The notes under the pieces are model-generated. The model was given only the letters and a program-made list of their open reading frames with translations. It was not told the DNA's origin and searched no databases. From NCBI GenBank assembly GCA_035703895.1, contig DASSXJ010000033.1, positions 1-41,258 on the forward strand: a DNA stretch of 41,258 nt, in the 5' to 3' direction. Positions 1 to 41,258 of this stretch are shown here, in pieces (position 1 is the first letter of the stretch; each line of letters begins with the position of its first letter). This DNA comes from a bacterium. Its GTDB lineage: Bacteria; Sysuimicrobiota; Sysuimicrobiia; Sysuimicrobiales; Segetimicrobiaceae. The translations under genes and the position numbers were made by a program.

Positions 1-344
1 GCCGCGCTGGACGTCACCACGGCGCGCTCGACGCCGGCGATCCGAGCGGCCTCCAGCAGGCCGGCCGTGCCCATGACGTTGACCGGCCGGAGCGCCGGGC
101 GGTCATGGGGCGAGAAGGAGTAGAGCGCACCGCAGTGGACGATGAACCGGCAGCCACGCAACGCCGGTACGAGCTCGCCGGCGCGCCGCAGGTCGCCGAC
201 GATGGTCTCCGCGTCCTCGACCCGGACGGCGGGATCGCGGACCAGCGCCCGCACTTCGTAGCCGGCGGACCTGAGCGCCCGGGAGACGTGCCGGCCGATA
301 AACCCCGTCGCCCCGGTGAGGAAAACCCGGGGACTACTGGCCAA
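1..344 (-). CDS. hpnA: Hopanoid-associated NAD-dependent sugar epimerase HpnA, partial (3' end outside window)
   Basis: Reading leftward, the frame opens with a Rossmann glycine motif (VFLTGATGFIGRHV) about 6 residues in and continues with LVRDPAVRVEDAETIVGDL and VHCGALYSFSPHDRPALRPV. This is the N-terminal NAD(P)-binding half of an extended short-chain dehydrogenase of the HpnA type. About 114 codons are present; the catalytic YxxxK lies beyond the left edge. The chosen start is TTG at 344, which overlaps the hpnH stop by 11 nt and has GGGAGG roughly 12 nt upstream; no ATG or GTG lies closer to the fold. HpnA is the usual downstream partner of hpnH and is thought to act on sugar or polyol groups of hopanoid side chains, but its exact reaction is not established. 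The operon context supports HpnA over a generic epimerase. Confidence 0.85.
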   Translation of the reverse strand, partial: MASSPRVFLTGATGFIGRHVSRALRSAGYEVRALVRDPAVRVEDAETIVGDLRRAGELVPALRGCRFIVHCGALYSFSPHDRPALRPVNVMGTAGLLEAARIAGVERAVVTSSA

Positions 345-1350
345 TGACCGCGCGCAGCGCCTCCCGGGGCGAGCTCATCGTCGCGATCACGGCGGTCGGC
401 TCGTACCCGCAGTGCGCCATGCAGTTCGCGCACTTCGGGTGCTTCCCGCGGCCGTACTTGGACCAGTCGGTGTCGTCGATCAACTCTCGGTAGCTCTTCG
501 CGTACCCGCCCGCGGCAAAGTCGGCCATGAGGTAGCACGGCCGCTGCCATCCGAGCACGGAGTAGGCCGGGACGCCCCATGCGGTGCAGGAGAAGTCGAC
601 CTTCCCTTCCAGGAAATCGAGGTAGAGAGGCGTGTGATTGAGGCGCCACCGCTTCCGGGATCCCCCGGCGAACGCCTCCCGGAAAATGGCCCGCGTCCGT
701 TCCGGGCCGAGGAAGTGGTCCTGGTCGGGCGCCCATTCGTAGGCGTACCCCGGCGCGATCTGCATGCAGTCGACTTTGAGCTCATCGTTGATGAAGTCGA
801 GGATCCCGCGGATCGATTCGGCGTCGTCCTGGGTGAAGAAGGTGGTATTGGTGGTGACACGAAAACCGCGCCGCTGGGCCTCGCGGATCGCCTCGACGGC
901 GATGTCGAAGACGCCGGGCCGGCACACCGACTGATCGTGCCGCTCGCGCTTGCCGTCGAGGTGGATCGACCACACGAAGTAGGGCGACCGCGGGAACAGA
1001 TCGATCTTCTTCTTCATCAGCAACGTGTTGGTGTTCAGGTAGACGAACTTGCGCCGCTTGATCAGCGCCTCCACGATCAGGTGGATCTCGGGGTGGATGA
1101 GCGGTTCCCCTCCGGCGATGGACACGACCGGGGCGCCGCACTCCTCCGCCGCGGCCACGCATTGATCGACGGTGAGGCGCTTGTTCAGGATCTCCTCCGG
1201 CTGCTGGATCTTGCCGCATCCCGCGCACTCGAGGTTGCAGCGGAACAACGGCTCGATCTGGAGGACGATCGGAAACTTCTCCACGCCGCGGAGGCGGTTC
1301 CCAAGTACGTGGGCCGCGACGGCGATCTTCTCCCGCAGTGGGACGCTCAT
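334..1350 (-). CDS. hpnH: Radical SAM adenosylhopane synthase HpnH
   Basis: 338 residues, the normal length. The radical-SAM cluster motif CNLECAGC supplies Cys38, Cys42 and Cys45, followed by the SAM-binding SIAGGEPLIHPE. A second cysteine set near the C-terminus (KCANCMAHCGYEP) is typical of HpnH. The family joins a 5'-deoxyadenosyl group to diploptene to give adenosylhopane, the precursor of all C35 extended hopanoids. The ATG at 1350 lies 7 nt after the shc stop, and its own stop overlaps the start of hpnA, so it is translated within the hopanoid operon. The enzyme needs a [4Fe-4S] cluster. Confidence 0.96.
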   Translation of the reverse strand: MSVPLREKIAVAAHVLGNRLRGVEKFPIVLQIEPLFRCNLECAGCGKIQQPEEILNKRLTVDQCVAAAEECGAPVVSIAGGEPLIHPEIHLIVEALIKRRKFVYLNTNTLLMKKKIDLFPRSPYFVWSIHLDGKRERHDQSVCRPGVFDIAVEAIREAQRRGFRVTTNTTFFTQDDAESIRGILDFINDELKVDCMQIAPGYAYEWAPDQDHFLGPERTRAIFREAFAGGSRKRWRLNHTPLYLDFLEGKVDFSCTAWGVPAYSVLGWQRPCYLMADFAAGGYAKSYRELIDDTDWSKYGRGKHPKCANCMAHCGYEPTAVIATMSSPREALRAVIGQ

Positions 1351-1357
1351 GCGTTCA

Positions 1358-3241
1358 TCACCAGCCTCTCACAAGCGTAGTATTGCTGTGGGACGGCACC
1401 GCCTCTGCGCTTCCAGCATACCTCATGTCGCCGGCCAGCGCCAGCGTGGGGAAGAGATGCCGGTAGAGATGGTAGTTAATATAGAAGTCGCGCGGGAACC
1501 CCGTGCCCGTGTACTCGGCCTCATCCCAGGTGCCCTTCGTTTGGCTGTGGCGGAGAAACGCGACGCCGCGCCGGCAGGCCGGATGCCCGCCGAGCCCCGC
1601 CAGTTGGAGCGACACCACCGCCCAAGCGGTCGGGGACGGCGAGCTGCGGCCGACTCCCGCAAACGACGCGTCGTTGTACGAATAACAGGTCTCCCCCCAT
1701 CCGCCGTCCGGGTTTTGCACGGCGAGCAGCCATTGCGCCGCCCGGTCGATCATGGACCGGCCGGTCCCCAGCGCCGCGAGCGCGGAGACCACGCACCACG
1801 TCCCGTAGATGTAGTTGACCCCCCAGCGGCCGAACCACGATCCGGCGGGGGTCTGGGTGCGGCGCAAATACTCCAGGCCTCCGGCGACGTGCGGATCGCG
1901 CTCGTCGGCGCCGAGGAGCGCCTCCATCTCGAGCACGTGCGCCGTCACGTCTTCGGAGGGCGGGTCGAGGACCGCCCCAAAATCGCAGAACGGCAGCTTC
2001 TTGATGATCTCGCGTGTGTTGTCGCGGTCGAACGCGCCCCAGGCGCCGTTCCGAGAGCGCATCGCCAGAACCCACCGGCGGGCGCGTTCCACAGCATCGC
2101 GGGCCTCCTCGCCGGCCCCGCACTCGAGCAGGCCGACCACGACGACGGCCGTGTCGTCGATGTCGGGGTAGAGATCGTTGTCGAACTCGAACGCCCAGCC
2201 ACCGCACGGGACGTCCGGGCACCGCACACACCAGTCGCCGGGCCCAGTAATTTGCTCGTTCAGAATCCACCGCACCGCCCGCCGGACCGATGGGTGCTCC
2301 GCGCGGATCCCGGCGGCGGCAAGGGCGCGGAGCGCCCACGCCGCATCCCAGACCGGCGACATGCACGCTTGGAACCGCCACCCGGACTCGTCCTCGAGCG
2401 AGAACCGGCGCATCCCCTCGAGGCCTTTGCGCATCACGGGATGATCCGTGCCCAAGCCCTCGAGGTTGAGCGCGATCAGCGAGTACACCCACGGCGGCTG
2501 GATCCCACCCCAGCTGCCGTCCGCTTCCTGATGCTCCTCAACCCAGGTGACGAGGCGGCGGCGCGCGGCGTTGCGCCCGGGCTTCACAGGCGAACTCTCG
2601 TAGAGCTTGAGGAGCTTGTCCAACCACCAGAACGGGCCGGCACCCGGCACGCGGGCGAGGGTGGGCTCGGTTCCCTCCAGCACGATCTCGGGAAGATCGA
2701 CCCCGAGCGGGCGCACGGGCCGTCGTGACAGCACGATGGTGAGGGGGCCGATCGTCCCCCGGGCCCAGCACGCGAAGTCATACAAGTTGAAGGGGACGGA
2801 CGGCGGCAGGTAGACCATCTCCGGAGGGACGGTCGGGATTCCCCGCCAGGGATACTGACCGAAGAGCGCGAGCCAGATCTTGGTGAACACGCGCGCGCGG
2901 GCCACGCCTCCGAGCGCGCGGATCATCGTCAGGGCCTTGCGCATGGGGGCGGCGGCCGGGTCCACCCCGAGGACTTTGAGGGCCGCATACGCCTCGATCG
3001 TCGTGCTCAGGTCCGCCGGGGCTTCGTAGTACAGCGCCCACGATCCGTCCTCGCGCTGCGCGCGCAGGATGTGGCGGATGGCGCCCTCGCGGATCGGCTC
3101 GAGATCGATGCCGAGGAACCGGCAGAGGAGCACGTGCTCCGCCGTCATGGTGACGTTGGTCTCCAGCTCTCCCACCCACCATCCGTCGGGATGCTGGTGG
3201 TCGAGCAGCCAGCCGACCGCGGCGGTCAATGCGCCGTCCAC
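1358..3241 (-). CDS. shc: Squalene-hopene cyclase
   Basis: Class II terpene cyclase that folds squalene into hopene or hopanol at the membrane. The protonating motif DIDDTA is at residues 360-365 from the chosen start. QW repeats run through the protein (QREDGSW, QEADGSW, QTPAGSW, QNPDGGW). The open frame extends to 3358, but that would overlap hpnE by about 130 nt. GTG at 3241 has AGGGAG 5 nt upstream, overlaps the hpnE stop by only 16 nt, and starts right before the first conserved helix (AVGWLLDHQHPDGWW), so I take it as the start (627 residues, normal for the family). The upstream genes make squalene, which fixes the substrate. Confidence 0.96.
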   Translation of the reverse strand: MDGALTAAVGWLLDHQHPDGWWVGELETNVTMTAEHVLLCRFLGIDLEPIREGAIRHILRAQREDGSWALYYEAPADLSTTIEAYAALKVLGVDPAAAPMRKALTMIRALGGVARARVFTKIWLALFGQYPWRGIPTVPPEMVYLPPSVPFNLYDFACWARGTIGPLTIVLSRRPVRPLGVDLPEIVLEGTEPTLARVPGAGPFWWLDKLLKLYESSPVKPGRNAARRRLVTWVEEHQEADGSWGGIQPPWVYSLIALNLEGLGTDHPVMRKGLEGMRRFSLEDESGWRFQACMSPVWDAAWALRALAAAGIRAEHPSVRRAVRWILNEQITGPGDWCVRCPDVPCGGWAFEFDNDLYPDIDDTAVVVVGLLECGAGEEARDAVERARRWVLAMRSRNGAWGAFDRDNTREIIKKLPFCDFGAVLDPPSEDVTAHVLEMEALLGADERDPHVAGGLEYLRRTQTPAGSWFGRWGVNYIYGTWCVVSALAALGTGRSMIDRAAQWLLAVQNPDGGWGETCYSYNDASFAGVGRSSPSPTAWAVVSLQLAGLGGHPACRRGVAFLRHSQTKGTWDEAEYTGTGFPRDFYINYHLYRHLFPTLALAGDMRYAGSAEAVPSHSNTTLVRGW

Positions 3242-4518
3242 GCCGTCTCCCTGAGCCCGTCGAGCACATGCTGCGCCGCGGCCCGCCCGCTGCGGACCGC
3301 CGATTCGAGCGTGTCCGGCCACCCCGTGGACGTCCAGGAGCCGGCAAGCGCCAAACACGGGATCGCCGTCCCTGGACCTGGGCGCGCCACGCCCGGCTTA
3401 GCGATGAATGTCCCCTCCGGGCTCCGGGTCGCGCCGCCGTGCAGCACGCGCGCCTCCGCGAGCGCGGGAATCGCGCTTCGGATCTCCTGCCAGCAGAACG
3501 CGACGAGGTCGGCCGTCGGTTGCTGGACGTGGTCGTCGGCCGCGCTCAGACTGCAGCACAGGTACCCAGGGGCTTTTTCAAAGACCCATTGGACGGGGGA
3601 GTCCAGCAGCGCGGCGAGATCGAACCCGAGATGGCCCCGATCGTGCCACAGGTGGACGTCGACGATGGGGCGGGCTTCGTAGCCCTCCAGCGGAGGGATC
3701 CCGTACCGCGCCGGCGTCCCCAGCAGGCTCGCCAACTGCGGCGGCGCAACGGCCACCACCACGGCGTCGACCGTGACGCAGTCGCCGCCCCCCAGCCGTA
3801 CGACCGCCCGGCCGTTGGGCGGGAAGTCGAGGCCGACCACCGGCGTGGAGAGGTGCACCCGATCGAGCCGCTCGGCCGCGGCAGCGGCGAGGTGGGCGAG
3901 TGGGACCGTAAAGTATCCAAGGCGGGCCGCCCCAGGGTCCTGAAGAAACGCCGTGCGAAGGACGAACCCCGCATCTTCGGCGCTCATGCGATCCAAGGGA
4001 GCGTTGAGCGCAGGAACGAAGAACGGGCGCCAGAACCCCCGCAGCGCCTCCTCACCCTGGCCGAGGTGCGCCAGCCACTCGGCAAACGTCCCGCCGGAGT
4101 GTCCGGCCTCCCGCGCATGGACCAACGCCCGCGCCACGTCGAGCTTGGCCGCCCACCCGAGGTGACGGTATCCGAGGAAGGAGGACACGAGGTGCCAGGG
4201 CGCCGGCAGGCCTGCCGACCGGAGCCGGCTTGCTTCACCGTCCCGCGACAGGACGAGGACCTCGAACCTGTCCTGGAGGTGGAGATGCCGCTCCATGCCA
4301 ACCCTGCGGGCGAACTCGATAAACTCGGAGTAGCAGGCGAGGAAGACGTGCTGGCCGTTATCGACCTCGTGCCCGTTGATCCGGAACGACGTGGCCCTCC
4401 CGCCAAGAATGCGGCTTCGCTCGAAGAGCTCGACCTCGCACCCCGTCTGCTTGAGCTCGACTCCGGCTGCGAGGCCGGCGATCCCTGCGCCGACGATCCC
4501 TACGCGGTGCTGAGCCAT
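3226..4518 (-). CDS. hpnE: Hydroxysqualene/squalene-forming FAD amine oxidoreductase HpnE
   Basis: 430 residues from the ATG at 4518. The N-terminus carries the dinucleotide-binding motif VGIVGAGIAGLAAG (residues 6-19) ending in ELFER, and the C-terminus has the FAD-contacting segment CLALAGSWTSTGWPDTLE. This is the phytoene-desaturase-like amine oxidoreductase group to which HpnE belongs. HpnE reduces hydroxysqualene to squalene in the HpnCDE route. The frame is open further upstream (to 4644), but that part is the antisense-biased tail of hpnD; the ATG overlaps the hpnD stop by 19 nt. It sits between hpnD and shc, as in other hopanoid operons. Confidence 0.93.
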   Translation of the reverse strand: MAQHRVGIVGAGIAGLAAGVELKQTGCEVELFERSRILGGRATSFRINGHEVDNGQHVFLACYSEFIEFARRVGMERHLHLQDRFEVLVLSRDGEASRLRSAGLPAPWHLVSSFLGYRHLGWAAKLDVARALVHAREAGHSGGTFAEWLAHLGQGEEALRGFWRPFFVPALNAPLDRMSAEDAGFVLRTAFLQDPGAARLGYFTVPLAHLAAAAAERLDRVHLSTPVVGLDFPPNGRAVVRLGGGDCVTVDAVVVAVAPPQLASLLGTPARYGIPPLEGYEARPIVDVHLWHDRGHLGFDLAALLDSPVQWVFEKAPGYLCCSLSAADDHVQQPTADLVAFCWQEIRSAIPALAEARVLHGGATRSPEGTFIAKPGVARPGPGTAIPCLALAGSWTSTGWPDTLESAVRSGRAAAQHVLDGLRETAWTAH

Positions 4519-5390
4519 GATTCCAGCGCGACGCGGAGTTTTTCCGCCTTGGACAGCGATGCGCGCTGGCGGAGGGGAAGCTCGGGATCCCGGTCGATGC
4601 GGTTGAGGATCCGCTGGTAGATCCCCGCCATCGTCCGGACGCACACCGCAGGACGGCGCGGGATGAAGGTCGCGACCCCGAGCCCCGATGCGAACAACGC
4701 GCGCGCCCGCTGCGCCTCAAACGCTACGAGCGGCTTCCACCCGACGCCGGGACGGCCGTCCAGCACCTCCTGCTCCGTCACGCCGAACCTCTGGAGGTCT
4801 TCCTGGGGGAGGTAGATGCGTCCCATCTCGGCGTCCTCGCGGACGTCGCGGAGGCAGTTGGTCAGCTGCATGGCCAGCCCCAGCTCGTCGGCCCGATCGA
4901 AGACCGTCGCATCCGTATACCCGAAGATCCGCACGCACATCCTGCCCACCACGGACGCAACCAGCCGGCAGTACTCCTGCAGCGCGTCCCACGAGGGGTA
5001 CCGCGTTCGATGATAGTCCATCTCCACACCGTCGATAAGGGCGAGCAGCTCGGCTTCGGGAATGGAGAAGCGGTCCACCGCATGGGCCAGGACCTGCATC
5101 ACCGGGTCGGAATACTCGCCGCGCACACACCGGCGCACGCGCTCGCGATGCACCTCGAGACGCTCAGGCAGACGCTCGGGGCCCACCCCATCGGCCTCGT
5201 CGTCGACCTGGCGGGAAAAGCCGTAGAGGGCATAGATTGCCACGCGCTGTTCCCTGGCGAGGGTGATGAACCCCCAGTAGAAATTGGTGGCCGCGCGGCG
5301 CACCATATGATGGCAGAAGGCCTCCGACGCTCGCAGGTCCAGCCGGCCGATCGGGCCGGCTTGTTCAAGCGGTACCGAGTCTGCGCGCAC
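4500..5390 (-). CDS. hpnD: Presqualene diphosphate synthase HpnD
   Basis: 296 residues. Squalene/phytoene synthase fold with the first Asp-rich motif RQVDDEAD and the second NCLRDVREDAEMGRIYLP. HpnD condenses two farnesyl diphosphates to presqualene diphosphate. The frame is open to 5693, but GTG at 5390 has GGAGGT exactly 5 nt upstream and overlaps the hpnC stop by 26 nt, so it is the likely start. Its position after hpnC and before hpnE matches the three-enzyme squalene route. A phytoene synthase role is less likely because no carotenoid genes are nearby. Confidence 0.94.
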   Translation of the reverse strand: MRADSVPLEQAGPIGRLDLRASEAFCHHMVRRAATNFYWGFITLAREQRVAIYALYGFSRQVDDEADGVGPERLPERLEVHRERVRRCVRGEYSDPVMQVLAHAVDRFSIPEAELLALIDGVEMDYHRTRYPSWDALQEYCRLVASVVGRMCVRIFGYTDATVFDRADELGLAMQLTNCLRDVREDAEMGRIYLPQEDLQRFGVTEQEVLDGRPGVGWKPLVAFEAQRARALFASGLGVATFIPRRPAVCVRTMAGIYQRILNRIDRDPELPLRQRASLSKAEKLRVALESWLSTA

Positions 5391-6213
5391 TGCCGACCTC
5401 CAGGATGGACTGCCGGACCGCATGCTGGAGTACGAGGAGCTTGGCCCACGGCGAGACCTGGGGGCGTCGGAGGTCCGTGCGGTACCCCAGGCGCTCGATC
5501 GCGTCGACGATCGCCAAGCCTCCAAGGCGATAGAGCGCCAGCTGAAACCGCAGCGGCCACGGCGCCAGCCCCTCCAGCTCACGCCCCGACGCCAGCAGCG
5601 TCCGCGCCCGCTCACAGAGGCCGCGCGTCGCTCCCGTGATGCCGCCCGCCTGAAGATCGGTCTGGAGCAGATATGTCCGTCCCTTTGCGGCATCGACGCT
5701 CACGTCTTGGGCGAAGTTCGCGAGCTGCAGCCCGATGCATACGTCGTCGGACAACGGCTCGGCCGCCGGGGTCCTGATCCGAAAGAGGCGGAGGACGATC
5801 CTGCCCACCGGGGCAGCCGACTTGTCGCAGTAGGCGCGCAGCTCCGGCCACGCGGCGTAGCTCGAGACGACCTGGTCTTGCAGGTTGGCCTGGATGAGAT
5901 CGAGGAACGGCTGTGCGGGAAGTTGGTAGTGCTGGACGGTGTCCCGCAGGGCTACCAAGACCGGGTGGGTCGGCCGCCCGCCGGCGAACAGCTCCACCAC
6001 CTCCTCCCGCCAGCGCTCGAGATGCACGCGGGCCTCAACGCCGTGTTCGTCCCCGAGGTCGTCGGTGCTGCGGCAGTACGCGTACACCCGCGCCAGGTCG
6101 CGCCGCAGGCCGCGCCGGAGAAGCCGGGACGCCACCGTGAAGTTCTCGTAATGCCGGCAGGCGAGGCGCCAGCAGTATGCGTCGGCGGCCGCGACGTCGA
6201 GCGGCCTCGTCAT
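5365..6213 (-). CDS. hpnC: Hydroxysqualene synthase HpnC
   Basis: 282 residues of the squalene/phytoene synthase family. The first Asp motif is CRSTDDLGDE; the second site reads ANFAQDVSVDAAKGRTYL, the variant form seen in HpnC. HpnC turns presqualene diphosphate into hydroxysqualene. The ATG at 6213 overlaps the stop of the preceding fusion gene as ATGA, a strong sign of coupled translation. hpnC and hpnD are paralogues in tandem; the differing second motif and gene order separate their roles. Confidence 0.93.
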   Translation of the reverse strand: MTRPLDVAAADAYCWRLACRHYENFTVASRLLRRGLRRDLARVYAYCRSTDDLGDEHGVEARVHLERWREEVVELFAGGRPTHPVLVALRDTVQHYQLPAQPFLDLIQANLQDQVVSSYAAWPELRAYCDKSAAPVGRIVLRLFRIRTPAAEPLSDDVCIGLQLANFAQDVSVDAAKGRTYLLQTDLQAGGITGATRGLCERARTLLASGRELEGLAPWPLRFQLALYRLGGLAIVDAIERLGYRTDLRRPQVSPWAKLLVLQHAVRQSILEVGSARRLGTA

Positions 6214-7748
6214 CGACCCAGGACCTGCACCATCACGCGGCGTTCCCTGGCCGTGCACAGCTCGATCAGGAAGATCCGTTGCCACCGCCCCAATTCGAGT
6301 CGTCCATCTAAGATCGGCACCATCTCGCTGGTGGACAGCAGCAGGTGCCGGCAGTGGGCGTGGCCGTTCATCGGCTCGTCCGGCGGCACGTCGGGACGCC
6401 GGGGGAGGTCGTCGTGCTCGTACGCGCCGTCCCCGGCTGGGGCGAGCCGATCGAGGAAGCGCCGGAAGTCTTGCAGGAGGAGCCGTTCGTTTTCGTTCAT
6501 GCGAATCGCCGCGGTGGTGTGCATCGCATAGACGTGCGCGAGGCCCCGCCGTACGCCGGACGACCGCACGACGGCGGACACGTCATCCGTGATGTCGAGA
6601 AATTGCCCCGCCCCTTCGGTGCGGTAGCTGAGCTCCGCGATATGGGGCTCATCCCGGTCCGCATCCCGCCGGCGGAGCCGGGGCGTGAATCGCAGATCGG
6701 CGAGCGTGCGCGCGCCGAGGCTGAACATGGCAATGCGCAAGGTCTCGATCAGCTCGCGGCCAAGATCGAGCGCCGCCTCCTCACCCTCCGCCGCGGTGCG
6801 CAGGAAGGGGCCGGCGATGCCGACCAGGTCCGCGCCGAGCGCCACTGCCTTGGCGATATCGATGCCGTTGCGGATCCCCCCGCTCGCGAAGAGGGAGGCC
6901 TCGGGGGCGGCCTGCCTGGCCTGCCGCAGGCATTCGGCGGTGGGGATCCCCCATCCGGCGAACGCGGCGGCGACGCGGGCGCGCCAGGGCTCGGTGATCC
7001 GGCGCCGCTCCACCTCGCTCCACGACGTGCCTCCCGCGCCCGCGACGTCCACCGCGGCGACGCCCGCGTCGAGGAGGAGCCGCACCGCGTCCGGCGCGAT
7101 GCCCCAGCCGACTTCTTTGGCGACGACCGGCACTTCGAGGCGCCGGCAGAGTTCGCCGATCTTGCCGAGCAGGCCCGCGAAACATGTGTCGCCTTCCGGT
7201 TGCACGGCTTCCTGCAGGGCGTTGAGGTGCAAGACCAGGGCGTCCGCACCGAGCGCGTCGACGAGCCTGCGGCAGTGATCCACCCCGTAGCCCTTGTTGA
7301 GCTGGACCGCGCCGAGGTTGGCGAAGAGCAGCACATCCGGCGCGACACGGCGGACGTCGAAGGTTCGAAGCACGTCGGGATCCTCGAGCAAAATCCGCCC
7401 GGATCCGAGCCCCATCGCCACGCCCAAGCGCTGGGCGACCTGCGCGAGGACGCGGTTGATAGATGCGGCCTCGTCTGTGCCACCGACCATGCAGGAGATC
7501 AGCAACGGCGCCGAGAGCCGGCGGCCGAACAACTCTGTCGACGAGTCCACCCGATCCAAGTTGAGCTCTGGGAGCGCGCAATGCAGAAACTCGTAGTCGT
7601 CGAAGCCGCTGGCGATGCCCTTGGCCGCGACGTCTTCTTCCAGGTTGATCCGGACATGATCCGCCTTCCGTGATGCGACGCCACTGGGAGAGCAGGTTGC
7701 AAACTGACCGTCCCCATCAGTCCGTTTACCGAGATCTGCTCGCCTCAT
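6210..7748 (-). CDS. fni: Fusion: type II isopentenyl-diphosphate isomerase (Fni/Idi2) + YjbQ/UPF0047 domain
   Basis: 512 residues in one uninterrupted frame. Residues 1 to about 360 are a type II, FMN-dependent IPP isomerase: SRKADHVRI near the N-terminus, LLISCMVGGT, the substrate loop HLNALQEAVQPEGD with the catalytic-type Gln and metal Glu, and GAGGTSW. Residues about 369-512 are a complete YjbQ (UPF0047) domain: HTTAAIRMNENE, then GHAHCRHLLLSTSEMVPI and LELGRWQRIFLIELC. Fni interconverts IPP and DMAPP; YjbQ proteins have been linked to weak thiamine-phosphate synthase activity but their true role is unclear. I start at ATG 7748, which has GGGGGTGA 8 nt upstream; GTG at 7760 is the alternative. 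It is the first gene of the hopanoid operon and feeds farnesyl diphosphate synthesis for HpnCDE. Confidence 0.92.
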   Translation of the reverse strand: MRRADLGKRTDGDGQFATCSPSGVASRKADHVRINLEEDVAAKGIASGFDDYEFLHCALPELNLDRVDSSTELFGRRLSAPLLISCMVGGTDEAASINRVLAQVAQRLGVAMGLGSGRILLEDPDVLRTFDVRRVAPDVLLFANLGAVQLNKGYGVDHCRRLVDALGADALVLHLNALQEAVQPEGDTCFAGLLGKIGELCRRLEVPVVAKEVGWGIAPDAVRLLLDAGVAAVDVAGAGGTSWSEVERRRITEPWRARVAAAFAGWGIPTAECLRQARQAAPEASLFASGGIRNGIDIAKAVALGADLVGIAGPFLRTAAEGEEAALDLGRELIETLRIAMFSLGARTLADLRFTPRLRRRDADRDEPHIAELSYRTEGAGQFLDITDDVSAVVRSSGVRRGLAHVYAMHTTAAIRMNENERLLLQDFRRFLDRLAPAGDGAYEHDDLPRRPDVPPDEPMNGHAHCRHLLLSTSEMVPILDGRLELGRWQRIFLIELCTARERRVMVQVLGR

Positions 7749-7812
7749 AGCGTAAGTCACCCCCGAGGTCCGTCTTTACATCCAGAAATCGAAACGACGG
7801 GCGATTCTTTCG

Positions 7813-7841
7813 ATCATCCATGTCAGGCTGTACGACGTCAG
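7813..7841 (-). promoter_or_regulatory. Possible hopanoid-operon promoter
   Basis: On the minus strand CTGACG (7841-7836) and GATGAT (7818-7813) are 17 nt apart and would start RNA about 58 nt before the fni start. Each box has four of six consensus bases. The -35 box lies inside the 15-bp tandem repeat. This is a weak match and is offered as a candidate only. Confidence 0.25.
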
Positions 7842-7851
7842 GCTGTACGAC
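7822..7851. repeat. Perfect 15-bp tandem duplication upstream of the hopanoid operon
   Basis: The 15-mer GTCAGGCTGTACGAC occurs twice with no gap (7822-7836 and 7837-7851). It lies about 75-105 nt before the start of the fni fusion, in the spacer between the RND gene and the hopanoid operon. Tandem sites of this kind can bind a transcription factor; a chance slippage duplication is the alternative. Confidence 0.8.
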
Positions 7852-8001
7852 TACGCAATGTGCTCCGTCACGGTCGACTCGACGGCGAGTCTGCCGGTGC
7901 GCCGGCAAAGCCATTTAATGATAAGGGCGTTCCCCCCAAAGATCAACTTTTGCGATTCGTCATAGAGGCGCAAGCACCTCTTTTGTCACGCGGTGGGCAA
8001 A

Positions 8002-11000
8002 TCACGTCGGACCATGCTGCTTGCGCCGTGATGGTGCCGCGTCTTCCGAAACGGTCCGCGCCCTCCTGGGATTCCCGATGTTGCCGGAGAACCAGTGCTT
8101 GATCCCGATCCGGCCGAGGTCGTCGAACACGGTGTAGATCACCGGGATCGCCGCCAGCGTGAGCAGGAGCGAGAGGACCTGCCCCCCGATGATCACGGTG
8201 CTGATCGCGTGGTTGGTGGTGGCCCCGGCGCCTCGGCTGAGGGCCAACGGGATCGCCCCGGCGACGAACGCGATCGTGGTCATGAGGATGGGCCGCAGGC
8301 GGTCTAGGCTCGCGGTGACGATCGCGGCGTGCCTGTCCATCCCCCCGGCTCGGAGCTGGTTGGTGCGGTCCACCTGGAGGATGGCATTCTTCTTGACCAC
8401 GCCGAACAGCACGAGGATCCCGAGATAGCTGAGTGGGTTGAGCGATCCGCGCAGGAACAACATCGAGATCAACGCGAACGGCACCGTCAGCGGCAACGAG
8501 AGCAGGATCGTGATCGGGTGGACCCACGATTCGAACTGGGCCGCGAGGACCAGGAACATGAACACGAACGCCATGGTGAACGTCTGCATGAAGGCGTTCT
8601 TCGTCTTGGACACCTGCTCTGAGATGCCGGTCAAGCTGAGGTGATAGGCGGGAGGGAGCGCGAGCGATCGCATCTTGGCGTCGAGCCGCTCGACCACGCT
8701 TCCGAGGGACGCCTCAGGCAGAAGATTCGCCGAGATCGTCACCTGTCGCTCGCGATTGAAGCGCTCGATCTCGCTTGCGCCCGTGGTCTGCCGGATGTCG
8801 ATGACCTGTCCCAGCGGGACGCGTCCCCCCGTGGACGAGAGGAGTGGAACCCGCAGGAGCGCGGCCGGGTCCGCGCGGCCGGGCACGTCCTCCCGAATGT
8901 GAACGTTGTAGAACTGCCCGCCTTCGGCGTACTTGACCTGCCGCGCGTCGCCGCCCTGCTCGATCAGGGCGAGTGCGTTGGCCGCCTCGCTCACGCTGAC
9001 CCCCAAGGCGGCTGCGCGCGCAGGGCTCACTTTGAGGTCCACAGACTTCCCCAGCGACAGAGACGCCCGGACGTCCACCACCCCAGGGAGCGTACGCAAA
9101 TATGCCGCGCCGGCCTCGGCGGCTCGATTGAGCACGGTGAGATCGGGGCCGCTCACGACGTACTGCAGCGGCGCGGCCCCTCCGGTCAGGTCGGAGACGG
9201 CGTTCACCAAGGCCGTCATGCCGGGGGACCGGTGCTTCGGCAGGATCTCCGTCCGGACGCGCGCCATCTCCCGCTGCTGGCTGATCGTCCTTGCCTGGAT
9301 GGGCACCATGCGGACGAAGATCGTCGACCTGTTGGGACTGTGCTGAGGGTCGTCTCCCGTGGTCACGATCGTGAACGCCACTCCGGGGTGGCGCCGGATC
9401 TCGGTGGCGATCTGCGTCGCGAGCGTGGAGGTGGTCTCGAGCGTCCAGCTCGCGGGGGCCTGGATCGCGACCGCGAACTGCGACTCGTCGTCGGTCGGCA
9501 GGAAGTCCTGATTGACCAGCCCGCCAAGCGGCACGATGCTGGCGAGGGCCAGGATCGACAGGACGACCAGCACCCACCGGCGCCGCAGCGAGTGCTCGAG
9601 CAGCCACCGGTACCCGTGGTCCATCACCCTTTTGAGCCGCTTCGGTGTGTCGACTCGCGCCGAGCCGGGCGATGGGTCGCCGGGCCGCCCGAGCCACCGC
9701 GACGCGAGCGACGGGGTCAACGTGAAGCTCACGAGGAGCGACACCGCGATCGCGAAGGCCATCGTCCAGCCGAAGCTGCTCATGAAGCGCCCGACGATGC
9801 CGCTCATGAACGCGAGCGGCAGGAACACCACGATCAGGCTCAGGGTGGTCGCCATCACGGCGGGCCCGACCTCGCGGGTGCCCTCGATCGCCGCCTGGAA
9901 GGCCGGCATCCGCTGCTCGTGGATGAACCGGTAGATGTTCTCCAGCACCACGATCGCGTCGTCGATGACGATGCCGATCACCAGCGCGAGCGCGAGGAGC
10001 GTGAAGGTGTTGAGGGTGAGATGCAATGCGGCGAGGAGGGTGAACGTGCTGATCAACGAGATGGGAATCGCGAGCGCCGCGATGATCGTGGCCCGCCAGT
10101 CCCACAGGAAGAACAGGACGACCAGCGCCGCGAGCAGCGACCCCACGACCAGATGCTCCTCGACGGCGCGCGTGGACGTCAGGACGTACTCGGACTGGTC
10201 CCAGGCGACGCGCAAGGTGTATCCGGACGGGAGGGTCGGCTGGAGGCTGCGGAGGCGATCCTGCACGTTCGCGACGACGTTGATCGTGTTCGCGCCGGTT
10301 TGCTTCTGGAGATAGAGGAGGACCGCCGGGGTCCCGTTGACGTTCGCGGTCGTCGAGGGCTCGGCCGCGCCGTCCTCAATTCGGGCGATGTTCCCGAGGG
10401 ACACGGGCCGCCCTCCGCGCGCGGGGATCCCGATGTTGGCCAGATCGGAGAGTCGACCGAATGTCCGCGGCAAGAACCGCTGCGCGCCGGCATCGATGTT
10501 CCCGGCGGGCGTCGCGAGCGCGTTCATCACGTCGGCGGAGGTCGCGCCGGCCGCGGCGAGGCGGGTGGGGTCCACCTGCACATTGATCTGACGCAGCGTG
10601 TCTCCGACGAGCTTGACCTGGGCGACCCCGAGGATCCCCTCCAGGCGCGGCGCGATGACCCTGGCGGCGTACTCGGAGATGTCCCGCACGGGGCGGTTGG
10701 CGGACAGGGCCAGGACGGCGACGGGGATCTGACTGGGATCGAAGCGGAGCACCTGCGGGGGCGCGGTCCCCGCCGGGAGGCCGGAGATCGCTCCGAGCTT
10801 ATCCTGTACCTCCTGCATCGCCACGGTGGCGTTCTTTTCGAGCACGAACTGGGCGACGACGATCGAGAAGCCGCCGGCCGATGTGGACGTGATCTTGTCG
10901 ATGCCGTCGATGCCGCTGAGCCCGTCCTCGATCCTGCGCGTCACGTCGGTTTCAACTTCTTCCGGGGACGCGCCGGGTAACTGCGTGACGACCGTGATGA

Positions 11001-11133
11001 TGGGGAGCTCGACGTCGGGGTATCGGGACACGTTCAGGCGCAGGAAGGAGAAGATTCCCAGGACGACCATGACGAGCGTGATGACGCGGGAGAGGACGGG
11101 CCGGCGAACGCACAGCTCCGCGAGGCGCTGCAT
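8002..11133 (-). CDS. RND efflux transporter, HAE1/AcrB-like
   Basis: 1043 residues, full length for a hydrophobe/amphiphile RND pump. The protein has the N-terminal membrane anchor, two large periplasmic loops and twelve expected membrane helices. The proton-relay pair Asp391-Asp392 is in VIGIVIDDAIVVLENI, and the matching Lys is in LVLFGVVKKNAIL. Family members export lipophilic compounds using proton motive force, normally with a periplasmic adaptor and an outer-membrane channel. Neither partner gene is next to it. It follows ispG by 70 nt on the same strand and precedes the hopanoid operon by 253 nt, so its cargo might be a lipid, but that is inference. The C-terminal tail is short and basic. 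Confidence 0.93.
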   Translation of the reverse strand: MQRLAELCVRRPVLSRVITLVMVVLGIFSFLRLNVSRYPDVELPIITVVTQLPGASPEEVETDVTRRIEDGLSGIDGIDKITSTSAGGFSIVVAQFVLEKNATVAMQEVQDKLGAISGLPAGTAPPQVLRFDPSQIPVAVLALSANRPVRDISEYAARVIAPRLEGILGVAQVKLVGDTLRQINVQVDPTRLAAAGATSADVMNALATPAGNIDAGAQRFLPRTFGRLSDLANIGIPARGGRPVSLGNIARIEDGAAEPSTTANVNGTPAVLLYLQKQTGANTINVVANVQDRLRSLQPTLPSGYTLRVAWDQSEYVLTSTRAVEEHLVVGSLLAALVVLFFLWDWRATIIAALAIPISLISTFTLLAALHLTLNTFTLLALALVIGIVIDDAIVVLENIYRFIHEQRMPAFQAAIEGTREVGPAVMATTLSLIVVFLPLAFMSGIVGRFMSSFGWTMAFAIAVSLLVSFTLTPSLASRWLGRPGDPSPGSARVDTPKRLKRVMDHGYRWLLEHSLRRRWVLVVLSILALASIVPLGGLVNQDFLPTDDESQFAVAIQAPASWTLETTSTLATQIATEIRRHPGVAFTIVTTGDDPQHSPNRSTIFVRMVPIQARTISQQREMARVRTEILPKHRSPGMTALVNAVSDLTGGAAPLQYVVSGPDLTVLNRAAEAGAAYLRTLPGVVDVRASLSLGKSVDLKVSPARAAALGVSVSEAANALALIEQGGDARQVKYAEGGQFYNVHIREDVPGRADPAALLRVPLLSSTGGRVPLGQVIDIRQTTGASEIERFNRERQVTISANLLPEASLGSVVERLDAKMRSLALPPAYHLSLTGISEQVSKTKNAFMQTFTMAFVFMFLVLAAQFESWVHPITILLSLPLTVPFALISMLFLRGSLNPLSYLGILVLFGVVKKNAILQVDRTNQLRAGGMDRHAAIVTASLDRLRPILMTTIAFVAGAIPLALSRGAGATTNHAISTVIIGGQVLSLLLTLAAIPVIYTVFDDLGRIGIKHWFSGNIGNPRRARTVSEDAAPSRRKQHGPT

Positions 11134-11203
11134 CGGAGCTGCTACCTACGGGGGTGGGGTCACGCCGAGAGATCAGGACCGGGGACGGACGACGACCGCA
11201 CGG

Positions 11204-12286
11204 TCACCCTGACGTCCCGGCATCCTGTTTCTCGCGCACGACGGTCTCGACTTCCTTCATCAACCCTTCCAGCAGGCGTTCCTCGGGGAGGCTGGCGACG
11301 ATCTTGCCTTTCTTGAAGATGAGCCCCATCCCCCGGCCGGCGGCGACGCCGAGGTCGGCCATCCGCGCCTCTCCCGGGCCGTTGACGGCGCACCCCATCA
11401 CGGCCACCTTGACCGGGACCGGGTACTGCTGGAGGCGGCGCTCGACTTCCTCCGCCAGCGCGACGATGTCGACCTCGGCCCGGCCGCACGATGGGCACGC
11501 CACCAGGATCGGGCCTTTCATGCGCAGGCCGAGCGCTTTCAGGATCTCGAACCCCGCCTTGATCTCCTCGACCGGATCGGCGGCGAGCGACACCCGGATC
11601 GTGTTGCCGAGGCCCCGCGAGAGGATCGCCCCCAACCCGACCGCGGACTTGACGGTGCCGGCCCAGGTCGTGCCGGACTCGGTGATCCCAACGTGGAGCG
11701 GGTAGGGCGCCGCGTCGGCGATCTTCTCATACGCCTCGATCGCCATCTCCACGTCGCTCGCTTTTACCGAGATCACGATGTCGCGAAAGTCCAGGTCCTC
11801 AAGGACCTTGATCTCCTCGAGCGCGCTCTCGACGAGCGCGTCGGCGCACGGTTCCCCGTACTTGCGCAGCATCTCTTTCGAGACGGAGCCCACGTTCGCC
11901 CCGACGCGTATGGGCACGCCCCGGTCCTTGGCCTCACGCGCGACGGTGCGGACTCGGTCTGCGCCCCCGATGTTGCCCGGGTTGAGGCGCAGTTTATCGA
12001 CCCCGGCCTCCAGCGCCCCGAGCGCCAGACGGTAGTCGAAGTGGATGTCCGCGACGAGCGGCACCCGGATCTGGGACTTGATCTGGCCGAGGACGGCGGC
12101 GGCAGCCTTGTCCGGGACCGCGACGCGGACGATCTCGCACCCGGCCGCCTCCAACGCGTGAATTTGGGCAACCGTCGCCGCGACATCTCGCGTGTCCGTC
12201 GTGGTCATCGACTGGACCGAGATGGGCGCTCCGCCCCCGACTGGGACCGTTCCTACGCTGACCGGTCGTGTTTGTGTGCGATCCAT
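11204..12286 (-). CDS. ispG: 4-hydroxy-3-methylbut-2-enyl diphosphate synthase IspG (GcpE)
   Basis: 360 residues, the short bacterial form. It catalyses the penultimate step of the MEP pathway, reducing MEcPP to HMBPP. The [4Fe-4S] ligands are in CPSCGR and GCAVNGPGEA, and the TIM-barrel start VQSMTTTDT and LRLNPGNIG are typical. ATG at 12286 has GGGAG 4 nt upstream. The enzyme needs reduced ferredoxin or flavodoxin, so the TrxB-like ferredoxin-NADP reductase in this window could supply electrons. It is the first gene of the long minus-strand isoprenoid and hopanoid stretch. Confidence 0.97.
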   Translation of the reverse strand: MDRTQTRPVSVGTVPVGGGAPISVQSMTTTDTRDVAATVAQIHALEAAGCEIVRVAVPDKAAAAVLGQIKSQIRVPLVADIHFDYRLALGALEAGVDKLRLNPGNIGGADRVRTVAREAKDRGVPIRVGANVGSVSKEMLRKYGEPCADALVESALEEIKVLEDLDFRDIVISVKASDVEMAIEAYEKIADAAPYPLHVGITESGTTWAGTVKSAVGLGAILSRGLGNTIRVSLAADPVEEIKAGFEILKALGLRMKGPILVACPSCGRAEVDIVALAEEVERRLQQYPVPVKVAVMGCAVNGPGEARMADLGVAAGRGMGLIFKKGKIVASLPEERLLEGLMKEVETVVREKQDAGTSG

Positions 12287-12338
12287 TCCGCTCCCGTCTC
12301 AACGTTGGCGTTTCTCGTGCAGACTCCGACCGCACCTC

Positions 12339-12367
12339 AGTATACACCGCGCCACCTTCTATTGGAA
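12339..12367 (-). promoter_or_regulatory. Probable ispG promoter
   Basis: On the minus strand TTCCAA (12367-12362) and TATACT (12344-12339) are 17 nt apart, placing the RNA start about 45 nt before the ispG ATG. The -10 box has five of six consensus bases; the -35 is weak. The -10 context GGTGTATACT resembles the GGTGTATAAT found before two other genes here. Confidence 0.5.
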
Positions 12368-12393
12368 GGGATGCGGTGCGGACCTCGGGAACC

Positions 12394-12422
12394 TTGACCA
12401 CTTCGAGACGGTGCACTACGTT
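12394..12422 (+). promoter_or_regulatory. Possible promoter of the YkoP-like gene
   Basis: TTGACC (12394-12399) and TACGTT (12417-12422) are 17 nt apart on the plus strand, in the 267-nt spacer between divergent ispG and the YkoP-like gene, about 130 nt before the latter. The -35 is good and the -10 poor. Confidence 0.3.
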
Positions 12423-12553
12423 TCACCATGGAGAGGGCGATCCCTGCCTGCGCGGATCACCGCCGAGCGGGTGCGCGTGGCAGCGGCGAGCGCAATGGGG
12501 AGGGGGAGGAACGCCATGCACATGGTGAGGAGCGCCCCAGGGGAGCCGCACGC

Positions 12554-13114
12554 GTGAGGTGGCGCCTTCTCGATTGGCTGGACCAGTGGGTTGAGCGCCA
12601 CGAGAAGATCCTTCCGATCGGCGAGGGGGGGTACATCCTCCGCATGAAGGTGACCCGCTACCGCGGGCCGCGCTTCGTGCTCATGGATGGTACCGTGGTC
12701 GCCCCCGGCGATCTCGTCGGCGAGCTGCACTTGGATAACCAACGCGCCGCCGCCCTCAACGCGGAAGGCCATGGCGGGTTCCGGTTTCGACACGAGATCT
12801 TCCGCCTGCTTCCGGCGCTGGCCCGCGATCTCGAGACCCGCCCCGAATACCGCACGATCAATGCCATCTACGGCGCGAGCCTGTTTTGGCGCAGCGCGGC
12901 GATGGCCGCCAAGGCCGGGTTCGAGCATCGGTCGCTTCCGCCATTCACGCGGTGGTGGTTGGGTACGTGGGAGCGGATTCTGCTCGCCAACTACCATCCG
13001 GAGGGACGGCGGCGTCTCAACAAAGGACGGCGGACGGAGTTGCGGCAGGTGTGGATCACGCGCCGCGCCCTGGCCCGATTCGCCGCGCCGGCTGCGGTTA
13101 TGCGAGACTGCTGA
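12554..13114 (+). CDS. YkoP-like domain protein of unknown function
   Basis: 186 residues. The sequence layout (LLDWLDQWVERHEKILPIG, KVTRYRGPRFVLMDGT, GDLVGELHLDN, YGASLFWRSAAMAAKAGFE, LANYHPEGRRRL) matches what I recall of the YkoP-like domain, which is often found beside or fused to polysaccharide deacetylases. No catalytic residues are known and I assign no reaction. The frame opens at 12428, but GTG at 12554 is preceded by AGGGGAG 8 nt upstream and begins right at the conserved part. Its 3' end overlaps the convergent deacetylase gene by 17 nt, which fits a shared role in envelope polysaccharide. The family name is from memory and should be checked by profile search. Confidence 0.75.
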   Translation: MRWRLLDWLDQWVERHEKILPIGEGGYILRMKVTRYRGPRFVLMDGTVVAPGDLVGELHLDNQRAAALNAEGHGGFRFRHEIFRLLPALARDLETRPEYRTINAIYGASLFWRSAAMAAKAGFEHRSLPPFTRWWLGTWERILLANYHPEGRRRLNKGRRTELRQVWITRRALARFAAPAAVMRDC

Positions 13115-13817
13115 GCAGGGCCCGGAGCGGGACGATCTCGAAGCCGCGCCCCCGAAGTCCCGCGATCATGCCGGGGAGCGCGGCGCACGTTTCCTTCGGC
13201 GTCGACGGGTGGCCTCCGCGGTCGTGGAGGTTGACGATCGCGCCGGGGTGGGCCTTCCCCACGACCAACGCGGTCATCCGGGGCGCCGGGGCGGCCGCGA
13301 TCAATCCTTCGGGGCGCACGGACCACAGGATCCGTCGCTCGCCGAGCTGCGCGGCCCGCGCGTACGCGGCCCAGTTAAACGTGCCCCACGGGGGCCGGAA
13401 GTACCGAGGCGTGACGCCGATGGCCCCGGCGATCGCGTCGGCACCGCGGTCGACCTCGGCGGCGGAGGCCGCGGGAGAAAGCGTCCACAGGTGCCGATGC
13501 CCGTAAGTGTGGTTGCCCACGTCGTGGCCGGCGGCTGCGACCGCGCGCGCCACGGCGCCGGCGGCGTCGACCTGCCGTCCCACCATGAAGAACGTCGCAC
13601 GCACCCCTGCGGCGGCGAGCACGTCCAGGATCCGCGGCGTGTGCTCGGGATCGGGGCCGTCGTCAAAGGTGAGCGCCACCATGGCGCGAGACGGGCCGCG
13701 TTTCACGACGCCAAGGCCCAGTCCCTCGGTTGCGGCGTACGCGCCGATCGTGTAGGCCGCGGCGCCGGCCAGCGCGACCGTCACAACCCCGAGGCCGAGC
13801 TGGAGCGGGTCACGCAT
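13098..13817 (-). CDS. Membrane-anchored polysaccharide deacetylase (CE4/NodB family)
   Basis: 239 residues. One hydrophobic segment at residues 8-30 is a signal anchor that would place the domain outside the inner membrane. The NodB motifs are present: TFDDGPD with Asp52 and Asp53, GNHTYGH with His103 and His107, RPPWG from Arg141, and NLHD with His198. The usual Asp-Trp motif after the fourth strand reads SVRPEGL instead of SVDPxDW, so it is a divergent member. CE4 enzymes remove N- or O-acetyl groups from peptidoglycan, chitin-like or exopolysaccharides; the substrate here is not clear. It starts 3 nt after the stop of the glycosyltransferase gene, so the two are probably co-transcribed. 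Confidence 0.92.
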   Translation of the reverse strand: MRDPLQLGLGVVTVALAGAAAYTIGAYAATEGLGLGVVKRGPSRAMVALTFDDGPDPEHTPRILDVLAAAGVRATFFMVGRQVDAAGAVARAVAAAGHDVGNHTYGHRHLWTLSPAASAAEVDRGADAIAGAIGVTPRYFRPPWGTFNWAAYARAAQLGERRILWSVRPEGLIAAAPAPRMTALVVGKAHPGAIVNLHDRGGHPSTPKETCAALPGMIAGLRGRGFEIVPLRALLSSLA

Positions 13818-13820
13818 CGC

Positions 13821-14975
13821 CTATCGCACCGCCGCGCGAACAGGGGCGGACATCGCCGCGAGCTGCGCGAGGTGGGTGGCCACCACCCCGGCGGCGTCGG
13901 GCCGGCTGAGCCCCGCGGCGGCCTGGCGCATCGCGGCGAGGCGTTCCGGGTGCGCGAGCAGTTCCTCCAACGCCACGCGCACCTCCGCCGGCGTCTTGGC
14001 CGCCAGCGCCGCGCCGCGCTCGACGAGAAACTCAGCATTGCTCTCTTCCTGACCCGGGATCGACCGGTACAGGAGCATCGGGAGGCGCCGGGCCAGCGCC
14101 TCGGTCACCGTGACCCCGCCAGCCTTCGTGACCAGGAGGTCGCTGACCGTCATGAGCTCTTCGACGTTGCTCACATACTCGAACACCCGGAACAAGTGCG
14201 GCGACCGCGCCGCCAGGGCGCGGACCCGGTCTCGCAGGCGTGGAGCGTTGCTGCACACGGCGAGCGCCTGGACCGGCCGTGAGAAGCGCGCCAGGATCTC
14301 CGCGACGTCACCGACCCCTCCCAGCGTCGCGTACGCGCCGGCCATGACGAGGATCACCGGCACCCCGGGTGTGAGGCCGAGCCGAGTCATCAGGACGTCG
14401 CGGTCGAGCGGGCGCTGAAACTTGCGCTCGATCGGGAGCCCCGAGACGGCGATCCGCTCTGGAGGAATGCCACGCGCGAGCAGGCCATCCCGCATCAGGC
14501 TGTGGGGCACGCAGTATCGGTCCACACCCGGATGGAGCCATTCGCCGTGGCTGACGTAATCGGTGATCACCACGAGGCACGGCACCGCCGTACGCCCCGC
14601 GATCTTCAGATCAGACATGGTGCCGGCGAAGGTCCAGTGCACGCAACACACCACATCGGGACGCTCGCCGGCGAGATACCGGTCCAGCCGCTCCATCCCC
14701 TGGCGGTTGACCGCGCGCCGGAAACGCGAGTCCGGGCGAATCTCGCCCATCATCTTGTAGAAGCGGCCTTGGATCTTCGGCGCGAACCGGACGATCTGGT
14801 AGTACCAGAACCTCGTCACGGCATCCGACACGGGGTTGGTGAACCGCGCGAAGTAGTCCACGATCTCCACTCGCCCGCCGGTTTGCGCCATCCATTCCGC
14901 GGCGATCGCTTCAGCCACGCGCTTGTGACCGAGTCCGTAGTTGGCGGAGAGAATCGAGAGGAACATTCCGGTCAC
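13821..14975 (-). CDS. GT28-family glycosyltransferase, MGDG synthase/UgtP-like
   Basis: 384 residues. The N-terminal SILSANYGLGHKRVAEAI is the glycerolipid-binding motif of MGDG synthases and diacylglycerol glucosyltransferases, and the C-terminal half has the MurG-type nucleotide-sugar site (LLVTKAGGVTVTEALA, then PGQEESNAEFL). Such enzymes transfer a hexose from a UDP-sugar to diacylglycerol at the membrane. The acceptor and sugar cannot be told from sequence. GTG at 14975 and ATG at 14966 are both possible starts; neither has a clear ribosome site. It is followed directly by the CE4 deacetylase, which might act on a sugar it adds. Confidence 0.88.
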   Translation of the reverse strand: MTGMFLSILSANYGLGHKRVAEAIAAEWMAQTGGRVEIVDYFARFTNPVSDAVTRFWYYQIVRFAPKIQGRFYKMMGEIRPDSRFRRAVNRQGMERLDRYLAGERPDVVCCVHWTFAGTMSDLKIAGRTAVPCLVVITDYVSHGEWLHPGVDRYCVPHSLMRDGLLARGIPPERIAVSGLPIERKFQRPLDRDVLMTRLGLTPGVPVILVMAGAYATLGGVGDVAEILARFSRPVQALAVCSNAPRLRDRVRALAARSPHLFRVFEYVSNVEELMTVSDLLVTKAGGVTVTEALARRLPMLLYRSIPGQEESNAEFLVERGAALAAKTPAEVRVALEELLAHPERLAAMRQAAAGLSRPDAAGVVATHLAQLAAMSAPVRAAVR

Positions 14976-14994
14976 CGGCTGCGGTACGTCGCGC

Positions 14995-15189
14995 TCACGC
15001 CCCGCGGGCCGGTCGACGCCCCGGCCTCAGGAGCAGCACGATTCCCACGATCATGAGGAGGGCTCCCACGACCATCCAGAACCTTGACCCGGTCATGAAA
15101 CTGCCGGGCAAAATGCGGATCCCTTGGAGAAACCACACGCCGCCGGCTAGAACGAGCACAATACCGAGAACCGCCTGCCCCCCGCGCAT
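14995..15189 (-). CDS. Small two-helix membrane protein
   Basis: 64 residues with two hydrophobic helices (VLGIVLVLAGGVWFLQGI and FWMVVGALLMIVGIVLLL) and a basic C-terminus. The pattern of a helix, a short loop reading LPGSFMTGSRFW and a second helix is that of a widespread small bacterial membrane protein of unknown function. The frame opens with TTG at 15243, but ATG at 15189 has GAGGGA 4 nt upstream and is preferred. It precedes the glycosyltransferase gene by about 20 nt on the same strand and is probably co-transcribed. Confidence 0.75.
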   Translation of the reverse strand: MRGGQAVLGIVLVLAGGVWFLQGIRILPGSFMTGSRFWMVVGALLMIVGIVLLLRPGRRPARGA

Positions 15190-15377
15190 CGCGTCCCTCG
15201 CTTTCTCTCGAGCTCCCGCGGTATGAATTGTATCATGTTCCAATCGATCGACTTTTGCGAGCCGAGCGGTGTCGCGTTGAGCCGGGGCGATCCGCGCCGA
15301 TGGGAAGGCTTTGACGGTGCGCAGCGTTTTCTCGTGTAGAGGGTCGACGCGTGCCGTTGGCTCTGGAGAGGTGAGGT

Positions 15378-15614
15378 ATGAGGTTGCCCGTGTACGTCAT
15401 GTCCTATCAGTGCCGCCGCTGCGGGTCGGGGTATTCGGCGGAGTGGGACCCGAATCGTCCCGGCCACGTGGAACCCGCATCGGTGTGCCCCTCCTGTGGT
15501 TCCCCCGTCCGGCTCTACCTCGGAATGGGTCAAAAATCCGAGGGCGGCGGCCGTACAACCGGATACGCGCCCTCGTCGACCGGCGCCACGGTGGCCGGCC
15601 GCGGCGCGGCCTAA
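15378..15614 (+). CDS. Small zinc-ribbon protein
   Basis: 78 residues. Two CxxC pairs (YQCRRCGSGY and VCPSCGSPV) spaced by 20-odd residues form a probable zinc ribbon, followed by a Gly/Thr/Ala-rich tail without clear fold. ATG at 15378 has GGAG 9 nt upstream; ATG at 15399 is a second option just before the first CxxC. No function can be assigned. It is transcribed away from the small membrane protein and toward the deformylase gene, 134 nt further on. Confidence 0.6.
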   Translation: MRLPVYVMSYQCRRCGSGYSAEWDPNRPGHVEPASVCPSCGSPVRLYLGMGQKSEGGGRTTGYAPSSTGATVAGRGAA

Positions 15615-15748
15615 GAGCGGGCAAGGAGTTTTCCCGGCCCGCCCCCAACAGTACGCCGGGGGTCGCGGAAGAGTGTGCCCCCGAGGGGGTTGGCACGGTC
15701 CATGGGCCCATCTGCCGAACCGGCGTCGCGTGATGTCTCCTTGACACG

Positions 15749-16294
15749 GTGACCCCACGACCGGCGGCGGGGCTGACAAGGAGCGCGATCAACGGAATCC
15801 GCGGCCGCGCCCGTCCCATCATCACGCTCCGTCATCCTGATGCCGCCATCCTTAGAAAGCGCTGCCGGGCGGTGCCGGTGGTCGATCGACGCATCCGGCA
15901 GCTCGTCGCCGACATGATCCTCAGCATGCGCCGGGCGGGCGGGATCGGGCTGGCTGCTCCTCAGATCGGCGTTTCCCTGCGCGTAGTCGTCGCCGACATC
16001 GGGACGGGCCCGATGGCGGTCGTCAACCCGCGTCTTCTCCGCCGTGGGGGGGCGCAGCGGGGGATCGAAGGCTGTCTCAGCATCCCGGGCGTCTACGGCG
16101 AGGTCAGTCGGGCGCAACGAATCGAGCTGGGGGGACGGAACGTGCGGGGGCGCCGCGTCGTGGTGCGGGGCCGCGATCTGCTCGCGCGCGTGTTCCAGCA
16201 CGAGATCGACCACCTCAACGGCGTGCTGTTCACCGATCCCGGCCGCCTGATCCGGCGGCGGCGGCCGCGACGGCGCGCCCCACAGGGACGGTGA
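15749..16294 (+). CDS. def: Peptide deformylase
   Basis: 181 residues. All three family motifs are intact: GIGLAAPQIG (65-74), EGCLSIPG with the metal ligand Cys109, and QHEIDHLNG with His151, Glu152 and His155. The enzyme removes the formyl group from the N-terminus of new proteins in the cytoplasm. GTG at 15749 is the first start in frame but lacks a clear ribosome site, and the first 20 residues are not conserved, so the true start may be further in. The last 15 residues are strongly basic (RRRRPRRR). Its stop overlaps the DUF2203 start. Confidence 0.94.
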   Translation: MTPRPAAGLTRSAINGIRGRARPIITLRHPDAAILRKRCRAVPVVDRRIRQLVADMILSMRRAGGIGLAAPQIGVSLRVVVADIGTGPMAVVNPRLLRRGGAQRGIEGCLSIPGVYGEVSRAQRIELGGRNVRGRRVVVRGRDLLARVFQHEIDHLNGVLFTDPGRLIRRRRPRRRAPQGR

Positions 16295-16710
16295 CCACGG
16301 TGCGCCATTTTACCGTCGGCGAGGCCACGGCTCTCCTGCCCCGGCTCACGGAGCTCATCGGTACGGTCCGGCGATTCCGTGACAGCGCGGTGGTGCGGCG
16401 CGCGCGGATTGACCAGTTGTGGCAGCGGCTCGAGCACGGGGAACCGGTCTTGACCACCATCGGGGACGAGCAGCGGGCGCTGGATGCGCTTGGCGGCCGC
16501 CTCGTCACCACCGCCAAGGAGATCGAATCGATCGGATGCGTCTTGCGCGATCTCGATCAGGGGTTGATCGACTTTCCGTTTCGCGCGCGGGCCGGCACCG
16601 TGTTTCTCTGCTGGAAGGTGGGGGAACCCGCGATCCAGTTCTGGCACGGAACGGATGAAGGATTCGCCGGACGCAAGCCCATCGCGCAACTCCCGGTGGA
16701 CCGCGTATGA
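16291..16710 (+). CDS. DUF2203 family protein
   Basis: 139 residues. HFTVGEATALLPRLTELI at the N-terminus and GCVLRDLDQGLIDFPF, LCWKVGEP and HGTDEGFAGRKPI at the C-terminus are the hallmarks of DUF2203, a small cytoplasmic family of unknown function. GTG at 16291 overlaps the def stop as GTGA; GTG at 16300 is the alternative start. Its own stop overlaps the lpdA start as ATGA, so def, this gene and lpdA form one translated unit. The context gives no firm clue to its job. Confidence 0.85.
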   Translation: MTTVRHFTVGEATALLPRLTELIGTVRRFRDSAVVRRARIDQLWQRLEHGEPVLTTIGDEQRALDALGGRLVTTAKEIESIGCVLRDLDQGLIDFPFRARAGTVFLCWKVGEPAIQFWHGTDEGFAGRKPIAQLPVDRV

Positions 16711-18113
16711 GCCGTTCCCCCGGGCCCCCCTATGACCTGATCATCGTGGGCGGCGGGCCGGCGGGGTATGTCGGCGCGATCCACGCGGCCCAGCTGGGTC
16801 TTCGGACGGCGCTGGTGGAACGCGAAAAACTCGGCGGGACCTGCCTGCACGTGGGGTGTATCCCCACAAAGGTGCTCCTGTACACCGCGGAGCTCCTGGA
16901 GGAAATGCGGGCGGGGGCCGAGATGGGGATTCGCGTCTCCGATGTCCAGCTCGACTACGAGCAGCTGATGCGGCGCAAGGATCGAGTGGTCACGACGAAC
17001 TTTCGCGGCGTCGAGTTCCTGATGCGCAAGAACGGGATTGCGGTGTTTCCGGGGACCGGCACCCTGCTCGGCCCGACGCGTGTGCGCGTCGCCGCCAACG
17101 ACGGCTCGGAAGTCAGCCTCGAGGGCCGTCACATCCTCCTCGCGACGGGGTCGCAGCCCCGAAGCCTGCCGGGCGTCACGATCGACAACCAGAGGGTCCT
17201 CGACAACGTCGGGGCGCTGCGTTTATCCGCGGTCCCGCGCTCGCTCGCGATCCTGGGCGCCGGGGCGGTCGGCACCGAATTCGCCAGCCTCTTCGCCGCG
17301 TTCGGCACAACGGTAACCCTCATCGAGATGATGCCGACGATCCTCCCGATGGAGGACGAAGACATTTCGGGAGTCGTGGCCAAGGAGCTCGGACGTCGCG
17401 GTGTCACGATCCGGACCGGGACCGCCGTCACCGGAGTCACCGCCATAGACCAGGGCGTACGGATCGCGCTCCGCGCCGGTGAGACCGAGGACGCGATCGA
17501 GGCCGAATACGCACTGGTCGCGGTCGGCCGCGCGCCGGTGACCGACCACCTCGGGTTGGACGTCGTGGGGCTCGCGGTCGAGCGGGGCGCGATGGCGGTG
17601 GACGCACAGATGCGAACTGCGGTGCCCACGATCTCAGCCGCCGGGGACCTCATCGGGGGATTCCTCCTCGCGCACGTCGCCTACGCCGAGGCCGCGGTCG
17701 CGGTGGAGGCGATCGCCGGCCGGGAGCCGCACGCGCTCGATCCCACGCTCATGCCCCGCGCCACGTATTCCATCCCCCAGGCGGCCAGCTGCGGGCTGAC
17801 GGAACGCGAAGCGCGCGAGCGGGGGCACGACGTCGGCGTGGGCCGCTTCCCCTTCGGCGCGAATGCGCGGGCGGCGATCCTGGGGCGGCGTGAGGGTCTC
17901 GTCAAGATTGTCACGGACCGCGCGCTCGGAGAGATTTTGGGTATCCATATGGTAGGGCCGGAAGTGACCGAACTGTTGCCGGAGACCGTGCTCGGGAAGT
18001 CCCTCGAAGCGACGGTGCTGGAGATCGGGCAGTCGGTGCACGCCCATCCGACGCTCTCGGAGGCCGTCAAGGAAGCGGCGCTGGCCGCGCTCGGCCGCGC
18101 GGTCCATGCGTAG
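16707..18113 (+). CDS. lpdA: Dihydrolipoyl dehydrogenase (E3)
   Basis: 468 residues, full length. Flavin disulfide reductase with the FAD motif IIVGGGPAGYVGA, the redox pair Cys46/Cys51 in GGTCLHVGCIPTK, the NAD motif ILGAGAVGTEFASLF, and the interface base His447 with Glu452 in HPTLSE. It reoxidises the dihydrolipoyl arm of E2 with NAD+. It is followed, after 118 nt, by E1 alpha, E1 beta and E2, so it is almost certainly the E3 of that complex. The start overlaps the DUF2203 stop as ATGA. Confidence 0.96.
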   Translation: MSRSPGPPYDLIIVGGGPAGYVGAIHAAQLGLRTALVEREKLGGTCLHVGCIPTKVLLYTAELLEEMRAGAEMGIRVSDVQLDYEQLMRRKDRVVTTNFRGVEFLMRKNGIAVFPGTGTLLGPTRVRVAANDGSEVSLEGRHILLATGSQPRSLPGVTIDNQRVLDNVGALRLSAVPRSLAILGAGAVGTEFASLFAAFGTTVTLIEMMPTILPMEDEDISGVVAKELGRRGVTIRTGTAVTGVTAIDQGVRIALRAGETEDAIEAEYALVAVGRAPVTDHLGLDVVGLAVERGAMAVDAQMRTAVPTISAAGDLIGGFLLAHVAYAEAAVAVEAIAGREPHALDPTLMPRATYSIPQAASCGLTEREARERGHDVGVGRFPFGANARAAILGRREGLVKIVTDRALGEILGIHMVGPEVTELLPETVLGKSLEATVLEIGQSVHAHPTLSEAVKEAALAALGRAVHA

Positions 18114-18231
18114 GCGCCGGCCTCGCCGCCCGCTCTCCCGCGCGCGCGAGGGGAGGAGCGCCCTTCCGAAGCGGTGAAGAGTCTTCCCCGGGCGGGCGCG
18201 GGCCCCGCGCCACATCGATGAGGGAGGCTCC

Positions 18232-19260
18232 ATGAGCGCAAAAGAGACCACGACGCGCCCCTCTGCCCGTCTGGGACAGGAGCCCACCCCCGACCAGATG
18301 CTGGAGATGTACTACTATGTCTGCCTCGCCCGCGCCGTGGACGAACGGATGTGGGCCCTCCAGCGATCGGGGAAAGCCGCGTTCGTGATCTCCGGCCAAG
18401 GACACGAGGGCGCCCAAGTCGGCGCGGTGTACGCGCTCGACCGCGAGCGGGACTGGCTGGTTCCGTTCTACCGGTCTGTGGCTGCCGTCTTGTTGAAAGG
18501 CATGCCGCCTTCCGAGATCTTTCTCATCCAGCTGGGGCGAGACTCGGACCCATCGAGCGGCGGCCGTCAGATGCCCGGGCACTACGGGCACTCCCGCCAC
18601 AAGATCCTTTCCACCAGCAGCCCGGTCGCCACCCAACTGCTGCACGCGGCCGGGATCGCGTATGCGGCAAAGGCGAGGGGCACGGGTGAGGTCTGCCTGA
18701 CCGAGTTCGGGGAGGGCTCGACGAGCGAGGGCGACTTTCACGAGGCCCTCAACTTCGCCTCGATCCACCGGCTCGGCGTCATCTTTCTGGTCGAGAATAA
18801 CGGGTATGCAATCTCCGTCCCCCTGAGCAAACAGATGGCGGTGCCCAACGTCTCGGCCCGCGCCGCGGGGTACGGGATCCCCGGGGTGACGGTAGACGGG
18901 GGCCATGTGCTGCAGGTGTACGACGCCGCCCGACAGGCCGTCGCGCGGGCTCGCCGGGGCGAGGGGCCAACGCTGCTCGAAGTGATCGTCCCCCGGCTCA
19001 CCGCGCACAGCAGCGACGACCGTCAGGAGAAGTACCGGTCGACCGAAGAGCTCGCGCATCTCCCTGAGCACGATCCCGTCCGCGTATTCACGGCGGAGCT
19101 GCGCGAGCGTGGGGTCCTCACCCCCGCCAGGGAGCAGGAGATCCGCGTCCGGATCCAGCTCGAGGTGGACCAGGGCACCGAGCTGGCCGAGGCGGCCCCG
19201 CTTCCGGACCCCGCCACCGCCACCCGGTACGTCTACTTCGAGCCGGACGCGGGGACATAA
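18232..19260 (+). CDS. 2-oxoacid dehydrogenase E1 component, alpha subunit (branched-chain type)
   Basis: 342 residues. The thiamine diphosphate and Mg site is GEGSTSEGDFHEA (from residue 160) closed by VENNGYAIS. RQMPGHYGH, SSPVATQLLHAAGIAYAAK and LTAHSSDDRQEKYRS are closest in style to branched-chain 2-oxoacid dehydrogenases rather than to PdhA, but pyruvate or acetoin cannot be excluded. The subunit pairs with E1 beta to decarboxylate the oxoacid and load the lipoyl arm of E2. ATG at 18232 has GAGGGAGG 4 nt upstream. The E1 beta gene begins 2 nt after its stop. Confidence 0.9.
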   Translation: MSAKETTTRPSARLGQEPTPDQMLEMYYYVCLARAVDERMWALQRSGKAAFVISGQGHEGAQVGAVYALDRERDWLVPFYRSVAAVLLKGMPPSEIFLIQLGRDSDPSSGGRQMPGHYGHSRHKILSTSSPVATQLLHAAGIAYAAKARGTGEVCLTEFGEGSTSEGDFHEALNFASIHRLGVIFLVENNGYAISVPLSKQMAVPNVSARAAGYGIPGVTVDGGHVLQVYDAARQAVARARRGEGPTLLEVIVPRLTAHSSDDRQEKYRSTEELAHLPEHDPVRVFTAELRERGVLTPAREQEIRVRIQLEVDQGTELAEAAPLPDPATATRYVYFEPDAGT

Positions 19261-19262
19261 CC

Positions 19263-20246
19263 GTGGCCGACAAGCGTTTCCTCGACGCGATCCACGACGG
19301 GCTCTCTGAGGAAATGGCCCGAGATGCCTCGATCGTGATCCTCGGCGAGGACGTGGGAAGGAAGGGGGGCGTGTTCGGAGTCACCGAAGGCTTGTACGAG
19401 GCCTTCGGCGAGGCGCGGGTGATCGATACGCCGCTGGCAGAATCCTGCATCGTCGGAGTCGCGATCGGGATGTCGGTCAACGGGCTCCGTCCTGTCGCCG
19501 AGATCCAGTTCGCCGATTTCATTCACCCCGCGTTCGATCAGATCCTCAGCGAAGCTGCCCGGTTGCGGTTTCGGTCGAGAAACGACTTCTCGTGCCCGAT
19601 CGTCATCCGGACGCCGTACGGCGGCGGCGTGCACGGCGCGCTTTATCATTCGCAGTCCATCGAAGCGTTCTACGCGCACATTCCGGGGCTCAAGGTGGTC
19701 GTGCCCTACACGCCCGCGGACGCCAAAGGCCTTCTGGTGGCGGCGATCCGGGATCCGGATCCGGTCTTGTTCCTCGAGCACAAGAAGATGTATCGCTCGG
19801 TCCGAGGGGAGGTGCCCGAGTCCGAGTTCACCGTGCCGATCGGGCCGGCTGTGGTCCGACGGCCCGGGCGCGACCTCAGCATCTTTGCCTACGGACTGAT
19901 GACGCATGAGGCGCTCAGGGCGGCCGGCCAGCTCCAGCAGGAGGGGATCGAGGCCGAGGTCGTGGACGTGCGGACGCTTCGCCCGCTCGACACGAAGACC
20001 ATCTTGGAGAGCGTGGCGCGGACAAACCGCGCGCTCATCGTGCACGAGGACAACCGGTTCGCCGGGTTTGGCGCGGAGATCGCCGCGACCATCGCCGAAG
20101 AGGGGTTCCGATACCTCGATGCTCCCCCCACCCGCCTCTGCGGTCCCGACGTGCCCGCGGTGCCGTTTTCCCAGCCGTTTGAGGACTGGTTCATGATCTC
20201 GGCCGAGAAGATCGTCCACGCCGCGCGCGCGGTCGCCGCCTACTAA
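19263..20246 (+). CDS. 2-oxoacid dehydrogenase E1 component, beta subunit
   Basis: 327 residues. It has the beta-type pyrimidine-binding domain (ILGEDVGRKGGVFGVTEGL, then PLAESCIVGVAIGMSVNGL and EIQFADFIHPAFDQI) and the C-terminal transketolase-like domain (ALRAAGQLQQEGIEAEVVDV, RALIVHEDN). It completes the thiamine site with the alpha subunit encoded directly upstream. Translation starts at GTG 19263, 2 nt after the alpha stop. Length and motifs are normal and the gene is intact. Confidence 0.94.
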   Translation: MADKRFLDAIHDGLSEEMARDASIVILGEDVGRKGGVFGVTEGLYEAFGEARVIDTPLAESCIVGVAIGMSVNGLRPVAEIQFADFIHPAFDQILSEAARLRFRSRNDFSCPIVIRTPYGGGVHGALYHSQSIEAFYAHIPGLKVVVPYTPADAKGLLVAAIRDPDPVLFLEHKKMYRSVRGEVPESEFTVPIGPAVVRRPGRDLSIFAYGLMTHEALRAAGQLQQEGIEAEVVDVRTLRPLDTKTILESVARTNRALIVHEDNRFAGFGAEIAATIAEEGFRYLDAPPTRLCGPDVPAVPFSQPFEDWFMISAEKIVHAARAVAAY

Positions 20247-20274
20247 CCGGCTCGAGGCCCAGAGGAGTTCGCGG

Positions 20275-21564
20275 ATGCCCACCGAGGTCAAGATGCCCCA
20301 GCTCGGCGAGAGCGTGCACGAGGGGACGATCGGCAAATGGCTCAAGCGCCCCGGCGACGCGGTCGCGAAGTACGAGCCGCTGGTCGAGGTGAACACCGAC
20401 AAGGTGAACGTCGAGATGCCGTCGCCGTTCGCGGGGGTGCTTCGGCAGATCCTCGTCGAGGAAGGCACGACGGTGGTCGTCGGCACCGCGATCGCGGTGA
20501 TCGAAGAGCAGGGGGGCGCCGCGGCCCGCGCAGCCGCACCCGGGATCGCACAGCCATCGAGCCCCGCCGCGCCGCCGGCAATGGGCGACGGCGGGCGCTC
20601 CCGCGCCCCCGTGCCGCCGGACACCCGATCGCAGGCCCCGCGGCTGACCCCGCTTGTCCGGCGCTTGGCCGAGGAGCATCGGCTGAGCCCCGAGGAGCTG
20701 GCGTCGATCCCGGGCAGCGGAGAGGGCGGCCGGATCACCAAGGATGACGTGCTGCGGCACATCGAGACCCAACGCGCATCGCCCCGATCACAGGCGCCGG
20801 CCGCCCCGTCCCCGTCCGCGACTCGCGCGTCCTCCCCTGGGGGGGACAGGCAGGGCGCGGCTCAGGATGAGCTTCACCGGTTCTCGCCCGTGCGCCGGGC
20901 CATCGCCGAGCGCATGGCGCAAAGCAAACGGGAGATCCCCCACGCTTATGGGACGATCGAGGTGGACCTCACCGCGCTGGTGCGGCACCGGGAGGCGCAT
21001 AAGGCGACCTGGCAGGCCCGGGAGGGTGTCAACGTCTCCCTCACCGCGTTTCTCGTGCGGGCGGCCGCCCGAGCGCTCAGGGCGTATCCGATGGTGAACG
21101 CCACGTACACGCCGGAAGGCATCCTCTACAAGCACGCGATCCATTTCGGCGTGGGCGTCGCGATCCCCGACGGGTTGATCGTGCCCGTGATCAAGCATGC
21201 GGACCAGAAGGGCGTCGTGGGCCTGGCCGCCGAGATCGCGCAACTCGCCGAGCGCGCGCGCGACGGAAAGCTCACGCTCGACGACGTCTCGGGCGGGACA
21301 TTCACGCTGACGAACCCGGGCGTGTTCGGGTCGATCACCTCCATGCCGATCATCAACTATCCACAGGCGGCGATCCTGGCCGCGGACGCGATCGTCCGGC
21401 GGCCGGTCGTCGTCGGCGAGGGGATCGCGATCCGCGACGTGATGCATCTCGGGATCGCGTTCGACCACCGCGTCTTCGACGGGGCGGTGGCGATGCGGTT
21501 CCTCAACCATATCAAGCAGCAGCTCGAGGGGTTTGCCCCGGCGGGGGAGTCTCCCGAGTTTTAG
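20275..21564 (+). CDS. 2-oxoacid dehydrogenase E2 (dihydrolipoyl acyltransferase)
   Basis: 429 residues in three parts joined by Ala/Pro-rich linkers. Residues 1-80 form the lipoyl domain with the lipoylated Lys43 in VNTDKVNVEMPS. Residues about 120-160 form the E1/E3-binding domain (TPLVRRLAEEHRLSPEELAS). From about 195 is the acyltransferase core with His398 and Asp402 in FDHRVFDGA. The enzyme passes the acyl group from lipoamide to CoA and forms the core of the complex. It lies between E1 beta and lipA, whose product installs the lipoyl group. Confidence 0.95.
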   Translation: MPTEVKMPQLGESVHEGTIGKWLKRPGDAVAKYEPLVEVNTDKVNVEMPSPFAGVLRQILVEEGTTVVVGTAIAVIEEQGGAAARAAAPGIAQPSSPAAPPAMGDGGRSRAPVPPDTRSQAPRLTPLVRRLAEEHRLSPEELASIPGSGEGGRITKDDVLRHIETQRASPRSQAPAAPSPSATRASSPGGDRQGAAQDELHRFSPVRRAIAERMAQSKREIPHAYGTIEVDLTALVRHREAHKATWQAREGVNVSLTAFLVRAAARALRAYPMVNATYTPEGILYKHAIHFGVGVAIPDGLIVPVIKHADQKGVVGLAAEIAQLAERARDGKLTLDDVSGGTFTLTNPGVFGSITSMPIINYPQAAILAADAIVRRPVVVGEGIAIRDVMHLGIAFDHRVFDGAVAMRFLNHIKQQLEGFAPAGESPEF

Positions 21565-21593
21565 CCTCGGCGGGAGACAGGGCGGCGACGACA

Positions 21594-22472
21594 ATGAGTC
21601 TGGATCGACGGCCGGAGTGGTTGAAGGTAAGGCTCCCCACGGGCCCCAACTTTCGGGAGCTGGTCGGCATCATGCGGACCCAGGCGCTGCACACGGTCTG
21701 CGAGGAGGCCCGCTGTCCCAACATCGGCGACTGCTGGGAGCGGCGGACGGCGACGTTCCTCATCCTCGGGAATGTCTGCACGCGGCACTGCGCGTACTGC
21801 GCGATCGCTCACGGCCTCCCCACCGAGTTGGACGTGCAGGAGCCGGAACGCGTGGCGGCGGCCACATCCGCGATGGGCCTGCGCCACGTCGTCATCACCT
21901 CGGTGGACCGGGACGATCTGCGGGACGGAGGGGCCGCGATGTTTGCCCGGACGATCCGGCTGATCCGGGAACGCCACCCCCGGTGCTCCGTCGAGGTGCT
22001 GATCCCGGACTTCAAGGGGGATGCGGACGCGCTGCGCACCGTGCTCGACGCCGGCCCCGACATTCTGAACCACAACATCGAGACCGTCCCGCGGCTGTTT
22101 CGGGCCGTGCGCGCCGGCGGGAACTTCCGCAGGTCGCTCGATCTGCTCGCCCAGGCGAAGGCGCAGGCCGGGCGTTGGGTGACGAAGAGCGGGATGATGG
22201 TGGGCTTAGGGGAGACCTGGGACGAGGTGCTGGCGACGATGCGGGCCCTTCGGGATGTCGAGTGCGAGATCCTCACGATCGGACAGTACCTGAGCCCGGG
22301 AAAGGATTACCATCCGATCGCCCGTTATTACCGTCCCGAGGAGTTCGCCGCGCTCAAACACGAGGGGGTCTCGATGGGATTCCGCCACGTCGAGTCCGGG
22401 CCGCTCGTGCGCAGCAGTTACCACGCCGATGAGCAGGCGGTCGGGGCGGGCGCGATTCCTGCGGCGCCGTGA
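21594..22472 (+). CDS. lipA: Lipoyl synthase
   Basis: 292 residues. Radical SAM enzyme with both clusters marked: the auxiliary cluster Cys36, Cys41 and Cys47 (CEEARCPNIGDC), the SAM cluster Cys62, Cys66 and Cys69 (CTRHCAYC), and the C-terminal Ser in RSSYHADEQ. It inserts two sulfurs into protein-bound octanoate. No lipB or lipM is next to it. Its place behind E2 suggests that the complex is lipoylated on site. Its 3' end is only 7 nt from that of the convergent ferredoxin-NADP reductase gene. Confidence 0.96.
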   Translation: MSLDRRPEWLKVRLPTGPNFRELVGIMRTQALHTVCEEARCPNIGDCWERRTATFLILGNVCTRHCAYCAIAHGLPTELDVQEPERVAAATSAMGLRHVVITSVDRDDLRDGGAAMFARTIRLIRERHPRCSVEVLIPDFKGDADALRTVLDAGPDILNHNIETVPRLFRAVRAGGNFRRSLDLLAQAKAQAGRWVTKSGMMVGLGETWDEVLATMRALRDVECEILTIGQYLSPGKDYHPIARYYRPEEFAALKHEGVSMGFRHVESGPLVRSSYHADEQAVGAGAIPAAP

Positions 22473-22479
22473 CGAGACG

Positions 22480-23496
22480 CTAGGTTCCGACCGGCGCCTT
22501 CTGCTTGGTGTGCACGTCCTGTGAGCTGCTGTGGCCCGGGAAGACGCTCGCCTTCGGGTTCAGGTACGCGGTGGCGTTGTTGATCGCGGTCGCGGCCTCG
22601 CCAAACCCGGTCGCGATCAGCTTGACTTTGCCCGGGTAGGTGACGACATCCCCCGAGGCGTACACGCCTCGCACGTTCGTCTCCATCCGCGTGTTGACCC
22701 GGATGCTGTCGTGTTCCAGCTCGAGGCCCCATCCCTGGATCGGCCCGAGGGTGCTCAAAAACCCCAGCGAGGCGATCACCGCATCCACCTCGAGCGACTC
22801 TTCAGTGTTGGTCTTGTTCTGGTAGATGACCGCCCGCTCGACCTGCGTTCCGCCCTCGAGACGGCGCAGCTCGTAGAAGGTCTTCACCTGCACGGGCGAC
22901 GTGTGAAGCTTTTGCACCGAGTCCTCAAACGCCCGGAACTGGTCGCGGCGGTGGATCAAGGTGATCGACCGGGCGATTCCGATGAGCCCGAGCGCCCAGT
23001 CGACGGCGGAGTCCCCACCGCCGACGATCAAGACGCGCTTGTCCTTGAAATCCTGAAAGCTGCGGACGAAGTAGTACAGTCCCCTGCCTTCGAATCCATC
23101 GATCAGCGGATTCTTGAACGTCTTGGGGTGAAAGGCCCCGATGCCCGCGGTGATCAGGACCGTCCGCGTCGCGTGCATCGCTCCCTCCGAGGCGAGATGA
23201 ATCGTGCCATCGGGCTGCGCCGTGAGCGTCCCCACCGTCTCGCCGAGGCACACGGTCGGCGTGTACTGCATCGCCTGCTCCGCGAGGTTGTCGACCAGCT
23301 CGCGGCCCAGGATCTTGGGGAACCCCGCCACATCGTAGATCCACTTTTCCGGGTAGAGCGCGGTGACCTGGCCGCCCAGGGCGCCGAGGCTCTCAATGAT
23401 CTTGGTCCGGAGCGCGCGAAACCCGGAGTAGTACGCGGCGTAGAGCCCCACCGGCCCGCCGCCGAGGATGGTGACGTCGAACACATCCGCTGGCAT
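22480..23496 (-). CDS. Thioredoxin-reductase-like ferredoxin-NADP+ reductase
   Basis: 338 residues. The FAD motif ILGGGPVGLYAAYYSG and NADP motif VLIVGGGDSAVDWAL are those of the TrxB fold, but the redox CxxC of thioredoxin reductases is absent and the C-terminus has GDVVTYPGKVKLIATGFGE, as in YumC-type ferredoxin-NADP reductases. It moves electrons between NADPH and ferredoxin or flavodoxin. ATG at 23496 has GGAGG 9 nt upstream. Likely partners are IspG, radical SAM enzymes and the KorAB oxidoreductase. Confidence 0.93.
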   Translation of the reverse strand: MPADVFDVTILGGGPVGLYAAYYSGFRALRTKIIESLGALGGQVTALYPEKWIYDVAGFPKILGRELVDNLAEQAMQYTPTVCLGETVGTLTAQPDGTIHLASEGAMHATRTVLITAGIGAFHPKTFKNPLIDGFEGRGLYYFVRSFQDFKDKRVLIVGGGDSAVDWALGLIGIARSITLIHRRDQFRAFEDSVQKLHTSPVQVKTFYELRRLEGGTQVERAVIYQNKTNTEESLEVDAVIASLGFLSTLGPIQGWGLELEHDSIRVNTRMETNVRGVYASGDVVTYPGKVKLIATGFGEAATAINNATAYLNPKASVFPGHSSSQDVHTKQKAPVGT

Positions 23497-23513
23497 TTCT
23501 CAGATCCTCCGCT

Positions 23514-23540
23514 CGGTACGCGTTCCCATCGGTACGCGTT
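23514..23540. repeat. Direct repeat CGGTACGCGTT, 16-bp period, upstream of the ferredoxin-NADP reductase gene
   Basis: The 11-mer CGGTACGCGTT occurs at 23514-23524 and again at 23530-23540. It lies 18-44 nt before the start codon and downstream of the putative -10 box, where a bound repressor or an RNA element could act. Each copy contains the palindrome ACGCGT. Confidence 0.6.
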
Positions 23541-23595
23541 TCCACTTCTACTATGCCCTACGTCGGGGCGGCCCGGTCAGATTGGGCCACGGGAC

Positions 23596-23601
23596 ATTAT
23601 A
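23596..23601 (-). promoter_or_regulatory. Probable -10 box of the ferredoxin-NADP reductase gene
   Basis: A perfect TATAAT on the minus strand in the context GGTGTATAAT, about 100 nt before the start codon. No convincing -35 box is found 16-18 nt upstream. The leader would contain the 16-bp-period direct repeat. Confidence 0.4.
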
Positions 23602-23697
23602 CACCCTGCCGGGCACGTTTTCGGGATGCCGGGGCGCCTCCCCGCCCGACCCCCCACGCCGTGGGAAGTCCGGGGGGCGTCCGCGCGTTCTCCTTTC

Positions 23698-23726
23698 TTG
23701 ACAGGGTATGGGGCTGGCCCTATCGT
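23698..23726 (+). promoter_or_regulatory. Probable promoter of moeB-rhodanese
   Basis: TTGACA (23698-23703), a 17-nt spacer and TATCGT (23721-23726) on the plus strand. The -35 is perfect and the -10 has four of six bases. RNA would start about 50 nt before the ATG at 23783. Confidence 0.6.
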
Positions 23727-23782
23727 TGGGACGTACACGACTTGGGACCACGCGGGCCGGATCCCAAGATGGAGGAAGATCG

Positions 23783-24958
23783 ATGGCGACGACAAGAGTA
23801 GCTGAGGCGCGGGCGCAGGCTCCGCGGCTCACCGAGACGCAGATGGAGCGCTACTCGCGCCAGATCATTCTGGAGGAGATGGGCGTCGAGGGGCAGGCTC
23901 GGCTCCTCGAGAGCAAGGTCTTGATCATCGGGGCCGGCGGGTTGGGGTCCCCAACGGCGCTGTACCTCGCGGCCGCGGGCGTGGGGACGATCGGGATCGT
24001 GGACGGCGATCAGGTGGACTTGACGAACCTGCACCGGCAGATCCTGCACGCTACATCGGCCCTGGGCCGGCCCAAGACCGAATCGGCGCGGAAGACGCTG
24101 GGGGAACTGAACCCGGACGTGACTGTGGTGCCGTATCAAACGGTGCTCACGAGCGCGAACGCGCTGGACGTGCTTGCCCCCTACGACGTCGTGATCAACG
24201 GCAGCGACAACTTTCCGACGCGCTACCTGGTGAACGACGCCTGCGTCCTGCTCGGCAAGCCGCTCGTGGATGCCAGCATTCTCAAGTGGGAAGGCCAGGC
24301 CACGACGTTTCTGCCGGGCCGCGGCTGCTACCGGTGCCTGTTCCCGACCCCGCCCCCACCGGGAGCGGTGCCGTCTTGCGCCGAAGGCGGCATTCTCGGG
24401 GCGCTGTGCGGCTTCATGGGGAGCCGGCAGGCCCTCGAGACGTTGAAGGTGCTGCTGGGCGTCGGAGAGACCCTGGCGAACCGGTTGCTGATCTTCGACG
24501 CCCTCGAGGGGGAGACGCGCGTCGTGCGCTGGAACCGGAACCCGCAGTGCCCCGTGTGCGGCGACCAGCCAACGATTCGCGCGCTGATCGACTACGAGCA
24601 GTTCTGCGGCATGCCGGCGCACGACCGCCCGGCGACCCCGGCGCAGGCGCCGGTCCCGCAGGTCTCGCCCGAGGAGGCGAAGACCTTGCTCGATCGCGGC
24701 GGGGTGCAATTGGTGGACGTCCGCGAGCCCTGGGAGTACGATGAGGCGCACATCCCGGGCTGCCGGCTGATCCCGTTGGGCGACGTGCCGGTGCGGCACG
24801 GAGAGATCGACCGGGAGACACCGGTTGTGGTCTACTGCAAATCCGGAGGGCGGAGCGCCAAAGCGGTGACATTTCTTCGTGAGCAGGGATATGCGAAGGC
24901 GCTCAACCTCAGCGGTGGGATCCTGGCCTGGATGAACGCCCAGCTTCCTACCGAATAG
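23783..24958 (+). CDS. moeB: MoeB/ThiF-type adenylyltransferase fused to a rhodanese domain
   Basis: 391 residues. The E1-like domain holds the ATP motif GAGGLGSPTAL (from 50), the zinc cysteines 182, 185, 256 and 259 (CYRC and CPVC), and the PSCAEGG segment around Cys199. A rhodanese domain at about 295-388 carries the active Cys352 in VVYCKSGGRSAK. Such proteins adenylate the C-terminal Gly-Gly of a ubiquitin-like sulfur carrier (MoaD, ThiS or CysO type) and hand it sulfur. The MoaD half of the MoaD-MoaE fusion at 38.3-39.0 kb is a possible partner. The frame opens at 23708, but ATG 23783 has GGAGG 7 nt upstream. The gene symbol is by domain order; the true carrier is not known. Confidence 0.92.
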   Translation: MATTRVAEARAQAPRLTETQMERYSRQIILEEMGVEGQARLLESKVLIIGAGGLGSPTALYLAAAGVGTIGIVDGDQVDLTNLHRQILHATSALGRPKTESARKTLGELNPDVTVVPYQTVLTSANALDVLAPYDVVINGSDNFPTRYLVNDACVLLGKPLVDASILKWEGQATTFLPGRGCYRCLFPTPPPPGAVPSCAEGGILGALCGFMGSRQALETLKVLLGVGETLANRLLIFDALEGETRVVRWNRNPQCPVCGDQPTIRALIDYEQFCGMPAHDRPATPAQAPVPQVSPEEAKTLLDRGGVQLVDVREPWEYDEAHIPGCRLIPLGDVPVRHGEIDRETPVVVYCKSGGRSAKAVTFLREQGYAKALNLSGGILAWMNAQLPTE

Positions 24959-24989
24959 CCGGGCCGGTTCGGATACCGTACCGAGTGTC

Positions 24990-25020
24990 GAGGGGGAGTG
25001 GCCGTGGGCCACTCCCCCTC
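24990..25020. terminator. Perfect 14-bp hairpin between convergent genes
   Basis: GAGGGGGAGTGGCC (24990-25003) and GGCCACTCCCCCTC (25007-25020) are perfectly complementary around a GTG loop. The hairpin lies between the ends of moeB-rhodanese (plus) and the Met/His-rich gene (minus). No long T run follows on either strand, so it may act as a bidirectional, weakly T-dependent terminator or as an RNA end protector. Confidence 0.7.
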
Positions 25021-25043
25021 ATGACGTTTCGCGGGTGGACCGG

Positions 25044-25497
25044 CTACATATGCGCTCCCATGCCGGTCATCGTCAGGGTCGTCACGACGTTCATGTTACT
25101 CAGTTCGGTGTACTCCAGCTTCACGAGGTCTCCGGGGTGCAGCCGCGTGAGCGGGATGGCACCGTTCTGCCAGATGAGCCCTCCGCCCGGGATCACGATC
25201 ACGGTCACCGGATGCGCCATCATCATATGATCGCCGGCCGCGGGATGCTGCATCGCCGTGCCCGCCTCGGGATGCTGCATCATAGCCCCCGACTCGGCCG
25301 GGGTGATCTCGATAATCCCCTGGCAGGTCTGCGGCGTGCTCCCGCAGGAGACGAAGCGCACGCGAGTCACCACGCCCTCGAGCGCCTTTCCGTGCATCAT
25401 CATCTACGTCATGCGGGACCATTTGCTGGGCCTGCGCCCACCCCGGCCCCAGGACAGCAGTGGCGATCATCACGACACCCAGCGCGACGGCTTTCAT
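25044..25497 (-). pseudogene. Secreted Met/His-rich protein, reading frame broken after the signal peptide
   Basis: ATG at 25497 has a textbook AGGAGG 8 nt upstream and opens a signal peptide (MKAVALGVVMIATAVL, cleavage after AQA). That frame loses sense near 25405. A second frame, one nt further on, begins at three ATG codons (25403-25395) and runs to 25044 for 119 residues: two Cys in SCGSTPQTC, then a Met/His-rich stretch (MMQHPEAGTAMQHPAAG, DHMMMAHP), then a small beta-type domain. The inner ATG run has no ribosome site and an in-frame TAG lies directly before it, so separate translation is unlikely. The break is at a GATGATGATG repeat: a one-base sequencing or real mutation, or frameshifting. 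Met/His clusters suggest copper binding, an inference. Confidence 0.6.
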
Positions 25498-25702
25498 CCA
25501 CGTCACCTCCTTCGTTTGATCAGGTGCTCACCCTCGAGCGTATGAGGCGGGCGTGCAGATTTGATAAAGACCCGTCGATCCCCCATGCGTCCGCGATCGC
25601 GTGCGTCCGCAGGCGGGATCCTTCGGGATCGGACGAAAATGAACGAAAAGCGCATGCCCTTCCCGGCCATCACATGCCGATGCGTTCCACGGGCATTTTC
25701 GT

Positions 25703-25732
25703 TTGACAAAGCCCGCCGGCGACGGATAAAAT
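25703..25732 (+). promoter_or_regulatory. Promoter of the erpA-nfu pair
   Basis: TTGACA (25703-25708), an 18-nt spacer and TAAAAT (25727-25732). Both boxes are strong, making this the best sigma-70-type promoter in the window. RNA would start about 43 nt before the GTG of the HesB-like gene. Confidence 0.7.
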
Positions 25733-25781
25733 AGGGTTGGGCCGCGCAAAGCGTTGCCCCATTGAGACGAGGTGATTCTCT

Positions 25782-26189
25782 GTGTCCATCGAGGTGGGCC
25801 GACCCACCGTGACCGTGTCCGACAGCGCGATTGCGAAGCTCAAGGAGATGCTCGCGGAGCAGAACGAACCCAATCTCTGCTTCCGCGTGTTTATCCAGCA
25901 GGGCGGATGCGATGGGTTTTCGTACGGCATGGCGTTCGATTCGCCCGATGCGGACGACGAGATCATTGAGCGAGGCGGAGTGCGCCTCCTCGTCGACAAG
26001 ACCAGTTCGCGTCTTCTTCGGGGCGCGGAGATCGATTACGTCGCATCGGTGACAGCCACAGGGTTTGCGATTCGCAACCCGAATGCCGTGTCCACCTGCG
26101 GGTGCGGCCACTCGTTCAAGACCGCGGACGACCACGGGCAGGCGGACCCCTGCGGCGAGGAGGATCACGAGCATGGATCAACAGACTAG
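25782..26189 (+). CDS. erpA: A-type Fe-S carrier (IscA/ErpA/HesB family)
   Basis: 135 residues. The three cluster-binding cysteines are Cys43 (QQGGCDGFSYGM), Cys106 and Cys108 (STCGCGHSF). The protein accepts and delivers Fe-S clusters in the cytoplasm. The C-terminal 25 residues, rich in His, Asp and Glu ([18 protein letters not shown]), extend beyond the usual end and could bind metal. GTG at 25782 has GAGGTGA 6 nt upstream. It overlaps the following Nfu gene by 17 nt. Whether it is the IscA or the ErpA subtype cannot be settled from the motifs, so the symbol is tentative. Confidence 0.9.
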   Translation: MSIEVGRPTVTVSDSAIAKLKEMLAEQNEPNLCFRVFIQQGGCDGFSYGMAFDSPDADDEIIERGGVRLLVDKTSSRLLRGAEIDYVASVTATGFAIRNPNAVSTCGCGHSFKTADDHGQADPCGEEDHEHGSTD

Positions 26190-26439
26190 CCAGGCGACCG
26201 CGGAGACCTCCGACCTGCACGCGCGGGTCGAGAAGGTCCTCGACCAGATCCGGCCCTATGTCCAGCAAGACGGCGGCGACCTCGAGTTGATCGACGTCGT
26301 CGACGGGGTCGTGCAGATCCGGCTGGCCGGGTCATGCGTCGGCTGCATGTACTCGATGATGACGCTCCAAGCCGGCGTCGAGCGGATGCTCAAGGAGCAG
26401 GTCCCCGAGATCAAGGCAGTCGAGTCGGCGCCCTTTTAG
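26173..26439 (+). CDS. NifU C-terminal-domain Fe-S scaffold (Nfu)
   Basis: 88 residues from ATG 26173, which has GAGGAGG 9 nt upstream. The whole protein is the Nfu domain: [20 protein letters not shown] followed by Cys55 and Cys58 in [14 protein letters not shown]. Nfu proteins carry a [4Fe-4S] cluster bridged between two monomers and pass it to targets such as lipoyl synthase. Co-expression with the A-type carrier upstream and presence of LipA, IspG, HpnH and KorB in the same window give plausible clients. Confidence 0.92.
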
Positions 26440-26473
26440 CTATCGCGACCGCGGGCGCACGAGAGGAACCCTG

Positions 26474-26510
26474 AGCCTCTCACATGTAGCGCGTGAGAGG
26501 CTTTTGCTTT
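26474..26510 (+). terminator. Rho-independent terminator after nfu
   Basis: AGCCTCTCAC (26474-26483) pairs with GTGAGAGGCT (26493-26502) around a 9-nt loop, followed by TTTGCTTT. It sits 35 nt after the nfu stop and before the acyl-CoA dehydrogenase gene, on the plus strand. Confidence 0.85.
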
Positions 26511-26539
26511 CGGAGGATGTGACGGGGAGGCGACCGGGC

Positions 26540-27679
26540 GTGCGCTTCGAGTACAGCGAGGAACAGCGCCTGATCTGGGATACGGCACGCGCGTTCGCAG
26601 CCCGGGAGTTACGCCCCCATGCGCGCGCGTGGGACGCGGAGGGAACATTTCCGACCGCGCTGATCCCCAAACTGGCGGAACTCGGCTTCCTCGGGATGAC
26701 CATTCCCCAAGAGTACGGCGGTTCGGGCCTCGACACGGTCAGCCTGGCCCTGGCGATCGAGGCGATCGCGTGGGGGGACGGCGGCGTCGCGCTCACCGTC
26801 GCCTCCCACAACTCGCTCTGCTCGGGTCACATCGTGCTCGCGGGGACCGACGCGCAGAAGCGAACCTACCTGCCCCGCCTCGCGTCCGGCCAGGCCCTGG
26901 GGGCGTGGGCATTGACCGAACCGGGCTCGGGCAGCGATGCCGCAGCGCTCGCCACACGCGCGGTGCGGCGCGGCACCCGATGGGTGCTGAACGGCACCAA
27001 GGTGTTCGTGACGCAGGGCAGCCTGGCCGGGGTGTATGTGATCATGGCCCGGACCGATCCGGAGGCCGGATCTCGGGGGATCTCGGCGTTTCTCGTAGAG
27101 CGCGGGACCCCGGGGCTGCGCGTCGGGAAGCACGAGGACAAACTCGGGGTCCGGTCGAGCGACACCGCCGAGGTCGTTCTGGAGGATTGCGAGGCGGCCC
27201 CGGATGCGATGCTCGGCGCGCCGGGCGACGGCTATCGGGACGCGCTGCGCGTGCTGGAGGGGGGCCGGATCGGGATCGGCGCGATGGCGCTCGGGCTCGG
27301 TCGGGCCGCGCTGGAGGCATCGATCGCCTATGCCAGCGAGCGGCGGGCGTTCGGCCGGACGATCGCCGGGTTCCAGGCGATTCAATGGATGCTGGCGGAC
27401 ATGGTCACCGAGCTCGACGCCGCCGAACTGCTCGTGATGGAAGCCGCCTCACGAGCGGCGGCCGGGCTGCCCCACCGGCAGCACAGCTCGATGGCGAAAC
27501 TGTACGCGTCGGAGGCGGCCTCTCGGGCGGCCTCCAAGGCCGTGCAGATCCACGGAGGCTATGGATTGATCAAGGACTATGTGGTCGAGCGGATCTACCG
27601 CGACGTGAAGCTCTGCGAAATCGGAGAGGGGACCTCCGAGGTGCAGCGGATGCTGATCGCGCGCGAGGTCCTAGTCTAA
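26540..27679 (+). CDS. Acyl-CoA dehydrogenase
   Basis: 379 residues, standard length. Three-part ACAD fold: helical N-terminus ([20 protein letters not shown]), the FAD and substrate segment [14 protein letters not shown], and the C-terminal helical domain with [20 protein letters not shown] and the probable catalytic Glu363 in GEGTSEVQR. It oxidises an acyl-CoA to the 2-enoyl-CoA and passes electrons to ETF. The chain length is not clear; a link to branched-chain acyl-CoA from the oxoacid dehydrogenase is possible. GTG at 26540 has GGGAGG 9 nt upstream; the frame also opens at TTG 26504, but that lies in the terminator. No ETF genes are near. It is followed closely by the two MetE-like genes. 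Confidence 0.93.
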
Positions 27680-27700
27680 GGCGGGTTGGAGGCGCAGCGC

Positions 27701-28675
27701 GTGAAGACGACGGTTGTAGGAAGCTATCCGAAGATTCCTGATCCCCCGGCTCCGGGGCGGTGGCGCACAAGCGTCGAGAAGCTCCAGCGGGGCGAGATCA
27801 CCGCGGAGGACATGCGCCGCGTGGAGGAAGAGGTCACGGCGGAAGTGCTCGCGGAGATGGATCGCGCGGGGATCGACATCGTGACGGACGGGCAGATTCG
27901 GTGGGAGGACGGGCAGACCTATTTCACACGCGGCCTCGCGGGGTTCTCGATCAACGGCCTGCAGCGGTACTTTGACACGAACGTGTATTTCCGGCAGCCC
28001 ATCGCGATCGGGGAGACCGCGTGGCGCGCGCCCATCAGCGTCGCCGATTACACGTTTGCCGCGGCCCGCAGCCAGCGGCCGGTCAAGCCGGTCGTGAGCG
28101 GCCCGTTCACCCTGGCCGTCCTGAGCCGGGATGAGTTCTACGGGAACCAGGACCAGTTCGTCATGGCCCTGGCTTCTTCTCTCAACCAGGAACTCCGGGC
28201 ACTGGCCGCCGCCGGCGCGCCGGTGATTCAGGTGGACGAGCCCGGCCTGCTGACTCATCGCGACCGATTTCCTCTCTTCCGGCGCGCCATGGACGTGTTG
28301 TGGGACGGGGTGACCGCGGAGCGGGCGCTGTATACTTATTTCGGGCCCGTGGACGGTTTGTACCCGGCGATCCTCGACCTCCCGGTCGATATCCTCGGTC
28401 TCGACTTCGTCGCTGGCGCCCAAAACTGGGACGTGCTGCGGAAGGCGAAGTTCACCAAGCAGCTGGGCCTCGGCATCGTGGATGCGCGGAACACCAAGAT
28501 GGAGACGCCCGAGGCGGTCGCCGACGCATGCCGCCGGGCCGCCGAGATCGTCCCAGCGGACCACCTGCACGTGGGGCCGAGCGCGGGGCTCGAGTTCCTG
28601 CCGCGAAAAGTGGCCCAACGGAAGCTAGAGGTCCTGGCGGCGGGCGCCCGCCGGTTCCGGGAGGGAGCCGCATGA
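27701..28675 (+). CDS. MetE N-terminal-domain-like protein (zinc-less barrel)
   Basis: 324 residues. A MetE/UROD-type barrel (TTVVGSYPK, AGIDIVTDGQIRWED, VIQVDEPGLLT), but at the place where catalytic MetE barrels have HxC it reads YTYFG (211-215), and the last zinc Cys is replaced in VGPSAGLEFLP (from 291). TYFG, LPVDILGLDF, LGIVDARN and GPSAGL resemble the N-terminal, non-zinc half of full-length cobalamin-independent methionine synthase. That half helps bind the methyl-folate. GTG at 27701 has GGAGG 8 nt upstream; the stop overlaps the next gene as ATGA. Together the two genes look like MetE split in two. Alternative: an unrelated methyltransferase-like pair. Confidence 0.8.
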   Translation: MKTTVVGSYPKIPDPPAPGRWRTSVEKLQRGEITAEDMRRVEEEVTAEVLAEMDRAGIDIVTDGQIRWEDGQTYFTRGLAGFSINGLQRYFDTNVYFRQPIAIGETAWRAPISVADYTFAAARSQRPVKPVVSGPFTLAVLSRDEFYGNQDQFVMALASSLNQELRALAAAGAPVIQVDEPGLLTHRDRFPLFRRAMDVLWDGVTAERALYTYFGPVDGLYPAILDLPVDILGLDFVAGAQNWDVLRKAKFTKQLGLGIVDARNTKMETPEAVADACRRAAEIVPADHLHVGPSAGLEFLPRKVAQRKLEVLAAGARRFREGAA

Positions 28676-29649
28676 CGGAGCAGATCCTACTCACCACGAC
28701 GGTAGGCAGTTTCCCCAAACCGCCCTATCTAGTAGAAGCCCGGCGGAAGCACGCGCGCAAGCAGATCGATGCGGGAGAGTTTCGGGACCTCGAGCGGCGG
28801 GCCACGGAGGAGTGGATCCGGCGCCAGGAGGAGATCGGGGTCGACATCCTCGTGGACGGCGAGATGTACCGCGGGGACATGGTGGCCTACTTTGCGGACC
28901 AGATGGACGGGTTCGCCATCCCCGGGATCGTGCGGTCGTATGGGAATCGATACTACCCGAAGCCCGCGGTCGTGGCGCCGGTCGGGCGGCGCGGGCCCAT
29001 CACCGTGGAGTGGTGGTCGTACTCGCAGAGCCTGACCTCCCGGCCGGTGAAGGGGATGCTGACCGGGCCGTACACGATCGCCGAGTGGTCGTTCAACGAG
29101 CATTACCCCACCCGCCGCGAACTGGTGCTCGAACTCGCCCGCGCGATCCACGATGAGGCCGTCGACCTCGAACGCGCGGGGGCTCGGTACATCCAGATCG
29201 ACGAACCCGCCATTCACACCAGGCCGGATGCGGACTTCGACCTGGCCGTCGAAGCCATGGAGATCGTCACGAAGGGGCTGAAGGCGTATACGATCTCACA
29301 CGTCTGCTATGGGGATGTCCCCCGCATCTACCCGGCGATGCTGCGCCTCGCAGTGGACCAGCTGGACCTCGCGCTCAAGAACGAGGAGTACGCGCTGCTG
29401 GACACGTTCAAGTCTCCGAAGTTCACCAAGGACATCGGGCTCGGCGTCCTCGACGCGCACAGTCATCGCACGGAGACGCCTGAAGAGGTCGTGGACGGAA
29501 TCCGCCGGACGCTCAAGGTGATCCCGCTGCCTCAAGTCTACGTGACGCCGGACTGCGGCCTCAAGACCAGGACGATCGATGAGACCGTCGCGAAACTCAC
29601 CTCCATGGTGGAAGGCGCCCGGCGCGTTCGGGAGGAGCTGGCCCGATAG
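28672..29649 (+). CDS. MetE C-terminal-domain-like methyltransferase (zinc barrel)
   Basis: 325 residues. Catalytic-type MetE barrel: LTTTVGSFPKP, GVDILVDGEMYRGDM, YIQIDEPAIHTR, the zinc ligands His210 and Cys212 (SHVCYGD) and Cys295 (TPDCGLKTR). In known enzymes the zinc holds homocysteine, which takes a methyl group to give methionine. The Glu that normally follows (about LDLE) appears as LDLALKNEE, so Ala234 may replace it; Glu238 or Glu239 could stand in. ATG at 28672 has GAGGGAG 4 nt upstream and overlaps the previous stop. Core-MetE enzymes can use donors other than methyl-folate, so the donor is open. Confidence 0.85.
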   Translation: MTEQILLTTTVGSFPKPPYLVEARRKHARKQIDAGEFRDLERRATEEWIRRQEEIGVDILVDGEMYRGDMVAYFADQMDGFAIPGIVRSYGNRYYPKPAVVAPVGRRGPITVEWWSYSQSLTSRPVKGMLTGPYTIAEWSFNEHYPTRRELVLELARAIHDEAVDLERAGARYIQIDEPAIHTRPDADFDLAVEAMEIVTKGLKAYTISHVCYGDVPRIYPAMLRLAVDQLDLALKNEEYALLDTFKSPKFTKDIGLGVLDAHSHRTETPEEVVDGIRRTLKVIPLPQVYVTPDCGLKTRTIDETVAKLTSMVEGARRVREELAR

Positions 29650-30344
29650 CCGCGACGCCCACGGCCATCGCGGTCGAGGCACGGCGGGTCGTCCGCGCGT
29701 CCCCCGACCGGGTTTTCGCACACATCGGCCGCGCGGAATATCTTCCCCGATATGGTGCGCCGCTCTGGATGCTGGCGGAACCGGTCGAGAAGCATCGAAG
29801 CGCGCACGTCATCACGCTGACCGGTTACCTGATCGGCCTGCCGGTTGAGTCGGTTCTCCGAATCGCCCTCCACCCCCCCCACGCCATGGAGTTCAAACAG
29901 GTTCGCGGGACGCTTCGGGGGCTCAGCGGGTCCTTCGCGCTCGCCAGCGTCGAGGACGGGACCGAGGTGCGCTACCGCCTCGAGGTCGATCCGGGGATCC
30001 CCATGATTTCAGACGAAGCGGCCCGGCAGTTTCTCACCCAGTTTGTGGAGCGGATGCTCGACCGGATCAAGTTGGCGGCAGAGCGCAAGGCGCCGGCCCG
30101 CCGGGTCGACCGGGTTGCCGCCGCACCCGCGGGACTGGAACCCGAGGAGGATGATGCGGAGCCGACCCCGGCGGCGGTTGCCCCGGCGGCGCCGCCGCCG
30201 GAGGCGCCTGCGTCACCTCCGGGGTCTGATGCGAGACCATCGACCGAGCCCACACGGTCCGGCAAGCGCCGCCGGCGGCGCCGGCGCCGCGGTCGCGGAC
30301 GGGCGCCCGGATCGCCGGGGCAGGGACCCTCTCCCGCTTGTTAG
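29646..30344 (+). CDS. SRPBCC-family protein with acidic/Pro linker and poly-Arg tail; non-standard start
   Basis: The frame encodes a SRPBCC (START-like, polyketide cyclase/CoxG type) domain: VEARRVVRASPDRVFAHI, then VRGTLRGLSGSFALASVED and GTEVRYRLEVDPGIP, FLTQFVERMLDRIKLAAER. After it come about 40 Pro/Ala/Glu residues and a GKRRRRRRRRGRGR tail. The first ATG in frame (29769) would cut off the first strand and helix. No ATG, GTG or TTG lies between that and the metE2 gene; the only codon well placed behind GGAGGAG (8 nt) is ATA at 29646, overlapping the metE2 stop as ATAG. I use it as the likely start, but a sequence error from ATG is possible. Members bind hydrophobic ligands or act as chaperones; the ligand is unknown. 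Confidence 0.6.
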   Translation: MAATPTAIAVEARRVVRASPDRVFAHIGRAEYLPRYGAPLWMLAEPVEKHRSAHVITLTGYLIGLPVESVLRIALHPPHAMEFKQVRGTLRGLSGSFALASVEDGTEVRYRLEVDPGIPMISDEAARQFLTQFVERMLDRIKLAAERKAPARRVDRVAAAPAGLEPEEDDAEPTPAAVAPAAPPPEAPASPPGSDARPSTEPTRSGKRRRRRRRRGRGRAPGSPGQGPSPAC

Positions 30345-30435
30345 CCCCGCGAAGGCCGCGATCCACGCACAAGCATCTTCAGTGGGGACCTTCGATGGGA
30401 GGAGTGCAGGCGTCAAAACTGAAGTCTCAAATGAC

Positions 30436-30708
30436 GTGACAGACGCGACGACCGTTCCAACGCCACCCCGTCGGCCCCCCGATACCGCGGTGCTCCTACG
30501 GCTCTCCCAGGGCAAGGGCGAATTGACCGGGGCCGTACGCGCCCTCGATGCGGCAAACGCGGATCTTCAGTCAAAACTCGCATCGATGAAGACGAACCTG
30601 GCACAGCAATTCGAACTCTGTCTCAACGGGTCGCTGGGTTTTTGGATATCCTTGGGGCTGCTCGCGGGATGGTCGCGGCACAACCGGGTGGCGGCCGCCG
30701 GTCCCTAG
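30436..30708 (+). CDS. Small hypothetical protein with a coiled-coil-like segment
   Basis: A 90-residue open frame in the otherwise gene-free 30345-30854 interval. GTG at 30436 has no good ribosome site. After a Pro-rich start it has a heptad-like stretch (GELTGAVRALDAANADLQSK, then LASMKTNLAQQFE) and a hydrophobic end (SLGFWISLGLLAGW). Third-position GC is lower than in neighbouring genes. No family is recognised. The rest of the interval holds only the mrp promoter as far as I can see. It may be a real small gene or a chance frame. Confidence 0.35.
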   Translation: MTDATTVPTPPRRPPDTAVLLRLSQGKGELTGAVRALDAANADLQSKLASMKTNLAQQFELCLNGSLGFWISLGLLAGWSRHNRVAAAGP

Positions 30709-30720
30709 GCGGCACTTCCC

Positions 30721-30750
30721 TTGACACCCCCGGAGGGCCGGTGTTACGCT
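30721..30750 (+). promoter_or_regulatory. Possible promoter of mrp
   Basis: TTGACA (30721-30726), an 18-nt spacer and TACGCT (30745-30750), about 105 nt before the mrp start. The -35 is perfect; the -10 has three of six bases, including the key first A and last T. Confidence 0.45.
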
Positions 30751-30854
30751 ACTTATGAAAGTGATAATTACTCTCAACCGCCCGCGGCCAGGACGCCCAC
30801 GGCCCAGTTCCCAGTGCAAGGCTTTCTGCACCCGCCCGGTGTGAGGAGGAGCCC

Positions 30855-31937
30855 GTGTTTGCCCGAAAGTCGGCCGTCAGCAAGGAAGCGGTGATGGACG
30901 TCCTTCGCGACGTCATGGACCCGGAGCTCCACCGCAGCATCGTGGAGCTCAATATGGTCAAAGACATCGTAGTCCACGACGGGACGGTCCGGGTCGACGC
31001 GCTGCTCACGATCAGCGGGTGCCCGCTGCGGGAGACGATCATCGAGTCCATCAAGACCAAGGTTCAGACGCTACCCGGCGTGGCGCAGGTGGATGTGCAT
31101 CTCGGGGTGATGACCCAGGAGCAGCGCCAGGCGCTGATCGGCCAGCTGCGGCCCGGGCCGCAGAAGCAGTCTCCCTTGCTGTCGCCGACCTCCACGACGC
31201 GCATCCTCGTCATCGCCAGCGGAAAGGGTGGGGTCGGCAAGTCTACGGTGACCACGAATCTGGCGGCGGCGCTTGCGCGGCGAAAGCGGATTGTGGGCAT
31301 CGCCGACGCCGACGTCTACGGCTACAGCATCCCGCACATGCTGGGGGTCAAGGGGCGGCCGACGGTCATCGACCAGATGATCATCCCGCTGGAACGCGAG
31401 GGCATTCGCGTCATGTCGATGGGCTTCATGGTCGACGAGAACGAGGCGGTGATCTGGCGTGGGCCGATGCTCCACAAGGCCGTGACCACGTTCCTGAGCG
31501 AGGTGTACTGGAGTGACACGCAGGACCTGCTGATCGATCTTCCGCCGGGCACCGGCGATGTCTCGTTGACCATCGCGCAGACGTTGCCGAGGGCCGAGAT
31601 GCTGATCGTGACCACCCCGCAGCCGGCGGCGGCGAACGTCGCGTACCGGGCGGCCCGCATGGCGGAAAAGGTCAACATGCCGGTCGTCGGGGTGGTCGAG
31701 AACATGTCCTACTACCTGAGCGCTCCCGGCGCCGAGCCGTCGTACATCTTTGGGCAGGGCGGGGGCGCGCGGCTCGCGGAGATGATCGGCGCTCCGCTGC
31801 TGGGATTGATCCCCCTCGACCCGGCGATCCGCGAGGGAGGCGACCGTGGGCAGCCGGTGGTGCTCACCGACCCCGACGCGCCGTCGGCGCAGGTGTTCGT
31901 GCAGATCGCGGATGCGCTCCTCAGAGGGCACGCGTAA
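30855..31937 (+). CDS. mrp: Mrp/ApbC-type P-loop ATPase with N-terminal MIP18/DUF59 domain
   Basis: 360 residues. Residues 1-90 form a DUF59 domain (VLRDVMDPELHRSIVELNMV, TISGCPLRE). The ATPase follows with the Walker A GKGGVGKST (123-131), DADVYGYSIPHMLG and LLIDLPPGTGDVSLTIAQ. Mrp proteins carry or assemble Fe-S clusters in the cytoplasm. The CxxC normally found just after NMSYY is missing: the stretch reads YYLSAPGAEPSYIFG. The classic cluster ligands are therefore absent and the Cys in the DUF59 domain is the main one left. GTG at 30855 has GAGGAG a few nt upstream. A gene for an iron-sulfur oxidoreductase follows. Confidence 0.92.
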   Translation: MFARKSAVSKEAVMDVLRDVMDPELHRSIVELNMVKDIVVHDGTVRVDALLTISGCPLRETIIESIKTKVQTLPGVAQVDVHLGVMTQEQRQALIGQLRPGPQKQSPLLSPTSTTRILVIASGKGGVGKSTVTTNLAAALARRKRIVGIADADVYGYSIPHMLGVKGRPTVIDQMIIPLEREGIRVMSMGFMVDENEAVIWRGPMLHKAVTTFLSEVYWSDTQDLLIDLPPGTGDVSLTIAQTLPRAEMLIVTTPQPAAANVAYRAARMAEKVNMPVVGVVENMSYYLSAPGAEPSYIFGQGGGARLAEMIGAPLLGLIPLDPAIREGGDRGQPVVLTDPDAPSAQVFVQIADALLRGHA

Positions 31938-31955
31938 CCCCGCATTTTGGACGCC

Positions 31956-32105
31956 GTGAGTACGATGACCCCGGCCCCAGTGAACGGCGAGATCGAGAAC
32001 TTCGTGCGGCCCCAGACGTTTCCGTTGGGCGGCGGCGGCGCAGTGTCCGAATCGCCGCAGGGCTCCCCGGGAGAAGCGGGGAAGTTAGTAGGCCGTAGAG
32101 AGTGA
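31956..32105 (+). pseudogene. Short frame resembling the start of a DUF169 protein, possibly a remnant
   Basis: A 49-codon frame from GTG 31956. The stretch NGEIENFVRPQTFPLG resembles, from memory, the N-terminus of DUF169 (COG2043) proteins; after it the sequence turns into Gly/Ser/Pro-rich residues (GGGGAVSESPQGSPGEAG) with no fold and stops. The 262-nt spacer between mrp and the KorA-type gene holds nothing else clear, except TAGAAT at 32111-32116 as a possible -10 box. It may be a gene fragment left by a deletion, or a chance frame. Confidence 0.3.
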
Positions 32106-32199
32106 CACGATAGAATCGGGTGAACCGCGAGGATGGCGCCTCACGAGGGCGCAGAAGATCCGCGCGGAACGCCCGGCCTCAAGCGGGGGTGAGAAGGGC

Positions 32200-33966
32200 G
32201 TGGCAAAACGGATCAACGACATGACGATCAGGCTCGGAGGCGAAGCGGGGCAGGGCGTGGAGTCCGGCGGCGCGGGTTTCGCGCAGGCGCTCAGCCACGG
32301 GGGGCTCTGGCTCCATACCTACACCGAGTATATGTCCCGGATCCGCGGCGGGCTCAACTTCTTCCAGATCCGGGTCGCCGATCACCCATTGTGGGCCCAC
32401 ACCGAGGGTGTCCATGTCCTGCTCGCGTTCAGCCCCGAGGCGGTGACCAACTACGGGCCGCACATCGTGGAGGGCGGCGCGCTGATGTTCGACGATACCC
32501 TGAAGTTCGACCACGACGCCGTGACCCGCCGCAACGTGCAACTGTTCAGCATGCCGCTCACGAAGATCGCTCAAGACCTCGGCGGCAACAAGATCATGGC
32601 CAATACCTGCGGTCTGGGGGCGCTCGCCGGGATTATCGAATACCCCTTCGAGTTCGTGGCGGACGTGATCAGGCGGAACTTCATGCGCAAGGGTGATGCG
32701 GTCGTCCAGGGCAACCTCAAAGTCGCCGAGGAAGGGTACAAGGTGGGCCGGGACAAGTACGCCGGGTCGTTCGACTGGAAGGTCTCGCCGCTGGGGGAGC
32801 GCCCCGACCGGATGCTGCTCAACGGGAACCAGGCCATCGGGATGGGGGCGGTCGCTGCGGGCTGCCGGTTCATGTCGGGGTATCCGATGACTCCGGCGAG
32901 CTCAATCCTCGAGTACATCGCGAGCCACGCCAAGAAGTTCGACATCGTCGTCAAGCAGACCGAGGACGAGATCGCCGCCATCTTGTTCGCGATCGGCGCC
33001 GGCAATGCGGGCGCGCGCGCGCTGACGGCCACGAGCGGGGGCGGGTTCTCGCTCATGGTGGAGGCGCTCGGGCTGGCCGGCATGGCCGAGGTTCCGGTGG
33101 TGATCGTGGAGGCGCAGCGGCCCGGCCCGTCGACCGGGATGCCGACGAAGACCGAGCAGGGAGATCTGCTGTTTGCCCTGTTCGCGAGTCAGGGCGAGTT
33201 TCCGCGGATCGTCCTGGCCCCGGGCACCCAGGAGGAGTGCTTCCACACCGCCGTGCGGGCATTCAACCTGGCGGAGAAGTGGCAGTGTCCGGTGATCGTG
33301 ATGACCGAGTTCTACCTCACCACGATGATGCGGACGCTGATGCCCACCGAGTTTCCGATCGAGCGCGTGCAGATCGATCGAGGGGAGCTGCTCACCGCTG
33401 AGCAACTGGACCGCCTCGGCGAACCCTACTTGAGATACCGCGATACGCCGAGCGGCATCTCGCCCCGCGCGCTCCCCGGCCATCCGAAAGCGGTGCATCA
33501 GGCGTGCAGCGACGAGCACGACGAGTACGGCCATTTTGAGGACGAGGATCCGGCGAACCGGCTGAAGATGGCCGGGAAACGGTGGCGGAAGTTCCAGAAC
33601 ATCGTCGAGGATCTCCACGAACCGACGCTCTACGGGCCCGAAGGGGCCGGGATCACCCTGATGGGGTGGGGGAGCACCTACGGGGCGATGCGGGAGGCCG
33701 TCGATCTGCTGAACGCCAGCGGAACGCGAACCAACCTCCTGCACTTCGTCGACATCTGGCCGTTCCCGGAGGCGAAGGCGACCCCGCTGATCGAGGCGGC
33801 GCGCCAGCTCGTGGCCGTGGAAGGCAACCAAAGCGGCCAGTTCGCCCACCTGGTGCGGGCGATGACCGGCCGCCGGGCCGATCGCATGATCCTGAGGTGG
33901 GACGGCCGGCCGCTCAGCCCCGAGTACATCATCGAGAAGCTGGAGGAGGCCAAAGTTCATGCTTGA
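32200..33966 (+). CDS. korA: 2-oxoacid:ferredoxin oxidoreductase, fused gamma-alpha subunit (KorA type)
   Basis: 588 residues. Residues 1 to about 190 are the gamma domain (IRLGGEAGQGVESGGAGFAQ, then EYMSRIRGGLNFFQIRV). From about 205 is the alpha domain: NGNQAIGMGAVAAGCRFMSG, YPMTPASSILEYI, TATSGGGFSLMVEALGLAG and RPGPSTGMPTKTEQGDL. This gamma-alpha order is the two-subunit 2-oxoglutarate/2-oxoacid type. With KorB it oxidatively decarboxylates a 2-oxoacid to the acyl-CoA and reduces ferredoxin, or runs in reverse to fix CO2. The substrate is most likely 2-oxoglutarate, but not proven. GTG at 32200 has GGTGAG 6 nt upstream. Confidence 0.92.
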   Translation: MAKRINDMTIRLGGEAGQGVESGGAGFAQALSHGGLWLHTYTEYMSRIRGGLNFFQIRVADHPLWAHTEGVHVLLAFSPEAVTNYGPHIVEGGALMFDDTLKFDHDAVTRRNVQLFSMPLTKIAQDLGGNKIMANTCGLGALAGIIEYPFEFVADVIRRNFMRKGDAVVQGNLKVAEEGYKVGRDKYAGSFDWKVSPLGERPDRMLLNGNQAIGMGAVAAGCRFMSGYPMTPASSILEYIASHAKKFDIVVKQTEDEIAAILFAIGAGNAGARALTATSGGGFSLMVEALGLAGMAEVPVVIVEAQRPGPSTGMPTKTEQGDLLFALFASQGEFPRIVLAPGTQEECFHTAVRAFNLAEKWQCPVIVMTEFYLTTMMRTLMPTEFPIERVQIDRGELLTAEQLDRLGEPYLRYRDTPSGISPRALPGHPKAVHQACSDEHDEYGHFEDEDPANRLKMAGKRWRKFQNIVEDLHEPTLYGPEGAGITLMGWGSTYGAMREAVDLLNASGTRTNLLHFVDIWPFPEAKATPLIEAARQLVAVEGNQSGQFAHLVRAMTGRRADRMILRWDGRPLSPEYIIEKLEEAKVHA

Positions 33967-34828
33967 TGTCAAGACCTTCAACAACCCGATCAAGGTCACG
34001 TGGTGCCCGGGGTGCGGGGACTACGGGATCCTGAACGCCGTTAAGAGCGCGCTGGCGCAGCTCGAGATCCACCCGCACGAGGTGATGTTCTTCTCGGGCA
34101 TCGGCTGCGGGAGCAAGCTGCCGGACTACATGAACGCGAACGCGTTCACGACGATCCACGGTCGGGCCCTCCCGGTCGCCATGGGCACCAAGCTCGCGAA
34201 CCACGACCTGAACGTGATCTGCATCACCGGCGACGGGGACGGGTACGGCATCGGGGGGAATCACTTCCTCAACATCATGCGGCGGAACCCCGACATCGTC
34301 CATATCGCCGAGAACAACATGGTCTACGGCCTGACCAAAGGGCAGTACGCGCCCACGAGCGAGCGGGGGTTCATCACCAGCACCACGCCCGAGGGGAGCA
34401 TCGAGATCGCGTTCAACCCGCTCACGACCGCGATCAACGGCGGCGCGTTGTTCGTGGCGCGCGGGTTCTCAGGCGATCCCAAGCACCTGGCCAAGCTGAT
34501 CATGGCGGCGATCCAGCACAAGGGGTACGCGCTCGTCGACGTGCTCCAGCCGTGCGTGATCTACAACAAGATCAACACCTATGACTATTATCGAGAGCGC
34601 GTGTACAAGCTCGAGGAGGCGGGGCATAACCCCGCAGACCGGGACGCCGCCTGGCACAAGGCGCAGGAGTGGGGGGAGAAGATCCCGATCGGGATCCTCT
34701 ACCAGGTCGAGGGCCAGCCAACCTACGAGGAACAGGTCTCGGAGCTCAAAGCCGGGCCTATCGCCAAGCGGACCCTCCAGCCGCTCACTCGTGCGCAGGC
34801 GGACGCGCTCCGGCGGGAGTTCTTCTAA
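33959..34828 (+). CDS. korB: 2-oxoacid:ferredoxin oxidoreductase beta subunit (KorB type)
   Basis: 289 residues. The [4Fe-4S] cysteines are Cys16 and Cys19 (TWCPGCGDYGI), Cys50 (GIGCGSK) and Cys199 (LQPCVIYN). The thiamine diphosphate and Mg site is GDGDGYGIGGNHF (from 91) with ENNMVYGLTKGQ. No ferredoxin domain is fused, so electrons go to a separate ferredoxin. The start overlaps the korA stop by 8 nt, so the two are translated together. The ferredoxin-NADP reductase in this window could link its product to NADPH. Confidence 0.95.
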   Translation: MLDVKTFNNPIKVTWCPGCGDYGILNAVKSALAQLEIHPHEVMFFSGIGCGSKLPDYMNANAFTTIHGRALPVAMGTKLANHDLNVICITGDGDGYGIGGNHFLNIMRRNPDIVHIAENNMVYGLTKGQYAPTSERGFITSTTPEGSIEIAFNPLTTAINGGALFVARGFSGDPKHLAKLIMAAIQHKGYALVDVLQPCVIYNKINTYDYYRERVYKLEEAGHNPADRDAAWHKAQEWGEKIPIGILYQVEGQPTYEEQVSELKAGPIAKRTLQPLTRAQADALRREFF

Positions 34829-34867
34829 TAAAGCGGGTGGATCCCGCCTCCGCATCCGGCGGCTGAT

Positions 34868-35707
34868 GTGATGCGGGCGCTCGCCGCCACCCTGGGCGTG
34901 CTCGCCGGGATGTGGTGGTTGGGGATCGGTGCGGTCGCCGCGCCGCCGTCCTCGGCCCCCGCGAGCGTGAACGCCGACGACGTGCGGATCGACAACAGCG
35001 GGACCACGCTTGTGGCCACCGGGCACGTGGCCGTCGTCTACGGGACCCTCCGCGTCGCGAGCGACGCCCTGCGGATCTACCGGCCGAAGGGCACCGCGAC
35101 GTTTACCGGGCACGTCGCCGTCACCGACGAGAGGGGACGGGCTTCGGCGCAGGTGGCGATGATCACGGTGGTCAACGAGTCACGGGTGACCGAGATCGTG
35201 CTCACCGGCGGCGCCTCGGTTGAGACCCGCTCGTACGCGCTCCTGGCCGACCGCATTGTCGCCGACCGGCAGCACAACCGTCTGACCGCCGCCGGGCACG
35301 CGACCGCGTTCTCCCAGCCGGACCTGATCGTCACCGGCGCGCTGATCACCTATGAGGACGACCCGCAGCACGCGGTCGTTCGCGGGGAGGGCGCGACCCC
35401 GGCGACGATCCAGAACCGGGACGGGCGGATCCGGGGAACCCGGATCGATGTGTCTAGGAAGAGCGGGCAGGCGCTGGTGACCGGCCCCGTCGACGCGGAG
35501 ATCTACGATGCCTCGGTGACAGGGGCGGACGCGACGATCGACCTCGCCCGGGCCACAGCGGTGTTTACCGGCCACGTCACCGTCTCCCGCCAGCAGGGAC
35601 GGCTGCTCGCCGACCGGTTGACGGTGTATTACCGGGTGAAGCGATTCGTCGCCGAGGGCGCGACCCGCATGACCTTCAGCGATCGAGACGATTCCTCGTC
35701 CCCATAG
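34868..35707 (+). CDS. OstA/LptA-like periplasmic protein
   Basis: 279 residues with a signal peptide (hydrophobic MRALAATLGVLAGMWWLGIG, end near VAA). The mature part is a run of short beta repeats of the OstA fold: NADDVRIDNSGTTLVATGHV, then GTATFTGHVAVTDERGRASA, LADRIVADRQHNRLTAAGHA and IDLARATAVFTGHVTV. OstA proteins bridge the periplasm and carry lipopolysaccharide or other lipids to the outer membrane. It is longer than E. coli LptA and holds more repeats. GTG 34868 is directly followed by ATG 34871; either may be used. Together with the LpxB-like gene at the right edge it points to an outer membrane. No lptB, F or G is adjacent. Confidence 0.85.
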   Translation: MMRALAATLGVLAGMWWLGIGAVAAPPSSAPASVNADDVRIDNSGTTLVATGHVAVVYGTLRVASDALRIYRPKGTATFTGHVAVTDERGRASAQVAMITVVNESRVTEIVLTGGASVETRSYALLADRIVADRQHNRLTAAGHATAFSQPDLIVTGALITYEDDPQHAVVRGEGATPATIQNRDGRIRGTRIDVSRKSGQALVTGPVDAEIYDASVTGADATIDLARATAVFTGHVTVSRQQGRLLADRLTVYYRVKRFVAEGATRMTFSDRDDSSSP

Positions 35708-35708
35708 G

Positions 35709-36089
35709 ATGGGGCTGGTCACCCGCTGGTTGGCGGCGGTTGCGGCCGCCGTCGTCGTCTTTGAAGGGCTCGATGCGCTTGCCGCCATGGGCGGCGGCGT
35801 GGCGTGGGTGACCCTTGCGTCTCCCGTCGTCGCCGGTGCGATGGCGGCTTGGTGGGCAGGCGGGGGCGCGGCCCCCCGGCTCTTGGCCTCGGCGGCTACG
35901 GCGTGGGCGCGCATCGGCACGGACCGGACCATCGGCCTCATGCACGGCGTGCGTCATTCGCTCGAGGTGGAGGTCGTCGTGGCCGCGGTCTTCGGGGTAC
36001 CGTGGATGGGGATGGCGCTCGCCGGGGGGATCGCGGTCCTGCTCGTCCTCCGCAGACGCCGCTACGGCAGTTCGCCGCGCGTGACGTAG
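35709..36089 (+). CDS. Hypothetical small membrane protein
   Basis: 126 residues, starting at ATG 35709, 1 nt after the OstA-like stop. Three hydrophobic stretches (LAAVAAAVVVFEGLDALAA, VAWVTLASPVVAGAMAAWW and VPWMGMALAGGIAVLLVL) would cross the membrane, ending in RRRRYGSS. I recognise no family. The tight spacing suggests co-expression with the OstA-like gene. Its end overlaps the end of the convergent TPR gene by 28 nt. The reverse frame in the same place looks like a shadow with no recognisable motif. Confidence 0.6.
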   Translation: MGLVTRWLAAVAAAVVVFEGLDALAAMGGGVAWVTLASPVVAGAMAAWWAGGGAAPRLLASAATAWARIGTDRTIGLMHGVRHSLEVEVVVAAVFGVPWMGMALAGGIAVLLVLRRRRYGSSPRVT

Positions 36090-36718
36090 TTGTACACGGT
36101 GCGATCCTTGTAGGCGAGGGCAAACTGCACCGCCGCGTCGCGTGTGCGGCCGGTCCGGCTGTAGGCGGTCCCCAGCAAGTACCGGATCGCACTGTTGCCG
36201 GGATCGAGCCGCACGCTGCTCTCCCATTGCGCGATCGTGTTCTTGGCGTCCTCGCGGTCCGCGTAGACATACCCGAGATATCCGTGGTTCATGGCGTTGC
36301 GCGGATCCTGCCGCGTGATCTCCAGAAACTCTTGCAACGCCGTGTGGTGATCGCGTTCGACGAACCACGATGCGAACCCCAACTCGTAGCGAGCCAAGAG
36401 GTTGCCCGGATCCCGCTTGACGTTCGCCGCGGCCCCACCCATGATCTGGCGGGAGAAGGCTTCCCGGCGGGTGTCGCCGCCGATCATCCGGTCAATCTGC
36501 TTCAGTGTGTGCCACCAATCGATCAGCAGCCCTTCATGCGCATAGACCATCGCCAGCCGGAGCGCGGCCTCCGGGTCCGGTTTCGCGGCCAGCTGCGCCT
36601 TGAGGCCGGGGATCAGCGGCCGCCAGCTCTCCCCCGCGCGCTGGGCGCCGGCCGGCGTGAGCGGCAGCGTGAGCAGCGCAAAGACGCCCGCGACGATGGC
36701 CGCCACGACGCGTGTCAT
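36062..36718 (-). CDS. Exported TPR protein
   Basis: 218 residues. A signal peptide (VVAAIVAGVFALLTLPLTP, cleavage after AGA) is followed by TPR-like helical repeats, clearest at NLLARYELGFASWF, NAMNHGYLGYVYADREDAKN and NSAIRYLLGTAYSRTGRTRD. TPR domains bind partner proteins; the periplasmic partner is unknown. ATG at 36718 has GAGGAGG 6 nt upstream. It lies 30 nt downstream of the HD-GYP gene on the same strand and is probably co-transcribed. Confidence 0.85.
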   Translation of the reverse strand: MTRVVAAIVAGVFALLTLPLTPAGAQRAGESWRPLIPGLKAQLAAKPDPEAALRLAMVYAHEGLLIDWWHTLKQIDRMIGGDTRREAFSRQIMGGAAANVKRDPGNLLARYELGFASWFVERDHHTALQEFLEITRQDPRNAMNHGYLGYVYADREDAKNTIAQWESSVRLDPGNSAIRYLLGTAYSRTGRTRDAAVQFALAYKDRTVYNYVTRGELP

Positions 36719-36748
36719 CGTGGACCTCCTCGGAACGCGATGCCTTCG

Positions 36749-38365
36749 TTACTCCGGGGCCGACAGGACCGGGATGATCAGGTTGACCAGGTCCGGGTCG
36801 AACTGCCGCCCCCCCTCGAGCTGCACGTCCGCGATCGCCTCATCGACGGTCCACGGCTTTCGGTACGGGCGGCGCTCGGTCATCGCATCGCAGCCATCGG
36901 CGATGGCTAGGATCCGGGCCTCCAGCGGGATCTGGCCTCCCGCCAGACCCTCCGGATACCCCGTCCCGTCCCAGCGTTCGTGGTGGGCGGCCACGATCGC
37001 GACGACAGCATCGTCGACCGCGAGGGCGCGCAGGAACGCCACGCCGTCGGTGACGTGCCGGACGAGGATCGCGTGCTCGTCCGGGGTGAGCGGACCGGGT
37101 TTACGCAGCAGGGACCGCGGGATCACGAGTTTCCCGACGTCGTGTACCAGCGCCGCCTGGGCGAGGGCCGCCAGCCGGGCAGGGTCGAGCGCGACCATCT
37201 GGCCGAGCTCGAGGCTCCACCGGCCCACCCGGCTGAGGTGTTCTTCCAGCTCGATCCCTTCGGAGTGCAGCAGCCGAACCAACTGCTGCGCGCCCTCGGG
37301 GAGGCTCCAGAGCGCCGTCATCAGCTCCACGGGGAGGGCGGGGCCGGCCGAGCGGGCGTGCAGCTTTTGCTCGAATGCGCCCGCCGCCGCCGTCTCGACG
37401 AGCGCGGTCGCGTCCGCCCCGTCGCTGGGCGCGAGCGCCCACCCGGCCGCGAGCCGGACCGGGTAGGGGAAGTTCGTGGCGCGCGCGACCGCGGCGCGAA
37501 TCCGCTCGACGACGGCGGCCGCGCCGGCTTCGCCGAGACCCGGGGCCAGAATCGCGAACTCGTCTCCTTCCAACCGGGCGACGACGTCGTGGGCGCGCGT
37601 CGTGTCCCTGAGGATCTGCGCGATCTGGACGAGGATCCGGTCGCTGACACGCCGTCCCGCTCGCACGGTGACCTCGCGGAAGCCCTGAAGGGCGAGGTAG
37701 ACGAGGGCGAAGGTGCCGTCTGCGCGCTCCGCCTGCGACAATTCCTCCGCAAGCCGCCAGTCGAGCAGCCGCCGGTTGGCGAGGCCGGTCAACGGGTCCG
37801 TGAGCGCAAGATGGCTTCGCGCCCGCCCCTCTCGTGAGACGAAGACCGTTGCCGCTTGAATGAGGACGAGCGCAGCGGCCGACGCGATCAGGGCCACCGG
37901 CGCGGGCGGGCGTCCGGTCGTGAGTCCGACCCAGAGGCTCACCACGTCGGCGGCCGCGAGCCCGGCGCACGCCGGCCAGGTGGGGAAGAGGGCTCCACCC
38001 AGCACGATCCACGGACCGTACGCGAGGGCCCCCAGGTCCACGGCGCCAACCGCAAGGCTCACGCTCAAGAGACCGAACAGGTACCCCGCGTACGAGACGA
38101 TCGGGGAGATCTTGTACGCGAGCGCCAGTCCGCCGACGAGGCCTGACAGGGCCGCGGCGGCGGCGTTCCACCCTTGGTGGGCTCCCCACAGGAGCGCCAT
38201 CGAATACAGGCCGGTCGCCGCGCCAACGACGAGGGGGAGGTGTCGGAGCTGATCGCTAAACAAGGGGACGGCGCGGGGGGCCGGCGCCTCGCCCGCGCCG
38301 GCGGACCCGTCGGCCCCGAGCGTCACGTCGCCGTCATCCTTCGGCGCCAATCCAAGCCTCCCCAC
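36749..38365 (-). CDS. Membrane HD-GYP phosphodiesterase with degenerate GGDEF domain
   Basis: 538 residues. Residues about 40-175 hold five or six membrane helices. The GGDEF domain (about 185-335) begins with the usual LTDPLTGLANRRLLD, but the metal Asp pair is gone (LVYLALQGF instead of LDLDGF) and the signature reads EGDEF (266-270), so diguanylate cyclase activity is doubtful. The HD-GYP domain (about 370-530) is intact: HDVGKLVIP with His408 and Asp409, and HHERWDGTGYP (461-471). It probably degrades c-di-GMP in response to a membrane signal. GTG at 38365 overlaps the MoaD-MoaE stop by 32 nt; GTG at 38326 is an alternative without overlap. TPR gene follows. Confidence 0.92.
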   Translation of the reverse strand: MGRLGLAPKDDGDVTLGADGSAGAGEAPAPRAVPLFSDQLRHLPLVVGAATGLYSMALLWGAHQGWNAAAAALSGLVGGLALAYKISPIVSYAGYLFGLLSVSLAVGAVDLGALAYGPWIVLGGALFPTWPACAGLAAADVVSLWVGLTTGRPPAPVALIASAAALVLIQAATVFVSREGRARSHLALTDPLTGLANRRLLDWRLAEELSQAERADGTFALVYLALQGFREVTVRAGRRVSDRILVQIAQILRDTTRAHDVVARLEGDEFAILAPGLGEAGAAAVVERIRAAVARATNFPYPVRLAAGWALAPSDGADATALVETAAAGAFEQKLHARSAGPALPVELMTALWSLPEGAQQLVRLLHSEGIELEEHLSRVGRWSLELGQMVALDPARLAALAQAALVHDVGKLVIPRSLLRKPGPLTPDEHAILVRHVTDGVAFLRALAVDDAVVAIVAAHHERWDGTGYPEGLAGGQIPLEARILAIADGCDAMTERRPYRKPWTVDEAIADVQLEGGRQFDPDLVNLIIPVLSAPE

Positions 38366-39017
38366 CTACCCAGATCTCCTTCTTCCAAATCGGGACGGTG
38401 AGCTTCAGCGTATCGATGGCGAACCGTGCGGCGTCAAATGCCTCGGCCCGGTGGGGCGCCGAGACGCTGATCGCGATGCTGGTGTCTCCGACGTTGAGCC
38501 GCCCCGTCCGATGGATCATGGCCACCCGGGTCGCCGGCCACCGGGACATGATCGTCGACGCGATCTTCTCCATCTCCCGCCGCGCCAGGACTTCATATGC
38601 CTCGTACTCGAGGTGGTCGACCCGCCGGCCGCGCGCATTGTCGCGGACCACGCCCAAAAATAGCACGACCGCGCCCGCGCGAGGATCGGCGACCTCTCGC
38701 ACGAGGCGGTCGAACGCGATGGGCCCGTCGGTGAGCTCGATCAGGGGCGGGCGCGCCGGTCGTTCGTCGCCGCCTCCGCCGCTCACCGGCGGGATTAACG
38801 CCACCTCGTCGTCATCGTGGAGGGGGCGACCGCCGTCCACGTACTCGTCGTTGACCGCGTACCCCGACGGTTCGGGCAGGCGCGCCAGGGCGGGATAGCG
38901 ATTCACGAGCGCCGTCCACACCGCCTGTCCCCGGCTTCCGCCCTCGAGGGCGAGCTCGATTTGGGAGGCGCCCACCGCTTCGCGGTACGATGCAAAGAGC
39001 CGCACCCGCACTTTCAC
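38334..39017 (-). CDS. moaE: Molybdopterin synthase fusion MoaD-MoaE
   Basis: 227 residues from GTG 39017. Residues 1-83 are a MoaD ubiquitin-like domain (VRVRLFASYREAVGA) ending in IPPVSGGGG (Gly80-83). A short linker leads to MoaE: GAVVLFLGVVRDNARGRRV, EYEAYEVLARREM, and KLTVPIWKKEIWVGGEAW with the active-site lysines. Molybdopterin synthase puts two sulfurs into precursor Z using a thiocarboxylate on the MoaD C-terminal Gly. In a fusion this Gly is internal, so cleavage after the Gly run is needed, as known for mycobacterial MoaX. The frame is open to 39260, but upstream residues are unrelated. A -10 box lies 7 nt before the GTG. Confidence 0.93.
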   Translation of the reverse strand: MKVRVRLFASYREAVGASQIELALEGGSRGQAVWTALVNRYPALARLPEPSGYAVNDEYVDGGRPLHDDDEVALIPPVSGGGGDERPARPPLIELTDGPIAFDRLVREVADPRAGAVVLFLGVVRDNARGRRVDHLEYEAYEVLARREMEKIASTIMSRWPATRVAMIHRTGRLNVGDTSIAISVSAPHRAEAFDAARFAIDTLKLTVPIWKKEIWVGGEAWIGAEG

Positions 39018-39024
39018 AGCCCCG

Positions 39025-39033
39025 ATTGTACCA
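39025..39033 (-). promoter_or_regulatory. Extended -10 box for a leaderless moaD-moaE transcript
   Basis: TGGTACAAT on the minus strand is a TGn-extended -10 box. It ends 7 nt before the GTG at 39017, so transcription would begin at or next to the start codon. No ribosome site is present before the GTG. Confidence 0.5.
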
Positions 39034-39132
39034 TAGGCTAGGCCACGGTCTGGGCGCGCCGGCGCCGAACTGGGTAATATATGTCGTGGAACTCCTGGCC
39101 GGGCGCCGACCGTAGTAAGGAGGCGTGGCGGT

Positions 39133-40005
39133 GTGTTCGAGGTGATGACGAAGATGCGATTCCAATGGTTGATGCTCGCCTCCGCGGTCACTGCGCTGAC
39201 GTTGACCCCGATGGTCCCGCCTATGCCGGTGCCCACCGCCCACGCCCAGCTCTTCAGCATGAGCGAGCAGCAGGAGATCCAGCTTGGACGTCAAGTCGAA
39301 GCCGAGGTCGCCAAGAAGCCGGGGTTCGTCGACGACCCAGGCCTTACCAGTTATGTGGCGGGAATCGGGTTGCGCCTCGCCCACGTCTCGGAGCGGCCCA
39401 ATCTTCCCTGGACGTACCACATCGTCCGCGACAAGAGCGTGAATGCCTTCGCCGTGCTCGGCGGATTCGTGTTTGTCGATCAAGGGCTGTTGACGTTTGT
39501 GAAGTCCGAAGACGAGCTCGCGTTCATCTTGGGGCACGAAACGACGCACGTCGCGCACCGCCACGCCGTGGACCTCGCGCAGCGAGACCTGGAGGTTCAG
39601 TTCGGCGCGGTGTTGCTGACGCAATTCGTCTTCGGCGGGAGCTGGACCGCCTACCAGCTTTCGCAGATCGCCCGCGGTCTCGTGGACGCGAAGTATTCAA
39701 GGGACAAGGAGTTCGAGGCCGACCGCTACGGCGTAATTTATGCGCAGAAGGCCGGCTTCAACTCCTCCGCGGCGATCAGCTTCTTTGAACGCCTGCAGCG
39801 CCTGGACAAAACCCAGCCCGCCCTGGCGCATGCGTTTGAAGACCACCCGGACACTCCCGACCGGATCAAAGCGCTCCGGGCTCAGCTGCATCAGATGGGC
39901 TATCAAGTGGCCGGTCCCGAGGCCCCGGCGCCCGCCCCTGGGCCCGCGGTGAAGCCGTCCTCCGCCCAGACGGCGCCCCACTCTACTGTCTCCGGCGACA
40001 GGTAA
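39133..40005 (+). CDS. Exported M48-family zinc metalloprotease
   Basis: 290 residues. A signal peptide (hydrophobic WLMLASAVTALTLTPMV, cleavage after AHA) precedes the M48 domain: zinc ligands His135 and His139 with the catalytic Glu136 in GHETTHVAHRH, and the third ligand Glu193 in KEFEADRYG. AFAVLGGFVFVDQGLL is also typical. It resembles BepA/LoiP-type periplasmic proteases that tend outer-membrane proteins; no TPR domain is fused. A Pro/Ala tail ends the protein. GTG at 39133 has AAGGAGG 9 nt upstream; ATG codons at 39145 and 39154 are alternatives. Confidence 0.92.
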   Translation: MFEVMTKMRFQWLMLASAVTALTLTPMVPPMPVPTAHAQLFSMSEQQEIQLGRQVEAEVAKKPGFVDDPGLTSYVAGIGLRLAHVSERPNLPWTYHIVRDKSVNAFAVLGGFVFVDQGLLTFVKSEDELAFILGHETTHVAHRHAVDLAQRDLEVQFGAVLLTQFVFGGSWTAYQLSQIARGLVDAKYSRDKEFEADRYGVIYAQKAGFNSSAAISFFERLQRLDKTQPALAHAFEDHPDTPDRIKALRAQLHQMGYQVAGPEAPAPAPGPAVKPSSAQTAPHSTVSGDR

Positions 40006-40047
40006 TGAGCGACAGGGGAGCTCCCGCCGTCCCCGAATGATCTGCGG

Positions 40048-40926
40048 GTGACGCCGCTCAGGATCGCCGATCCGTACGCGGCCCCTGGTCAGTACCGCAA
40101 GGCGCAGCTCCACTGCCACACGACCAATTCCGACGGGACGTTCGCTCCGCGCGGGCTGCTCGAGCGCTACCGGACCGCCGGGTACACCTTTGTCGTGTTC
40201 ACCGACCACGAACGGGTGACCACGTGCGACGATCTGAACGACGGCGCGTTTCTGGCCCTCCCCGGCGCAGAGACGGCCATCGGCCGTCCATTCCGGCCGC
40301 TGGGGCCCCATCTGGGCCGGATCGGGGCGCCGGGGCGGCTTGACGTGCGCGGCGCCCAGGCTGCGATCGATGCGACCATCGCCGCCGGCGGCGTCGTCTC
40401 CCTGCACCATCCGGGGTGGACCGGGAATCTCTGGACGGGCCGGTGGATCCTCGCGGAGATGATCGCGCTCCGCGGGTATCACCTCATCGAGATCAGCAAC
40501 CACCACAGTGCTTCCCGCACGGACGTGGAGCGGTGGGCCACGGTGCAGGCCGCGCGCGGTCCGGCGGCTCCCGTCGGGGGCGTGGCGGTGGACGACTTTC
40601 ATCGGGAGAGGGACTTTAACACGGGGTGGGTGATGGCCAAGACCGCCGCCGTGACCCAGGAGGCATTCCTCGGCGCGCTCCGTACACGCGCCCTCGTGGC
40701 GTCCACGGGCCCCCACGCCGAATTCGGCGTCCACGACGGCACGATCGTCTGCGCGACGGACGCCCGGCGCATCCGATTCCTCGATGCGCACGGGACTACC
40801 CGGTACGAGCGGCCGGGACCCCAGGCCGCGTACGGCCCCGATGGAACCGAAGGGTTTGTACGCGTGGAGTGCGTGGGGGCCGCCGGCCGCACGGCGTGGT
40901 CGCAGGCATTCTGGATCGTGCGATGA
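40048..40926 (+). CDS. PHP-domain metal-dependent phosphoesterase
   Basis: 292 residues. The PHP motifs are present: QLHCHTTNSDGTF with His22, His24 and Asp29, VFTDHE with Asp53 and His54, SLHHPGW and VAVDDFH near 190. PHP enzymes hydrolyse phosphate esters with two or three metal ions; the substrate is not known, and no polymerase or other domain is attached. GTG at 40048 is the likely start, with only a weak ribosome site, 42 nt after the M48 stop. The LpxB-like gene starts 26 nt after its stop from its own -10 box. Confidence 0.87.
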   Translation: MTPLRIADPYAAPGQYRKAQLHCHTTNSDGTFAPRGLLERYRTAGYTFVVFTDHERVTTCDDLNDGAFLALPGAETAIGRPFRPLGPHLGRIGAPGRLDVRGAQAAIDATIAAGGVVSLHHPGWTGNLWTGRWILAEMIALRGYHLIEISNHHSASRTDVERWATVQAARGPAAPVGGVAVDDFHRERDFNTGWVMAKTAAVTQEAFLGALRTRALVASTGPHAEFGVHDGTIVCATDARRIRFLDAHGTTRYERPGPQAAYGPDGTEGFVRVECVGAAGRTAWSQAFWIVR

Positions 40927-40940
40927 CCGCGCAGGCGGTG

Positions 40941-40946
40941 TATAAT
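40941..40946 (+). promoter_or_regulatory. -10 box for a leaderless LpxB-like transcript
   Basis: A perfect TATAAT in the context GGTGTATAAT, ending 6 nt before the ATG at 40953. No ribosome site is present before the ATG, and no clear -35 is seen. The layout is that of a leaderless gene. Confidence 0.5.
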
Positions 40947-40952
40947 CGCTCC

Positions 40953-41258
40953 ATGCATTCTCGCGAGCTCGTCCTCGTCGCGAACAGCCCGGGCGAAGTC
41001 TCGTACCTGGCGATCCCGATGGCCCGGGCCGCGAAGGGATGGGCGGCGTCCAGGGGGCTGCCCCTGACCGTGTCCCTCATTTTGCCGCCGTGTCAGTGGG
41101 CGAGCGGTCAAGAAGCCACGTTTGCCAGACAGGCGGATGTGTTCGAACGCATCTTCAACCCGCGAGAGTGTCTGGCGTTTGCGGCCCGCCTGCGGCGGTT
41201 TCCCGGCCCGGGCCCCGGATGCATCGTGCACTTCGGGGGCGACCTATGGTACTCGGCC
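40953..41258 (+). CDS. Lipid-A-disaccharide synthase (LpxB)-like protein, partial (runs off right edge)
   Basis: 102 codons from ATG 40953 to the end, with no stop. The N-terminus reads ELVLVANSPGEVSYLAIPMA, then LTVSLILPPCQWASGQE, a DVFERIFNPRECLAF segment and CIVHFGGDLWYSA. This matches the N-terminal Rossmann half of LpxB-like glycosyltransferases, especially the variant with ANSPGEV and a GGD motif found outside the Proteobacteria. True LpxB joins UDP-diacylglucosamine and lipid X; the variant group has no proven activity. The catalytic C-terminal half is not in the window. It appears to have its own leaderless promoter. Confidence 0.75.
   Translation, partial: MHSRELVLVANSPGEVSYLAIPMARAAKGWAASRGLPLTVSLILPPCQWASGQEATFARQADVFERIFNPRECLAFAARLRRFPGPGPGCIVHFGGDLWYSA

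Follow-up and report, generated by a model that had tools for sequence, protein, structure and literature searches.

The question raised by this locus is whether two overlapping genes of an uncultured bacterium encode the two halves of a cobalamin-independent methionine synthase (MetE), as proposed in an earlier note on this DNA, and which zinc site and methyl donor such an enzyme would use. The stretch that was analyzed (hereafter, the window; 41,258 nucleotides) is one contig of a 4.38 Mb Ca. Sysuimicrobiota MAG that is 97% complete. We favor, with a probability of roughly 0.82, the interpretation that the pair is a two-subunit (split) MetE which transfers a methyl group from methyl-tetrahydrofolate to homocysteine at a remodelled zinc site. 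The split form as such is already known, and the pair belongs to the split MetE of Price et al. (2021; PMC7857596), which has been described mainly from archaea (Pyrococcus furiosus PF1268/PF1269, Halobacteria and Thermoprotei) and also from Sulfobacillus. What is new here is a conserved alteration at the catalytic zinc site, which the earlier note overlooked.

Organization of the two-gene locus

ORF1 (27701..28675, plus strand) starts with GTG and encodes a protein of 324 aa (P1), the MetE N-domain-like subunit without a zinc site, and ORF2 (28672..29649, plus strand) starts with ATG and encodes the catalytic subunit (P2). The two genes lie in different frames, both open across these spans, and the start of ORF2 overlaps the stop of ORF1 as ATGA (28672..28675, plus strand), as the earlier note had described; the same -4 overlap is found in most relatives. 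Each gene is preceded on the plus strand by a purine-rich, probable ribosome-binding site, namely GGAGG at 27688..27692 for ORF1, which supports the GTG start at 27701, and GGGAGGG at 28659..28665, inside ORF1, for ORF2. The two genes are probably translationally coupled, and such coupling may yield the subunits in equal amounts. The gene for an acyl-CoA dehydrogenase ends 21 bases upstream of ORF1, and its relatives precede the pair in 17 of 80 named loci. Elsewhere in the window (1358-7760, minus strand), ORFs were noted by eye that resemble squalene-hopene cyclase, squalene/hopanoid synthesis genes and type 2 isopentenyl-diphosphate isomerase.

The zinc-less subunit

The best NCBIfam model for both ORF1 and ORF2 is the methionine synthase model PRK04326. 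Among the Pfam domains, ORF1 matches PF01717 (126 bits) better than PF08267, the MetE N-domain (91 bits). Under the screening rule of 2021, an N subunit had to score higher with the N-domain model than with the catalytic one (PMC7857596), so that ORF1-type pairs would be passed over by that screen. In having a PF08267 score below that of PF01717, ORF1 is similar to AMET1_0515 of Price et al. (PMC7857596).

The position of ORF1 is settled by a tree of barrel halves (a quick tree with SH-aLRT support values), in which ORF1 and its relatives, the haloarchaeal N subunits and the N halves of three fused MetE proteins form one side (SH-aLRT 99), and the other side comprises ORF2 and its relatives, the haloarchaeal catalytic subunits, the C halves of the three MetE proteins and two single-barrel paralogues. 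In PDB, the predicted fold of ORF1 (mean pLDDT 81) has its top matches in MetE and the single-barrel methionine synthase 3rpd, with UROD far behind. Together, the tree and the fold search rule out the assignment of ORF1 to another UROD-type family, the outcome that the earlier note had named as fatal to its proposal, and its view of ORF1 as the N-terminal half of MetE stands, given that the motifs it named and the PF08267 match are present as well. Pejchal and Ludwig (PMC539065) showed that MetE originated from the duplication of a zinc barrel and that its N barrel has since been deprived of the zinc site, and the losses in ORF1, when aligned with Escherichia coli MetE, are of the same kind. 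In ORF1, Gln88-Arg89 (27962..27967, plus strand) include an Arg that aligns with the conserved Lys of MetE N-domains (KWFxTN) and a Gln that is typical of the lineage with the altered zinc site described below; in a search among the relatives in that lineage for changes in ORF1 that could compensate for the lost zinc ligand, only Gln88 stood out.

The catalytic subunit

ORF2, a protein of 325 aa, matches PF01717 with 279 bits and the C-domains of MetE in PDB with an E-value of 1.8e-65. For comparison, PF1269-type catalytic components of split MetE have an upper length of 400 aa. The score of ORF2 with the archaeal-type model PRK04326 is 404 bits against a cut-off of 406, and with the fused MetE model TIGR01371 it is 300 bits against a cut-off of 930. 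Thus, the pair falls outside fused MetE, a single chain of about 750 aa, with which it nevertheless shares the two barrels, the homocysteine-binding residues, the His and two Cys zinc ligands, the pterin-stacking Trp and the DMV turn; unlike fused MetE, it consists of two proteins and lacks the linker, the six-residue beta4-alpha4 extension and the Glu at the E665 position.

At the level of individual residues, the homocysteine-binding Ser433, Glu484 and Asp599 of E. coli MetE are retained in ORF2 as S13, E64 and D177. The HxC motif and the later Cys reported in the earlier note are readily aligned with the E. coli zinc ligands: His210 and Cys212 (29299..29307, plus strand) correspond to H641 and C643, also in the alignment with Thermotoga maritima MetE, and Cys295 (29554..29556, plus strand) corresponds to C726. 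On the donor side, Trp139 (29086..29088, plus strand) is the counterpart of the pterin-stacking Trp539 of T. maritima MetE (role from PMC539065), and the DMV turn is also kept; the position of the pterin-binding Glu583 is occupied by Thr183, and this Glu is absent from the relatives as well.

Phyletic distribution

Within the phylum, ORF1 is matched in 36 of 43 genomes, mostly with the pair side by side; genome G041 carries the relatives of ORF1 and ORF2 on different contigs, family f2 has a more distant pair, which is missing altogether from the four genomes of one f2 genus. Relatives of ORF1 were found in 504 stretches among 84,980 genomes, mostly of uncultured bacteria, and the best 80 of these 504 loci belong to Sysuimicrobiota, Chloroflexota, Omnitrophota, Zixibacteria and further groups, most of them uncultured. 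In about 72 of these best 80 loci, ORF1 is followed by ORF2, most of the others being contig ends; in the paired loci, ORF2 invariably comes second, commonly with the -4 overlap. Conservation on this scale greatly exceeds what chance would give. No fusion of ORF1 and ORF2 was detected among the loci examined. One contig titled Nanoarchaeota (L062) carries a bacterial-like split MetE with an MTHFR fusion gene and is possibly mis-binned.

The statement of the earlier note that split forms are known mostly from archaea agrees with Price et al. (2021) but understates the range, given that the ORF1 family is widespread in uncultured bacteria. Like the archaeal split MetE, the window pair consists of two adjacent single-barrel genes, usually in a genome that has no other methionine synthase, and its gene order and overlap are the same as in haloarchaeal plasmid pairs. 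Unlike the archaeal forms, it belongs to a bacterial phylum and has Ala where they have the zinc-binding Glu, along with several linked changes. With its separate N-type component, its components adjacent across lineages (apart from G041) and the lack of another MetE or MetH in the genome, the pair conforms to the split-MetE reading, which the domain matches and the tree of halves also bear out.

An altered zinc site

Zinc in MetE has four protein ligands (His, Cys, Glu and Cys), which is unusual; homocysteine comes in from the face opposite the Glu, and upon its binding the zinc shifts away from that residue (PMC539065). The earlier note implied that this site is intact in ORF2, which is correct for His210, Cys212 and Cys295 but not for the fourth ligand: the residue that corresponds to E. 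coli E665 and T. maritima E642 is Ala234 (GCG, 29371..29373, plus strand), so that ORF2 departs from the MetE-type His-Cys-Glu-Cys pattern. Among 78 full catalytic subunits, His-Cys-Ala-Cys is found in 30 and His-Cys-Glu-Cys in 46, and the first Cys is replaced by Ala in two (both from Chloroflexota, L075 and L089, with His-Ala-Glu-Cys). With one added locus, the Ala-type set comprises 31 proteins, 24 from Sysuimicrobiota and 7 from Chloroflexota. The zinc Glu is kept in two f2-family genomes of the same phylum (G002 and G001; loci L117 and L118), which carry a second, distant type of split MetE.

Three further features separate the Ala-type proteins from the 46 bacterial Glu-type proteins, in a comparison of groups that were chosen after the pattern had been seen and in which the number of sequences does not equal the number of independent events: His182 (29215..29217, plus strand), a one-residue insertion represented by Asp188 (29233..29235, plus strand) and Val216 (29317..29319, plus strand) are each present in 31/31 Ala-type proteins, whereas in the Glu-type proteins residue 182 is Ser, Pro or Thr, the insertion is found in none, and residue 216 is Phe in 45 and Ser in one. 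In the alignment, residue 182 is paired with Arg582 of T. maritima MetE, five residues past the homocysteine-binding Asp and adjoining the pterin-binding Glu583, and because of this location His182 could reach either the zinc or the methyl donor; it is thus a candidate for a replacement ligand or for a residue of the donor site. A structure model of ORF2, built from a shallow alignment of 15 close relatives, is poor at residues 212-264, which include the zinc site, and was set aside for zinc geometry.

Loss of the fourth ligand is also seen in the MesC-like proteins of MSBL-1, which have Gly at the Glu665 position but belong to a different family, in genomes that also have split MetE (PMC7857596). 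Price et al. (2021) expected Gly at this position to be incompatible with zinc binding (PMC7857596), and by this token the Ala of ORF2 could signify a weak or changed site. We read the Ala-type as a remodelled site that probably still works. Under this interpretation, His210, Cys212 and Cys295 would hold the zinc, which would bind homocysteine as a thiolate. The replacement by Ala234 would leave, instead of the inverting four-ligand zinc site of MetE, a site with three ligands whose fourth position is exchangeable and filled by water or His182; homocysteine might take this position directly. Trp139 and the DMV turn would receive the folate, and ORF1, as the duplicated barrel without a zinc site, would close the folate cleft in the manner of the MetE N-domain.

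Methyl donor and other routes to methionine

The family search of the window genome yielded no full-length (fused) MetE, the presence of which the earlier note considered damaging to its proposal, and also no MetH activation domain and no B12-binding cap domain; MesA-MesD, MesB included, were covered in this search only through the common domain PF01717. Two more single-barrel PF01717 proteins, with open frames of 369 and 397 aa and an intact His-Cys-Glu-Cys pattern, are encoded on other contigs (G000:C175 and C15; L120 and L121). A MetH-sized cap protein (a frame of 1117 aa) is present in a single genome of the phylum, G042, which has only a weak match to ORF1. Methylene-THF reductase (MTHFR) is found in 42 of the 43 genomes. 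In 11 of the best 80 loci, some from Sysuimicrobiota and four otherwise titled, the pair is adjoined by a gene for a homocysteine methyltransferase-MTHFR fusion, which is located beside Ala-type pairs within the phylum and beside Glu-type pairs elsewhere. The window genome encodes such a fusion (623 aa), its sole MTHFR, on another contig (G000:C320, L122:4154-6025).

The retention of the homocysteine-binding residues, the pterin Trp and the DMV turn, combined with the presence of MTHFR and its location next to the pair, suggests that the donor is probably ordinary methyl-folate, and, in view of the same observations on Trp139, the DMV turn and MTHFR, the unusual methyl donors suggested in the earlier note are not supported. 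The alternative, in which a corrinoid protein or some other non-folate donor would supply the methyl group to this methionine synthase in the manner of MesA, MesB and MesC, with ORF1 as a docking subunit, appears improbable to us. It gains from the single barrel of the catalytic subunit, from the in vitro use of methylcobalamin by core enzymes of the family (PMC7857596), from the lack of conservation of Glu583 and from the proximity of the Ala-type-linked changes to donor-binding positions. However, a non-folate donor would leave unexplained the dedicated second barrel with its MetE N-domain features and the retained folate-side residues, and it fits poorly with the adjoining MTHFR genes in several lineages and the lack of a cap domain in the window genome. 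The core synthases MesA-MesD themselves (PMC7857596) resemble ORF2 in having a single catalytic barrel of comparable size, but have no second barrel; ORF1 is conserved beside ORF2, which thus does not qualify as a core synthase. In addition, MesD requires MesX and oxygen (PMC7857596).

It is likewise improbable that the Ala-type pair has given up making methionine in favor of a different thiol or methyl donor, leaving methionine synthesis to the BHMT-like or fusion methyltransferase. Some enzymes of the zinc-barrel superfamily at large act on other thiol substrates, and a zinc ligand that MetE keeps has been lost in the Ala-type along with the linked changes. Furthermore, the window genome encodes two S-methyl_trans proteins, the methyltransferase-MTHFR fusion and a BHMT-like protein, either of which might make some methionine; for the latter, given a suitable methyl donor, a betaine route is possible. 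The BHMT-like gene (G000:C106, L123:1888-2964) lies, as judged by eye, near genes for an osmoprotectant-binding-type protein and an FAD oxidoreductase. Against a change of substrate stand the full set of homocysteine-binding residues, the lack of any other MetE or MetH in the genome and the identical arrangement with the MTHFR fusion for both Ala-type and Glu-type pairs. Decay of the catalytic subunit towards a pseudogene, which the loss of a catalytic-site residue could suggest, is highly implausible: its reading frame is intact, the protein is strongly conserved in several families of the phylum (mean column identity 85%), the other substitutions form a fixed set and the remaining ligands do not vary.

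History of the Ala-type variant

A single clade of all Ala-type proteins was rejected both for the whole protein after removal of the trait columns (AU p 0.0087) and for the part outside residues 165-245 (AU p 0.005), where the Ala-type proteins of Chloroflexota group with the Glu-type ones of that phylum (SH-aLRT 88.9). Within residues 170-245, the joint clade was not rejected (AU p 0.45). Sequence identity follows the same pattern: over residues 181-240, it amounts to 56% between the two Ala groups, compared with 40% between the Chloroflexota Ala group and its sisters, whereas over the whole protein the respective values are 54% and 61%. The likeness of the two Ala groups within this segment, but not outside it, fits either transfer of the segment or parallel change under the same constraint, so far as alignments and trees can indicate. 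We tentatively suggest, as a possibility well short of an even chance, that a large branch of the phylum uses a rebuilt zinc site in which the Glu is gone and His182 from a neighboring loop replaces it, either as a ligand or as an acid/base at the donor site, and that this segment was passed between Sysuimicrobiota and Chloroflexota or arose twice through the same changes.

Implications

With these observations, the range of split MetE, so far a mostly archaeal form, grows to include many uncultured phyla of bacteria. For annotation, the consequence is that genomes with such pairs should not be labelled methionine auxotrophs. The Ala-type site is a natural test of the role of the fourth zinc ligand in MetE, being a conserved version of the site that lacks the Glu and has a fixed set of accompanying changes.
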